46,065 nucleotides of DNA from Acidobacteriota bacterium. Lineage in GTDB: Bacteria > Acidobacteriota > UBA4820 > DSQY01. The position numbers and the translations under genes were made by a program. The DNA lies in contig JBFMHB010000018.1 in the NCBI GenBank assembly GCA_040752915.1, forward strand, positions 1 to 46,065, written 5' to 3'. Of this stretch, positions 1-46,065 are shown piece by piece (within the stretch, counting starts at the first letter, position 1; each line of letters opens with the position of its first letter). A model generated the notes under the pieces. It was not told the DNA's origin. It saw only the letters and a program-made list of their open reading frames with translations, and searched no databases.

Positions 1-629
1 AGGCTCCGGGCCGCCGCCGCGGGCAGCACCAGGAGGGCGAAGGAGAGCAGGACCCCGAGGAGCCGGATGGAAACCGACAGCATGAGGCCCAGGCCTCCGA
101 AGAAGGCCGCCTCCACGAGCGCCACCCGGTACCCCAGGACCTCCGAGGTCTCCGGGTCGAAGGCCGTGGCGAGGAACCATCTGTGGCCGAGGAGAGCCAC
201 GGCCCCCACCGCCGCCCCCACGACCAGAAGGACCCATACGTCGGACCGGACGACGCCCAGAAGCGATCCGAAAAGGAGCGTGGCTTCGTCCATCCCGCCG
301 TGGGCGCTCCGGCTCAACAGGATCACGGTGACCCCGCCCAGGACCACGTACAGGACGCCGAGGACGGCGTCTCCCGGCAGGAAACCCCTCTCGCCCCGGC
401 CTCGGGCCAGGGCGGCGATGACGAGGGACGTGGCCAGGAAGGCCGTCGCCCGGGGATCCGCGTGGAGGAAGGAGGCGGCCGCGGCTCCGGCCATGGCCGC
501 CTGGGCGAGGGTCACGCTGACGAAAACCATGCGCCGTTCGAGGAGGAAGACACCGTAATATGCCAGGGGAAGGGCCGCCACGAGCACGCCGGCCAGGGGC
601 CACTTCAGGAGGAAGAGGGTCTCAAACAC
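1..629 (-). CDS. Zinc/manganese ABC transporter permease (partial, C-terminus off the window)
   Basis: This is the inner-membrane permease of a ZnuB/MntB-type metal importer. The visible 209 or so residues are almost all hydrophobic, with about six membrane segments. The start is GTG (VFETLFLLKWPLAG...), preceded by GGAGG-type purine runs inside the ATPase 3' end. It overlaps the ATPase stop by 8 nt, so the two are probably translationally coupled. The ABC-3 family reading rests on the general pattern (a long hydrophobic protein beginning LLKWPLAGVLVAALPLAYYGVFLLERRM in pieces) and on its place after a cluster A-I binding protein and an ATPase. The gene continues past base 1, so the C-terminus is unseen. 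Metal choice (Zn or Mn) cannot be read from this protein alone. Confidence 0.85.
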   Translation of the reverse strand, partial: MFETLFLLKWPLAGVLVAALPLAYYGVFLLERRMVFVSVTLAQAAMAGAAAASFLHADPRATAFLATSLVIAALARGRGERGFLPGDAVLGVLYVVLGGVTVILLSRSAHGGMDEATLLFGSLLGVVRSDVWVLLVVGAAVGAVALLGHRWFLATAFDPETSEVLGYRVALVEAAFFGGLGLMLSVSIRLLGVLLSFALLVLPAAAARS

Positions 630-1374
630 GGTCCACCTCCCCCTCCTCGCAGGTCCAGGCCAGGGAGGGGCCCGACGGACCTTGAACGAGGGCCAGGCCG
701 CCTCCGTAGGCGGCCTTCAATCGGTCATCCGAGAAGACCTCCTCCATGGAGCCGGCCAGGCACAGGCCCTCCCGCGCGTCGAGCCAGAGGATCCGGTTCA
801 CTTCGGGTCCGATCTCCCCGAGGTGGTGGGTGACGAGGAGGATCGCCGTGCCCTCCCGGTTCAGGTCCCTCAGCAGGTGCATGAGGGCGTGGCGGGTCAG
901 GAGGTCCACGTTGTTCCCCGGCTCGTCGAGAACGAGAACGTCGGGGCGCCGGTGCAGCGCCCGCGCCACCATCACGCGCTGGCGCTGGCCTCCGGAGAGG
1001 GAGGCGAAGGGGGCCTCGGCCAGGCCCTCCAGCCCCAGGCGGGCCAAGGCCTCCTCCGCCTGAGAGAGGCCGCGAAGGTCCAGGGCGCCCAGATCCACAA
1101 CCTGCCGCACCGAGAGGGGCAGGCTGTCCCCCAGAGTCGAGAGCTGGGGCACGTATCCCACGCGCAGGCCGGGCTTTCTGTCCAGCCGTCCGGCGAGGGG
1201 CTTCAGGACCCCCAGGACGGTCTTGATGAGGGTCGTTTTGCCGGCCCCGTTCGGGCCGAAGATGCCCCAGTAGTCCCCGGCGCACACCCGGGCGTCGATC
1301 CCCGACAGGAGGGGCCGCCCGAAGCCGACGGCGACGCCTTCCAGGGTGATGAGGTTCTCACCCCCGGGCCGCAT
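622..1374 (-). CDS. znuC: Zinc/manganese ABC transporter ATP-binding protein
   Basis: This 250-residue ATPase powers metal uptake through the neighbouring permease. Walker A is GPNGAGKTT (about residues 40-48), the ABC signature is LSGGQRQRV (about 128-136), and Walker B plus the catalytic glutamate is VLVLDEP. The switch histidine follows in LLVTHHLG. The ZnuC/MntB family fits the length and the gene order substrate-binding protein - ATPase - permease. It overlaps the binding-protein gene by 17 nt and the permease by 8 nt, so the three form one operon. The symbol is given by family; a manganese transporter is the main alternative. Confidence 0.9.
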   Translation of the reverse strand: MRPGGENLITLEGVAVGFGRPLLSGIDARVCAGDYWGIFGPNGAGKTTLIKTVLGVLKPLAGRLDRKPGLRVGYVPQLSTLGDSLPLSVRQVVDLGALDLRGLSQAEEALARLGLEGLAEAPFASLSGGQRQRVMVARALHRRPDVLVLDEPGNNVDLLTRHALMHLLRDLNREGTAILLVTHHLGEIGPEVNRILWLDAREGLCLAGSMEEVFSDDRLKAAYGGGLALVQGPSGPSLAWTCEEGEVDRV

Positions 1375-2263
1375 CCGCCAGCCTCGACGCGAGCGTGCGC
1401 ATCATCTCCCCGTACGTGGCGGCGCCCTCCTGCCCCCCCGTGTAGGCCGGGACGAGGACGAGGCGCGCGCCCGTGTCCTGGGCCACCCTCCTCGCCACCT
1501 TCAGGTCCATATAAGGCTCGGCGACGACGACCCGGACGGCCCTCTCCCGCATGGTTCTCTCCAGTTCGAGGAGGCTGGCCGGTCCCGGCTTGATGCCCGG
1601 CTTGGGCTCCACGTACCCCGCCACGGGGATCTCGTAGCGGAAAAAGAAATAGTTGAGCGTGGAGTGGTAGGTCACGACGGGAGACCCGCGAAGGGGGGCG
1701 AGCAGACGACCGAGTTCGGCGTCCAGGTCCAGGAATTCGCGGGCCGCCGCCTCTCCCCTCCTCCGGTGGCCTTCGGCTCCCGCTGGATCGATGCGCCCGA
1801 AGGCCTCGGCCATCCCTCGCGCCAGGGCGGCCATGTTGCGGGGATCGAGGTGGTAGTGCGGGTTTCCGAAGGGGTGAACGTCCCCCATGGAGCGGTCGGC
1901 GCCCGCGCGGGGGACCTCGATGGGCGTGACGAATCGGGAGAGATCCACATGGCCCGGGGCGCCCGGCTGAATCTTCTTGTTGCCCGACTGTTGAAGCAGG
2001 GCCGGAAGGAAGCCGACCTCCAGGTCCAGGCCGTTCAGGAGGAGTGCGTCGGCCCTGTGAAGGGCCACGAGGTAGCTGGGTTTGGCTTCCACGTAGTGGG
2101 GATCCTGGCGTCCGTCGGCGAGGGCCGAGACCTCCGCCCGGTCGCCTCCCACGGCCCGGGCCAACTGTGCGTACACGTCGTAGGTGGCCACCACCCGGAA
2201 GCGGTCCCCGCCGTTCGCCGCGATCCCCGCCAGGAGAAGAAGGGCGGTCAAGGTCGTCTTCAT
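1358..2263 (-). CDS. znuA: Metal ABC transporter substrate-binding protein (ZnuA/TroA, cluster A-I)
   Basis: A periplasmic 301-residue metal-binding lipoprotein-like or soluble SBP. The first 18 residues or so are hydrophobic after MKTT, as in a signal peptide, with no clear lipobox Cys. Family landmarks in order are QDPHYVEAKPS (first metal His), GDVHPFGNPHYHLDPRN (second His region, as in ZnuA/TroA), TYHSTLNYFF (third His) and VVVAEPYMD. No long His-rich loop is present, unlike many zinc-specific ZnuA proteins, so Zn versus Mn stays open. The ATG has AAAGGA at proper spacing. It sits 34 nt downstream of the porin gene and overlaps the ATPase gene by 17 nt. Confidence 0.9.
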   Translation of the reverse strand: MKTTLTALLLLAGIAANGGDRFRVVATYDVYAQLARAVGGDRAEVSALADGRQDPHYVEAKPSYLVALHRADALLLNGLDLEVGFLPALLQQSGNKKIQPGAPGHVDLSRFVTPIEVPRAGADRSMGDVHPFGNPHYHLDPRNMAALARGMAEAFGRIDPAGAEGHRRRGEAAAREFLDLDAELGRLLAPLRGSPVVTYHSTLNYFFFRYEIPVAGYVEPKPGIKPGPASLLELERTMRERAVRVVVAEPYMDLKVARRVAQDTGARLVLVPAYTGGQEGAATYGEMMRTLASRLADAARG

Positions 2264-2297
2264 GTTCGTCCTTTCTCGAACGAGCCGGGGGACCGGC

Positions 2298-3620
2298 TCA
2301 ATACGGGTGCGCGCCGTGGGGGCCGAGGGAGAACCCGTACTCCACGACGAGCGCGTTCTTCGGGCCGAGCACGGCGTAATCCACGCGCTGGAATTGGACC
2401 CTCAGTTTCTGGTACTCGCTGGGATACCAGGTGAGCACGAGGGCTCCGCCCTGATCCCTGCGGCCGGGCCCCGGATACCGGACCCAGTCGGCCCGGACGC
2501 CCACCGACCAGCCGCGGGCCACCTGCCAGTCCACGTAGGAAAAGAGGCCTTCGGTGCGCTCCGTCCAACGCATCGGGGAGGAGGAAACGCCGGTGCCCGG
2601 CGCGGGGCCGTGGACCCGGTAGTCCCTCCGCATGTACTCGGTGCGCCACAGAAAGGTCCGGTAGCGGTCCGAGAGCGGCCGCCGGCGGTAGGTCAGGGAC
2701 AGGTTGCCCAAACGCGTGGCCCCGCCCGTCGCGTTCCGTCCCCCCAAGCCCGTGAGGAGCGCCTCCACGCTGGACCCTTCCGACAGGTCCAAAAAGTGGC
2801 GCCACGCCAGGAGGTAGGCGAGGTCCGACCGCCGACCGCCGAAGAGATCCTCGGACCGCCCGCCGAGCGCTTCGACGGTGACATCGCTCAGCCAGGGAGT
2901 GGGCAGGATCTTTGTCGCGCCGATCCCCACGTCGCTCAGGCCGTGGCCCTCCCCTCCCAGGACCGCGTTCAGCGCCAGGGGTCGGTCGGCCTGGCGCCAC
3001 GTGTGGGTGTGCTGCCCGTTCTCTTTGCCGAAACCCGCGTAGAAGCGCCCCGCCTTCAGCGTCCAACCTCCCGGAAGTCCAGGAAAGACGGCGTACGCCT
3101 CCTCCACTTCGGCGGTGTAGCCCTCCGAATGGGCGCGCTCCTCTTCCGCTCGGCCCCCTGCCCCCGCGAAGCGGTCCGCGAGCGCGTCGCCGTGTCCGTG
3201 CCTGTGCAGGGCCACGGACGCAAAGGCCTGGGCATAGGGGTCCACGCTGGCGGAGAAGGACAGCTCCAGCTCCCTCAGCGAGGCGGCGTCGGTGGCCCTC
3301 CAGCGCGGGTCGTTGCCGGCCGAGAAGGCGAAGTCTGGGATCACGGAAAGGGCAGGGTTGAGCAGGTTGGCCGCGGGGCGCGAGGCGGGGGCGGACGGCA
3401 GGCCGTGGGCCTCGTGCCCGGACGTAGCGGCCTGCCTCAGGGCGGCCACCTCCCTCCTCAGTTCTGCGATCTGGGCTTCGTACCGCGCCGCCAGGTCGGC
3501 CATGCGGCCTTCGAGGACGGCCAGTTTCTTCTCGATTTCCTCCGGTCCCGTCTGCGCCCTGGAGGCCGTCGGAACGGCCAGGGACATGCAGAGGGCCGAG
3601 AGGAGAAGGATCTTCCTCAT
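2298..3620 (-). CDS. Outer-membrane porin-like protein linked to the metal importer
   Basis: A 440-residue exported protein. Residues 1-22 are a signal peptide ending around SRAQ. Residues 26-65 form a heptad-like coiled coil (EEIEKKLAVLEGRM...), as in porins that trimerise through an N-terminal coiled coil. The rest shows alternating aromatic/polar strands (LSLTYRRRPL, GWSVGVRADWVRYPG, LRVQFQRVDYAV) and ends with an aromatic residue, typical of a beta-barrel. A His cluster (LHRHGHGDA, plus HTHTW) could face metal. There is no TonB box or plug domain, so it looks like a passive or selective porin, not a ZnuD-type receptor. It lies between a small exported protein and the SBP of the ABC importer. 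A role in letting metal cross the outer membrane is inferred from position. Confidence 0.65.
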   Translation of the reverse strand: MRKILLLSALCMSLAVPTASRAQTGPEEIEKKLAVLEGRMADLAARYEAQIAELRREVAALRQAATSGHEAHGLPSAPASRPAANLLNPALSVIPDFAFSAGNDPRWRATDAASLRELELSFSASVDPYAQAFASVALHRHGHGDALADRFAGAGGRAEEERAHSEGYTAEVEEAYAVFPGLPGGWTLKAGRFYAGFGKENGQHTHTWRQADRPLALNAVLGGEGHGLSDVGIGATKILPTPWLSDVTVEALGGRSEDLFGGRRSDLAYLLAWRHFLDLSEGSSVEALLTGLGGRNATGGATRLGNLSLTYRRRPLSDRYRTFLWRTEYMRRDYRVHGPAPGTGVSSSPMRWTERTEGLFSYVDWQVARGWSVGVRADWVRYPGPGRRDQGGALVLTWYPSEYQKLRVQFQRVDYAVLGPKNALVVEYGFSLGPHGAHPY

Positions 3621-3688
3621 GAGCGAGCCTCCCGAAAACGAAGCGAGTCAAGAATTCGAAGGCGGTGGAGCCCGATCCGGAAAGGGGA

Positions 3689-3964
3689 TCAGGCGGGAGG
3701 CGCTCGGCCCTTGGGCGTCTCCCTCCCGCAGGAGGCCGGGCGCGATCGCTCGGTGGCCGGGGGCGGAGAGGCCGGCGCGTCCGGAGAGCCCAGGGAGGGC
3801 GGCTCCCCGGGCCGGTCCAGGCCCGCGCCGACGCTCGCGCAGACGGGGCAGGGGCGGTCCGCACGGCGGAGCCCTTCGCCGCCCGCCGGAGCGTGAAGGT
3901 GCACGAGCAGGCCAAAAAGGCCCGCCGCCAGCAGGATCACGAAGGTATTTTTCAGGATCCTCAT
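3689..3964 (-). CDS. Small exported protein with a CPVC motif, function unknown
   Basis: A 91-residue protein if it starts at the ATG at 3964 (MRILKNTFVILL...), which has GAGGG 8 nt upstream; a GTG three codons earlier is the alternative. The first 20 residues or so are a signal peptide or anchor. The sequence then has HLHAP, a CPVC motif around residue 40, and a long Pro/Ser/Ala-rich tail. I do not recognise a family. The CxxC pair and early histidines suggest a metal or redox role. Position directly upstream of the porin and zinc-importer genes supports metal handling in the envelope, but this is inference. Its low-complexity tail leaves some doubt that it is a gene. Confidence 0.45.
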   Translation of the reverse strand: MRILKNTFVILLAAGLFGLLVHLHAPAGGEGLRRADRPCPVCASVGAGLDRPGEPPSLGSPDAPASPPPATERSRPASCGRETPKGRAPPA

Positions 3965-4024
3965 GGCCCGCACCCTCAGGCTACTCTAACACGCGCGACC
4001 TTGAGCCATTTCCCGACCTTCTCC

Positions 4025-4852
4025 TCAATCGGGGAGAGCCTCGTATTTCCGCCGCCGTCGCCGGTAGGCCGCCGCCACTGCGGCGAAGAAGAGGAGGAGC
4101 ACCCCCGTCCACAGGAGGCCGGGCGAAGAAAGGACCACCACCCACTCCCCCCACCAGGGGAGGTTCTTGGCCCACGCTCGGAAGGCGGCGTCGGGCGGCA
4201 TCCCGAAGGTCACGGCGAAGGCGGCGTCCACCGACCCCATCCGTCGCGCCTCGTCCAGGAAAAGCCGCAAGGACGCGTCGTCCTTGAAGAGGTCCCGCAC
4301 GAAGCCCTTGGCCAGCGCGTAAGAGCGCCGCACGGCGCCCTCGCCCTGGGCGAAGTCCTCCTCCATCTGGGCGATCCGCCAGCGGCCCCGGGCCACGTCC
4401 CTCAGGGCGAGCGCCGCGTTCCATTCGTCCCGAAGGTCCCACTCCCCCGAGGCCCGCATGGCCAGGCCCTCGTCGAACCAACGGGGGGGGCGCTTGCCCA
4501 GGGCCCGGTAGAGGGCCACGTGGGAGACCTCGTGGACGAGGGTCTGACGACCGTCGCCGAAGGGGTAGCGACCGCAGCGGGAGAGGATGACGACGATCCT
4601 CCCCTCCTCCTCCACCGCCGCGCCCGCCGCGAAGGACGGAAGACCGGCCCATTCGGCAGGCAGTTCGCCCGGCACGGCGGCCACCGTCACCCGGATGGGG
4701 GCTCCCCTCAGGGCCGGGGGCACCCCGTAAAGGCCCTCCAGGCGGGCCCGCGCTTCCAGGAAGACGCGCTCGTACTCACGGGGATCGGGCTGGCCGAGAA
4801 CCGCCATCGAAAACAGGACGGCCGCCGCCGCCCGGACCGCCCTCTTGCTCAC
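4025..4852 (-). CDS. MA-family (gluzincin) metallopeptidase with C-terminal membrane anchor
   Basis: A predicted exported zinc peptidase of 275 residues. After a short signal-like N-terminus (VSKRAVRAAAAVLFSMAVLG) the core carries HEVSH followed about 18 residues later by WFDEGLAMRASG. That is the HExxH...E layout of peptidase MA-type gluzincins. Near the C-terminus is one membrane segment (GLLWTGVLLLFFAAVAAAY) followed by a basic tail YRRRRRK, so the catalytic domain should face the periplasm. I chose the GTG at 4852 because it forms a GTGA overlap with the RDD gene stop at 4849; an upstream ATG at 4960 lies deep inside that gene. Substrate is unknown. Confidence 0.75.
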   Translation of the reverse strand: MSKRAVRAAAAVLFSMAVLGQPDPREYERVFLEARARLEGLYGVPPALRGAPIRVTVAAVPGELPAEWAGLPSFAAGAAVEEEGRIVVILSRCGRYPFGDGRQTLVHEVSHVALYRALGKRPPRWFDEGLAMRASGEWDLRDEWNAALALRDVARGRWRIAQMEEDFAQGEGAVRRSYALAKGFVRDLFKDDASLRLFLDEARRMGSVDAAFAVTFGMPPDAAFRAWAKNLPWWGEWVVVLSSPGLLWTGVLLLFFAAVAAAYRRRRRKYEALPD

Positions 4853-5673
4853 CGGGCCCTCCCGCGGGTCATGGCGGGCATCGATTTCTTCCGCTCTTCC
4901 CGCAAGACGACGGTATGGGCCACACGGTCGTGGGGCATGCGGCGGTTGGGGTCCCGCCATAGGGACAGCAGGGCAAGGCCCAGCGTGCCGGCGATCTCAA
5001 GGTATCCCGCGAAGCGCTCGAAGCTCTCCAAAAGGGAGAGCCGTTCGCCGCCGAGGTGGGCCACCCGGATGCCCGCCATCCGCTTTCCGAGGGTTCGCCC
5101 CCATCGGGCCGTGAGCACCGTGAAGTAGAGGGCCGCCACGCCGAAGAGCGAGATCCAGCGGAGGGGGCCGGGAATGGCCTTCTCCACCCTGAAGACGACC
5201 GTCCCCTCCTGGCGTTTCAGTTCCTCGTGCTCCCCGATGGCCAGCGCGATGAGGAGGTGCCAGTCCAGAAGGGCCTGGGCCGCCTCGTCGAGGTCCCCGC
5301 GCTCCACCGCGTCGGCGGCGCGGGGCGGAACCCCTGGAGATTCCAGGCGCACCAGAAGAGGAGCCAGGTCTCTCCACGCCCGCCGGACCGTTTCCGGTTC
5401 CTCCCTGACGTCGGCGCGCTGGAGGGCCCAGAGGGCCTTCACGGCGGCGGGATCGGTGATCCGGAGGGAGACGTACGCCGCCGCGACGGCGACGGCCAGG
5501 GTGGGCAACAGGAGGATCAGACCGTCCAGGAAGAGGGCCAGGAACCGCCGTCCGGGGGAGGCGAGGGGCTTTCCCACGAGGGCCTGAGCCACGTGGAGGA
5601 CGTCCGCAGTCAGGCGGCGGGGCTCCCTGGGCTTTCCGGCGCGGGGAGCCGGGGCTTTGGGCCCGGCGGTCAT
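4849..5673 (-). CDS. RDD family membrane protein
   Basis: A 274-residue inner-membrane protein. The RDD domain starts near residue 38 (SPGRRFLALFLDGLILLLPTLAVAVAAAYV) with the Arg and Asp that name the family. A soluble insertion of about 100 charged residues follows. The domain then resumes at LRWISLFGVAALYFTVLTARWGRTLGKRMAGIRV, and ends with RDPNRRMPHDRVAHTVV, the usual last conserved stretch. RDD proteins are membrane proteins of mostly unknown transport or stress role. The insertion between the first two helices is longer than in compact members. It lies 4 nt after the thioesterase stop and shares a 4-nt stop/start overlap with the metallopeptidase gene. Confidence 0.85.
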   Translation of the reverse strand: MTAGPKAPAPRAGKPREPRRLTADVLHVAQALVGKPLASPGRRFLALFLDGLILLLPTLAVAVAAAYVSLRITDPAAVKALWALQRADVREEPETVRRAWRDLAPLLVRLESPGVPPRAADAVERGDLDEAAQALLDWHLLIALAIGEHEELKRQEGTVVFRVEKAIPGPLRWISLFGVAALYFTVLTARWGRTLGKRMAGIRVAHLGGERLSLLESFERFAGYLEIAGTLGLALLSLWRDPNRRMPHDRVAHTVVLREERKKSMPAMTRGRAR

Positions 5674-5677
5674 CGGA

Positions 5678-6061
5678 TCACGGCGTGAGAACCGGCGTGG
5701 GCCGGCCCTGCGCGTCCAGCGCCACCATGTGAAACAGCCCGGAGGTGCACAGGTGGCGCGCGCCCGTCGCCGCCTCCTCCCGGGACATCTTCACCTCAAC
5801 GACCATGGAGGTCCGGCCCACGGTGAGAACCTGCGCCTCCACCACGGCGATGTCCCCCCACTTGACCGGGACCTTGAAATCGAGGCGCTCGATGGAGGCC
5901 GTCACGCAGGTCTTGCCGGATAGGCGGATGGCCGCAAGCCCCGCCGCGATGTCCATCCACTGGACCGCCCGGCCGCCGAAGAGCGCCCCGAGGGGGTTCG
6001 TGTCGATGGGCAACACGAGGTGGCTGGCCGACGCCCTTCCCTTGCTCAGGTCCAGTTCCAT
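5678..6061 (-). CDS. Hotdog-fold acyl-CoA thioesterase
   Basis: A 127-residue single-hotdog protein of the YciA/acyl-CoA hydrolase type, expected to cleave acyl-CoA thioesters in the cytoplasm. The region LPIDTNPLGALFGGRAVQWMD matches the family signature in which the Asn and Asp residues build the active site (N22, G26, D37 or nearby). The following strands (SIERLDFKVPVKWGDIAVVEAQV, TSMVVEVKM) fit the hotdog sheet. The ATG is preceded by GGGAGG at 5 nt spacing. It lies 27 nt after ychF and 4 nt before the RDD gene, so probably in the same transcript. Substrate chain length cannot be judged. Confidence 0.85.
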   Translation of the reverse strand: MELDLSKGRASASHLVLPIDTNPLGALFGGRAVQWMDIAAGLAAIRLSGKTCVTASIERLDFKVPVKWGDIAVVEAQVLTVGRTSMVVEVKMSREEAATGARHLCTSGLFHMVALDAQGRPTPVLTP

Positions 6062-6088
6062 GGTGGCCTCCCGATCGGAACCGCCCCC

Positions 6089-7186
6089 TCACACATTGAA
6101 GCGGAAGAGGCACACGTCGCCTTCCCGCATGACATAGTCCCGCCCCTCGGACCGGTAGAGCCCCCGCTCCTTGACCTTCTTCTCGTCCCGGGAGCAGGCC
6201 ACCCAGTCCTCGTAGGAGTAGACCTCGAGGCGGATGAAGCCCCGCTCCAGATCCGAATGGATCTTGCCCGCGGCCTGGGGCGCCCGGGTGCCGCGCGCGA
6301 TGGTCCAGGCGCGGGTCTCCTTTTCGCCGGCCGTGAGGAAGGTCATGAGGTCCAGGGAGGAGAAGGCGGCGTGGATCAGCTTGGAGAGACCCGATTCGCT
6401 CAGGCCGTAGGCCGCCATGAATTCCTGCCGGTCGGCCTCGGGCAGGAGGGCCATTTCGGCCTCCACCTTTCCGCAGATTCTCAGGCAAGCGCGGCCTTCG
6501 CGCGCCGCCAGGGCCTCCAGGGCGGAAGCGTGAGGGTGGCCCGGATCGAGGCCGGCTTCGTCCACGTTGGCCACGTAAATGACGGGCTTGACGGTGAGGA
6601 GGAACAGGTCGGACAGGAGGGGCGCCTCTTCGGGGCGGACCTCCGCCTGGGCGGCGAAGCGTCCCTCCTCCAGGACCGCCTTGAGTCGTTCCAGGACTTC
6701 CATGAGTTTCCGGGCGGGCGCGTCCCCCGAACGGGCCAGCTTGATCGTCCGCTCCATCCGCCGCTCCACGGCCGACAGATCGGCGAGGGCCAACTCGAGG
6801 TTCACCGTCTCGGCGTCACGGACGGGATCCACGGAGCCCTCTTCGTGGGGAACGTTCGGGTCGTCGAAGCACCGCACCACGTGGACGACGGCGTCCACTT
6901 CCCGGATGTGGGCCAGGAACTGGTTTCCGAGCCCTCCGCCTCGAGACGAGCCCCGGACCAGGCCGGCCACGTCCACGAACTGGAGGGTCGTAGGGGTGAT
7001 CTTCTTCGACTTGAAGACCCGCCCGAGATCCGCCAGCCGCGGGTCAGGCACCTGGGCCTGGCCGATGTTCGGATCCGACGAGGCGCCCGTAAAGCCGCCC
7101 ACCTCCGCGCTCGACGCGGTGAGGGCGTTGAAAATGGTCGTCTTGCCCGCCTTGGCCGACCCCACGATGCCGCACGACAACGCCAT
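6089..7186 (-). CDS. ychF: YchF/Obg-like ATPase (redox-regulated ribosome-associated ATPase)
   Basis: A 365-residue member of the YchF/OLA1 subfamily of Obg-type P-loop NTPases. The G1 loop is GSAKAGKTT near residue 9. G3 appears as DVAGLVRGSSRGGGLGNQFLAHIREVD. The base-recognition motif is NVDE where GTPases have NKxD, the change that gives this family ATP preference. The C-terminal TGS-like domain ends in GDYVMREGDVCLFRFNV-type sequence, very close to the family end. The usual G1 is GLPNVGKST; here SAKAGKTT differs in several positions but keeps the GK[ST] core. It has GGAGGG just before the ATG and heads the long minus-strand run. Confidence 0.95.
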   Translation of the reverse strand: MALSCGIVGSAKAGKTTIFNALTASSAEVGGFTGASSDPNIGQAQVPDPRLADLGRVFKSKKITPTTLQFVDVAGLVRGSSRGGGLGNQFLAHIREVDAVVHVVRCFDDPNVPHEEGSVDPVRDAETVNLELALADLSAVERRMERTIKLARSGDAPARKLMEVLERLKAVLEEGRFAAQAEVRPEEAPLLSDLFLLTVKPVIYVANVDEAGLDPGHPHASALEALAAREGRACLRICGKVEAEMALLPEADRQEFMAAYGLSESGLSKLIHAAFSSLDLMTFLTAGEKETRAWTIARGTRAPQAAGKIHSDLERGFIRLEVYSYEDWVACSRDEKKVKERGLYRSEGRDYVMREGDVCLFRFNV

Positions 7187-7342
7187 GCTTCCCTCCGGCC
7201 CGCGCCACCGGAACCCGCCGGGGACGCGGCCATCCTAGCACAGGCGCCGCGGATTGCGCTCCCATCCTGGAAGCATCCTTGACAGGGGACGCGCTTCTGT
7301 CCTCTCCGCGTCGACACTTCGGGCACGCTCCGCGCAGGGCCC

Positions 7343-7371
7343 TTGACAAGCAGGCGGGGGGCTCCCATGTT
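7343..7371 (+). promoter_or_regulatory. Candidate sigma70 promoter for the ferredoxin gene
   Basis: A perfect -35 hexamer TTGACA (7343-7348) is followed after 17 nt by CATGTT (7366-7371), a weak -10. It lies about 20 nt before the ferredoxin ATG, so the leader would be very short. A second TTGACA at 7279-7284 has no acceptable -10 at 16-18 nt. The divergent ychF gene has a TAGGAT at fitting distance but no good -35. Confidence 0.4.
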
Positions 7372-7391
7372 GGGAGGAAACGGAGGCGAGG

Positions 7392-7571
7392 ATGTACACG
7401 GTGAAGGTGGATTACAACGAGTGCGAGGACAACAGGATGTGCCTGGAAGTGTGCCCCGAGGACGTTTTCGAGGTCGTGAATTCGCTCATCAAGGTCGTCC
7501 GCGAGGAGAGCTGCACGGGCTGCAACCTCTGCGTGGAGAACTGCCCACAGGGCGCCATCACCGTGGATTGA
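7392..7571 (+). CDS. Small ferredoxin with one altered cluster ligand
   Basis: A 59-residue electron carrier beginning MYTVKVDYNEC. It starts at the ATG after GGAGGCGAGG. Two ferredoxin half-motifs are visible. The second is complete, CTGCNLCVENCP (C41, C44, C47, C51). The first is CEDNRMCLEVCP (C11, C17, C21), with Asn at residue 14 where the second Cys normally stands. Known ferredoxin wiring would give one [4Fe-4S] cluster (C41, C44, C47, C21). The other site, held by C11, C17 and C51, would carry a [3Fe-4S] or a labile fourth iron. No partner enzyme adjoins it; it lies between divergent ychF and convergent rfaE2. Confidence 0.85.
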   Translation: MYTVKVDYNECEDNRMCLEVCPEDVFEVVNSLIKVVREESCTGCNLCVENCPQGAITVD

Positions 7572-7608
7572 GGAACTGGGTTCTCGGCGGCCGATCTTCC
7601 CTGGCTCC

Positions 7609-7660
7609 GCGTCTCCCGTCTCACGTCTCCCGTCCCCCCTCTCCCGTCTAACGTCTCGCG
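7609..7660. repeat. Short imperfect tandem repeat of CGTCTCMCGT type
   Basis: A pyrimidine-rich stretch between the ferredoxin stop and the rfaE2 stop repeats units such as CGTCTCCCGTCTCACGTC and CTCCCGTCTAACGTCTCG about three times, with small changes. It runs into the last codons and TAG of rfaE2. No T-run or stable hairpin makes it a clear terminator. It could be simple slippage DNA at a convergent gene junction. Confidence 0.55.
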
Positions 7661-8154
7661 ATTCTCCCCAGGATCTCCGTCGTCGCGTGGTTTTTCGGGT
7701 CGCCTACGATGGCCACCCGGCCGCCGTGAGCCCGGACGGCCTCCCGTTCGGGAACGGTCTCGGCCGTGTAGTCGGTGCCCTTGCAGTGGACGTCGGGTTC
7801 CAGGGCCTCGATGAGGGGGACCACGGTGTCCTCCGGAAAAACGGTCACGTAATCCACGCAGGCCAGCGAGGCCACGATCTCGGCACGGTCCGCCTCGGTC
7901 TGCAGGGGCCGTCCCTCGCCCTTGAGGCGGCGCACGGAGGCATCCGCGTTCACCGCCACCAGGAGGAGGTCTGCCTCGGCCTTGGCCCCCTGAAGGTACC
8001 GCACGTGGCCCACGTGGAGGAGATCGAAGCACCCGTTGGCGAGCGCCAGGGTCTTGCCCGAGCGGCTGGCGCGGGACAGGAGAACCTCGGCCTCCTGGCG
8101 CGTCAGGACTTTTCTGGCGACGGCTTCGGAGAAGCCGGTCCCGGGAGTCCCCAT
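7648..8154 (-). CDS. rfaE2: D-glycero-beta-D-manno-heptose 1-phosphate adenylyltransferase (RfaE2)
   Basis: This 168-residue nucleotidyltransferase makes ADP-heptose from heptose 1-phosphate for the lipopolysaccharide core. The HxGH motif is in GCFDLLHVGHVRYLQGAK (residues 41-58), and the other family blocks are VAVNADASVRRLKGEGRP and HCKGTDYT; the end has TTEILGRI. In E. coli this domain is the C-terminal half of HldE; here it is a separate gene. The start ATG at 8154 shares one base with the kinase stop (TGATG), so translation of the two is probably coupled. It is the last gene of the envelope operon. Confidence 0.92.
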   Translation of the reverse strand: MGTPGTGFSEAVARKVLTRQEAEVLLSRASRSGKTLALANGCFDLLHVGHVRYLQGAKAEADLLLVAVNADASVRRLKGEGRPLQTEADRAEIVASLACVDYVTVFPEDTVVPLIEALEPDVHCKGTDYTAETVPEREAVRAHGGRVAIVGDPKNHATTEILGRIARR

Positions 8155-9194
8155 CAGAGCCGCCCCTCCCCCCAGGCCTGGAGGGTCCGCTTCAATTCGA
8201 CCACACTCGTGGTGGCCGTGCCGTGCTTCTGGACCACGATGCCTCCCGCCACATTGGCCAGGGCGGCCGCCTCGAGAAAGGAGGCCCCGGAGCAGAGCGC
8301 AAGGACGTACGTGCTGATGACCGTGTCGCCCGCTCCCGTCACGTCCACCACCTGGTCGGAGCCGACGATCGGAAGGAGAACCGGCGGAGCCCCTTCCTCG
8401 AAAAGGGCCATCCCGCGGGCCCCCCGGGTCACGAGGAGGGCTTTCAAGCCCTGCCGGGCTCGAAGCGCCTCCCCCCTCACCGCCAGGCCGGCCTCGTCGT
8501 CTCCGGCCGGAGCGCCGCAGGCGTCGTCGAACTCCTCCTCGTTGGGCGTGGCCGTCGTGAGCCCGGAATAGCGGAGGAGGCCAAAGCGCGAGTCGAGGGC
8601 CACGATGGGGACCTTTTCCACGCAGTCCGGACTCCAGGCCGCCTCCACGAGCCCGTACCCGTAGTCCGAGAGAACCAGGGCCCGGGCCCCGCGCGCGGCC
8701 GCCTCCAGGCGCGTGCGAACCTGGGCCAGGAGGTCGCCGGGGAGGGCGTTCTCCTCGCCCGAATCCACGCGGACGAGCTGCTGGCGCGGCCCGTGGAGGG
8801 TGCCGGCGAGGACCCGAGTCTTGGTGGGCGTCTCCCATCCGGGTCGAGAAACGATCCCGTCCACGGACAACCCGCGCTCCCGGAAGAGGTCCAGGAGCTG
8901 GCGTCCTGTTTCGTCTTCCCCGGCGACGCCCACGGGCCGCACGTCGGCGCCGAGGGCGGCCAGGTTCCAGACGGTGTTGGCGGCGCATCCGGGCAGAAGG
9001 CGCGCGCGGGTGAGGCGGACGATGGGGACGGGCGCCTCCCGGGAGATGCGTTGGACGGCGCCGTACCAGAACCGGTCGAGGACGAGGTCGCCGAGGACGG
9101 CCACAGGGGTCCCCGCGAAGGCGTCCGCCACGTCGGCCAGGCGCCTCCACCTGTCTCGGAGATCCACGGTTTTCGCCGAAATTCCAGCACTCAT
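8154..9194 (-). CDS. rfaE1: D-glycero-beta-D-manno-heptose-7-phosphate kinase (RfaE1)
   Basis: A 346-residue PfkB-family sugar kinase that phosphorylates heptose 7-phosphate at C1. Visible blocks are GDLVLDRFWYGAVQRISREAPVP (about 35-57, sugar site), LPGCAANTVWNLAALGADV (the usual form has GGAANVA), and the catalytic VDVTGAGDTVIS near residue 285, whose Asp is the base. ATP-site sequence LVTRGARGMALFE precedes it. The length fits the N-terminal half of HldE. The ATG at 9194 forms a 4-nt overlap with the gmhB stop. Together with gmhB and rfaE2 it provides three consecutive steps to ADP-heptose. Confidence 0.92.
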   Translation of the reverse strand: MSAGISAKTVDLRDRWRRLADVADAFAGTPVAVLGDLVLDRFWYGAVQRISREAPVPIVRLTRARLLPGCAANTVWNLAALGADVRPVGVAGEDETGRQLLDLFRERGLSVDGIVSRPGWETPTKTRVLAGTLHGPRQQLVRVDSGEENALPGDLLAQVRTRLEAAARGARALVLSDYGYGLVEAAWSPDCVEKVPIVALDSRFGLLRYSGLTTATPNEEEFDDACGAPAGDDEAGLAVRGEALRARQGLKALLVTRGARGMALFEEGAPPVLLPIVGSDQVVDVTGAGDTVISTYVLALCSGASFLEAAALANVAGGIVVQKHGTATTSVVELKRTLQAWGEGRL

Positions 9195-9823
9195 GGGCGG
9201 CCCTCCCCGGACGTCCCCTCCGCCTTATGGGCCAGCCCCTCCTGCCCAAGGATCCAGCGCACCGCGCCGTACGCGTCCTCGGCCACATGGTCGGGCGTCA
9301 CCGTCCACTGGTCCCGCTGAAAGGCGTGTTCTCCTCGCCCGTAACCCGTGAGGACGAGAACTCCCTTGGCCCCCGCGGCCCGGGCGAAGCCCACGTCGCT
9401 GATCTTGTCCCCCACGACATAGCACCGTGCGAGGTCCAGCCCGAAGGCTTCCGCCCCCCGAAGGAGCATGCCCGGTCTGGGCTTGCGGCAGTCGCATGCC
9501 GTCCGGTAGGGCGCGGGGCCCACGGTGGGGTGGTGGGGGCAGTAGTACAGCGCGTCGAGGCGCGCGCCCAGCCGGGCGAGCAGGTCCTCCAGGCGCTTCA
9601 GGACCTGCAGGACCATCTCCTCGGTGAAGTAGCCGCGCGCCACCCCCGCCTGGTTGGTCGCCAGGATGGCGGGAACCCCGACCCGGTTCAGAAGGGCGAC
9701 CGCTTCGGCGGCACCGGGAATCAGGGCCAGTCGGTCGGGGTGGTTCACGTAGCCCACCTCCTCGGTCAGGGTTCCATCGCGGTCGAAGAAGACCGCCCAC
9801 CGGCCGCCGCCGCTCCTCTCCAT
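9191..9823 (-). CDS. gmhB: D-glycero-beta-D-manno-heptose 1,7-bisphosphate 7-phosphatase
   Basis: A 210-residue HAD phosphatase removing the 7-phosphate of heptose bisphosphate. The nucleophile motif is FFDRDGTLTEE near the N-terminus. Motif II is ATNQAGVARGYF, the structural zinc site is CPHHP...CDCRKPRPGM, and the acidic motif is VGDKISDVGFA. This zinc-site arrangement is characteristic of GmhB. The ATG at 9823 is chosen because AAGGAG stands 6 nt upstream; in-frame codons upstream give an arginine-rich leader with no family resemblance. It lies 56 nt after the acyltransferase and overlaps rfaE1 by 4 nt. Confidence 0.93.
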   Translation of the reverse strand: MERSGGGRWAVFFDRDGTLTEEVGYVNHPDRLALIPGAAEAVALLNRVGVPAILATNQAGVARGYFTEEMVLQVLKRLEDLLARLGARLDALYYCPHHPTVGPAPYRTACDCRKPRPGMLLRGAEAFGLDLARCYVVGDKISDVGFARAAGAKGVLVLTGYGRGEHAFQRDQWTVTPDHVAEDAYGAVRWILGQEGLAHKAEGTSGEGRP

Positions 9824-9879
9824 CCGCCACTCCTTCGCAGAAGGACAGTATGCCGGATGGAGGGCCAATCGGGAATGGG

Positions 9880-10788
9880 TCAGGGCCCGTCGTCGGGGCC
9901 GTCGGGACGGGTCCGCCACCGCCGGTGCATCCAGAACCAGGCCCCGGGGCAGGCGCGGACCGCCTCTTCGATGCGGGCCGTCGCCGCCGCCGTCACCGAG
10001 ATGGCGTCGGCCTCGGGGTCTCCCGTGGAGGGCGCCTCGATGGGAGGGCCGTAGACGATCCGGTACCAGCCGCCTTCCTCCGGGAACGCAAAGACGGGAA
10101 GGACGGCCGCCCCGGTCCGCACGGCGAGGCTGCCCAGGACGGGCGTGGTGGCCGCGGGGCGGCCGAAGAAGGGAACGAAGACCCGGCCCGGCTCCCCGAA
10201 ATTCTGGTCGATGACGAGGGCGATGCCCCGGCCCTCGCGCAGGCCCTTGACCATCTCCCGCACGGCCCGTCTCTTGTGGATGACCCGGTTCCCCGTGCTC
10301 TCGCGCCGCCGGGCGAGGAAGGCCTCCAGCCTGGGGTTATCCAGGGGCCGGGTAATCATCCAGAGAGGATAGCCGAGGGCCGCCTGGAGAAGGGCGACCC
10401 TCTCCCAGTTCCCGAAATGGGCGGAAACGAGAAAATACCCTCGACCCGCCTCGGCGGCGGCCCTCAGGTGCTCGAGGCCCTCGAATCGGCAGCGGCCCAG
10501 CAGGGCCGTGGGCGGCTCCTTGTGCTCCAAGATCTCCACGAGAAGCCGGCCAAGATGAGAGAAAGCACCCCTGGCGACAGCCCGGCGCTCCCGGGAGGAA
10601 AGGGCGGGGAGGGCGCGCTCCAGGTTATGCAGGGCCACTCGGCGGTGGCGGGCGTCCAGGAGGTAGACGGCCGACCCGAGGGCCCGCCCCAGGGAGCGGC
10701 GCGTGGCAGGGGTGAGCCGGGAGACCAGGTGGGCCAGGGACTGCACCGCGGCGAACTCGACGGCCCAGCGGGCGGACTTAAAGGACAC
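9880..10788 (-). CDS. Lipid A biosynthesis lauroyl/myristoyl-type acyltransferase (LpxL/HtrB family)
   Basis: A 302-residue membrane-associated enzyme expected to add a secondary acyl chain to lipid A. The catalytic HxxxxE is in SAHFGNWERVALLQ, followed by RPLDNPRLEAFLARRRESTGNRVI, IALVIDQNFGEPGRVFVPFFGRPAATTP and the late block PGAWFWMHRRWRTRP, all typical of the family. The start is GTG at 10788 (VSFKSARWAVEF), which has GGAG 7 nt upstream and overlaps the tmk stop by 11 nt. Reading from the more distant upstream start would run through tmk in another frame. Its position between tmk and the heptose genes supports a lipopolysaccharide role. Confidence 0.9.
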   Translation of the reverse strand: MSFKSARWAVEFAAVQSLAHLVSRLTPATRRSLGRALGSAVYLLDARHRRVALHNLERALPALSSRERRAVARGAFSHLGRLLVEILEHKEPPTALLGRCRFEGLEHLRAAAEAGRGYFLVSAHFGNWERVALLQAALGYPLWMITRPLDNPRLEAFLARRRESTGNRVIHKRRAVREMVKGLREGRGIALVIDQNFGEPGRVFVPFFGRPAATTPVLGSLAVRTGAAVLPVFAFPEEGGWYRIVYGPPIEAPSTGDPEADAISVTAAATARIEEAVRACPGAWFWMHRRWRTRPDGPDDGP

Positions 10789-11404
10789 CGCGATTCTCCA
10801 GGAGCGCGAGGATTCGCCGGTGAACCGTTTCCACGCCCCCCGAGGCGTCCACGGGGTGAATCCGCTCGGGGAATTCGGCGGCCAGCGCCTCGTACCCTCT
10901 CGCCACCCTCCCGTGGAACTCCATGGACTCGTCCTCGAACCTTCCCTCCCGGCTCGCCCTCGCCCCGTTCCTCGCCCGGGCTCGGGAAAGGCCCTCCTCT
11001 GGAGGGAGGCGAAGGTAGAGCGTGAGGTCCGGCTCCAGCCCTTCGGTGGCCGCAAGGTGGACCGCCTCCACCACCTCCCTCGGAAGGCCCCTCCCGAAGG
11101 CCTGGTACGCACGGGTCGCATCCCCGTACCGATCGCAGAGGACCCATACCCCCCGCGCCAGGGCGGGACGGATCACCCGGGCCACGTGCTCCGCGCGCTC
11201 GGCGCCGTAGAGAAGGAGTTCGCACCGGGAACTGGGGGAGTACTCGCCGGAGAGGAGCAGGTGCCTCAAGGCCCCCCCCACCGGAGAGCCGCCGGGCTCA
11301 CGCGTGAGCAGCACCTCCCGCCCTCGGCTCCGCAAAGCGTCGGCCAGCAGGGACGCCTGCGTCGACTTGCCGCTCCCCTCGATGCCCTCCAGCGTCAGGA
11401 ACAC
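10778..11404 (-). CDS. tmk: Thymidylate kinase
   Basis: A 208-residue enzyme phosphorylating dTMP to dTDP. The N-terminus VFLTLEGIEGSGKSTQASLLADAL carries the P-loop (residues 7-14). The dTMP-binding DR motif is CDRYGDATRAYQ, and LTREPGGSPVGGALRHLLL is the usual second block. I place the start at GTG 11404, not the ATG at 11467, because GGGGAGG lies 7 nt upstream and the protein then begins exactly like other Tmk proteins. It heads the envelope operon, with acyltransferase, gmhB and rfaE genes following with overlaps or short gaps. Confidence 0.93.
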   Translation of the reverse strand: MFLTLEGIEGSGKSTQASLLADALRSRGREVLLTREPGGSPVGGALRHLLLSGEYSPSSRCELLLYGAERAEHVARVIRPALARGVWVLCDRYGDATRAYQAFGRGLPREVVEAVHLAATEGLEPDLTLYLRLPPEEGLSRARARNGARASREGRFEDESMEFHGRVARGYEALAAEFPERIHPVDASGGVETVHRRILALLENRGVL

Positions 11405-11707
11405 GACCGGGCCTCCCCTCCCGAAGGCCCGCCGCGGAGCCCCCGCCGGCGCGCCCTCGTGATCCATGGTACCAGATGCGGCCCTGGACTCCCTCCGTTG
11501 AGGGCCGGGAGCGTTTCGAAATTCCACTTATCACATGGGGCATATCCCCCAACACTTGGGGCATATGGCCTTCGCGAGGTTTCTGACCCCGCCGGCCCGG
11601 CGACCGGCGCGGCCGCGGAGTGTATGTTTCCTTCGGAGCCCGTCCGCTTCCGTTCCGTCGGCCCGACCGAGGGGCCGAAACCATCGGTTCGGGCCCGGGG
11701 GAAGATC
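11405..11707. other. Divergent intergenic region holding a GGGGCATAT direct repeat
   Basis: About 300 nt separate tmk (leftward) from a small rightward gene. The copies TGGGGCATAT at 11536-11545 and 11557-11566 are identical and start exactly 21 nt apart, two helical turns, so one face of the DNA could carry two protein contacts. The second copy includes the palindrome CATATG. A TATGTT at about 11622 could be a -10 for the rightward gene, but its -35 is poor. Confidence 0.45.
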
Positions 11708-11983
11708 ATGCGGATTCAGCTCAAGGATTCCATCACTTCGGAAGCCCTTCTGGAGGATCTGGTCCAAGCCTCCTTTTCCGTCTTCGAATGCCACTGTTCG
11801 CCCGGGCTTCGGGACGATCTTCGGATGGGATTGTACGTGGCTCTCCGCCAGGTGCTGAGCGCGGATCTCGTGAAGCGCTCCGCCTGCGGCAACCTGCCCG
11901 ATTGCGCCGACCTTCCCGAGGACACGGCCTTTCCCCCTACGGAACGGTACGCGCGACCCCACCACTCGATGCACCGCGCCTGA
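11708..11983 (+). CDS. Small protein of unknown function
   Basis: A 91-residue protein starting MRIQLKDSITSEALLEDLVQ at an ATG preceded by GGGGGAAG. It is predicted to be mostly helical in its first 60 residues, with Cys at FECHCSP and later SACGNLPDCADLPEDTA. I recognise no family. The reverse strand is also open over this stretch, so it could be a false call, but the sensible start, purine-rich ribosome site and amino-acid balance favour a gene. It converges on hemB, whose stop lies 56 nt beyond. Confidence 0.45.
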   Translation: MRIQLKDSITSEALLEDLVQASFSVFECHCSPGLRDDLRMGLYVALRQVLSADLVKRSACGNLPDCADLPEDTAFPPTERYARPHHSMHRA

Positions 11984-12038
11984 AGCGCCCGCCCCCGGCG
12001 CGGGCTGCCGCACCACGTCCCGCCGCGCTCCCGCAGGC

Positions 12039-13073
12039 TCACTTCCGCCTTCGGGTTCCCTGGCCGTCCTCGCGGCGGAGCAGGGCCGCCGCCTCCTTGG
12101 CGAAGTACGTGAGAACGATGGACGCCCCGGCCCGCTTGATGGCCGTGAGGGATTCCATCATGGCCCGATCGTGGTCGATCCAGCCGAGCCGCGCGGCGGC
12201 CTTGATCATGGCGTATTCCCCGCTCACGTTGTAGGCCGCCACGGGCATCTGGAAGGTCTCCTTCACCCGCCGGATCACGTCCAGATAAGGCAGGGCGGGC
12301 TTCACCATGACAATGTCCGCCCCTTCCTCGATGTCGAGGGCCACCTCTCGGAGGGCCTCTTCCGAGTTGGCCGGGTCCATCTGGTAGGAGCGCCGGTCTC
12401 CGAACTGCGGCGTCGAATCGGCCGCGTCCCGGAAGGGGCCATAGAAGGCTGAGGCGTACTTGGCCGAGTAGGCCAGGATGGGAACCCGCTCGAACCCGGC
12501 CCCGTCGAGGGACGCGCGGATGGCCCCCACCCGGCCGTCCATCATGTCCGAGGGCGCCACCACGTCCGCTCCGGCCTCGGCGTGGGACAGGGCGGTCTTG
12601 CAGTGGATGGCCACGCCCGGATCGTTGAGGATCCGCCCCTCGGCGACGGGGGCGCAGTGTCCGTGGTCCGTGTACTCGCACAGGCACACGTCGGTGATCA
12701 CGAGGAGGTCGGCGCCGAAGGCTTTCTTGGCCGCTCGGATGCCCTTCTGAATGATGCCCTGGGGGGCGTAGGCCTCCCGGCCGAGGGGATCCTTCCTCGA
12801 AGGAATGCCGAAGAGGATCACCGACCGGACCCCGAGGGAGAGGACCTCTTCCATCTCCCTCAGGCCCTGATCCACCGACTGGCGGAAGACGCCCGGCATG
12901 GATCCCACCTCCTGCCGGACCTTGGAGCCCTCGCACAGAAACATGGGGTATACGAAATCCTTCGGGAAGAGCCTCGTCTCCTCCACCATGGACCTCAGGA
13001 TCGGGTTTTCGCGGAGCCTTCGGGGGCGGTGCGTCAGCTCGAGATGAACCTCATAGGTCGTCGACTTCGCCAT
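12039..13073 (-). CDS. hemB: Delta-aminolevulinic acid dehydratase (porphobilinogen synthase)
   Basis: A 344-residue cytoplasmic enzyme joining two 5-aminolevulinate molecules to porphobilinogen in haem synthesis. The zinc site [13 protein letters not shown] is complete (C130, C132, C140), so this is the zinc-dependent class. Schiff-base lysines are K205 in [17 protein letters not shown] and K258 in [16 protein letters not shown] near the N-terminus is the family start region. The ATG has GGGGAGG 5 nt upstream, inside the 3' end of a Cys-rich mini-protein gene that overlaps by 23 nt. hemW, a later haem-related gene, lies far away at 38976. Confidence 0.96.
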
Positions 13074-13281
13074 CTTCGCCTCCCCAGAAAAACTCGTTCG
13101 CGCAGTGCCGGCCGCAGAAGTCCTTGCCGCCGTATTGGTACCGGCATTCGTCGCACACGAATTTGTGGCACATGGGACACTTGCTCATGTGGAGCCAGAA
13201 GCCCTTGACGCCGCAGAGGTCGCACGCCTCTCCGGGCTCCCCTTTGGGCTTGGCTTCCTCTTCATCCTCCCAGTTGCCCAT
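13051..13281 (-). CDS. Eight-cysteine zinc-ribbon/finger mini-protein upstream of hemB
   Basis: A 76-residue protein with an acidic first 19 residues and then eight cysteines: C20/C23 (CDLC), C35/C38 (CPMC), C43/C46 (CDEC) and C56/C60 (CGRHC), with His at 31, 39 and 59. The spacing suggests two zinc sites, possibly interleaved as in RING/LIM-like treble clefs. The ATG at 13281 is supported by AAGGAGG five bases upstream; an ATG six codons earlier is weaker. Its 3' end overlaps hemB by 23 nt, so hemB translation may depend on it. Function is unknown. A zinc chaperone or protein-protein adaptor are guesses. Confidence 0.7.
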
Positions 13282-13368
13282 AGAGGCCTCCTTTCCCACC
13301 CTACAACGGCCCGGCCGTCCGCCGCAACCGGAGCATCGGAAAGGGGCGCAGGGAGGATGGAGGAAGGG

Positions 13369-14880
13369 TCAGGAAGCGGCGCCGGTACGATCGCCGTCGA
13401 ACACGGCTTCAAAGTCCCGGTGGGAGGAGAGGAAGGCCTCCAGGACGGAGGGATCGAAGTGGACCGGCAGGACCCGGCCGTCCCCTTTCGCCAGCACCTC
13501 CAAGGCCTCCTGGTGAGAGTACCCCTTTTTGTAGGGTCGTTCGGTCCGGAGCGCGTCGTAGACGTCGGCCAGCTTGACGATCCTCGCCTCGAGGGGGATC
13601 CGCTCCGCGGCCAGGCCGTCGGGATAGCCCGTGCCGTCGAAATTCTCGTGATGGTGCCGCGCGATCCGTGCGGCCATGGCCAGTTGAGGCGAATGGCCGA
13701 GGAGCCGGGCGCCGTTCACGGTGTGGGCCCGCACCCGCTCCCACTCCCCGGGATCGAGAGGCCCCCGCTTGTTGAGCAGGGAGCCCGGAAGAGTCAGTTT
13801 GCCCACGTCATGGAGCTGGGCGCAGTGCGAGATCCACCGCACGAATCGTGAACTTTGCCCGAGAAGCCGGGAGAGATTCCGGGCGTATGTGTTGAGGCGG
13901 CGCACGTGGCCGGCCGTGGTCGAATCGTGGAATTCGGCGGCCAGGGCCAGGGCCTCCATGGCCTGGAAGTTGGCCTCCTCGGTCTTCCTCGCCTCCCGCC
14001 AGATGCGGCGAAAGACGGACCACTGGCGGAGGGAGGCCTGAAGGAGAGGCAGGTCATGGATGGTCACCTCCCACGGATATCCGGCCGCCAGGAGGGCGTC
14101 GTCCTCCCGGAAGATGGCGGCGAAGTTGGGCAGGGAAAGCTCTGGACTCACGCCGAGGACGGCCTTCAGGCGGCCCGGAAGGGGCGCGTTGCATATGAAG
14201 CGGCCCGGGGCGATGGCGTACGGGCGGAGGAGCTTCTCCAGCTCCCCCGATGGACACCGCGTCACGAGGCTGTGCCAATCGCCGTTGGTGCGATAGCAGG
14301 CGATGCCGTGGCGGCGGCCCCGGATGACCGCCGACCCCCAGATAAAGCTCGGCCGTTGAGGGGTCCCTTCCCTCGGGCTCAGGAGAACGGAGGCCATGCG
14401 CGCCGCGAGGTCCTCGGGCCTCCAGTCCGCCACGATCTGATCGGCGTACGTCTCGGTGAAGCCACTCAGTTCGTCGAGGTGGAAGTAGGCAAGCCGGAGG
14501 CGGTCCGCCAAGGCCTTGGTCTTGAGGAGGGACCGGACCCGGGCCGTCACCTGCGGCATGCTGAGCGGCCCGAGGAGTACGTCATCGGGGTAGAAGACAC
14601 CTTCCGTCACATCGCTCTCGCGCCCCTCCCGGGCCAGAAGGAGGACCGGCACATTCCGGTCCGCCTGAAGGGCCGAGAGTTGCTCGAAGAACGGCCGGCT
14701 CCCGTTCCCTCGGGGGCAAGAGCCCAGCACGACCAGGTCGGGAAGGCAGGTCTCGATCTCCGACACCGCCTGGGCGGGGCTGGTTGCCGGGATGACTTGC
14801 CGGCCTTCGGAGGCCAGCCATGCCGTCAAGGTCTTCGCGTGGTCGGCGTTTCCATCCAGAACGAGTATCCGATGGCTCAC
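13369..14880 (-). CDS. HD-GYP domain protein with a degenerate receiver domain
   Basis: A 503-residue cytoplasmic protein. Residues 4-120 resemble a response-regulator receiver (RILVLDGNADHAKTL...), but the site of phosphorylation reads DLVVLGS, with Gly at 53 where Asp is expected. The region of the conserved Lys also reads LLGPL. The middle (130-300) is an unassigned domain. Residues 310-500 are HD-GYP: HD at 357-358 in CAQLHDVGK, then RHHHENFDGTGYPDGL at 408-422 with an intact GYP. Such proteins hydrolyse cyclic di-GMP. The GTG at 14880 has a purine run GGGGAGGGGGG 9 nt upstream. It has its own strong promoter and a 150-nt leader. Confidence 0.85.
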   Translation of the reverse strand: MSHRILVLDGNADHAKTLTAWLASEGRQVIPATSPAQAVSEIETCLPDLVVLGSCPRGNGSRPFFEQLSALQADRNVPVLLLAREGRESDVTEGVFYPDDVLLGPLSMPQVTARVRSLLKTKALADRLRLAYFHLDELSGFTETYADQIVADWRPEDLAARMASVLLSPREGTPQRPSFIWGSAVIRGRRHGIACYRTNGDWHSLVTRCPSGELEKLLRPYAIAPGRFICNAPLPGRLKAVLGVSPELSLPNFAAIFREDDALLAAGYPWEVTIHDLPLLQASLRQWSVFRRIWREARKTEEANFQAMEALALAAEFHDSTTAGHVRRLNTYARNLSRLLGQSSRFVRWISHCAQLHDVGKLTLPGSLLNKRGPLDPGEWERVRAHTVNGARLLGHSPQLAMAARIARHHHENFDGTGYPDGLAAERIPLEARIVKLADVYDALRTERPYKKGYSHQEALEVLAKGDGRVLPVHFDPSVLEAFLSSHRDFEAVFDGDRTGAAS

Positions 14881-15033
14881 GTCGTCGAGCCCCCCTCCCC
14901 GCCAGTTCCTGCCTCGCTCGGCCCCACCGTGGTCTCTCCCCCCAGGCGGCGGGGGCATCCGGCGCGGTTTTCCCTCTTGCCGGACCGTTCTCCCCAAGAA
15001 ATTGTGAACGATCTACCCTCCTTGACTTTGGAA

Positions 15034-15062
15034 AGTATAGGGCAGGAACAGAATGATTTCAA
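15034..15062 (-). promoter_or_regulatory. Sigma70 promoter of the HD-GYP gene, with a long leader
   Basis: On the minus strand TTGAAA (15057-15062) is separated by exactly 17 nt from TATACT (15034-15039). This predicts a transcript start near 15027 and a leader of about 150 nt before the GTG at 14880. The leader is GC-rich with several possible stems, one around 14950-14980. No complete known riboswitch could be read from it. Confidence 0.7.
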
Positions 15063-15116
15063 CTGGGCAAAACGATAACCTGGTTACCAAGAAGGAGGTC
15101 GTTTCGTGAACTCTGT

Positions 15117-16598
15117 TTACACTCCCCTGGTTCCGACTTGACAGGTGCGCCCATTCCGGACCGCGCGGCGGCCAATGGCCTTTACCAGTCCCGAGAAGAT
15201 GATCCGGTGGATGGGATAGAGGGCGTACCAGTACAGAAGGCCCGCCAGCCCGCGGGAATCGAAAAGGGCCCTCTGAATGATCCAGCTTGATTCGGATCCC
15301 TCGGGACGCACCCTGAATTCGAGCCACGCCCTCCCGGGGAGTTTCATCTCCGCACGGAGGCGCAGAAGGGAGGGAGGGACCCAGGCCTCCACCCTCCAGA
15401 AATCCACCGGGTCTCCGGGCCGGAGGAGGGTAGGGTGTCTCCGGCCCCTACGCATGCCCACCCCACCCGCCAGGAGATCCAGGAACCCCCTCCATTTCCA
15501 CAGGAAATCGGCGTAGTACCACCCGTTGTCGCCTCCGAGGCTGGAAACGGCGCCGAAGACCTTCTCGGGGGGGGCGTCCACCCTCAGGCGCCGCTCCTCC
15601 ACAATCAGTCCCTCCTCGTCCCGGAGGAAAACGGCCTGGTCCGCCGATTCGGAGGCGGGCGAGAAAGCCAGGGTCCAGGAGGTCTCCACGCGCTGCTCCT
15701 CCAGAGAGGCCACGGCCTGGCGAAGCGCCTCCGCGCAGGGGACGGGTCGGATCTCCGGGAACACGTCCAGGGCCGAGGCGCCGGAGCACACGGAATCGGT
15801 CCGGACCCCTTCGATGAGTTCCCGTGCCACGCCCGTGGGGACCGGGGTCACCAGGCCCAGCCAGTAGGAGGAGAGCCGGGGGGTGAGGACGGGGACCGTG
15901 TAGATCCTGCGCCTCAACCCTCTCGTCCGGGCGTAGGCCAGCATGATCTCCCGGTAGGTCAAGATGTCCGCGCCCCCGATTTCGATAACCCTCCCGGAGG
16001 ACTCGGGGTGTTCCAGGGCCTTCACGAGGTAGGAGAGGACGTCCCGGATTCCGATGGGCTGGCAGAGGGAGCCGACCCACCGGGGAGCGACCATCACGGG
16101 AAGGCGCTCGGTGAGGTACCGGATGACCTCGAAGGAGAGGCTCCCGGAACCGAGAATCACCGAGGCCCGAAACTCCGTCACCGGAACGGGCCCCGCCCTC
16201 AGGATCTCGCCTGTCTCCAGGCGCGACCGCAGATGGGGAGACAGGGTCTCATCCCCGTGGGCCAGGCCTCCCAGGTAGATGACACGCCTCACCCCCGCCC
16301 GGGCGGCGGCCTCCCGGAAATGGGCCGCCCCGGCCCGGTCGCGTTCCTGGTATTCCCTCCCCGTGGCCATGGAATGGACGAGGTAATAGGCGGGGCCGAC
16401 ACCGTGAAGGGCCGGTTCCAGGCTCGCCGGGTCCAGGACGTCCCCTCGGACAACTTCCACGCCCTCCCAGCCACGGCCTTCCAGGCGCGAAGGGTCCCGG
16501 GCCAGACACCGGACCTTGTAGCCCGCCTCGAGAAGTCGGGGTACGAGGCGTCCGCCCACATAGCCCGTTGCGCCCGTGACCAAGACCCTTTCCTGCAT
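15117..16598 (-). CDS. NAD(P)-binding epimerase-like protein with C-terminal DUF2867 domain
   Basis: A 493-residue two-domain protein. Residues 1-300 or so form an atypical SDR/NmrA fold with the nucleotide loop [14 protein letters not shown], then [20 protein letters not shown] and VIYLGGLA. Residues 330-485 match the DUF2867 layout ([43 protein letters not shown] ... [33 protein letters not shown] in parts), a START-like domain. The same fusion is widespread in bacteria and its reaction is unknown. The ATG at 16598 follows GGGGGGAGG. It stands alone, with a promoter region to its right. Confidence 0.85.
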
Positions 16599-16699
16599 CG
16601 TTCCTCCCCCCATAATGCGCGCGCCCCACACTAAGAACGGCTGGAACCGGACGGATGTGCCCGGGAGGATCCCATTCCCAACCTCCCGCTGGGGTACGC

Positions 16700-16716
16700 G
16701 TCTCCTGTACGGAGAC
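16700..16716. repeat. Short hairpin GTCTCC-TGTAC-GGAGAC
   Basis: A perfect 6-bp stem with a 5-nt loop lies in the 181-nt gap between the end of the arsenic island and the SDR gene. There is no T-run on either side, so it is a poor terminator. It could be an operator for the SDR gene. The rest of the gap shows nothing I can assign. Confidence 0.3.
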
Positions 16717-16779
16717 CAACAACACCAGCCTGCATGAGTTTCCCAGGAGGCACCAGGGGAGGTCGGGCCCCTTCGGGAA

Positions 16780-17112
16780 TCACCCAGGCCGGGACACTCG
16801 TGCGCCCCCCATCAGATAAACCCTTGTGACGGCCCAGTTGGAGAGGATCGTCGCCGCCCCGAAGAGGAGGAGCCCCACGCTCATGAGGGCCCATCCAGAG
16901 AGGATGTTCCCGATGACGCATCCGTTGGCGAACCAGGCGCCCATCCCCACGAGGACCCCGCACAGGTCGCCCTTGTGCAGAAAGAACCCGAAGAGGAACC
17001 CCAGGGGCAGGCCGACGAGGGCCACGAGATCGCGAGAAAGAGCATAGGCCAGCGTGGCGCCCAAGAAGAGGAGCGACGCCAACAACCAGAAGACCCAGTT
17101 TCGGCTCTTCAC
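16780..17112 (-). CDS. Miniature YeeE/YedE-like membrane protein
   Basis: A 110-residue membrane protein starting at GTG 17112, with AGGAGGAG upstream. About four hydrophobic segments are seen. [15 protein letters not shown] resembles the first glycine/cysteine signature of YeeE/YedE (thiosulfate or sulfur-compound transporters). [23 protein letters not shown] resembles the second, normally far apart in a protein three times this size. Either this is a half-size member that works as a dimer or an internal deletion joined two signatures. It begins 14 nt after the ArsP-like permease stop and ends the arsenic operon. A sulfur or thio-arsenic role is only a guess. Confidence 0.55.
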
Positions 17113-17126
17113 CGCGCTCTCCTCCT

Positions 17127-18239
17127 TCAGAACAGGATGTTGAAAAGGTACCCGACCATCAGAATGCCCACCGCCACGACGCCGAAGTAGACGGCGATGA
17201 GTCTGAGCTTGAGCACCTTGCGCAGGATGATCGCCTCGGGCAGGCTCAGGCCGATGACGGCCATCATGAAGGCGAGCACCGTGCCGAGCGCCGCGCCCTT
17301 CTCCATGAGCGCCTGGACGATGGGGATGATGCCCGCGGCGTTGGAGTACATGGGCACGCCCACGAGGACCGCGGCGGGAACGGCCCACCAGACGCCCTTG
17401 CCCATGAACTGGGCCATGGCGTTCACGGGCACGTACCCGTGGATGCCCGCCCCGATGGCGATGCCCGCGAGCACGTAGGGCCACACCCGGCCCACGATGT
17501 CGCGTACGGACTGCAGACCTGCCTCGATGCGCTCCGACCAGGAGAGGCGCACCTCGCCATCCATCCCAGGTCCGGCGGAGGTAAGGTAGACCCACTCTTC
17601 CACCCAGCTTTCGAGCTTCAATCTCCCGATGACGAAACCCGCGAGGATGGCGATGGCCAGGCCCGAGCCCGCATAGATGGCGGCCACCTTCCACCCGAAG
17701 AGGCCGAATAGCAGGACGAGGGCCACCTCGTTCACCATGGGCGCGGCGACGAGGAAGGAGAGCGTCACGCCCAACGGCACGCCCGCCGTCACGAAGCCGA
17801 TGAAGAGCGGAACGGCGGAGCAGGAGCAAAAGGGCGTGGGGACGCCCAGGATCGCGGCGAGCACGTTGCCCACCGATTCCCGCTTCCCTGTGAGCATCCG
17901 GCGCGTGCGCTCCGGCGTGAAAAAGCTCCGAAGGATGCCCACGCCGAAGACGACGAGCAGCAGGAGCATGAGAACCTTGGGCGATTCGAAAATGAAGAAC
18001 TGGACGGCCATTCCCAGGTGCGAATCGGGAGCCATCCCCGCCAAATCGAAAGTGATCCACTTGGAGGCGGGCTCCAAGATCCAGTACACGCCGGTCCAGA
18101 GGGTGAGCAACGGGAACCCCACGAGGAGGTACCGCCCCAGCCCAGCCGTCCCCAGAGGTCCGGCCGACCCGGCGCCCAAAGTGCCGGATCCCAAGGATGG
18201 CGCCGGCTTCATCTCTTGACCCATCTCCTCACGTGTCAC
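17127..18239 (-). CDS. ArsP-like permease (DUF318/permease family)
   Basis: A 370-residue inner-membrane permease with eight or more hydrophobic segments. The signature PTPFCSCSAVPLFIGF (C138, C140) and the later VGVPMYSNAAGIIPIVQAL are typical of the family that includes ArsP, the exporter of trivalent methylated and aromatic arsenicals. The paired cysteines may bind As(III). The start is uncertain: GTG at 18239 lies 3 nt after the thioredoxin-like stop, and in-frame ATGs at 18224 and 18212 are possible. Context within an arsenic operon supports the ArsP role, but other members of the family export unrelated compounds. Confidence 0.8.
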   Translation of the reverse strand: MTREEMGQEMKPAPSLGSGTLGAGSAGPLGTAGLGRYLLVGFPLLTLWTGVYWILEPASKWITFDLAGMAPDSHLGMAVQFFIFESPKVLMLLLLVVFGVGILRSFFTPERTRRMLTGKRESVGNVLAAILGVPTPFCSCSAVPLFIGFVTAGVPLGVTLSFLVAAPMVNEVALVLLFGLFGWKVAAIYAGSGLAIAILAGFVIGRLKLESWVEEWVYLTSAGPGMDGEVRLSWSERIEAGLQSVRDIVGRVWPYVLAGIAIGAGIHGYVPVNAMAQFMGKGVWWAVPAAVLVGVPMYSNAAGIIPIVQALMEKGAALGTVLAFMMAVIGLSLPEAIILRKVLKLRLIAVYFGVVAVGILMVGYLFNILF

Positions 18240-18242
18240 GAT

Positions 18243-18497
18243 TCACTTCTCGCCTTTCATCGCCTCAAGGATGTACCCTTTCACGATGCCCACGGTGGGC
18301 ACCTTCCCCTGGAGGACCACCTTTCCGTTGAGGATGAGGCCCGGGGTCATCATGATGCCGGCTTTGGCGATATCCTGATAATCGGTGATCTTCATGACCG
18401 TGGCCTCGGCCCGGAGCTCCTCCAGCGCCTGTTTGACCCGGGTTTCCAGCTCGACGCAGTTCCGGCATCCCGGTCCCGCCACCTTGATGTCCAACAT
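18243..18497 (-). CDS. Thioredoxin-like small redox protein (candidate ArsE)
   Basis: An 84-residue one-domain thioredoxin-fold protein of the redox-active disulfide 2 type. It has GPGCRNC (C11, C14) and the cis-proline loop MMTPGLILNGK (P52). The ATG at 18497 follows GGGAGG by 4 nt. Family members often sit beside ArsP/DUF318 permeases and ArsF/ArsG, where the small thioredoxin-like partner is a candidate for ArsE of the ArsEFG nitroarsenical system. I infer that from order, not from a diagnostic motif. It lies between arsG (40 nt gap) and the permease gene (3 nt gap). Confidence 0.8.
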   Translation of the reverse strand: MLDIKVAGPGCRNCVELETRVKQALEELRAEATVMKITDYQDIAKAGIMMTPGLILNGKVVLQGKVPTVGIVKGYILEAMKGEK

Positions 18498-18537
18498 GGG
18501 TCCTCCCTCGTTTTCTTGGTGCTTTCCCAAACCCGTT

Positions 18538-19224
18538 TTACGCGAGAAAGACGAAACGAATCGTCAAGTAGATTCCCACGCCGATAATCACCGCGCCCGT
18601 GATCCGGAGGGACCACTTCTGCACCCTGTCCAGCCGGTGGAGGGCCGATCCCAGGGTCCGCTCTCCCCCGGAAAGCAGGGCCGCCACGACTACCACGGGC
18701 AGTCCCGTGCCGACCCCAAAGAGCATGGGCAGGAGGATCTTGGAGCCCTGCGCCACGGCGAGAGGGATGAGGCTGCCGAAGAACAGGGCCGCGGAGACGG
18801 GGCAAAGGGAGAGGGCAAAAAGGATGCCCAGGAAGCCAGCGCCCCAGACGCCTCCGCCCGCCGCGCGCTCCCGGAGGACCTGGCTTCCGATGGACGTGGC
18901 GAGCGTGAAGCCCAAGAGTCCTAACAGATGCATGCCCACGAGGATGAGCAACGGTCCCAGGAGCTTGTTCATGTACCGCTGGAGAAAGTTGGACACACCG
19001 GGCACGGAGAGGAGTCCGAATACGACCACCGCGCCCAGCCCCGTGTAGGCCAGCGCGCGGCCGAGGCTGTAGGCCAGGCCGGAATGGGTGGCCTTCATGG
19101 CTCCTTCGGCGCGCCGGCCGATAAAGGAGATGGCCGCGATGTTGGTGGCCAGCGGGCAGGGACTTATGGAGGTCAGGATCCCCAGCCAGAAGGCGGAGGC
19201 GGCCGCCAGCAGGAATTCCGTCAC
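18538..19224 (-). CDS. arsG: ArsG-like/CcdA-type membrane permease
   Basis: A 228-residue polytopic membrane protein with six or so hydrophobic segments, of the DsbD/CcdA superfamily. The two half-repeats carry ISPCPLATNIAAISFIGRR near residue 20 and LSLCPVSAALFFGSLIP near 138, each with a CP pair. These are the cysteines that shuttle electrons in CcdA and are kept in ArsG, described as an efflux permease for aromatic arsenicals. Its start ATG overlaps the arsF stop by 4 nt (19221-19224). Pairing with an ArsF-like CxxC protein favours ArsG over a cytochrome-c CcdA; no cytochrome maturation genes are nearby. Confidence 0.75.
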   Translation of the reverse strand: MTEFLLAAASAFWLGILTSISPCPLATNIAAISFIGRRAEGAMKATHSGLAYSLGRALAYTGLGAVVVFGLLSVPGVSNFLQRYMNKLLGPLLILVGMHLLGLLGFTLATSIGSQVLRERAAGGGVWGAGFLGILFALSLCPVSAALFFGSLIPLAVAQGSKILLPMLFGVGTGLPVVVVAALLSGGERTLGSALHRLDRVQKWSLRITGAVIIGVGIYLTIRFVFLA

Positions 19225-19880
19225 GATACGTCCTTCAGATACTCTCGGACTTCATCGTCCACGTACTTCACGAAGGCCTGCGAGTCACCCAGGTAGTCCC
19301 AGACTTTGTCCAGGCGTTTCCAGCGGACCTCCTTCCCGTCCAGGATCTCCGATACCACGACGGATTTCGTGAACAGTCCGTAGTCGTCCACGAAGTGCGC
19401 GTTGTCGGGCTCCTCCACGTTGAGAACCTTCCACTCCAGCCGTCCAGCGGAGAGCGGCCCGGCAAGAGGGCCGTTCACGGCGGCCTCGGTATACGCTTCG
19501 ATCTTCAGGCAGCTCGGGCACCGGGCCGTCGTGTGGAGGTAATAGACGATGACCTTGGACCGAATGGGCCCGGCGGAGGGATTGGGAGCCGTCGGCTGGC
19601 TGGTCGATCCTTGAACCGGCTTCGTGGGTGCGGGCGTCGGCGCCGCATCCATCGCCGGTTCGGGACCTTTCGCCGCGACTCCCTCGGCCGGCTTGGAAGC
19701 CTCGGGAGAAACCGCAGCGGGTCGAGGAACCTCGGTCGGCGTCGCGCGGGAAGGGGATGCGGGTTGCGTCTCGATCGCCTTCAGGGCCTTCCACCGCGCG
19801 GCCTCCTTCACGCCCAGCCACGTCAAACTGGCCGCGACGAACAGAAGAAGCGCGGCGGTGATGAGCCTTCGGGGATTCAT
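19221..19880 (-). CDS. arsF: ArsF-like membrane-anchored thioredoxin-fold protein
   Basis: A 219-residue protein. Residues 5-24 are an N-terminal anchor, 38-105 a Pro/Ala/Ser/Thr-rich linker, and 107-219 the ArsF-like domain. That domain starts KVIVYYLHTTARCPSCLKIEAYTEAAV, with CPSC at 121-124, and holds WKVLNVEEPDNAHFVDDYGLFTKSVV. ArsF with ArsE has been reported to reduce nitroaromatic arsenicals, handing the product to ArsG. The long linker would let the redox domain reach across the periplasm. Start ATG 19880 forms a 4-nt overlap with the arsR stop. The exact substrate is not proved here. Confidence 0.75.
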   Translation of the reverse strand: MNPRRLITAALLLFVAASLTWLGVKEAARWKALKAIETQPASPSRATPTEVPRPAAVSPEASKPAEGVAAKGPEPAMDAAPTPAPTKPVQGSTSQPTAPNPSAGPIRSKVIVYYLHTTARCPSCLKIEAYTEAAVNGPLAGPLSAGRLEWKVLNVEEPDNAHFVDDYGLFTKSVVVSEILDGKEVRWKRLDKVWDYLGDSQAFVKYVDDEVREYLKDVS

Positions 19881-20194
19881 GATGCCTCCACCCGGACACC
19901 TCGGACCTTGGGACGGCACGCGCAGGGCAACCCCGCGGCCCTCATGATGGGCAGGACCGAGCGGTCCGCGATCCGGTAATAGACCATGGCCCCTTCCCGC
20001 TCGTCCTCGATGAGTCCGTGGCCCCTCAAGATCGCGAGGTGGCGGGAGAGGGTGGGCTGGGGGACCTCCAATTCCGGGAGCATGCGGCAGACGCACTGTC
20101 TCCCCTCCCGCGCCAGGAGGCAGAGGATCCGGAGCCTCACCGGATGGCCCAGGTCCCGGAACAGGCGGGCGCGCGTTTTGATCGGATCGGCCAC
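19877..20194 (-). CDS. arsR: ArsR-family As(III)-responsive repressor (downstream unit)
   Basis: A 105-residue winged-helix repressor. The As(III)-sensing pair lies in GRQCVCRMLPEL (C34, C36) at the start of the DNA-reading region, the classical CVC motif of ArsR. The recognition helix is PQPTLSRHLAILR. A second pair CAC is near the C-terminus (residues 91-93). GTG at 20194 has GGAGG just upstream; the alternative ATG at 20212 has no ribosome site. It should repress its own promoter at 20216-20244 and release in the presence of As(III). It starts the transcript carrying arsF, arsG, the thioredoxin-like gene, the permease and the YeeE-like gene. Confidence 0.9.
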   Translation of the reverse strand: MADPIKTRARLFRDLGHPVRLRILCLLAREGRQCVCRMLPELEVPQPTLSRHLAILRGHGLIEDEREGAMVYYRIADRSVLPIMRAAGLPCACRPKVRGVRVEAS

Positions 20195-20215
20195 GGCACC
20201 TCCACGGACCATCAG

Positions 20216-20244
20216 AGTATCCGCATAACCGAATATGCTGTCAA
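20216..20244 (-). promoter_or_regulatory. Promoter and ArsR operator of the arsR-arsFG unit
   Basis: On the minus strand TTGACA (20239-20244) and GATACT (20216-20221) are separated by exactly 17 nt. Filling that spacer (20223-20238) is the perfect inverted repeat GCATA-N6-TATGC, placed where a bound repressor would block RNA polymerase. This starts a second transcript inside the arsenic island. Confidence 0.8.
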
Positions 20245-20300
20245 GGACGCCGACGTGTCTGGCCGCGCGCCATCGAGGCCGGGGCCGCGCGATCCGGCCT

Positions 20301-21161
20301 TCAGCCCTTGACGGCCCGCACCTTGACGCTGACCACCGCCTCCGCCGCCGCCCTCACGTCTTCGGGCGGAAGCCCCTGGGCGAAGACGGCGAGTTCCGAC
20401 GCGTCCGCCAAAAAGGCCCCGATGGGATAGGCGTCCTCGGAGAGCACTTTCACGCCCTGAAATCCGGATTCCGCCATGGCCCTCAGGTAGTCTTCCTTGA
20501 GCATGGCTCCCGCGATGCACCCCGCGTAGGCCTCGACGGACCCCCGCACGCTCTCCGGCAAGGGCCTGAGGAGCACGAGGTCGGAGACCATCAGGCGGCC
20601 GCCGGGCTTCAGCACCCGCAGGGCCTCCCGGAAGACCTGGGGCTTGTCCGGGGAGAGGTTGATGACGCAGTTGGAGATGACCATGTCGGCGGAGCCATCG
20701 GCCACGGGCAGGTGCTCGATCTCGCCGAGGCGAAATTCCACGTTGGACGCGCCGCTCTTGCGGGCGTTCTCCCTGGCCTTCTCGATCATCTCGGGCGTCA
20801 TGTCCACCCCGATGACTCGGCCGGCCGGTCCCACCTTGCGTGACGCGAGGAAGCAGTCGAAACCCGCGCCCGAGCCCAGGTCCACCACCGTCTCCCCCTC
20901 TTTCAGGTCCGCAAAGGCGAGGGGATTCCCGCAGCCCAGCCCAAGGTTGGCTCCCTCGGGCACGGCGGCCAGGTCGCTCTCCGAATACCCGACGGCCGCC
21001 CCCACGGCGCGGGGGTCCGACAGTCCGCAGCAGTTGGTCGCGGCGGGCGCCGGGCCGCAGCATCCCGGGGCCGCCGGCGCGGGACCGCAGCATCCCTGAG
21101 GCCCGCGGGCCGCGGCGGCGTAGTGCTCTCTAACCGATTTGCGGATAGCGTCTTCGTCCAT
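20301..21161 (-). CDS. arsM: As(III) S-adenosylmethionine methyltransferase
   Basis: A 286-residue enzyme that methylates As(III) to methylarsenicals. The SAM loop is [12 protein letters not shown] (94-105). The catalytic cysteines are seen in GLGCGNP (C77), [11 protein letters not shown] (C165) and YAGCIAGA (C214). The N-terminal region has three Cys-Cys pairs (24/25, 34/35, 44/45), in two copies of a CCGPAPAA unit and a third partial copy, more than the single pair commonly seen. A GGAGG stands 5 nt before the ATG. It follows arsC after 118 nt, so it may share the acr3 transcript. The product MAs(III) is toxic, which fits organoarsenical exporters next door. Confidence 0.94.
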
Positions 21162-21279
21162 TGGAGCCTCCGATTCTGGTCACAGCAAAAGTTCGTGGAA
21201 ACGGCGGAGCCTCCTGCAGGGCCCCTTCCGTTGCCGGGATCCGGTCTCCCCGCGCCGCATGGGCCCCGGGGAGCCCGCT

Positions 21280-21708
21280 TCATAGAGCCAGCTCCCTCCT
21301 CACGAGGGGGACCAGGCGGTTGCGGATCTCGTCCCGCACCTGACGGAATGTGTCCAGGACCTCCTCGTCCGTTCCCGAGACGCCCGCAGGGTCCGGGAAG
21401 GATTCGTGAACCTGTCTTCGCGCGCCCTGAAAACTCGGGCAGGCCTCCCGGGCGCCGTCGCACACCGTCACCACCAAGTCGAAAGGCCGGCCCCAGAACT
21501 CCAGGACGGACCGGCTCAGGTGCCCCGAAAGGTCGACCCCGGCCTCGCCCATGACGCGCACGGCCATGGGGTGGACGAAGGAGGGCCGTGTCCCCGCGGA
21601 GTGAACCTCCACGAGGTCCCCGAGGTCCTCGCGGATCCACCCTTCGGCCATCTGCGAGCGGCATGAGTTGCCCGTGCACAGGATCAAGACGGTCTTGCGT
21701 GGGCTCAC
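21280..21708 (-). CDS. arsC: Thioredoxin-coupled arsenate reductase (low-molecular-weight phosphatase family)
   Basis: A 142-residue cytoplasmic enzyme reducing arsenate to arsenite. The P-loop is CTGNSCRSQMAEG (C11). The resolving cysteines C83 and C90 are in VTVCDGAREACPSF, the C11-C83-C90 relay of the thioredoxin-coupled class. GDPAG-like FPDPAGVSGTDEEVL is the conserved helix start. The GTG at 21708 makes a GTGA overlap with the acr3 stop. The product arsenite is the substrate of both Acr3 and ArsM. The 118 nt after its stop contain no gene. Confidence 0.94.
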   Translation of the reverse strand: MSPRKTVLILCTGNSCRSQMAEGWIREDLGDLVEVHSAGTRPSFVHPMAVRVMGEAGVDLSGHLSRSVLEFWGRPFDLVVTVCDGAREACPSFQGARRQVHESFPDPAGVSGTDEEVLDTFRQVRDEIRNRLVPLVRRELAL

Positions 21709-22775
21709 GGGGCGGCCTCCTTGGGGAACCAGTTCCGCGTGCGGTTGCAGAAGCCGCACACCGAAAGCATGACGGGCACCTCCACCAGGACCCCGACCAC
21801 CGTGGCCAGCGCCGCGCCGGATCCGGGGCCGTAGAGGGCGATGGCCGTGGCCACGGCGAGTTCGAAGAAGTTGCTGGCCCCGATGAGGGCCCCGGGGGAG
21901 GCCACGTTGTGGGGCACCTGGAAGAGCTTCATGAGGCCGTAGGTGAGGCCCGAGTTGAAGTACACCTGAATCAATATGGGGACGGCGATGAGGACCACGT
22001 GAAACGCTTTCCCTGTGATGTTGTCGGCCTGGAAAGCAAAGATGAAGACCAGGGTGGCCAGCAATGCGAGGATCGTCACGGGATGGAAGAAGGCGAGGTA
22101 CTTCTTCTCGAACCACTCGGCGCCTTTGGCTCGAAGGAGGATGGCGCGGCTGAGGCTCCCGAGGGCCAGCGGAATGACGATGAAGGCCACGACGGAGTAT
22201 ACGAGCACCTTGAAGGGAACCGTCAGGTTGCTCGCCCCGCTCACGAGGAAGGTCACGATGGGCGCGAACAGGACGAGCATGATGAGGTCGTTGACGGAGA
22301 CCTGCACCAGCGTGTAGGCGGGGTCCCCGTCGGTGAGGTAGCTCCAGACGAAGACCATGGCCGTGCAGGGAGCCGCGGCGAGGATGATGACCCCCGCGAT
22401 GTACTGGTCCGCCATCTCCGGTCCGATGAGCGGCAGAAAGAGGTGCTTGAAGAAGAGCCATCCGAGGAAAGCCATGGAGAAGGGCTTCACGAGCCAGTTC
22501 ACGAACAGGGTGACGAGCAGGCCCTTGGGCTTCTTGCGGACCCCCAGAATGCTCGTGAAGTCGATCTTGAGCATCATGGGGTAGATCATCAGCCAGATGA
22601 GCACGGCGATGGGGATGTTGATCTGGCTGCCCTCCCCGAACTCCATCCGCCTCAGGGCGTCCACGAGGCCGGGCGCGAGCTTTCCTATGCCCACTCCCGC
22701 CACCATGCAGAGGGCCACCCAGAGGGTCAGGTAGCGCTCGAACCGATTCAGGCGCTTCGCGCTTCCCCCCGTCAT
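21705..22775 (-). CDS. acr3: ACR3-family arsenite efflux transporter
   Basis: A 356-residue inner-membrane exporter with about ten hydrophobic segments. Family landmarks are LTLWVALCMVAGVGIG, WLMIYPMMLKIDF, the conserved-Cys stretch AAPCTAMVFVWSYLTDGDP near residue 150, QVSVNDLIMLVLFAPI and IGASNFFELAVATAIALYG. It expels As(III) using the membrane potential or proton gradient. The real start is the ATG at 22775 (MTGGSAKRLNRFERYL), which overlaps the arsR stop by 4 nt. Upstream in-frame codons lie inside arsR. Confidence 0.95.
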   Translation of the reverse strand: MTGGSAKRLNRFERYLTLWVALCMVAGVGIGKLAPGLVDALRRMEFGEGSQINIPIAVLIWLMIYPMMLKIDFTSILGVRKKPKGLLVTLFVNWLVKPFSMAFLGWLFFKHLFLPLIGPEMADQYIAGVIILAAAPCTAMVFVWSYLTDGDPAYTLVQVSVNDLIMLVLFAPIVTFLVSGASNLTVPFKVLVYSVVAFIVIPLALGSLSRAILLRAKGAEWFEKKYLAFFHPVTILALLATLVFIFAFQADNITGKAFHVVLIAVPILIQVYFNSGLTYGLMKLFQVPHNVASPGALIGASNFFELAVATAIALYGPGSGAALATVVGVLVEVPVMLSVCGFCNRTRNWFPKEAAP

Positions 22776-23152
22776 GGCCGCGTCCTCCGAACCCGCGCCT
22801 TCGGCCCGCAGCAGGAGGGGAGGGAACGGATCTTCTCGCTGGCCGCCCTCGCCCTGTCCCGGTCCACGTCGGGATCCTCCCCCGCGCAGCACCGCACGAG
22901 GGCCAGCAGGCGCCGGGCCTCCTCCTGGGTCGGCCGGGCGATGCCGTAATAGGTCCACTTCCCCCGGGGCTCGTCCTCCAGAAGGCCCGCCGCGCAGAGG
23001 ATGGAAAGGTGCCGGCTCACGGCGGACTGGGACAGGCCCAGCGCCTCCACGATCTGGCACACGCACAACGGACCCGGTTCGAGCATCTTCAGGATCCGCA
23101 GGCGAGTTCGGTCCGCGGCCGCCTTGAGGAGTCTCTCGGCTTGTTTGAGCAC
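22772..23152 (-). CDS. arsR: ArsR-family As(III)-responsive repressor (upstream unit)
   Basis: A 126-residue winged-helix repressor. The sensing pair is PLCVCQIVEAL (C30, C32). The recognition helix is SQSAVSRHLSILC. The C-terminal tail adds CC at 88/89 and SCCGPKA at 114/115, which might raise affinity for metalloids. GTG at 23152 is chosen because AGGAG lies 6 nt upstream; the TTG at 23170 has only two bases after a GGAG. It leads the transcript arsR-acr3-arsC. It differs clearly from the other ArsR of the island (19877-20194), so the two units may answer to different arsenicals or levels. Confidence 0.9.
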   Translation of the reverse strand: MLKQAERLLKAAADRTRLRILKMLEPGPLCVCQIVEALGLSQSAVSRHLSILCAAGLLEDEPRGKWTYYGIARPTQEEARRLLALVRCCAGEDPDVDRDRARAASEKIRSLPSCCGPKARVRRTRP

Positions 23153-23175
23153 GTCCTTCTCCTGTACCAAATCTC

Positions 23176-23226
23176 CATATGGCGATATGAAGGACCTAAA
23201 ATAATCCCTCCGCGCTCTCTTGTCAA
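23176..23226 (-). promoter_or_regulatory. Promoter and ArsR operator of the arsR-acr3-arsC unit
   Basis: TTGACA (23221-23226) and TATTTT (23198-23203) are spaced by 17 nt on the minus strand. Just past the expected start point is the perfect inverted repeat CATAT-GGCG-ATATG (23176-23189). It is placed later than in the second ars promoter, but both repeats carry CATA/TATG arms. Confidence 0.8.
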
Positions 23227-23285
23227 GCCCTTCCTCCGAGCCAGGTTCGGGGGCGAGAGCGGCGGGGTGCGGCGGCTTACCCGGG

Positions 23286-24335
23286 TCAGCCCTTCAGGCT
23301 GGAGGCGTCGATGACGAAGCGGTAGCGCACGTCCCCGCTAAGGACGCGCTCATAGGCCTCGTTGACTCCCTGGACGGGGATGACCTCCACGTCCGAGACG
23401 ATTCCCTTCGCCCCGCAGTAGTCGAGCATCTCCTGGGTCTCGGCGATGCCGCCGATGAGGGAGCCGGCCAGGCGCTTGTTGCCTCCGATCAGGGAGAAGG
23501 CCGAAACGGGCGCGGGCTGGGGTGGCGCACCCACCAGCACCATCGTGCGCTCGGGCTTCAGGAGCGCCAGGCAGCGGTTGTAGTCGTGGGGGGCGGAGAT
23601 GGTGTCGATGAGGAAGTCGAAGCGGCCGGCGAGCCTCTCGAAGACCGAGTCGTCGGTGGAGAGGGCGAAGGCGGCGGCCCCGAGCCGGCGCCCGTCGGCC
23701 TCCTTGGACTTGGATGTGGAGAACAGGGTCACTTCCGCGCCCATGGACGCGGCCAGCTTCACGGCCATGTGGCCGAGCCCTCCGAGGCCCACGACGCCCA
23801 CGCGGTCCCCCTCTTTGCAACCGAATCGCCTCAGGGGCGAGTAGGTGGTGATCCCCGCGCAGAGAAGGGGCGCGGCTCCCGCCGGATCCAGGTTCTCGGG
23901 CACCTTGAGCACGAAGCGCTCGTCCACGACCACCGCGGAGGAATAACCGCCGTAGGTCCGCGTCGTCCGGTCCATCTCCGTGCCGTTGTACGTGAAGGCC
24001 GCCCCCTTCTCGCAGAACTGCTCCAGGTCCCTCCGGCAGGGGTCGCACTCCCGGCAGGAGTCCACCATGCACCCCACTCCCACCAGGTCTCCCTTGCGGA
24101 AGCGCTTGACGCGGGCGCCCGCCTCCCGCACCCGCCCCACGATCTCGTGGCCGGGCACCATGGGGAAGAGGGAGCCGCCCCATTCGTCACGGACCTGGTG
24201 GATGTCCGAATGGCAGATCCCGCAGAAAAGGATGTCGATGGACACGTCGTGGGGTCCCGGATCCCTGCGCTCCACCACGAAGGGGGCCAGCGGGGATTTC
24301 GAGTCGGCGGCGGCATAGGCGGAGACTTTCCTCAT
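23286..24335 (-). CDS. Zinc-dependent NADP(H) aldehyde reductase/alcohol dehydrogenase (YahK/Cad type)
   Basis: A 349-residue medium-chain dehydrogenase. The catalytic zinc ligands are in FCGICHSDIHQV, PGHEIVGRV and later AAPLLCAGITTYSPL. The structural zinc loop is VDSCRECDPCRRDLEQFC with four cysteines. The Rossmann loop is VGVVGLGGLGHMAVKLA. Substrate is not fixed; YahK-like members reduce a range of aldehydes with NADPH. The ATG at 24335 follows AAGGAGA. It ends 60 nt before the -35 of the arsenic island and faces the same way, but has no arsenic-related motif. Confidence 0.9.
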   Translation of the reverse strand: MRKVSAYAAADSKSPLAPFVVERRDPGPHDVSIDILFCGICHSDIHQVRDEWGGSLFPMVPGHEIVGRVREAGARVKRFRKGDLVGVGCMVDSCRECDPCRRDLEQFCEKGAAFTYNGTEMDRTTRTYGGYSSAVVVDERFVLKVPENLDPAGAAPLLCAGITTYSPLRRFGCKEGDRVGVVGLGGLGHMAVKLAASMGAEVTLFSTSKSKEADGRRLGAAAFALSTDDSVFERLAGRFDFLIDTISAPHDYNRCLALLKPERTMVLVGAPPQPAPVSAFSLIGGNKRLAGSLIGGIAETQEMLDYCGAKGIVSDVEVIPVQGVNEAYERVLSGDVRYRFVIDASSLKG

Positions 24336-24728
<393 letters not shown>

Positions 24729-24739
24729 CCAGGGCCCCT

Positions 24740-24767
24740 ATTCTACACGGAAGGGGCGTTTTCGCAA
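24740..24767 (-). promoter_or_regulatory. Promoter of tRNA-Pro
   Basis: On the minus strand TTGCGA (24762-24767) and TAGAAT (24740-24745) are spaced by 16 nt. The -10 ends 12 nt before the mature tRNA 5' end, a normal layout for a tRNA gene. Confidence 0.55.
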
Positions 24768-24831
24768 CCCCCCCCGAAGGGTCTCCCGGCCGGCCCGGGG
24801 GCCACCCCGCACCCAAGGCGCGGGGTTTGAA

Positions 24832-26463
24832 TCACGGAGCGGCGCTGCGGTCGCGGACGCGGCCCTCGCTCTCGTAGGCGACGGTCCCCAGCTTCTGAAT
24901 GTAGCTTTTCAGGACGTCGTATTCGAGGTCGGGAAGCACCTGCAGGTCGGTGACCTCGATGCCCATCTTGGGCAGGAGCGCCACCACGCCCGTGTTGGCC
25001 GTCACCGTGTAGGTCTTGCCCCACCGGATGGGCTTGCCGTGGATTCGGATGGTCCCGGTCCGAACGCGGAAGAAAGCCGGGCGGTTCACGTTGTAGGCGA
25101 AGCTCATGCCGGAGACCTGGAGAAACACGTCCTCGTTGTAGGGCAGGTAGTACAGGCCCGTTTCCAGCCCTCGCCACAGCATGGCCGCCGAGATACGGAA
25201 GGTGGCGATCTGGAGGCCGAGCCCCGTGGCCGGATCGTAGCCGTAGCTCACGGGGCGGAAGATGTCGGCGCCCACGATGGGCCCCGCCGAGAGCCCTTCG
25301 GAGATGAGCCCGTTGGGCGTGATGGCGATGTCCGTGCCGGTGCGGTCCCTCAGCGCGTCGGCGATGAGGTTGCCCATCCCCGTGTCGCGGGGCCGGCGGT
25401 CCGGGTCGTAGGTCGTGGTCACGTCGGACGGAGCGTGGGCCACCACCGTGTGGTAGACGTCGCCGTACTGCTGGACGATGCCCGCCTTGAGCTGGTTCAC
25501 CAGGGCCTGGACGGCCGGCGCGTTGGGCACCGAGGCGTCCAGGGGAACGATCTGGTAGTCGTCCACCGTCACGCCTCCCGCGGCGTACGTGAAGCGCATC
25601 TTCCCGACGGAGCGGTAGTGCTTGCCCGCCTGCACGTACGGCACGGCCTTGCCGAGCGGGTTCGTGAAGAGAACGGGGGCCTCGAAGAGGTAATGGTCGT
25701 GGCCGCCCACGATGAGGTCGATGCCCGGGACGTTCTCGGCCACCGCCTCGTCGTAGAGGTAGCCCAGGTGGGAGAGGAAGATCACGACCTGGGCGCCCTG
25801 GGCCCGCAGGGCCGCCACCTGCTGGTAGGCGAGGCCCACGAGGACGGCCGGGTCGTCCCCGCCGAGGATCACGACCGGGTCCGGCATGGACGTGGGCACG
25901 TTGGGGACGGTCATGGAGAAGATGCCGATCTGGACGCCGTCCACCTCCTTGATGAGGTTGGGCTGGATCCACGTGGCCAGGGCCGGGTACCCGGTCAGGT
26001 CGAGGTTGGCCGACAGGAGCGGCAGCGTCGTGGCGCCGTAGGCCTGGTTGAGGGCCATGGCGAGCACGCCCGGACCGAAGTCGAATTCGTGGTTTCCCAC
26101 GGCCATGGCGTCGAACCCCAACTGCTTCATGAGCTGGAACTCGGGCACGCCGAAGTACTTGTTGAAGAAGAGGTCGCCGTGGAAGACGTCCCCGGCGTGA
26201 AGGACCAGCACGTTGGGCTCCGTCGCCCTGGCCTGGCCGATGACCGTCGCGGCCTTGGCGAGGCCCCCTTCGGTGCCGTCGAGGTTGGCGTCCTTGGGTC
26301 CGGTCATGTCCAGGTGCGAATGGGTGTCGTTCACGTGGAGGAGCGTGAAGGTCTGCGCGAGGGGCAGGATGCTCGAAAGAAGGAGCAGGGCAACCGAGCA
26401 GGCAACGAAGCGGACGATGCGGATCCCGGGGGCGGCCCCGGCGGCGGACGGCTTCCGAACCAT
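24832..26463 (-). CDS. 5'-nucleotidase/2',3'-cyclic phosphodiesterase-type metallophosphatase (UshA family)
   Basis: A 543-residue exported enzyme. Residues 16-37 form a signal peptide. The calcineurin-like domain carries LLHVNDTHSHLD, LHAGDVFHGD, AVGNHEFDFG, VIFLSHLGY and VGGHDHYLFEAP, the full metal-ligand set. The C-terminal 5_nucleotid_C domain follows, with DTGMGNLIADALRDRTGTDIAITPNGLI and later VTANTGVVALL. It should release phosphate from nucleotides in the periplasm. The ATG at 26463 follows GGAGGGGACC. It lies 105 nt after the asparaginase gene with the same orientation. Confidence 0.92.
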   Translation of the reverse strand: MVRKPSAAGAAPGIRIVRFVACSVALLLLSSILPLAQTFTLLHVNDTHSHLDMTGPKDANLDGTEGGLAKAATVIGQARATEPNVLVLHAGDVFHGDLFFNKYFGVPEFQLMKQLGFDAMAVGNHEFDFGPGVLAMALNQAYGATTLPLLSANLDLTGYPALATWIQPNLIKEVDGVQIGIFSMTVPNVPTSMPDPVVILGGDDPAVLVGLAYQQVAALRAQGAQVVIFLSHLGYLYDEAVAENVPGIDLIVGGHDHYLFEAPVLFTNPLGKAVPYVQAGKHYRSVGKMRFTYAAGGVTVDDYQIVPLDASVPNAPAVQALVNQLKAGIVQQYGDVYHTVVAHAPSDVTTTYDPDRRPRDTGMGNLIADALRDRTGTDIAITPNGLISEGLSAGPIVGADIFRPVSYGYDPATGLGLQIATFRISAAMLWRGLETGLYYLPYNEDVFLQVSGMSFAYNVNRPAFFRVRTGTIRIHGKPIRWGKTYTVTANTGVVALLPKMGIEVTDLQVLPDLEYDVLKSYIQKLGTVAYESEGRVRDRSAAP

Positions 26464-26568
26464 GGTCCCCTCCTCCTCGTCAAAGGCTCCCGGGCGAGGG
26501 ACCGCGCGCCGTAAAGGTCCGAATCTCGACTCGATCGCGCGCGACCCTTGGGAGCGACTTCGACTGTA

Positions 26569-27597
26569 TCACGGATCCTCGTAAAGGCGGACGGTCACCG
26601 TCCCGTCGGCCTCGACCCAGGCCCGAAACATTCCGGGCGTGTTGAAGGAGACGGCCCGGTTGCCCCTGGCGTCCAGGGCCACCACGCCGCCGTCCCCCCC
26701 CAGGGCCTCCACGACGGCCAGGGCGGCGTCGGCGGCGGACTGGAGGGACTCCCCCCGGTAGGCCACGCGGCACCGGATGTCGTGGGCCACGGCCGCCCGG
26801 ATGAAGTACTCCCCCCACCCGGTCGCCGAGACGGCGCAGGCGGAGTCGTCGGCATAGGTCCCCGCTCCGATGACCGGGGAGTCCCCCACCCGGCCCCAGC
26901 GCTTGTTCGTCATGCCTCCGGTGGAGGTGGCGGCGGCCAGGTGGCCGCACCGGTCCAGGGCCACCGCGCCCACGGTTCCGCGCTTCTCGGGGGGCGGCTC
27001 GGTCCCGCCGGGCGGCCCGCCCCTGCCCTCTTCCTGCTCCCGAGCACGGGCCCGCTGGAAGTCCCGCCAGCGCTCTTCCGTATCGAAGAAGGAGGGCAGG
27101 ACCAGATCCACGCCCTGCTCCCGTGCGAAGGCCTCGGCGCCCTGCGCCACGAGAAACACGTGGGGAGATCTTTCCATGACCCTTCGGGCCAGAACGACCG
27201 GATTCTTGACCCGACGTACGCCCGCCACGGCTCCCGCCCTGAGGGTTGCGCCGTCCATGATGGAGGCGTCCAGTTCGTGGGCCCCTTCGTGGTTGAAGAC
27301 GGCGCCCTTGCCGGCGTTGAAAAGCGGGGAGTCCTCCAGGATCCTCACCGCCGTCTCCACGGCGTCCAAACTGGAGCCGCCCCCCTGGAGGATGTCCCAC
27401 CCGGCCCTGGCCGCCTCTGCGAGCGTCTCCCGGTAGGCCGCCTCCTTCCCGGGGGGCATCTGGTCCTTCCGGATCGCTCCCGCCCCGCCGTGGAGGACCA
27501 GGGCCACCGGCGCCTGGGATCCTCCGGACGTCTGGGCTCGAGGGCCCGACATGGAAAGGAAAACGAGGGCAGCGGCACCGGTCACGAGCCATCGCAT
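26569..27597 (-). CDS. Isoaspartyl peptidase/L-asparaginase (Ntn-hydrolase, plant type)
   Basis: A 342-residue precursor. Residues 1-22 are a signal peptide, so it acts outside the cytoplasm. It begins the domain with LVLHGGAGAIR and contains GGGSSLDAVETAVRILEDSPLFNAGKGAVFNHEG. The precursor self-cleaves before the Thr of GTVGAVALD (T208), which becomes the nucleophile; GGMTNKRWGRVGDSPVIGAGTYAD is the substrate block. The ATG at 27597 follows GGAGGG. It diverges from the SLC13 gene 115 nt away. A Gly/Pro/Glu-rich stretch (187-206) just before the cleavage site is normal linker. Confidence 0.93.
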   Translation of the reverse strand: MRWLVTGAAALVFLSMSGPRAQTSGGSQAPVALVLHGGAGAIRKDQMPPGKEAAYRETLAEAARAGWDILQGGGSSLDAVETAVRILEDSPLFNAGKGAVFNHEGAHELDASIMDGATLRAGAVAGVRRVKNPVVLARRVMERSPHVFLVAQGAEAFAREQGVDLVLPSFFDTEERWRDFQRARAREQEEGRGGPPGGTEPPPEKRGTVGAVALDRCGHLAAATSTGGMTNKRWGRVGDSPVIGAGTYADDSACAVSATGWGEYFIRAAVAHDIRCRVAYRGESLQSAADAALAVVEALGGDGGVVALDARGNRAVSFNTPGMFRAWVEADGTVTVRLYEDP

Positions 27598-27712
27598 GGC
27601 ATCCCTCCGAGGTTCAGGCCTCAGGGTATCCGGCACTCCTTCCCCTGAAAAGCCCCCGCCCCCCACCGGCCGCCGCCGTGGTACCCTGGGGCCACCGGGA
27701 AGGGGGAAGGGG

Positions 27713-29272
27713 ATGAACCTCCGCTACGGCGACCTTTCGGAGATCCGCGAGAAGCTGTCCCCCGCGGAGGAGCGCTTCGAGGCCCGGCGGAGAACGGCGG
27801 GCCTCTATCTCGGCCCCGCGGTCTTCCTTCTGCTTCTCCTGGCGCCCCTGCCCGCACCCTCCGCGGCAGCCTCCCGCCTCGCCGCGGTGGTGGCGTGGGT
27901 CCTGGTCTGGTGGATCACGGAGGCGGTCCCCATCCCCGTGACGGCCCTGCTCGGCCCGTCCCTCATGGTGCTCCTGCGTGTCTCGGGACCGGGCGAAGCC
28001 TTCTCCCCTTTCGGGGACCCCGTGATCTTCCTGTTCCTGGGCTCCTTCATGCTCGCCGAGGCCATGGCCGTCCACGGGCTCGACCGGCGCGTCGCCTTCG
28101 CCCTGCTTTCCTCGCGCCTGGTGGGGGGCTCCGCCGCCCGGGTCCTCCTGGCCTTCGCTGGGCTGGCGGCTGGCCTCTCCATGTGGCTCTCGAACAGCGC
28201 CACGACGGCCATGCTCTTCCCCATCGCCCTGGGCGTCCTGGGCGCCATGGCGCGACTCCTTTCCGCGGGCGGAAGGGAGGTGGACCCGACGCGGCTCCGG
28301 TTCGGTACGGCGCTCATGCTCCTGTGCGCCTTCGCCTCCTCCATCGGCGGCATCGGGACTCCCGTGGGAACACCGCCGAACCTCATCGCCATGGGATACC
28401 TGGACAAGCTCGCGGGCGTAAAGGTCCCGTTCTTCCAGTGGATGCTCCTGGCCCTTCCGATCCTCCTCGTCATGCTCTCCGCGGCCCTCGTCCTGATGCG
28501 CCTCCTCCTGCCCCCCGAGGTGCGGAGCATCGAAGGGGCCTCCGAGATCCTGAGGCGGGAGCGGGCGGCCATGGGCCCCATGTCACGGGGGGAGTGGAAT
28601 GTCCTTTCCGCGTTCCTCCTCGCCGTGGTCCTCTGGGTGCTTCCCGGCGCCGTGGCCGCCGTGGCGGGCACATCCAGCGGGCTCTACGTCCTTCTCCAGA
28701 GCGTCCTTCCCGAGAGCGTCGTGGCCTTGGCCGCCTCCTCCCTCCTCTTCCTCCTCCCCGCGGACCGCGCGTCCGGCACCTTCACCCTCACCTGGAACCA
28801 GGCCGTGCGCATTGACTGGGGCACGCTCCTCCTCTTCGGCGGCGGGCTCTCCCTCGGCGCCGCCATGTTCAAGACGGGGCTCGCGGGGGCCGTGGGACAA
28901 GGCCTCGTTTCCGCCACGGGCGCTCGCTCCACGCTGGCGCTGACCTTCCTGTTCGCCGCCGTGGGAATCGTCGTCACCGAAGTCACCTCCAATACGGCGG
29001 CGGCCACCATGCTCGTCCCCCTCGCCATCGCCGCCGCCGCAAGCGCCGGCGTGTCGCCCCTGGAGCCCGCCGTCGCCTGCGCCCTGGGATGCAGCATGGC
29101 CTTCATGCTGCCCGTCTCCACCCCTCCCAACGCCATCGTGTACGGCTCCGGCTGCGTCCGCATCACTCAGATGATCAAGGTGGGGGTGTCCTTGGATGCG
29201 GTGGCGGTGGTCGTCATCCCCCTGGGGGTGTATATCGTGGCGCCGCTCGTCTTGGGAGGGGGGGGGCCGTGA
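27713..29272 (+). CDS. SLC13/DASS-family sodium:anion (dicarboxylate or sulfate) transporter
   Basis: A 519-residue transporter with about eleven membrane segments. The two SNT-type motifs are LSNSATTAMLFPIALG and TSNTAAATMLVPLAIA. The paired TPPN motifs are GTPVGTPPNLIAMGYL and PVSTPPNAIVYGSG. These bind sodium and anion in DASS proteins. The ATG at 27713 follows AGGGGGAAGG. Its GTGA stop overlaps the start of arfB. The soluble first 30 residues are charged. Substrate is not decidable between succinate-type acids and sulfate or phosphate. Confidence 0.9.
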   Translation: MNLRYGDLSEIREKLSPAEERFEARRRTAGLYLGPAVFLLLLLAPLPAPSAAASRLAAVVAWVLVWWITEAVPIPVTALLGPSLMVLLRVSGPGEAFSPFGDPVIFLFLGSFMLAEAMAVHGLDRRVAFALLSSRLVGGSAARVLLAFAGLAAGLSMWLSNSATTAMLFPIALGVLGAMARLLSAGGREVDPTRLRFGTALMLLCAFASSIGGIGTPVGTPPNLIAMGYLDKLAGVKVPFFQWMLLALPILLVMLSAALVLMRLLLPPEVRSIEGASEILRRERAAMGPMSRGEWNVLSAFLLAVVLWVLPGAVAAVAGTSSGLYVLLQSVLPESVVALAASSLLFLLPADRASGTFTLTWNQAVRIDWGTLLLFGGGLSLGAAMFKTGLAGAVGQGLVSATGARSTLALTFLFAAVGIVVTEVTSNTAAATMLVPLAIAAAASAGVSPLEPAVACALGCSMAFMLPVSTPPNAIVYGSGCVRITQMIKVGVSLDAVAVVVIPLGVYIVAPLVLGGGGP

Positions 29273-29691
29273 TCCGCGTGACGCCGTCCATTTCTCTCCG
29301 CGACGAGGAGGTCGTGGAGGAGTTCGTCCGGGCTCCGGGCCCCGGGGGCCAGAACGTGAACAAGGTGTCCACGTGCGTCCAGCTCCGCTTCGACGCCGCG
29401 GGCTCGCCGTCTCTTCCCGAGGAGGTGCGGGAACGCCTGCTCGCCCTTGCCGGGGCCCGCCTCACTTCCTCGGGAGAAATCCTCATTACGGCCCGGCGCT
29501 TCCGGTCGCGCGAGCGAAACAGGCAGGACGCCGTGGGCCGCCTGGTGGCCCTCATCCGGGAGGCCGCCCTCGTCCCCCGGAAGCGGGTGGCGACGGCGCC
29601 CACCGCCGCCTCGCGGGAGCGGCGCATCTCGGAAAAGAAACGGCGCGGCGCCCTAAAGGGCCGGAGAGGGGCGCCGGAGGAAGAGGATTAG
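29269..29691 (+). CDS. arfB: Alternative ribosome-rescue factor/peptidyl-tRNA hydrolase
   Basis: A 140-residue protein beginning VIRVTPSISLRDEEVVEEF at the GTG within the SLC13 stop. The catalytic GGQ lies in RAPGPGGQNVNKVSTCVQLRFD. The tail is strongly basic (ASRERRISEKKRRGALKGRRGAPEE), as in ArfB/YaeJ, where it enters the empty mRNA channel of a stalled ribosome. It frees stuck peptidyl-tRNA without a stop codon. Length fits the family. Coupling to a transporter gene looks incidental. Confidence 0.92.
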   Translation: MIRVTPSISLRDEEVVEEFVRAPGPGGQNVNKVSTCVQLRFDAAGSPSLPEEVRERLLALAGARLTSSGEILITARRFRSRERNRQDAVGRLVALIREAALVPRKRVATAPTAASRERRISEKKRRGALKGRRGAPEEED

Positions 29692-29800
29692 CCGCCGGGG
29701 CGAACCGCAGGAGGGCGATGGCTTGGCTTTCGCCGACTGCGAGTTCCGCCATCTCCCGCATCCCCAACCCCCCTCTTCCCGGCGCCTTCGCTGACCCTAC

Positions 29801-29900
29801 GAACGCCCGCGCGGCCGGGGCGTTCTCTCCCGTCCGAAGCCAGGCGCGGCTGACGCCTGGGCGAGCGAGCCGGGAAGGGAGCTCGAACGCCCCCTTTTTT
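29801..29900 (+). terminator. Multi-arm hairpin terminator, possibly an attenuator
   Basis: Three complementary arms are present: GAACGCCC (29801-29808), GGGGCGTTC (29817-29825) and GAACGCCCC (29885-29893), the last followed by C and TTTTTT (29895-29900). Arms 2 and 3 pair over 9 bp, extended inside by CTCCC (29827-29831) with GGGAG (29877-29881), and enclose the hairpin CCAGGCG/CGCCTGG (29840-29860). Arm 1 can pair with arm 2 over 8 bp instead, which would break the terminator. It may end the SLC13-arfB transcript or control the next gene. Confidence 0.65.
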
Positions 29901-29976
29901 CGGGAGCCCGCCGGTGTTAGGGTATGGAGGACCGTCGGGCAACTCCGCGAGCCTCGGTGGGAAGCAGGGGGTCCTC

Positions 29977-31056
29977 ATGGCAGGGGTCCAGGAAATCTCG
30001 GTCATTTCGCCCATCGATCCGGCGCTCCAGCACACCCGCCGCGTCCTCTTCGAACACTTCGACCTCAAGAAGTGGTTCGTCATGGGCTTCTGCGCCTTCC
30101 TCGCCCATCTCGGGGACGGAGGGGGAGGCTTCAATCCCGCGGGGAACTTCGGCGGACGGGGCCGCGGCGGGCGCGACGATCTGGACGATTTCGGGCGGGG
30201 CGCCGGTCAGTGGATGGCCGATCACTGGGGCCTCGTGATCCTCATCGCCGGGGGAGTGATCCTCTTCGTCTTCGCCCTCGCCACCCTCCTCACCTGGCTC
30301 TCCAGCCGGGGCAAGTTCATGTTCCTCGACAACGTCATCAAGAACCGCGCCGCCGTCAGCGAGCCCTGGGAGCGCTTCCGCGCCTTCGGGAACACCCTCT
30401 TCGTCTTCCGCTTCCTCGTGGGCCTTACGGGTCTCGGGGCCTTCGCCCTCATCGGAGGCTTCTGCTTCGTCCTCGCTTACCCCAACATCCGCGACGGCCG
30501 CTTCGGGGCTCGGTCCGTCACGGCCCTCCTGCTCGGCCTCCTTCTCCTCGCCATCCTTCTCGTCTGCCTCGCTCTCCTCCAGATGGCCGTCAACGACTTC
30601 GTCGTGCCCATCACCTACCGGCGGGGCGCACGGCCCGTGCAGGCCCTCCGGATCTTCCGGGACGAGATGCTGGCCGGCCACGAGGGCGTGTTCCTGCTGT
30701 ACGTGCTGGCCAAGGTCGTCATCGCCATCGTCGCCGGCGTCCTGGTTCTCATCGGCACCTGCGTGACCTGCTGTATCGCCGCCCTGCCCTATCTCAGCAG
30801 CGTGGCTTTTCTTCCCATTTTCGTCTTCGTTCGCTCCTATTCCCTTTACTTCCTGGAACAGTTCGGGCCCGAATGGCGATTCTTGTCGCAGGCTGCCCCC
30901 GCGCCGCAGACCCCGCCGGCGCCGGCACCCGAGGCGCCGATGCCGGCGCCCATGCCTTTCGAGCCCCTTCCCGAGCCATCGGAGGCGACCGGCGCCTCCG
31001 CTCGGGAAACGGCTCCCTCGCCGCCCCAGGACCCCACATCCGAGGCCCCAAAATGA
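29977..31056 (+). CDS. Polytopic membrane protein of unknown function
   Basis: A 359-residue protein. After a cytoplasmic start (ISVISPIDPALQHTRRVLFEHFDLKKWFVMGFCAFLAHL) comes a Gly-rich loop with GGRGRGGRDD. Five or six membrane segments follow (LVILIAGGVILFVFALATLLTWL, FRFLVGLTGLGAFALIGGFCFVLA, ALLLGLLLLAILLVCLALLQ, VVIAIVAGVLVLIGTCVTCCIAALPYL). The last 70 residues or so are Pro/Ala-rich and disordered. The layout resembles uncharacterised DUF4013/DUF7544-type proteins, but I cannot confirm this. It overlaps the helicase start by 4 nt and should be co-transcribed. Confidence 0.7.
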   Translation: MAGVQEISVISPIDPALQHTRRVLFEHFDLKKWFVMGFCAFLAHLGDGGGGFNPAGNFGGRGRGGRDDLDDFGRGAGQWMADHWGLVILIAGGVILFVFALATLLTWLSSRGKFMFLDNVIKNRAAVSEPWERFRAFGNTLFVFRFLVGLTGLGAFALIGGFCFVLAYPNIRDGRFGARSVTALLLGLLLLAILLVCLALLQMAVNDFVVPITYRRGARPVQALRIFRDEMLAGHEGVFLLYVLAKVVIAIVAGVLVLIGTCVTCCIAALPYLSSVAFLPIFVFVRSYSLYFLEQFGPEWRFLSQAAPAPQTPPAPAPEAPMPAPMPFEPLPEPSEATGASARETAPSPPQDPTSEAPK

Positions 31057-32537
31057 CCGAATCCGAACCGAACAGGCCCGCCGAACCCCTCGTCGAGCCC
31101 GACAACGCCCTTCCTGAAACGACCCTGGAGGCCCTTCCCGAGGCCGTGCGCGAGGCCGCCGCGCGGGCCGGCTGGTCCGCCCTCATGCCCGTTCAGGCCA
31201 AGGCCATCCCCTACTTGCTCCAGCGCCGGGACCTGATGGTTCAGTCCCGGACCGGAAGCGGGAAGACAGGCGCCTACATCCTTCCCATGGTGCATCAGTT
31301 GGACCCCGCTTCGGCGACCTGCCAGGCCCTGGTTCTGACGCCCACCCGCGAGCTGGCCCACCAGGTGGCGCAGGCCGCCACGCTCCTCTTCGGCGAAAGG
31401 GGCCTGCACGTGGTCTCCGTGTACGGGGGGGCGGCCTACGGACCCCAAATCGAAGGGTTCAAGCGGGGCGCCCACCTCGTCGTGGGCACCCCGGGGCGGA
31501 TCCTGGACCACCTCATCCGAGGAACCCTGAGCCTCGACGGCCTGAAGTTCCTCGTTTTCGACGAAGCCGACCGGATGCTCTCCATGGGCTTCTATCCGGA
31601 CATGCGCCGGATCCAGTCCTTCCTCCCCCGCCGCCGCGTGCACGGCTCCATGTTCTCGGCCACTTACCCCCCCTACGTCCTTCGCCTGGCGGAGGAGTTC
31701 CTGGACCACCCCGGGTTTCTCAGCCTGAGCAAGGACCATGTCCACGTGGCCGAGACGACCCACCTCTTCACCGTCTGCCCGCCCATGCGGAAGGACCGGT
31801 CCCTCGTGAAGATCCTCGAGGTGGAGAACCCCTCCTCCGCCATCATTTTCTGCAACACCCGGGAGAATGTGGGATTCGTCACGACGGTCCTCCAGCGCTT
31901 CGGCTACGACGCCGACGCCCTCAGCGCCGACCTCACCCAGGCCGCCCGCGAGAAAGTCATGGCCAGGCTCCGGGAGGGCTCCTTGCGGTTCCTCGTGGCC
32001 ACCGACGTGGCCGCAAGAGGCATCGACATCCCCGAGCTGTCCCACGTGATCCAGTACGAGCCCGGCGAGGACCCCGAGTCGTACGTGCACCGCTCCGGCC
32101 GAACGGGGCGCGCGGGGGCCGCCGGCACCGCCATCACCCTGGTGGCGGGCATGGAGGAGATCCGGTTGATGGAAATCGCCCGCGCGTACAACCTCCCCAT
32201 GGAGGAGCGGCCCCTCCCCACCGACGAGGAGGTGGAGGCCCTTGTGGCCCAGCGCGTCACGGCGCTCCTCGAATCCGAATTCCGCGCCCTCGACAACATC
32301 CGGAAGGAGCGCCTCAAGCGCTTCCTTCCCCTGGCGCGGAGCCTCGAACAGGAGGCCGACGAGACGGATCTCGTCGCCATGCTCTTGGACAATTATTACC
32401 AGCGGAGCCTCCACGGTCCCGAGACGCCGCCCCTCGGCGCCGCCCGCCCTCCCGCGCCGTCCCGCGAAAACAGGCCTCGCCGTCCCGAGGGCCGGTCCCG
32501 CGAGGGCCGTGACCGCCGTCCCCCCAGGAGACGGTAG
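31053..32537 (+). CDS. DEAD-box RNA helicase
   Basis: A 494-residue ATP-dependent RNA helicase. Motifs in order are the Q-region MPVQAKAIPYLLQ, I SRTGSGKTGAY, Ia PTRELAHQ, Ib GTPGR, II DEAD (VFDEADRML), III SAT (MFSATYP), IV IIFCNTRENV, V ATDVAARGIDIP and VI HRSGRTGRAG. The C-terminal 60 residues are basic and Arg/Pro-rich (RPRRPEGRSREGRD), as in RNA-binding tails. The acidic N-terminus is about 35 residues long. The role is probably ribosome assembly or mRNA turnover. The ATG overlaps the membrane-protein stop. Confidence 0.95.
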   Translation: MTESEPNRPAEPLVEPDNALPETTLEALPEAVREAAARAGWSALMPVQAKAIPYLLQRRDLMVQSRTGSGKTGAYILPMVHQLDPASATCQALVLTPTRELAHQVAQAATLLFGERGLHVVSVYGGAAYGPQIEGFKRGAHLVVGTPGRILDHLIRGTLSLDGLKFLVFDEADRMLSMGFYPDMRRIQSFLPRRRVHGSMFSATYPPYVLRLAEEFLDHPGFLSLSKDHVHVAETTHLFTVCPPMRKDRSLVKILEVENPSSAIIFCNTRENVGFVTTVLQRFGYDADALSADLTQAAREKVMARLREGSLRFLVATDVAARGIDIPELSHVIQYEPGEDPESYVHRSGRTGRAGAAGTAITLVAGMEEIRLMEIARAYNLPMEERPLPTDEEVEALVAQRVTALLESEFRALDNIRKERLKRFLPLARSLEQEADETDLVAMLLDNYYQRSLHGPETPPLGAARPPAPSRENRPRRPEGRSREGRDRRPPRRR

Positions 32538-32627
32538 GGAGGGGCCGCCTCCAGCGCGTGCGCCGAAGCACGAAGCGGGGAAGGCGCGGCCGTCCCCTCG
32601 GCCCCGGATCTTCCGCTCTTTCCGGCC

Positions 32628-32664
32628 CGAAAAGAGAGGGGGCCAGGCGTCACCGCCCGGCCCC
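32628..32664 (-). terminator. Rho-independent terminator of the M4 protease gene
   Basis: On the minus strand GGGGCCGGGCG pairs with CGCCTGGCCCC over 11 positions (one G-U), closed by a GTGA tetraloop (hairpin 32639-32664), then the pyrimidine run CCCTCTCTTTT. It starts 24 nt after the protease stop. The direction suits the protease, not the convergent helicase. Confidence 0.75.
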
Positions 32665-32687
32665 TTCGATGATTTGCCTTCCGCCAA

Positions 32688-34319
32688 CTAGTTGACGCCG
32701 ACGGCCGTCCAGGCCTGGCCCACCCTCGTCACTTCCGTGCTGGAGGCGCCGTAGAGCTGGGTTGCGGCCGCGATGCAATCCTGACGGGCCATGGCGAAGG
32801 TCTCGGAAGGATCGAAGTAGCCCGTGTTCGCCAGGTAGCAGATGGCGAGGGCCTTGTCGATCCCGATGCCCGTCACGCTGATGCCGGACGTCTTGTTTGT
32901 CCCGCCCGCCGCAAGAAGGTAGAACATGTTGTTCCAGATGCCGGAGGAGTAGTGCACGTCGATGCTGGAGGTGTAGAGGCTGTAGTGGTCGATGCTCCGG
33001 CCGTCCTTCTTGGGGTCGTCCATGTACCGAAGGGCGTCGCCCGCCGTCTTGGGCGTGTAGATGTCTTCACCGATCCAGTAGTCCGGAACGGTCGTGGCGC
33101 CGTGGGCGGCGGCCCAGAACTCGACGCCGCAGGCCATGATGTCGGAGAAGGACTCGTTCATTCCGCCCGATTCGCCCGAATAGATGAGGGCCGAAGTGGC
33201 CGCCGTGACGCCGTGGCTCATCTCGTGGGCCGCCACGTCCAGCGAAGTGAGGGGAGAGAAGGTCGTGCCGTCCCCGTCGCCGTAGGTCATGCACTTGCAG
33301 GAATCCGACCAGAAGGCGTTGTTGTACGAACGGCTGTAGTGGACCCTGGAATAGGCGCCCTTGCCGTCGTTGAAAATGCCGTTGCGGCCGTAGGTCAGCT
33401 TGTAAAAGTCCCAGGTGGCCTGCTGGCCGTAGTGGCCGTCCACGCCGATGGTGGCCCGGGTGGCCAGGGTGTGATCTCCCCAGACGTTCGTGGCGTTCAC
33501 GAAGAGCGCTCCGCCCGTCTTCTTGTTCAGCATGTCCATCGTGTAGCTGTTGCCGCGGCTCGGATCCACCAGGGAATAGCTGGCCGTGAGATCGGACTTC
33601 TGTGCCGTTCCGATGGTCACGTCGGCGCTGTAATAGGAATGGCCGGTGGCTGTCTTGGGCACCGTGTACGGGGTGATATCCACGGTGTGCAGGTCATCCC
33701 AGTCCGCGATGGGAGCGCCGCTGTGCGCGTCGATCACGAAGACGTGCTCGGCGGGGGTGAGGTTGTCCTGCATCACGTTGGATACCCGGACGACGTACGC
33801 CAGGTCGTAGCCCGAGCAGTTCGGGTAGATGAAGAGTTCCGCCCGCGCCGAGGCCTTCCCGGGGCCGTGGAGCGAACGGAACTGTTCCTTCGCCATCCTC
33901 TCGGCCTGGTGCGCGCCGAAAGACGGGGTCACGTCGAGGTCGGGGATCGCCTCCACGCGGGTCGTGAGCGCGAAGACACCACCCACGGCGTTGTTGACGT
34001 GGGCGATGACCTCCTGTCCGAAAACCGGGATGCCCTTGTAGAATTGCGCGAAGCGCACGTGGCTCGCGCCAAAGGGGTCCACGTCCGTGCTCCTGGGAAG
34101 AAACGTCAGGTTTTCGTCGCCGAGGCCCAGTCTCCCCTGAGCCTCCGCAAGGTAGTTCGCGGCCTCCGCTTCCGCGTTCTGCCTGGCCATCTCGACATCG
34201 GGAACGATTCCGCCCGCCGGCATGGGGGCCGGTCCGGGGACGATCCCGCCGGGCGCCGCGGCCAGGGCCGCGATTCCGAGGGCCAGTACAACCAGGGCGA
34301 TCCACGTCCTCTTCACCAT
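32688..34319 (-). CDS. Thermolysin-like (M4) neutral metalloprotease, secreted
   Basis: A 543-residue preproenzyme. Residues 1-22 are the signal peptide. The propeptide (FTP/PepSY region) runs to about 210, with GASHVRFAQFYKGIPVFGQEVIAHVN. The catalytic domain shows AAHEMSHGVTAATS (HExxH at 365-369) and GGMNESFSDIMA (third zinc ligand Glu about residue 389); the late block VDVHYSSGIWNNMFYLLA carries the active-site His. The ATG at 34319 has AGGAGG 5 nt upstream. It is probably activated by propeptide removal outside the cell. A sigma54-type promoter and an AT-rich region lie upstream, hinting at special control. Confidence 0.95.
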   Translation of the reverse strand: MVKRTWIALVVLALGIAALAAAPGGIVPGPAPMPAGGIVPDVEMARQNAEAEAANYLAEAQGRLGLGDENLTFLPRSTDVDPFGASHVRFAQFYKGIPVFGQEVIAHVNNAVGGVFALTTRVEAIPDLDVTPSFGAHQAERMAKEQFRSLHGPGKASARAELFIYPNCSGYDLAYVVRVSNVMQDNLTPAEHVFVIDAHSGAPIADWDDLHTVDITPYTVPKTATGHSYYSADVTIGTAQKSDLTASYSLVDPSRGNSYTMDMLNKKTGGALFVNATNVWGDHTLATRATIGVDGHYGQQATWDFYKLTYGRNGIFNDGKGAYSRVHYSRSYNNAFWSDSCKCMTYGDGDGTTFSPLTSLDVAAHEMSHGVTAATSALIYSGESGGMNESFSDIMACGVEFWAAAHGATTVPDYWIGEDIYTPKTAGDALRYMDDPKKDGRSIDHYSLYTSSIDVHYSSGIWNNMFYLLAAGGTNKTSGISVTGIGIDKALAICYLANTGYFDPSETFAMARQDCIAAATQLYGASSTEVTRVGQAWTAVGVN

Positions 34320-34360
34320 CCACACCTCCTATGAAAGGTCCTAACAGGGAGGCGAAATAC

Positions 34361-34377
34361 GCAAGGGACGTGCCCAA
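34361..34377 (-). promoter_or_regulatory. Candidate sigma54 (-24/-12) promoter of the M4 protease
   Basis: On the minus strand TTGGGCACG-TCCC-TTGC contains the invariant GG (34373-34374), exactly 10 nt, then GC (34361-34362). It matches most of the TGGCAC/TTGC consensus. The predicted start leaves about 30 nt before the ATG. No activator gene for sigma54 is in the window and the match could be chance. Confidence 0.45.
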
Positions 34378-34719
34378 TTCGGAAAAGTCAGCAAAACGAC
34401 TCCTCTAGTCGTTCTCACAGTTATCTTCTAACCGATAATTCCGTTCACGCATCCGCGACGCAGTGGACCATGGTCAGATGGTGATTCAATATATTTTTAA
34501 TAGGTTTATTGTTGCCGTAACCTGCGTTTATAGCAATTCGTGTACTCAGGTTACGATTTGGCCTCAATCGGGGTCCCGCCGGAGCCTGATTCGAATGGGT
34601 GAACCCGCTCGGAACCTGGGGCCTTGATTTGCAGACGATCGAGGAGATCAGGAGAACCGCGTTCCCGGTGACGGGGACGCTTCGCCTGGCCCAAAGGCGG
34701 CGCGGCGGGATCCGCCTGG
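34378..34719. other. AT-rich gap with two inverted repeats upstream of the protease
   Basis: This gap has no gene. 34381-34560 is clearly richer in A and T than its surroundings (for example ATATATTTTTAATAGG near 34490). It carries AACGACT-CCTCT-AGTCGTT (34395-34413) and the 9-bp repeat CGTAACCTG / CAGGTTACG (34516-34524, 34547-34555). On the minus strand the first hairpin is followed by TTG, a poor T-run. Operator sites for the protease seem the likeliest use. Confidence 0.55.
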
Positions 34720-35904
34720 CTAGGGCATCCCCGTCCGCTCCAAGAGGCCAAGGATCCTCCCCACCGCTTCCCGGATTCGTGGAACCGGAACGGCGAAGGA
34801 GAAGCGCATGAAGCCCTCGAGGCCCAGGGCGGAACCGGGGATGGCCATGACCCCGGCCTCATCAAGAAGTCGAGTCGCGAGAAGGTCCGACGTGTCCGCC
34901 CCCAGCCGCTCCATGAGCCCCGTGACGCGTGGAAAGATGTAGAACGCGCCATCCGGTCGGAGCGCTTCGATTCCGGGGAGGGACAGGAGACCCTGATACA
35001 ACGCATCGCGCCGCACGGAGTAGTCGCGCAGGACGGGCCCGAAGAGTTCCTCCTCCCGCCGAAGGGCCTCCAGTCCGCCCATCTGAGCAAAGGTCGTGGC
35101 GCCGTTCATGGAGTGGGCCTGGATCCGGCCCGCGGCGGAAATCCCCTCGGCGGGCCCCAATGCCCAGCCCAGCCGGTAGCCCGTCATGGAGAAGGTCTTG
35201 GAGAAGGAACCCGCGCAGAACACGGGCCTGCGGGCCTCGGGGTCGAGGTGGGCCGACGTGGCGTAGAGGCCCTCCTCGTAGACGTACCGGTCATAGCATT
35301 CGTCCAGGATAATGAACATCCCCCGTCCCTCGGCGAAGGCCACGATCTTCTCCAGAAGGTCCCGGGGCACGACGGCCCCGGTGGGATTGCACGGGGAGTT
35401 GAGGACGATCCCCCGGGTCCTCGGACCCGAGGCCGCCTCCAGCGCCTCCACCTCCGGTAGGAAGCCGTTTTCGAAGCGGCAAGGAACGAGGCGGGGGGTC
35501 CCGCCCCACAGCCTGACGATCTGGGGCGTGGAAACGTAGTACGGCACCGGGACGAGGACCTCCTCGCCGGCGTCCATGTGGGAGCCGATCACGTGATAGA
35601 GGGCGCCCTTGGCCCCGGCGGTGATCAGGACGTTGGCCGCCGTGTACTTCCCGCCGTACAGCCGGTTGTACCGGTCGGCCACGGCCTCGCGCAGGGCGGG
35701 CAATCCCATCACCGGGCTATAATAAGTGTAACCTTCGCGGAGGGCGCGTTCCGTGGCCTCCAGAATGGGGCCGGGCACGGGAAAATCGGGTTGACCGGGT
35801 CCCATATCCACGAAGGGGACGCCCCTTCGCTTCAATTCCTGCCCCTGAACGATCAGATCGAGGAGTTTGGATGCCTCCACGGCCTCCATTCTGCGGGCGG
35901 TCAT
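34720..35904 (-). CDS. Class I/II pyridoxal-phosphate aminotransferase (AspC/PatA type)
   Basis: A 394-residue cytoplasmic aminotransferase. The N-terminal block is VDMGPGQPDFPVPGPILEATERAL. PLP-site elements are ITAGAKGALYHVI, NSPCNPTGAVV, ILDECYDRYVY and the Lys of SFSKTFSMTGYRLGWALGP. The arginine binding the substrate carboxylate is in FMRFSFAVP. Aspartate or a broad amino-acid range are possible substrates. The ATG at 35904 overlaps the coaD stop by 4 nt; an ATG five codons later is an alternative. It is the last gene of the ACP-coaD operon. Confidence 0.92.
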   Translation of the reverse strand: MTARRMEAVEASKLLDLIVQGQELKRRGVPFVDMGPGQPDFPVPGPILEATERALREGYTYYSPVMGLPALREAVADRYNRLYGGKYTAANVLITAGAKGALYHVIGSHMDAGEEVLVPVPYYVSTPQIVRLWGGTPRLVPCRFENGFLPEVEALEAASGPRTRGIVLNSPCNPTGAVVPRDLLEKIVAFAEGRGMFIILDECYDRYVYEEGLYATSAHLDPEARRPVFCAGSFSKTFSMTGYRLGWALGPAEGISAAGRIQAHSMNGATTFAQMGGLEALRREEELFGPVLRDYSVRRDALYQGLLSLPGIEALRPDGAFYIFPRVTGLMERLGADTSDLLATRLLDEAGVMAIPGSALGLEGFMRFSFAVPVPRIREAVGRILGLLERTGMP

Positions 35905-36383
35905 TTCGAGAACTTCTCCTTGAGCATCCGGAGCACCGGGGCGGGAACCAGACCTTCCACCGGCCCTCCCAGGCGCGCCACCTCGCGGACCAGACGGGAG
36001 GACAGATAGGTGTACTCCTCCCGCGGCATGAGGAAGACCGTCTCCAGATCGGGGGCCAGGCGTCGGTTCATGAGGGCCATCTGGAACTCGTATTCGAAGT
36101 CCGACAGGGCTCGGATTCCACGCAGGATGTGCCGAGCCCCGCGCCGGCGCACGTAATCCACCAGAAGGCCGTCGAAGGCGTCCACCTCCACCCGGTCCAC
36201 GTCGCGAAGACTCTCCCGGAGGAGACGGACCCGTTCCTCGACGGTGAAGAGCCCCTCTTTTTGAGTGTTTCGCAAGACGGCCACGACGACGGTCTGGAAG
36301 ATGCCCGCACCCCGCATCACGAGGTCCACGTGACCGTTTGTCACGGGATCAAAGGACCCGGGGTAGATCGCCATCGCCTTCAT
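35901..36383 (-). CDS. coaD: Phosphopantetheine adenylyltransferase
   Basis: A 160-residue enzyme making dephospho-CoA from 4'-phosphopantetheine and ATP. The HxGH-type motif is in AIYPGSFDPVTNGHVDLVMRGAG (TNGH), and the family blocks GLLVDYVRRRGARHILRGIRALSDFEYEFQMALMNRRLAP and SSRLVREVARLGG are complete. It lies between the acyl carrier gene (4-nt overlap) and the aminotransferase (4-nt overlap). The pairing with ACP is sensible, since CoA donates the arm that activates ACP. An in-frame ATG three codons later would be an equally good start. Confidence 0.96.
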   Translation of the reverse strand: MKAMAIYPGSFDPVTNGHVDLVMRGAGIFQTVVVAVLRNTQKEGLFTVEERVRLLRESLRDVDRVEVDAFDGLLVDYVRRRGARHILRGIRALSDFEYEFQMALMNRRLAPDLETVFLMPREEYTYLSSRLVREVARLGGPVEGLVPAPVLRMLKEKFSK

Positions 36384-36643
36384 TGGGTCGCTCCTCCCTT
36401 CGCTTCCACGAAGGCAGCGAGGGTGCCTACGTTTTGGAACACCTTCGGGCCCAGGTCCTCGTCCGCGATGCGGATCCCGAACTCCTTTTCAAGGGCCACC
36501 ACCAGTTCAAGGGCGTCAACCGAATCCAGTCCGATCCCTTCCCCGAAGAGCGGCGTCTCGTCCCCGATGTCCTGTGGTTTCACCTTTTCCAGCCGCAGTT
36601 TCTCGACGATGAGGACCCGAATGCGGTCCTTCAAATCGGCCAT
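36380..36643 (-). CDS. Acyl carrier protein
   Basis: An 87-residue carrier. The phosphopantetheine serine is S41 in GIGLDSVDALELVVALEKEFGI, the usual DS motif followed by an amphipathic helix. LRLEKVKPQDIGDETPLF is the first helix-loop region. A GGAGG stands 4 nt before the ATG at 36643. It is a stand-alone ACP; no fatty acid synthase gene is near, so a specialised or second ACP is as likely as the house-keeping AcpP. Upstream to the tRNA terminator no promoter is clear. Confidence 0.9.
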   Translation of the reverse strand: MADLKDRIRVLIVEKLRLEKVKPQDIGDETPLFGEGIGLDSVDALELVVALEKEFGIRIADEDLGPKVFQNVGTLAAFVEAKGGATQ

Positions 36644-36918
36644 GCCTCCTCCCACGCGCAGGCACCATTCTAGCCGAACCTTCCATCGATGGGAAAAGGG
36701 GGCGGTCTCCAGCGAATCGACACGGACCGGCGCCCACCCTGCGGCCGCTCCCTCTTCGGTCGCGCCCTCGGAAGGGCCCCGAAGGGCCTCCCGCCCTTCT
36801 CGTCCCCCCGGGCTTCCTTACCGAGATGCCACGCGCGAAGCGGGATTCACTCCCGCTGGAGCGCGGACCTCTCCAGGTGGGGGGATCAGCGGCGCGACCG
36901 AAGGGAGCAGAGCGCAAA
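36644..36918. other. Gap with a hairpin but no gene, upstream of the ACP gene
   Basis: There is no convincing gene. AGCGGGA-TTCAC-TCCCGCT (36839-36857) is a perfect 7-bp hairpin flanked by CGCG on both sides, so it can extend with bulges. It has no T-run. The ACP promoter should lie here, but no good -35/-10 pair is visible. Confidence 0.5.
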
Positions 36919-36945
36919 GGGGGGAGGGCTGGATGCCCTCCCCCC
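36919..36945 (-). terminator. Terminator after tRNA-Arg
   Basis: An 11-bp perfect hairpin GGGGGGAGGGC / GCCCTCCCCCC with a 5-nt loop lies 10 nt after the tRNA 3' end. On the minus strand it is followed by TTTG. The T-run is short but the stem is very strong. Confidence 0.65.
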
Positions 36946-36955
36946 TTGCCATCTT

Positions 36956-37032
36956 TGGTGCGCCCGGCAGGACTCGAACCTGCGGCCATCTGCTTAGAAG
37001 GCAGATGCTCTATCCACCTGAGCTACGGGCGC
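36956..37032 (-). tRNA. tRNA-Arg (anticodon TCT)
   Basis: A 77-nt cloverleaf with encoded CCA on the minus strand. The acceptor stem is GCGCCCG with CGGGCGC. The D-arm is AGCTCAGGTGGATAGAGC. The anticodon stem TCTGC/GCAGA has loop CTTCTAA, giving TCT. The T-arm is GCAGGTTCGAGTCCTGC. A TATACT (37043-37048) 10 nt before its 5' end is a likely -10; the -35 is weak. Confidence 0.95.
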
Positions 37033-37097
37033 ACAAGGTGGTAGTATAGCGCAATCAGAAGCCCCGTGGGACGGGACGTCCGGGGGGGAGGTCCGGA

Positions 37098-38255
37098 ATG
37101 GATGCGAAGCGGCGTGTGGCGATTTCCTCCGTGGCCGCGGCCTGCCTCCTGACGGGCGCGAAGCTTGGGGTGGGCCTCTGGACCGGGAGCCTCGGGATCC
37201 TCTCCGAGGCGGCCCATTCGGCCCTGGACCTCTTGGCGGCGGGCCTTACGTGGTGGGCCGTCACGGTGTCGGACCGGCCCGCGGACCGGGACCACCCGTA
37301 CGGCCACGAAAAGATCGAGAACCTCTCGGCACTCCTGGAGACTCTCCTGCTCCTCGTTACCTGCGTCTGGATCGTCTACGAGGCCGTGGCCCGGCTGTAT
37401 TTCAAGACCGTTGAAGTGAAGGTGAACGCCTGGAGCTTCGGCGTAGTAGTGCTGGCCATCGTGGTGGATGTATCTCGCAGCCGGGCCCTTTCCCGCGTGG
37501 CGCGGGAAACGCGCAGCAAGGCACTGGAGGCGGATGCTCTCCACTTCTCCAGCGACATTCTGTCTTCCTTGGTGGTGCTCGGGGGCCTGGTCTTCACCCT
37601 GCTGGGCTACCCGCAGGCCGACGCCATCGCCGCCATCGGCGTCTCCCTCTTCGTGGTCTGGATCTCCGTCCGTCTCGGCATGCGGTCCGTGGACGCCCTG
37701 ACGGACCGGGTTCCAGGGGATCACGTGGGGAAGGTCGCCCGGGCGGCCCAATCCGTCCCCGGCGTGGCCCGAGCCTACGACGTGCGCGTCCGCGAGGCAG
37801 GGGCCCGGCATTTCGTGGACCTGAAGGTGGGCCTCGATCCGGGAATGCCCCTCGAGGCGGCCCACGGCGTCACCGAAGCCGTGGAGCGAGCCGTCCAGGG
37901 AGCCCTGAGCCGGGCCGACGTGCTCGTCCACGCCGAGCCCGATGGGGCTCCGATTTCGATGGAGGAGGAGAGCCGGCTGATCCGTGAGGCCGTGCAAGAA
38001 ATCCCCGAGGTCGCGGGCTGCTCGAAGGCTCTCCTCTTGAAAAGCGGGGAGGGCACCCACGTGGTCCTGACGGTGAGCCTTCCGGGATGCCTCTCCTTTG
38101 CCGAGGCCCACGCCGCGGCGGACCGTATCGAAAAGACGGTAAGGGAGGCGGTGGCCGGACCCGTGACGGTCACCGTGCACGCCGAACCGGCGGAGCCGGT
38201 CACGAAGGACTCTGGAGGAGGCGGACGAGCCTCCGCACCAGAAAGCGCGGAGTAA
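37098..38255 (+). CDS. Cation diffusion facilitator with two cytoplasmic dimerisation domains
   Basis: A 385-residue divalent-metal exporter. The six-helix domain carries metal-site pairs HSALD (H40, D44) and HFSSD (H149, D153), the usual HxxxD arrangement for zinc or iron. DHPYGHEKIE is the conserved cytosolic loop. The C-terminal ZT-dimer domain appears twice: residues 208-282 (ARHFVDLKVGLD ... LVHAEP) and 290-365 (GTHVVLTVSLPG ... TVTVHAEP). One copy is normal. The start at 37098 gives MDAKRRVAISSV. Its 3' end overlaps the convergent SDR gene by 56 nt. It could counterbalance the zinc importer at the left end. Confidence 0.9.
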   Translation: MDAKRRVAISSVAAACLLTGAKLGVGLWTGSLGILSEAAHSALDLLAAGLTWWAVTVSDRPADRDHPYGHEKIENLSALLETLLLLVTCVWIVYEAVARLYFKTVEVKVNAWSFGVVVLAIVVDVSRSRALSRVARETRSKALEADALHFSSDILSSLVVLGGLVFTLLGYPQADAIAAIGVSLFVVWISVRLGMRSVDALTDRVPGDHVGKVARAAQSVPGVARAYDVRVREAGARHFVDLKVGLDPGMPLEAAHGVTEAVERAVQGALSRADVLVHAEPDGAPISMEEESRLIREAVQEIPEVAGCSKALLLKSGEGTHVVLTVSLPGCLSFAEAHAAADRIEKTVREAVAGPVTVTVHAEPAEPVTKDSGGGGRASAPESAE

Positions 38256-38979
38256 GCCGCACGGAAAAAGCGCCCAGCCGGTTTCGAAGGCCCGGGACCG
38301 CGACGACCCGGCCCCGCTTCCAGGCATCGTAGCCGGTCTCAGCCACTCTCCGGGGATCCATGGCCCCCATTCGAAACAGGCGGCTACCTTCCATGTCCGC
38401 CACCGCCGCAAACTCCGTTTCCGTCGCCCCCGGTGCAAGACAGGAGACCTTCACTCCCGAACCGCGCACCTCCTCGGCCAGGGCCTCGGTGAAGGAGAGC
38501 ACGTAGGCTTTCGTGGCATAGTAAACCGCCATGTAGGGGCCAGGCTGGAAGGCCGCGGTGGAGGCCACGTTCAGGACGCCGCCGTCTCCGAGGGCGAGCA
38601 TCTTCGGAAGGAGGAGCCGGGTCAGGGAGGTCAGGGCCAGGACGTTCACGTAGATCATCTCTGCCTGTTTCTCCAGGGAGATGTCCTGGACTCCCCCGCG
38701 GAGGCCGAAACCCGCGTTGTTGACGAGAGCGGAGACCTCCACTCCCCTCCCCTCGAGCTCCTTCACGATCCTGACGGGGGCCTCGGGGAGAGTCAGATCG
38801 GCGGGCAGGACCTCAACCTTCACTCCCCGTCGCAGGTTCAGATCCGAAGCCAGGGACGAGAGGCGTTCGGCGCGGCGCGCCGTCAGGACGAGGTTCCACC
38901 GGTCCCGCCCGAAGAGATCCGCGAACTCCTTCCCCAACCCCGACGAAGCACCTGTGATGAGGACCCACCGCGGCTTCAT
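38200..38979 (-). CDS. Short-chain dehydrogenase/reductase
   Basis: A 259-residue classical SDR of the YqjQ/DltE-like group. The cofactor loop is LITGASSGLGKEFADLF, with TARRAERL favouring NADP. NNAGFG and the catalytic set S140 (VASTAAFQPG), Y154 or Y155 and K157 (YYATKAYVLSFTEALAEE) are intact. LAPGATETEF follows. Substrate is unknown. The ATG at 38979 overlaps the hemW stop by 4 nt. The gene's tail runs 56 nt into the end of the opposing CDF gene. Confidence 0.92.
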   Translation of the reverse strand: MKPRWVLITGASSGLGKEFADLFGRDRWNLVLTARRAERLSSLASDLNLRRGVKVEVLPADLTLPEAPVRIVKELEGRGVEVSALVNNAGFGLRGGVQDISLEKQAEMIYVNVLALTSLTRLLLPKMLALGDGGVLNVASTAAFQPGPYMAVYYATKAYVLSFTEALAEEVRGSGVKVSCLAPGATETEFAAVADMEGSRLFRMGAMDPRRVAETGYDAWKRGRVVAVPGLRNRLGAFSVRLTPRFLVRRLVRLLQSPS

Positions 38980-40283
38980 GAACGGCTCCCTTTGGGGGCC
39001 CGAACGGGGCCGTTTCCCCGAACGCTCGACACGGCCCCGGGCTTCCCGCTCGGGACTCCGGGAAACCCTTCGCCTCCCCCCTGCGCCGCCTCTCCAGGAC
39101 GAACAGACAGGAGTTCCGCGATCACCGTGGTGGAAACGAGGAACCCTTTCGGGGTCAGGCGCAGCCGGTCGCCGTGCAGCTCGGCGAGGCCCTGATCGGA
39201 GAGCCTCCCCAAAAGGTGGGCCAGCCGGTACTCGGTTCCGGCGAAGAGGCCCTGGACTTCCGCGAGGGGCACTCCCTCCGCCAGACGGAGCCCGAAGATG
39301 AGCCGGTCTTCCAGGAGGCGCTCCGGAGTCAGGACGATCTCTGTCTCCCAGGGCGGGAGGCCTGCCTCCAGGGCCTTGGTCCAGGCCACGTCGTCGCGGG
39401 GGTTCCCGAGTAGACGCCCCCGGATCCGGCTCCAGGAGGAGGGCCCGAGACCCACGTACTCCCCTCCGCGCCAGTATTTCAGGTTGTGCCGGCACTCCCC
39501 CCCCCGCCGCGCGAAATTGGAGATCTCGTAGTGGCCCCAGCCTTCCCTCGTCAGGACTTCGTGCGTGCGGTCCAACATCCGGGCGCACAAGTCATCGCCG
39601 GGAAGGAGCACCTCACCCCGCTCCGCACGCTGGGCAAGGGGCGTTCCGGGGTGAAGATCCAGGGCGTACACCGATATGTGGTCCACCGGAAGATCCGAGG
39701 CCCGCCGGAGGTCCTCCTCGAGGCCTTTCAAGGATTGTCCCGGCACGCCGGCCATGAGGTCCACGGACAGCCGCTCGAAGCCCGCCCGGGCGGCCGCGAC
39801 CACGGCCTCCAGGGCCTGTCCTGCCGTCGCGCGGCGCTGCAGAAGTTCGAGAACCCCAGGCTGGAAGGACTGGACGCCCAGCGAAAGACGGTTCACGCCC
39901 GCCTGCTGCCAGCCATCGATCGAGGCGCTCGTCACGGTCTCAGGATTGGCCTCGAGGGTCGTCTCCGCCCCATCCGCCACGCGGAACAGCCGGCGCAGGC
40001 CGTCCAGGAGGGCCGCCAAGCGGCGCACCGGCAGGAGAGAGGGTGTCCCGCCGCCGAAGTAGATCGTGTCCACCTCTCGCACCGAATCCCGATGGTGGAG
40101 GCGGGCTTCCAGGAGGACCCGGTCCTCGTATCCCGCGGGAACGCCGTCGGGACTCACCGCTCGGTGGAAGTCGCAGTACCCGCACAAGGAGGCGCAATAC
40201 GGAACGTGGACGTATATCCCAAGGCGTCCGTCGTCGCCGGGCCAGACGGGCCCGGTCTTTACTGGTCGCCGCCTCGCGTCCAT
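38976..40283 (-). CDS. hemW: HemW-like radical SAM haem chaperone
   Basis: A 435-residue radical SAM protein, earlier called oxygen-independent coproporphyrinogen oxidase-like. The cluster motif is YCASLCGYCDF (C30, C34, C37). SAM-site blocks are YFGGGTPSLL, LEANPETVT, GVNRLSLGVQSF and LSVDLMAGVPGQ. The C-terminal HemN_C region holds GHYEISNFARRGGECRHNLKYWRGGEYVGLGPSS, typical of HemW. The ATG at 40283 has GGGAGG 6 nt upstream. It sits 17 nt after the glycerate kinase stop. A tail of about 45 Gly/Pro-rich residues at the C-terminus is unusual. Confidence 0.92.
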   Translation of the reverse strand: MDARRRPVKTGPVWPGDDGRLGIYVHVPYCASLCGYCDFHRAVSPDGVPAGYEDRVLLEARLHHRDSVREVDTIYFGGGTPSLLPVRRLAALLDGLRRLFRVADGAETTLEANPETVTSASIDGWQQAGVNRLSLGVQSFQPGVLELLQRRATAGQALEAVVAAARAGFERLSVDLMAGVPGQSLKGLEEDLRRASDLPVDHISVYALDLHPGTPLAQRAERGEVLLPGDDLCARMLDRTHEVLTREGWGHYEISNFARRGGECRHNLKYWRGGEYVGLGPSSWSRIRGRLLGNPRDDVAWTKALEAGLPPWETEIVLTPERLLEDRLIFGLRLAEGVPLAEVQGLFAGTEYRLAHLLGRLSDQGLAELHGDRLRLTPKGFLVSTTVIAELLSVRPGEAAQGGGEGFPGVPSGKPGAVSSVRGNGPVRAPKGSRS

Positions 40284-40300
40284 CCGGATCCTCCCGGAGC

Positions 40301-41521
40301 CTACCCGACCACCAGAACCCACAGGTCCCTCAGATTGTTGCCGGCGGGTCCGCGCGGGATGAACGTCCCCTCCCTTCTCCAAAGGGATGCCGTCTCCCTC
40401 CTGGCCAGGGCCTCCTTCAGCGCAGACGGGTTCGGGACGTGGCGGTCGTCCGTAAAGGCCCCTCCATCCCCGCTGCCGTCCATCCCGTCCGTCGCCAGGA
40501 CCGTCAAGGACCACCGCGCAGAAGGCGCGGCTTCCCGCAGGAGGAGGGCCAGGGCCGCGGCGAGGTGGCTGCACCGTCCGCCGGCCCCCCGGTGGTTCCC
40601 CACATCCACCGTTGCCTCCCCGACCCCGACCCAGGCTCGTGGAGGACCGCCCCCGCCCCGCGCCGCGACCGCGAGCGAGACGAGCCGCGCCGCAAGAACA
40701 TCCGCCCCTTCGCCCTCTCGCACCGGCACTTCCCTCACGCGCAAGCCCCGTGCCCTCAGTGAATCCGCCGCCAGGCGACGCAGGAAGAGCCCGTCCGCCA
40801 GCAGGAACCAGCGGTCCCTGGGCCTTCGAGCGGCGGGCGATGGGGCTGGGAGCCCCCGGGGGGCTGAGATCCCCAAGGCCCGAAGCACCTGTCCCGCCGA
40901 AACGGCCGGCCTCCAGGGAAGCGTGGGGCCCGAGCCCACGAGACGTGCCTGGCCCGGCCCCACGTCCGACCAGATGCCCGTGGCGCAGGACCAACCGCCC
41001 AGATCTTTCAGGAGACCACCCCCCTTGACCTCGGAGAGCGCAAGCCGAACGGCGTTGACGTCCCGGATGGGAGCCCCCGACGCGAGGAGCCGGGCGGCCA
41101 GCCCGGCCTTCTCCCTCAGGGTCCACGGTGGACGGGGCGCGACGAGCAGGGCGGAGGTGCCTCCAGAGACGAGCGCCAGAAGCCCTCCCCGGCCTTCCCG
41201 CAACCAGTCCCGCACTTCCCGCGTGCGCCGGACGTTTCCTGGCGTCGGCTCGGGATGGTCGCCGCGCAGGTCCAGAAAGCCCGGAGGAGCCGGCCTTCCA
41301 GGCACCCCGTAGAGGAGCCCGGGGACATATGGCCAGACCGCCCGAGCCGCGGCGGCGAGGCCCGGCGCGGCTTTGCCCAGGCAGAGAACCCGGTCCGGGA
41401 CCGACCTGCCTTCGAAGTGGGCCCGGAGAAGCGGCGGGGCGACGCGTTCCGGGGCCGAGTCGGCCAGAAAGTCCCGGAGGACGGACGCCAGAGCCATGCC
41501 CTCAAGAAGCGCGTCCCTCAC
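40301..41521 (-). CDS. Glycerate 2-kinase (GckA/TtuD family, MOFRL-type)
   Basis: A 406-residue kinase of the type II glycerate family. The N-terminal DUF4147 domain includes VLCLGKAAPGLAAAARAV, DHPEPTPGNVRRTREVRDWLRE, LALVSGGTSALL and NAVRLALSEVKGGGL. The C-terminal MOFRL domain has WVGVGEATV, GRCSHLAAALALLL and VLATDGMDGSGDGGAFTDD. It converts glycerate to 2-phosphoglycerate. The GTG start at 41521 has AAGGTGA close upstream. It diverges from the HU gene. No glyoxylate genes adjoin it. Confidence 0.92.
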   Translation of the reverse strand: MRDALLEGMALASVLRDFLADSAPERVAPPLLRAHFEGRSVPDRVLCLGKAAPGLAAAARAVWPYVPGLLYGVPGRPAPPGFLDLRGDHPEPTPGNVRRTREVRDWLREGRGGLLALVSGGTSALLVAPRPPWTLREKAGLAARLLASGAPIRDVNAVRLALSEVKGGGLLKDLGGWSCATGIWSDVGPGQARLVGSGPTLPWRPAVSAGQVLRALGISAPRGLPAPSPAARRPRDRWFLLADGLFLRRLAADSLRARGLRVREVPVREGEGADVLAARLVSLAVAARGGGGPPRAWVGVGEATVDVGNHRGAGGRCSHLAAALALLLREAAPSARWSLTVLATDGMDGSGDGGAFTDDRHVPNPSALKEALARRETASLWRREGTFIPRGPAGNNLRDLWVLVVG

Positions 41522-41593
41522 GCTTTCACCTTTTTCTATATGCCAGAATCCTCACCGCCAGGGAGTTTCCGGGGATAGCTCCGCCTGAACCCC

Positions 41594-41622
41594 TTGACAG
41601 GCGGGAGTTCCAGCCCTATATT
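41594..41622 (+). promoter_or_regulatory. Strong sigma70 promoter of the HU gene
   Basis: TTGACA (41594-41599), 17 nt, TATATT (41617-41622). The ribosome site AGGAGGT (about 41640-41646) stands 4 nt before the ATG. It is one of the best matches in the window, as expected for an abundant protein. Confidence 0.85.
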
Positions 41623-41650
41623 GTGCCCAGAACCTTTATAGGAGGTACGG

Positions 41651-41923
41651 ATGAACAAGGCTGAACTGATTGGGTCGATTTCCAACCACGCTGGGCTGAG
41701 CAAGGCCCAGGCCGCCAAGGCCCTGGACGCCTTCACGGGCGCGGTCCAGAAGGCCCTCAAGAAGGGCGACAAGGTCACGCTGGTCGGTTTCGGCACGTAC
41801 GCGGTGGGCAAGCGCAATGCCCGCACCGGCCGCAACCCCAAGACCGGCAAGCCCATCAAGATCGCGGCCAAGAAGGTCGTGAAGTTCAAGCCCGGCAAGG
41901 GTCTGGCCGACAGCGTTCGGTAA
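41651..41923 (+). CDS. HU-family DNA-binding protein
   Basis: A 90-residue nucleoid protein: MNKAELIGSISNHAGLSKAQAAKALDAF forms the dimer helices, VTLVGFGTYAVGKRNARTGRNPKTGKPIKI is the signature and DNA-bending arm with the conserved Pro, and the C-terminus FKPGKGLADSV completes the family length exactly. It acts as a dimer packaging DNA. It is a single-gene transcript with its own strong promoter and terminator, divergent from glycerate kinase. Confidence 0.97.
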   Translation: MNKAELIGSISNHAGLSKAQAAKALDAFTGAVQKALKKGDKVTLVGFGTYAVGKRNARTGRNPKTGKPIKIAAKKVVKFKPGKGLADSVR

Positions 41924-41947
41924 TCTCGAATTCCATCGGTCGGAAGC

Positions 41948-41976
41948 GAGGGGCCTTCGGGCCCCTCCTTTTTTTT
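41948..41976 (+). terminator. Rho-independent terminator of the HU gene
   Basis: GAGGGGCC-TTCG-GGCCCCTC (41948-41967) is an 8-bp stem with a stable TTCG tetraloop, then C and eight Ts (41969-41976). It starts 25 nt after the HU stop. Confidence 0.95.
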
Positions 41977-42047
41977 CCGCCCCGGCGGGCGCCCGACGTG
42001 GGGGAGGACTCGGCCGGCGAGGGGTAGGCCCGCCGGACACCTTCGCT

Positions 42048-42563
42048 TCACGCCTCCTCCGCGGGCGCGATCACCACGAGGTCCGCGCCGCCCACCACGC
42101 CCTCCCCCTCCTTCACGCGGATGTCCCGGACGATCCCGTCCGTCAGGGCCTGTAGCTCGTTCTGCATCTTCATGGCTTCGACGACGATGACGCCCTGGCC
42201 CTTCCGCACCGCCTGGCCCGGCTCCACGAGGATCTTCACGACCTTCCCCGGCATCGGCGCCTTCACCGCGGCCCCGTGGCCGGCTCCCCCGCCCGACTGG
42301 CCCCGCAGCACCAGCCCGATGGGGCTCAGAAGCTCCACTCGGCGGGTTCCGTCGTACAGGTGGACGTTGTACACGTCCGGCTCGGGCGAATAGACGCTCA
42401 CCTCATAGCTCTTTCCGTCCACGAGGAGAGAGTAAAGGCCCGGGAGGAGAAACTCGCTGTCCACTTCCCAGGTCTTGCCGTCCAGCGTGATCACGTACCC
42501 CCCGTTCCGAGGGGCCAGCTCCACGGGTATCTCCCGGCCGTTTCTGAGGATCACGTACCGCAC
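42048..42563 (-). CDS. Biotin carboxyl carrier protein (acyl-CoA carboxylase type)
   Basis: A 171-residue protein. The first 90 residues are an unassigned beta-rich region (VILRNGREIPVEL ... YDGTRRVELL). Residues 98-168 are the biotinyl/lipoyl domain: APMPGKVVKILVEPGQAVRKGQGVIVVEAMKMQNEL, with biotinylated K132 in EAMKM. It would carry carboxyl-biotin from the AccC-like protein 34 nt upstream to a carboxyltransferase. The start is GTG with GGAGG 5 nt before. No carboxyltransferase gene is in the window, so the final acceptor (acetyl-, propionyl-CoA or pyruvate) is open. Confidence 0.9.
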   Translation of the reverse strand: MRYVILRNGREIPVELAPRNGGYVITLDGKTWEVDSEFLLPGLYSLLVDGKSYEVSVYSPEPDVYNVHLYDGTRRVELLSPIGLVLRGQSGGGAGHGAAVKAPMPGKVVKILVEPGQAVRKGQGVIVVEAMKMQNELQALTDGIVRDIRVKEGEGVVGGADLVVIAPAEEA

Positions 42564-42597
42564 GTCCGCCTCCAGGAATGGGGTCCCCCGCCGCGTC

Positions 42598-44076
42598 CTA
42601 GCGGAGGCTTCGCCTCCACGCGCTCACGCCGCTCCCGGCTTCAGGTCGGGGCTGGCTCCGCACGGCCGACTCGTACGCCGCGATGGCCGCCGCGATGTCC
42701 GCCACCGGATGGGGCTCGGGCCTCCGGTACTCCCCGGGGCCCAGGAAGCGCGGGATGAAGTCCGTGCTCAGGTTCCCCGCCAGAAACTCGGGATGATTCA
42801 CGATCTCGATGAGGAAGTGTCGGTTGGATCGGATCCCGACGATCTGGAACTCCTGGAGCGCCCGGTTCATTGTGGCCACCGCCCCGGCGCGATCATCGGC
42901 CCAGGCCACGACCTTGGCGATCATGGGGTCGTAGTGGATGCTCACCTCCCCCGACCCGTACAAGGACGAGTCCACGCGCACGCCGGGCCCCTCCGGGAAG
43001 CGCACCGCCACGATCTTCCCCGGGCATGGGAGGAAGTTGTTTTCTGGATCCTCGGCGTAGATCCGGCACTCCACGGCCCACCCGCGCTGGGAGACGTCCT
43101 CCTGTTTGAGGCGAAGGGGCTCTCCGGCCGCCACACTCACCTGCAGTTTCACGAGGTCGAGGCCGGTGACCATCTCCGTGACGGGGTGCTCCACCTGGAG
43201 GCGGGTGTTCATCTCCATGAAGTAGAAGTCCCCCTCCTGGCTGGCCAGGAACTCCACCGTTCCGGCATTCACGTAGCCCACGGCCCGGGCCGCTTTCACC
43301 GCGATCTCGCCCATCCGCCTTCGCATGTCGGGCCCCACGAAGGGGGAGGGGCACTCCTCGATGACCTTCTGGTGTCGCCGTTGGATCGAGCATTCTCGTT
43401 CGCCGAGCCAGAGGCACGTTCCATGCCCGTCCGCCAGAATCTGCATTTCGATGTGGCGAGGGTTCAAGACGGCGCGCTCGAGGTACACCGACCCGTCTCC
43501 GAAGGACTGCACGGCTTCCGAGGACGCGTCCCGGAACGCGCCGGCCATCTCCTGTTCGGTCCGAACGAGCCGCATCCCCTTGCCGCCACCGCCCGCCGCC
43601 GCCTTGAGCATGATGGGAAAGCCGATGCGGCGCCCTTCGGACAGGGCCTCCTCCTGGCTCTTCACGGGTTCGAGGGTGCCCGGCACCACGGGGACCCCGG
43701 CGGCGGCCATGATCTGCCGGGCGCGGGTCTTCTCGCCCATGGCATGAATGGCCTCCGGAGGGGGCCCGATGAATATCAGCCCCTCTTCCGCGCATCGTGC
43801 GGCGAAGGACGCGTTCTCGGAAAGGAAGCCGTACCCCGGATGCACCGCATCCGCCCCGGCGCGGCGCGCCGCCGCCAGGATGGCCTCCACGTTCAGGTAG
43901 CTCTGGCTCGAGGGGGCGGGGCCGACCGGATAGGCCTCGTCGGCCAGACGGACGTGGCGGGACTGCCTGTCGGCCTCGGAAAAGACGGCCACGGACGCGA
44001 TCCCCATGTCTCTCAGGGCCCGGATAATCCGGACGGCGATCTCCCCGCGGTTGGCTATGAGGACTTTTCGGATCAC
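42598..44076 (-). CDS. accC: Biotin carboxylase subunit
   Basis: A 492-residue ATP-grasp enzyme carboxylating biotin on the carrier protein. Visible are VLIANRGEIAVRIIRALRDMG, VHPGYGFLSEN, the glycine loop AAAGGGGKGMRLV, ERECSIQRRHQKVIEE, EMNTRLQVEHPVTEMVTGLDLV and the C-terminal RIYAEDPENNFLPCPGKI. A 50-residue extension follows, as in propionyl/acyl-CoA carboxylases. The GTG at 44076 forms a GTGA overlap with the nadB stop and has GGAGGTGA upstream. The symbol is given by family, since the true complex is unknown. Confidence 0.92.
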   Translation of the reverse strand: MIRKVLIANRGEIAVRIIRALRDMGIASVAVFSEADRQSRHVRLADEAYPVGPAPSSQSYLNVEAILAAARRAGADAVHPGYGFLSENASFAARCAEEGLIFIGPPPEAIHAMGEKTRARQIMAAAGVPVVPGTLEPVKSQEEALSEGRRIGFPIMLKAAAGGGGKGMRLVRTEQEMAGAFRDASSEAVQSFGDGSVYLERAVLNPRHIEMQILADGHGTCLWLGERECSIQRRHQKVIEECPSPFVGPDMRRRMGEIAVKAARAVGYVNAGTVEFLASQEGDFYFMEMNTRLQVEHPVTEMVTGLDLVKLQVSVAAGEPLRLKQEDVSQRGWAVECRIYAEDPENNFLPCPGKIVAVRFPEGPGVRVDSSLYGSGEVSIHYDPMIAKVVAWADDRAGAVATMNRALQEFQIVGIRSNRHFLIEIVNHPEFLAGNLSTDFIPRFLGPGEYRRPEPHPVADIAAAIAAYESAVRSQPRPEAGSGVSAWRRSLR

Positions 44077-45644
44077 GAGGTCACCTCCAAGAAACGGAAG
44101 GTCTCCCCCTCGAGAAGGAGCCGGCTTGGACGCCGCCACCGGGCGTCGTCCCTCTCCGGGTGGTCCTGCCGGTAGTGGCCCCCGCGGCTCTCGCACCGGT
44201 ACTGGGCGGAGGCGGCGATGGCGTCCCCCAAGAGGGCCATGTTGGCGGTTTCCAAGACCCTGCGGTGAAAGCACCCGTCCCGGAGGTTTCTGCGGATGCC
44301 TTCAAGCTCCAGCCGGGCGGCCCTCAGGCCGCGGGCCGCGCGGATGATGCCCACGCCTTCCCACATGACCGCCCCGCACCGCTTCCTCAAAGCGTTGACG
44401 ATTTCCAGGTCGGCGCACCCCGACAGCCTCAGGGGCGGCACCTCGCGTTCCTCCGGGGCCTCGGGGCGGTCCCGAAGGGCGGCGCGGGCCGCCCGGGTCC
44501 CGAAGACGAGCCCTTCCAGGAGGGAGTTGCTGGCCAGACGGTTGGCACCGTGGACACCCGTGCAGGCCGCCTCCCCTGCGGCGTAGCAGCCGGGAAGGGA
44601 GGTGCGCCCCTCCCGATCGGTCTCGATCCCGCCCATCATGTAGTGGGCGGCGGGATAGACGGGGATGAGGCGGCGGGTGATGTCCAATCCGTACCGGAGG
44701 CAGGTGGAGTGGATCGTGGGAAAGCGCTTTCGGACGAAATCCGGGGGCAGGTGGGTCAGGTCGAGCGTCACGGGGCGCCCTTTTTGGGCCTGGATTTCGG
44801 AGACGATGGCCCTCGTGACCACGTCCCGTGGGGCCAGTTCTCCCTCCGGGTGGTACTTGTGGGCGAAGCGCTTGCCGTCCGCGTTCCTCAGGACCGCCCC
44901 TTCTCCCCGCATGCTTTCCGAAAGCAGAAACCGCGGCGCGCCGGGTAGGAACAGGGCCGTAGGGTGGAACTGGACGAATTCCAGGTTGGCCATGACGGCC
45001 CCCGCTCGAAGGGCCATGGCCATGCCGTCCCCCGTCGCCACGGCTGGGTTCGTGGACTGCTGATACAGACGCCCGATGCCCCCCGTCGCGATCAGGACGG
45101 CCCGGCCGAGTACGGGCCGCCCGCGGTTTTCGCTTTCGTCCAGGATCCACACGCCCCGGCACCTCCCCTCCTCGAGGATGAGCGCGATGCCCGTGTGAAA
45201 AGGGAGAACGCGGATGTTCTCTTCCCGCCCGGCCGCCGCCGTCAGGACCCGCTCCAGTTCCTGGCCCGTGGCGTCGCCGTGGGAGTGGAGAATGCGGCTC
45301 CGGCTGTGAGCCGCCTCGCGGGTGTAGTGAAGTTCCCCGGCCTTCCGGTCAAACTCGGCGCCCCAGGCAATGAGCTCCTCCACCCGGTCGCGCCCGTCTT
45401 CCACCAGGACGCGGACGGCCGACTCATCGCACAGGCCGTCCCCCGCCGCCAGGGTGTCGGCGAGGTGGCGCTCCCGATCCTCCGGATCGGGAAGGGGAAC
45501 GGCGATTCCGCCCTGGGCGTATTCGGTGTTGGATTCCCTGGGAAGGTCTTTCGTGACCACGATGACGCGCCAACCCGCCCGGGCGGCTTCCACCGCCCCT
45601 CGGAGCCCGGCGATGCCCGAGCCCAAGACCACGAGATCGCACAT
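44073..45644 (-). CDS. nadB: L-aspartate oxidase
   Basis: A 523-residue FAD enzyme oxidising aspartate to iminoaspartate, the first step of NAD synthesis. The dinucleotide loop is LVVLGSGIAGLRGAVEA. Active-site blocks are NTEYAQGGIAV, HSHGDATGQELERVL, FVQFHPTALF, ESMRGEGAVLRN and HGANRLASNSLLEGLVFG. The C-terminal helical domain (MWEGVGIIRAARGL, ETANMALLGDAIAASAQYRCESRGGHYRQDHPERDD in pieces) is complete. I chose the ATG at 45644 because the Rossmann strand then starts at residue 3; an in-frame TTG 19 codons upstream is possible. nadA and nadC are not in the window. Confidence 0.93.
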   Translation of the reverse strand: MCDLVVLGSGIAGLRGAVEAARAGWRVIVVTKDLPRESNTEYAQGGIAVPLPDPEDRERHLADTLAAGDGLCDESAVRVLVEDGRDRVEELIAWGAEFDRKAGELHYTREAAHSRSRILHSHGDATGQELERVLTAAAGREENIRVLPFHTGIALILEEGRCRGVWILDESENRGRPVLGRAVLIATGGIGRLYQQSTNPAVATGDGMAMALRAGAVMANLEFVQFHPTALFLPGAPRFLLSESMRGEGAVLRNADGKRFAHKYHPEGELAPRDVVTRAIVSEIQAQKGRPVTLDLTHLPPDFVRKRFPTIHSTCLRYGLDITRRLIPVYPAAHYMMGGIETDREGRTSLPGCYAAGEAACTGVHGANRLASNSLLEGLVFGTRAARAALRDRPEAPEEREVPPLRLSGCADLEIVNALRKRCGAVMWEGVGIIRAARGLRAARLELEGIRRNLRDGCFHRRVLETANMALLGDAIAASAQYRCESRGGHYRQDHPERDDARWRRPSRLLLEGETFRFLEVTS

Positions 45645-45928
45645 GAGAGGGGCTTCGGAGGTCAACGCTTCGGCTCCCGCCGGCCCGGAGAGCGCCGGCA
45701 ACTCTTCAGCCTCGGACCCATTCCGACCTCCGGGACCATTCTACGCAGGCCCGCCCCGCACAGGCAACCGCTCGGCCCCGGGCCCGGGCGCGCCCGCGCC
45801 TCCGTCCGCGGCCATCCGCCCGCGCGTGGCGGAGAGGCGCGGGCGGCGGCGCACATGGAGCGCGCCCTCTTCGCCCGGCGCCTCGTCCCGGCACCGGAGG
45901 GGCCCATGCGGTCCGCCGGAGCGCCGGA

Positions 45929-46065
45929 TCAAAGGAATCCGCGCTCCCGCATCCAGTCGTCGTTGAAGATGGTGCTCAGGTAGCGTGAGGCGCCGTCGGG
46001 AAAGATCGTGACGATGCGCGAAGGGCGATCGAGATTTCGGGCCAGCTCCAGGATGGCCCACAGGG
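45929..46065 (-). CDS. C-terminal end of a cysteine synthase/CBS-family PLP enzyme (partial)
   Basis: The last 45 or so residues read ...RIVTIFPDGASRYLSTIFNDDWMRERGFL, then TGA. The pattern VTxxPDxxxRYLST before a short aromatic tail is characteristic of O-acetylserine sulfhydrylase and cystathionine beta-synthase proteins. The active site lies to the right of the window, so substrate cannot be judged. The 284 nt between its stop and the nadB start have no gene or clear promoter. Confidence 0.8.
   Translation of the reverse strand, partial: LWAILELARNLDRPSRIVTIFPDGASRYLSTIFNDDWMRERGFL

Follow-up and report, generated by a model that had tools for sequence, protein, structure and literature searches.

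In trp-type attenuators, arms of the leader RNA pair with each other in mutually exclusive ways, only the late pairing forms a terminator, and a leader ORF lies before the first arm. Intrinsic terminators are recognized by a G+C-rich stem followed closely by a T run, and a compact loop is a usual, although not strictly required, trait. The vmlR leader of Bacillus subtilis, as PMC9226507 describes it, is an attenuator controlled by an upstream ORF (uORF), with four stem-loops, an anti-antiterminator, and measured transcripts. For hairpin-cluster terminators, PMC8355165 gives loops of 5 to 8 nt in 81% of the hairpins, in a data set from which Acidobacteria were left out.

The locus described here lies in a 46,065-nt stretch of DNA (the window) from an acidobacterial genome of 3.07 Mb in 153 contigs, and its DNA is about 70% G+C. 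On the plus strand, a sodium:sulfate symporter-family gene is followed by an arfB-like gene, a 285-nt spacer, a DUF7544 gene, and a DEAD-box helicase gene. The start of the arfB-like gene overlaps the stop of the symporter-family gene, which ends at 29272, and the helicase start and the DUF7544 stop share an ATGA overlap; DUF7544 and the helicase are predicted to form one operon. The genes next to the spacer are as follows.

29269 to 29691, plus strand: arfB-like gene with an RF-1 domain, 140 aa (Pfam PF00472, E 1.1e-17).
29977 to 31056, plus strand: DUF7544 membrane-protein gene (PF24400, E 2.3e-31), on the start of which the relatives agree.
31053 to 32537, plus strand: DEAD-box RNA helicase gene (PF00270, E 7.2e-45; PF00271, E 8.6e-31).

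The helicase frame is open for 1,113 codons, from 29196 to 32537, across arfB, the spacer, and DUF7544, which is probably an effect of the high G+C content and is a pitfall for automated start calls.

The spacer contains the following features.

29723 to 29794, plus strand: candidate 23-codon leader ORF, with AGGAGG (29709 to 29714) 8 nt ahead of its TTG start and 6 nt between its end and arm 1.
29775 to 29791, plus strand: upstream arm of a further inverted repeat, with its partner at 29861 to 29877 (82% over 17 nt).
29801 to 29808, plus strand: arm 1, GAACGCCC, pairing with 29818 to 29825 over 8 perfect bp, with 9 nt between.
29817 to 29825, plus strand: arm 2, GGGGCGTTC, common to both pairings.
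29861 to 29877, plus strand: partner arm of the further inverted repeat, pairing with 29775 to 29791.
29885 to 29893, plus strand: arm 3, GAACGCCCC, pairing with 29817 to 29825 over 9 perfect bp, with 59 nt between; the predicted terminator stem.
29895 to 29900, plus strand: T6 run, one base 3' of arm 3; predicted to act as the terminator's U-tract and possibly as the -35 of the promoter that follows.
29915 to 29923, plus strand: candidate extended -10, TGTTAGGGT, matching TGnTAnnnT, with 17 nt between the T run and its hexamer.

With intrinsic terminators, this element shares a G+C-rich perfect stem flush with U6 behind the last of several co-directional genes, but its loop is branched and 59 nt long instead of short, and a competing hairpin lies upstream. 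With trp-type attenuators, it shares exclusive arms, of which the late one would form the terminator, and an SD-led short candidate ORF just before arm 1, but it differs from them in the absence of a regulatory codon run, in the TTG start, in its absence from the relatives examined, and in the promoter-like site after the terminator. A uORF, an alternative fold, and an intrinsic terminator within one leader are likewise combined in vmlR (PMC9226507), with the difference that the present element is known from sequence alone. Several hairpins in one inter-operon spacer are also the feature in common with the hairpin-cluster terminators of PMC8355165.

These features are read here, with moderate confidence, as a Rho-independent terminator of unusual build that ends the transporter-arfB transcript, followed just downstream by a separate promoter for DUF7544 and the helicase. 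RNA polymerase would transcribe 29817 to 29900, the RNA would fold into the 9-bp G+C-rich stem (29817 to 29825 with 29885 to 29893) around the branched 59-nt loop, and the elongation complex would dissociate on the U6 run at 29895 to 29900. The DUF7544-helicase operon would then start from its own promoter, composed of a T-rich -35 at 29895 to 29900, a 17-nt spacer, and TGTTAGGGT at 29915 to 29923. The copy of the stem in arm 1 would act as a competing hairpin and lower the termination efficiency, and the arfB-like gene would be the upstream gene whose transcript ends at the hairpin and T6. Termination, promoter activity, and the limits of the operons are thus all predicted properties. A terminator followed by a separate promoter requires fewer assumptions than an attenuator, and as a terminator the element would matter little beyond marking an operon boundary.

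The original prediction that one arm can pair with either an early or a late copy of its complement is borne out: arms 1, 2, and 3 are present at the positions given, the two pairings are mutually exclusive, and only the late one (arm 2 with arm 3) is flush with T6. Within arm 2, the partner of arm 1 is GGGCGTTC (29818 to 29825), and the first eight bases of arm 3 are identical to arm 1. The inverted repeat formed by 29775 to 29791 and 29861 to 29877 closes a fold that encloses the arm 1-arm 2 hairpin. In chance tests that were devised after the feature had been seen, none of 100 shuffles of the window contains T6 flush with a 9-bp inverted repeat, an 8-bp repeat flush with T5 occurs in 3 of 2,000 shuffles, and the three arms together with a T run occur in 0 of 5,000 spacer shuffles. 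If no T run is required, three such arms are not unusual, with a mean of 0.47 per shuffled window and 9 occurrences in 2,000 spacer shuffles. In the window, a second plus-strand three-arm set (relaxed gaps) and a minus-strand set (strict gaps) are CGG-type repeats, and a second relaxed-gap set on the minus strand was counted only. A match in a relative (G004:C156:16030) proved to be a separate short hairpin and not a three-arm element.

The use of such hairpins was surveyed in 451 kb of the same genome on both strands (the window, L057, and a further 393 kb). Of 35 T6 runs, 5 are flush with a perfect stem of 8 bp or longer, compared with 0 of 35 in the reversed control, and stems rich in G+C followed by T6 behave as a class in this genome. 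Four of these five stems are compact (loop of 12 nt or less), and the stem at 29817 to 29893 is the sole one with a long loop (59 nt). The counts before T6 therefore support hairpin-plus-T termination in this genome and mark the present hairpin as atypical: it has the G+C-rich 9-bp stem with T6 one base later that defines an intrinsic terminator and lacks the compact loop. Among runs of T5 or longer, 8 of 187 have such a stem (control, 0 of 187), two of them with long loops, namely the present stem and a 9-bp stem flush with T5; chance could therefore account for a single stem of this kind in 451 kb. The sequence CCCCTTTTTT occurs 14 times in the genome, compared with 5 times for the backwards pattern; by inspection, about nine of the 14 sites lie right after a compact hairpin (one of them weak), four are without one, and that of the window is alone in being long-range. 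A simple terminator scan with a loop limit of 8 nt did not list the hairpin at 29817 to 29893. A compact textbook terminator is present elsewhere in the window, at 41948 to 41976 (GAGGGGCCTTCGGGCCCCTCC followed by T8).

The second part of this reading, the separate promoter, bears directly on the original prediction, which had named initiation of the next gene at its own downstream promoter as evidence against an attenuator; on sequence criteria only, a promoter-like site is indeed found between the T run and DUF7544. The candidate -10, TAGGGT, is weak, and a consensus -35 is absent. The extended pattern TGnTAnnnT occurs three times on the plus strand and four times on the minus strand of the 46-kb window and 0.078 times per strand-kb in the 451 kb, a density that corresponds to about 0.006 per 76 nt; since it is found less often than its reversed control (70 versus 150 in the 451 kb), it is a rare word without support as a promoter class. 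A sigma-70 scan of 28500 to 32000 found no site on either side of the T run, a null of little power because only 0.1 sites are expected by chance. In two same-family relatives, G001 and G004, the DUF7544 leaders can be aligned with that of the window, with a score reached by 3 of 500 shuffles in each case, and the two alignments are not independent because the relatives are close to each other. Both relatives have TTGTTT or TTGTTG, 17 nt, and TATGCT, and their -35 falls on the T run of the window, which may therefore be a U-tract, part of a promoter, or both. In the G001 alignment, TATGCT stands against TATGGA of the window, five bases beyond the candidate TAGGGT. For the helicase leaders, alignment with the window is less convincing in both relatives (score reached by 360 of 500 shuffles for G004 and by 29 of 500 for G001). 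DUF7544 apparently has a start signal of its own.

The alternative closest to the original prediction is a translation-coupled, trp-like attenuator, in which a ribosome finishing the ORF at 29723 to 29794 would cover arm 1, arms 2 and 3 would pair, and transcription would stop, and in which an untranslated ORF or an early stall would let arms 1 and 2 pair and polymerase read through into DUF7544 and the helicase. This is considered unlikely. Alone, hairpin 1 (arm 1 with arm 2) has -14.9 kcal/mol, and the whole terminator fold at 29817 to 29893 has -45.0 kcal/mol; when either helix is forced in RNAs ending at 29900, the two differ by about 2 kcal/mol or less for 5' ends at 29692, 29750, 29781, and 29801, in agreement with a switch. 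With the same RNA end, the equilibrium probability of the terminator helix is 0.93 to 1.00 for 5' ends within arfB (29269, 29500, and 29600), 0.00 to 0.07 for 5' ends from 29692 to 29775, where the competing fold wins, and 0.63 to 1.00 for 5' ends from 29781 to 29817. Exclusion of arm 1 (5' end 29806) gives 0.96, compared with 0.07 and 0.01 from 29692 and 29750, as covering by a ribosome would require. Against this, the terminator still reaches 0.89 from 29795 with arm 1 present; it ranges from 0.18 to 1.00 over the 14 5' ends in RNAs extended to 29930 and is dominant for 14 of 14 (0.55 to 1.00) in RNAs extended to 29990, which makes any preference for the arm 1 fold a matter of the RNA ends chosen. 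The check by folding that had been proposed thus gives two competing folds of nearly equal energy and a winner that depends on both ends of the RNA. Because these are equilibrium figures with errors larger than the differences compared, and because the total folding energy is typical of sequences of this base composition (z of -0.21, -1.29, -0.18, and -0.51), the bistability is real in the model but a weak argument for a switch. Where G+C content is about 70%, repetition of one arm of a stem readily yields two near-equal folds, and bistability by itself argues only weakly for regulation. The same model also tells against the terminator reading, in that the competing fold obtained with 5' ends from 29692 to 29775 could block termination.

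The candidate leader ORF, which the original prediction did not mention, is the other point in favor of translational control. In 3 of 5,000 shuffles, an SD-led ORF with 8 or more codons ends no further than 25 nt from arm 1, by a criterion set after the fact, and a ribosome at the stop of the candidate ORF would be expected to cover part of arm 1. The TTG start is weak, however, and the peptide, LAFADCEFRHLPHPQPPSSRRLR, contains no run of a single amino acid longer than two and no regulatory codon run. The ATG at 29718 lies 3 nt from the same SD, and its frame runs open into the helicase. The AGGAGG stretch may have another origin, since 29705 to 29733 matches the antisense of a coding stretch in two other genomes, G022 and G048. 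In a search of the spacer against 100 genomes including its own (E up to 1), 89 of 100 gave a match; among the matches listed, those outside the genome itself are short, and the best is this 29-nt stretch (93% in G022, E 3.2e-5; 90% in G048, E 6.8e-4). It matches on the minus strand, and in both genomes the matching place falls within an open frame of 618 codons on the opposite strand, presumably an ABC transporter judging by its residues; the stretch could be a coding remnant or a chance match. A trp-like attenuator is also disfavored by the promoter-like site 3' of the T run and by the failure of the sigma-70 scan of 28500 to 32000 to find an upstream promoter, although arfB transcripts could feed the leader.

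The comparison with relatives points in the same direction. Eight same-family relatives were searched, and in the genome set compared the genus contains this genome only. DUF7544 is present in five of the eight (E up to 0.001) and arfB in three (E up to 1e-12), and no T5 run is found in any of the five DUF7544 leaders or within about 330 nt downstream of arfB in any of the three same-family genomes. G005 has a compact hairpin downstream of arfB. In G001 and G004, the gene order differs from that of the window, with the helicase directly 3' of arfB and preceded by its own TGTATAAT about 137 nt before the start of the match, without a T run. The lack of a T run in these relatives means that the three-arm element is either lineage-bound or too diverged to be seen, and its absence from genomes of the same family, not of the same genus, may be compatible with a young regulatory element. 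Around the best 80 of 180 DUF7544 loci, no arfB, transporter, or helicase gene was found nearby at E 1e-8 (flanks of up to 4 kb, with many contigs shorter). Of the proposed attenuator layout, the exclusive pairings and the position between arfB and the membrane-protein and helicase genes stand, against the relatives without a T run and the promoter-like site downstream; an attenuator for the DUF7544-helicase operon is possible and less well supported than the terminator. It is more doubtful still that this is a lineage-specific, ribosome-controlled attenuator of an uncultured acidobacterial lineage, in which translation of the 23-codon ORF decides whether arm 1 is free and hence whether the arfB transcript continues into DUF7544 and the helicase, so that ribosome rescue and RNA-helicase expression would both be coupled to the state of translation. 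If an attenuator is indeed present, expression of an RNA-helicase operon would be tied to the state of translation just after a ribosome-rescue gene.

A chance arrangement in a G+C-rich spacer, with the T run serving only as the -35 of the DUF7544 promoter and the arms having no role, is also rather unlikely. It agrees with a folding energy no better than that of shuffles, with the alignment of the T run to the -35 of the relatives, and with the second long-loop 9-bp stem (before T5) in the 451 kb, by which a genome-wide look may meet one, but it has to accommodate the flush 9-bp stem before T6 and the three arms with a T run, neither of which was recovered from the shuffles described above.

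A far less probable origin is a decayed fragment of a dispersed element, a short ISL3-borne repeat, or else a small RNA gene with its 3' end at the T run. The stretch from 29825 to 29863 shares 79% identity over 39 nt with the interior of a repeat family in this genome (E 0.0057), a score reached by 2 of 1,000 shuffles, and the piece that contains it scores best among 161 window pieces. Two other window pieces score nearly as high, however (34.6 and 33.7 versus 35.6 bits), and the idea that the three-arm region is a copy of the repeat is weakened by the finding that the inner part alone matches and the ends of the element are missing, as judged from the six of 11 repeat copies used for the end comparison and the scoring of window pieces. 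The stretch is possibly a decayed repeat fragment, or a chance match. Against a small RNA gene, no upstream promoter was found, and Rfam 15 gave no riboswitch, leader, or small RNA in 29600 to 30100, with only a chance-level mir-207 match on the other strand (E 3.5), and nothing but two tRNAs at gathering score in the whole window. No 6S RNA (RF00013) was found in the genome, a weak null because the model matches in just 5 of 14 control genomes. A leader that senses a protein or temperature through the same two folds and has no leader peptide, such as one for DEAD-box autoregulation, would fit the helicase in the operon and the near-equal energies but is highly improbable, given that the first downstream gene is DUF7544 and not the helicase, that a T run is absent from the helicase leaders in G001 and G004, the same-family genomes in which arfB lies upstream of the helicase, and that this region has no Rfam match.

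The dispersed repeat family itself consists of copies of about 450 nt and internally deleted copies of about 155 nt, with ends GGCTCGTCTGGAGAATCTGTGC and GCACAGATTC...GGAGCC in an alignment of eight copies. The genome contains 11 matches at E below 1e-14, the query copy included; examples are the following.

L058, 5950 to 6416, minus strand: repeat copy.
L096, 188 to 634: repeat copy.
L097, 510 to 972, minus strand: repeat copy.
L099, 520 to 980, minus strand: repeat copy.
L057, 4482 to 4637: repeat copy.

A nearly identical repeat end adjoins open frames with ISL3-family domains (DDE_Tnp_ISL3 in L108 and Zn_ribbon_ISL3 in L103), and the family therefore resembles MITEs mobilized by an ISL3-type element. 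In G001, the arfB-helicase spacer (L124, L115) carries an insert, absent in G004, with inverted ends ATTCCGCGAT...ATCGCGGAAT and inner GTAGGAGCGCC...GGCGCCGCTCCTAC, which is another small repeat-like element.
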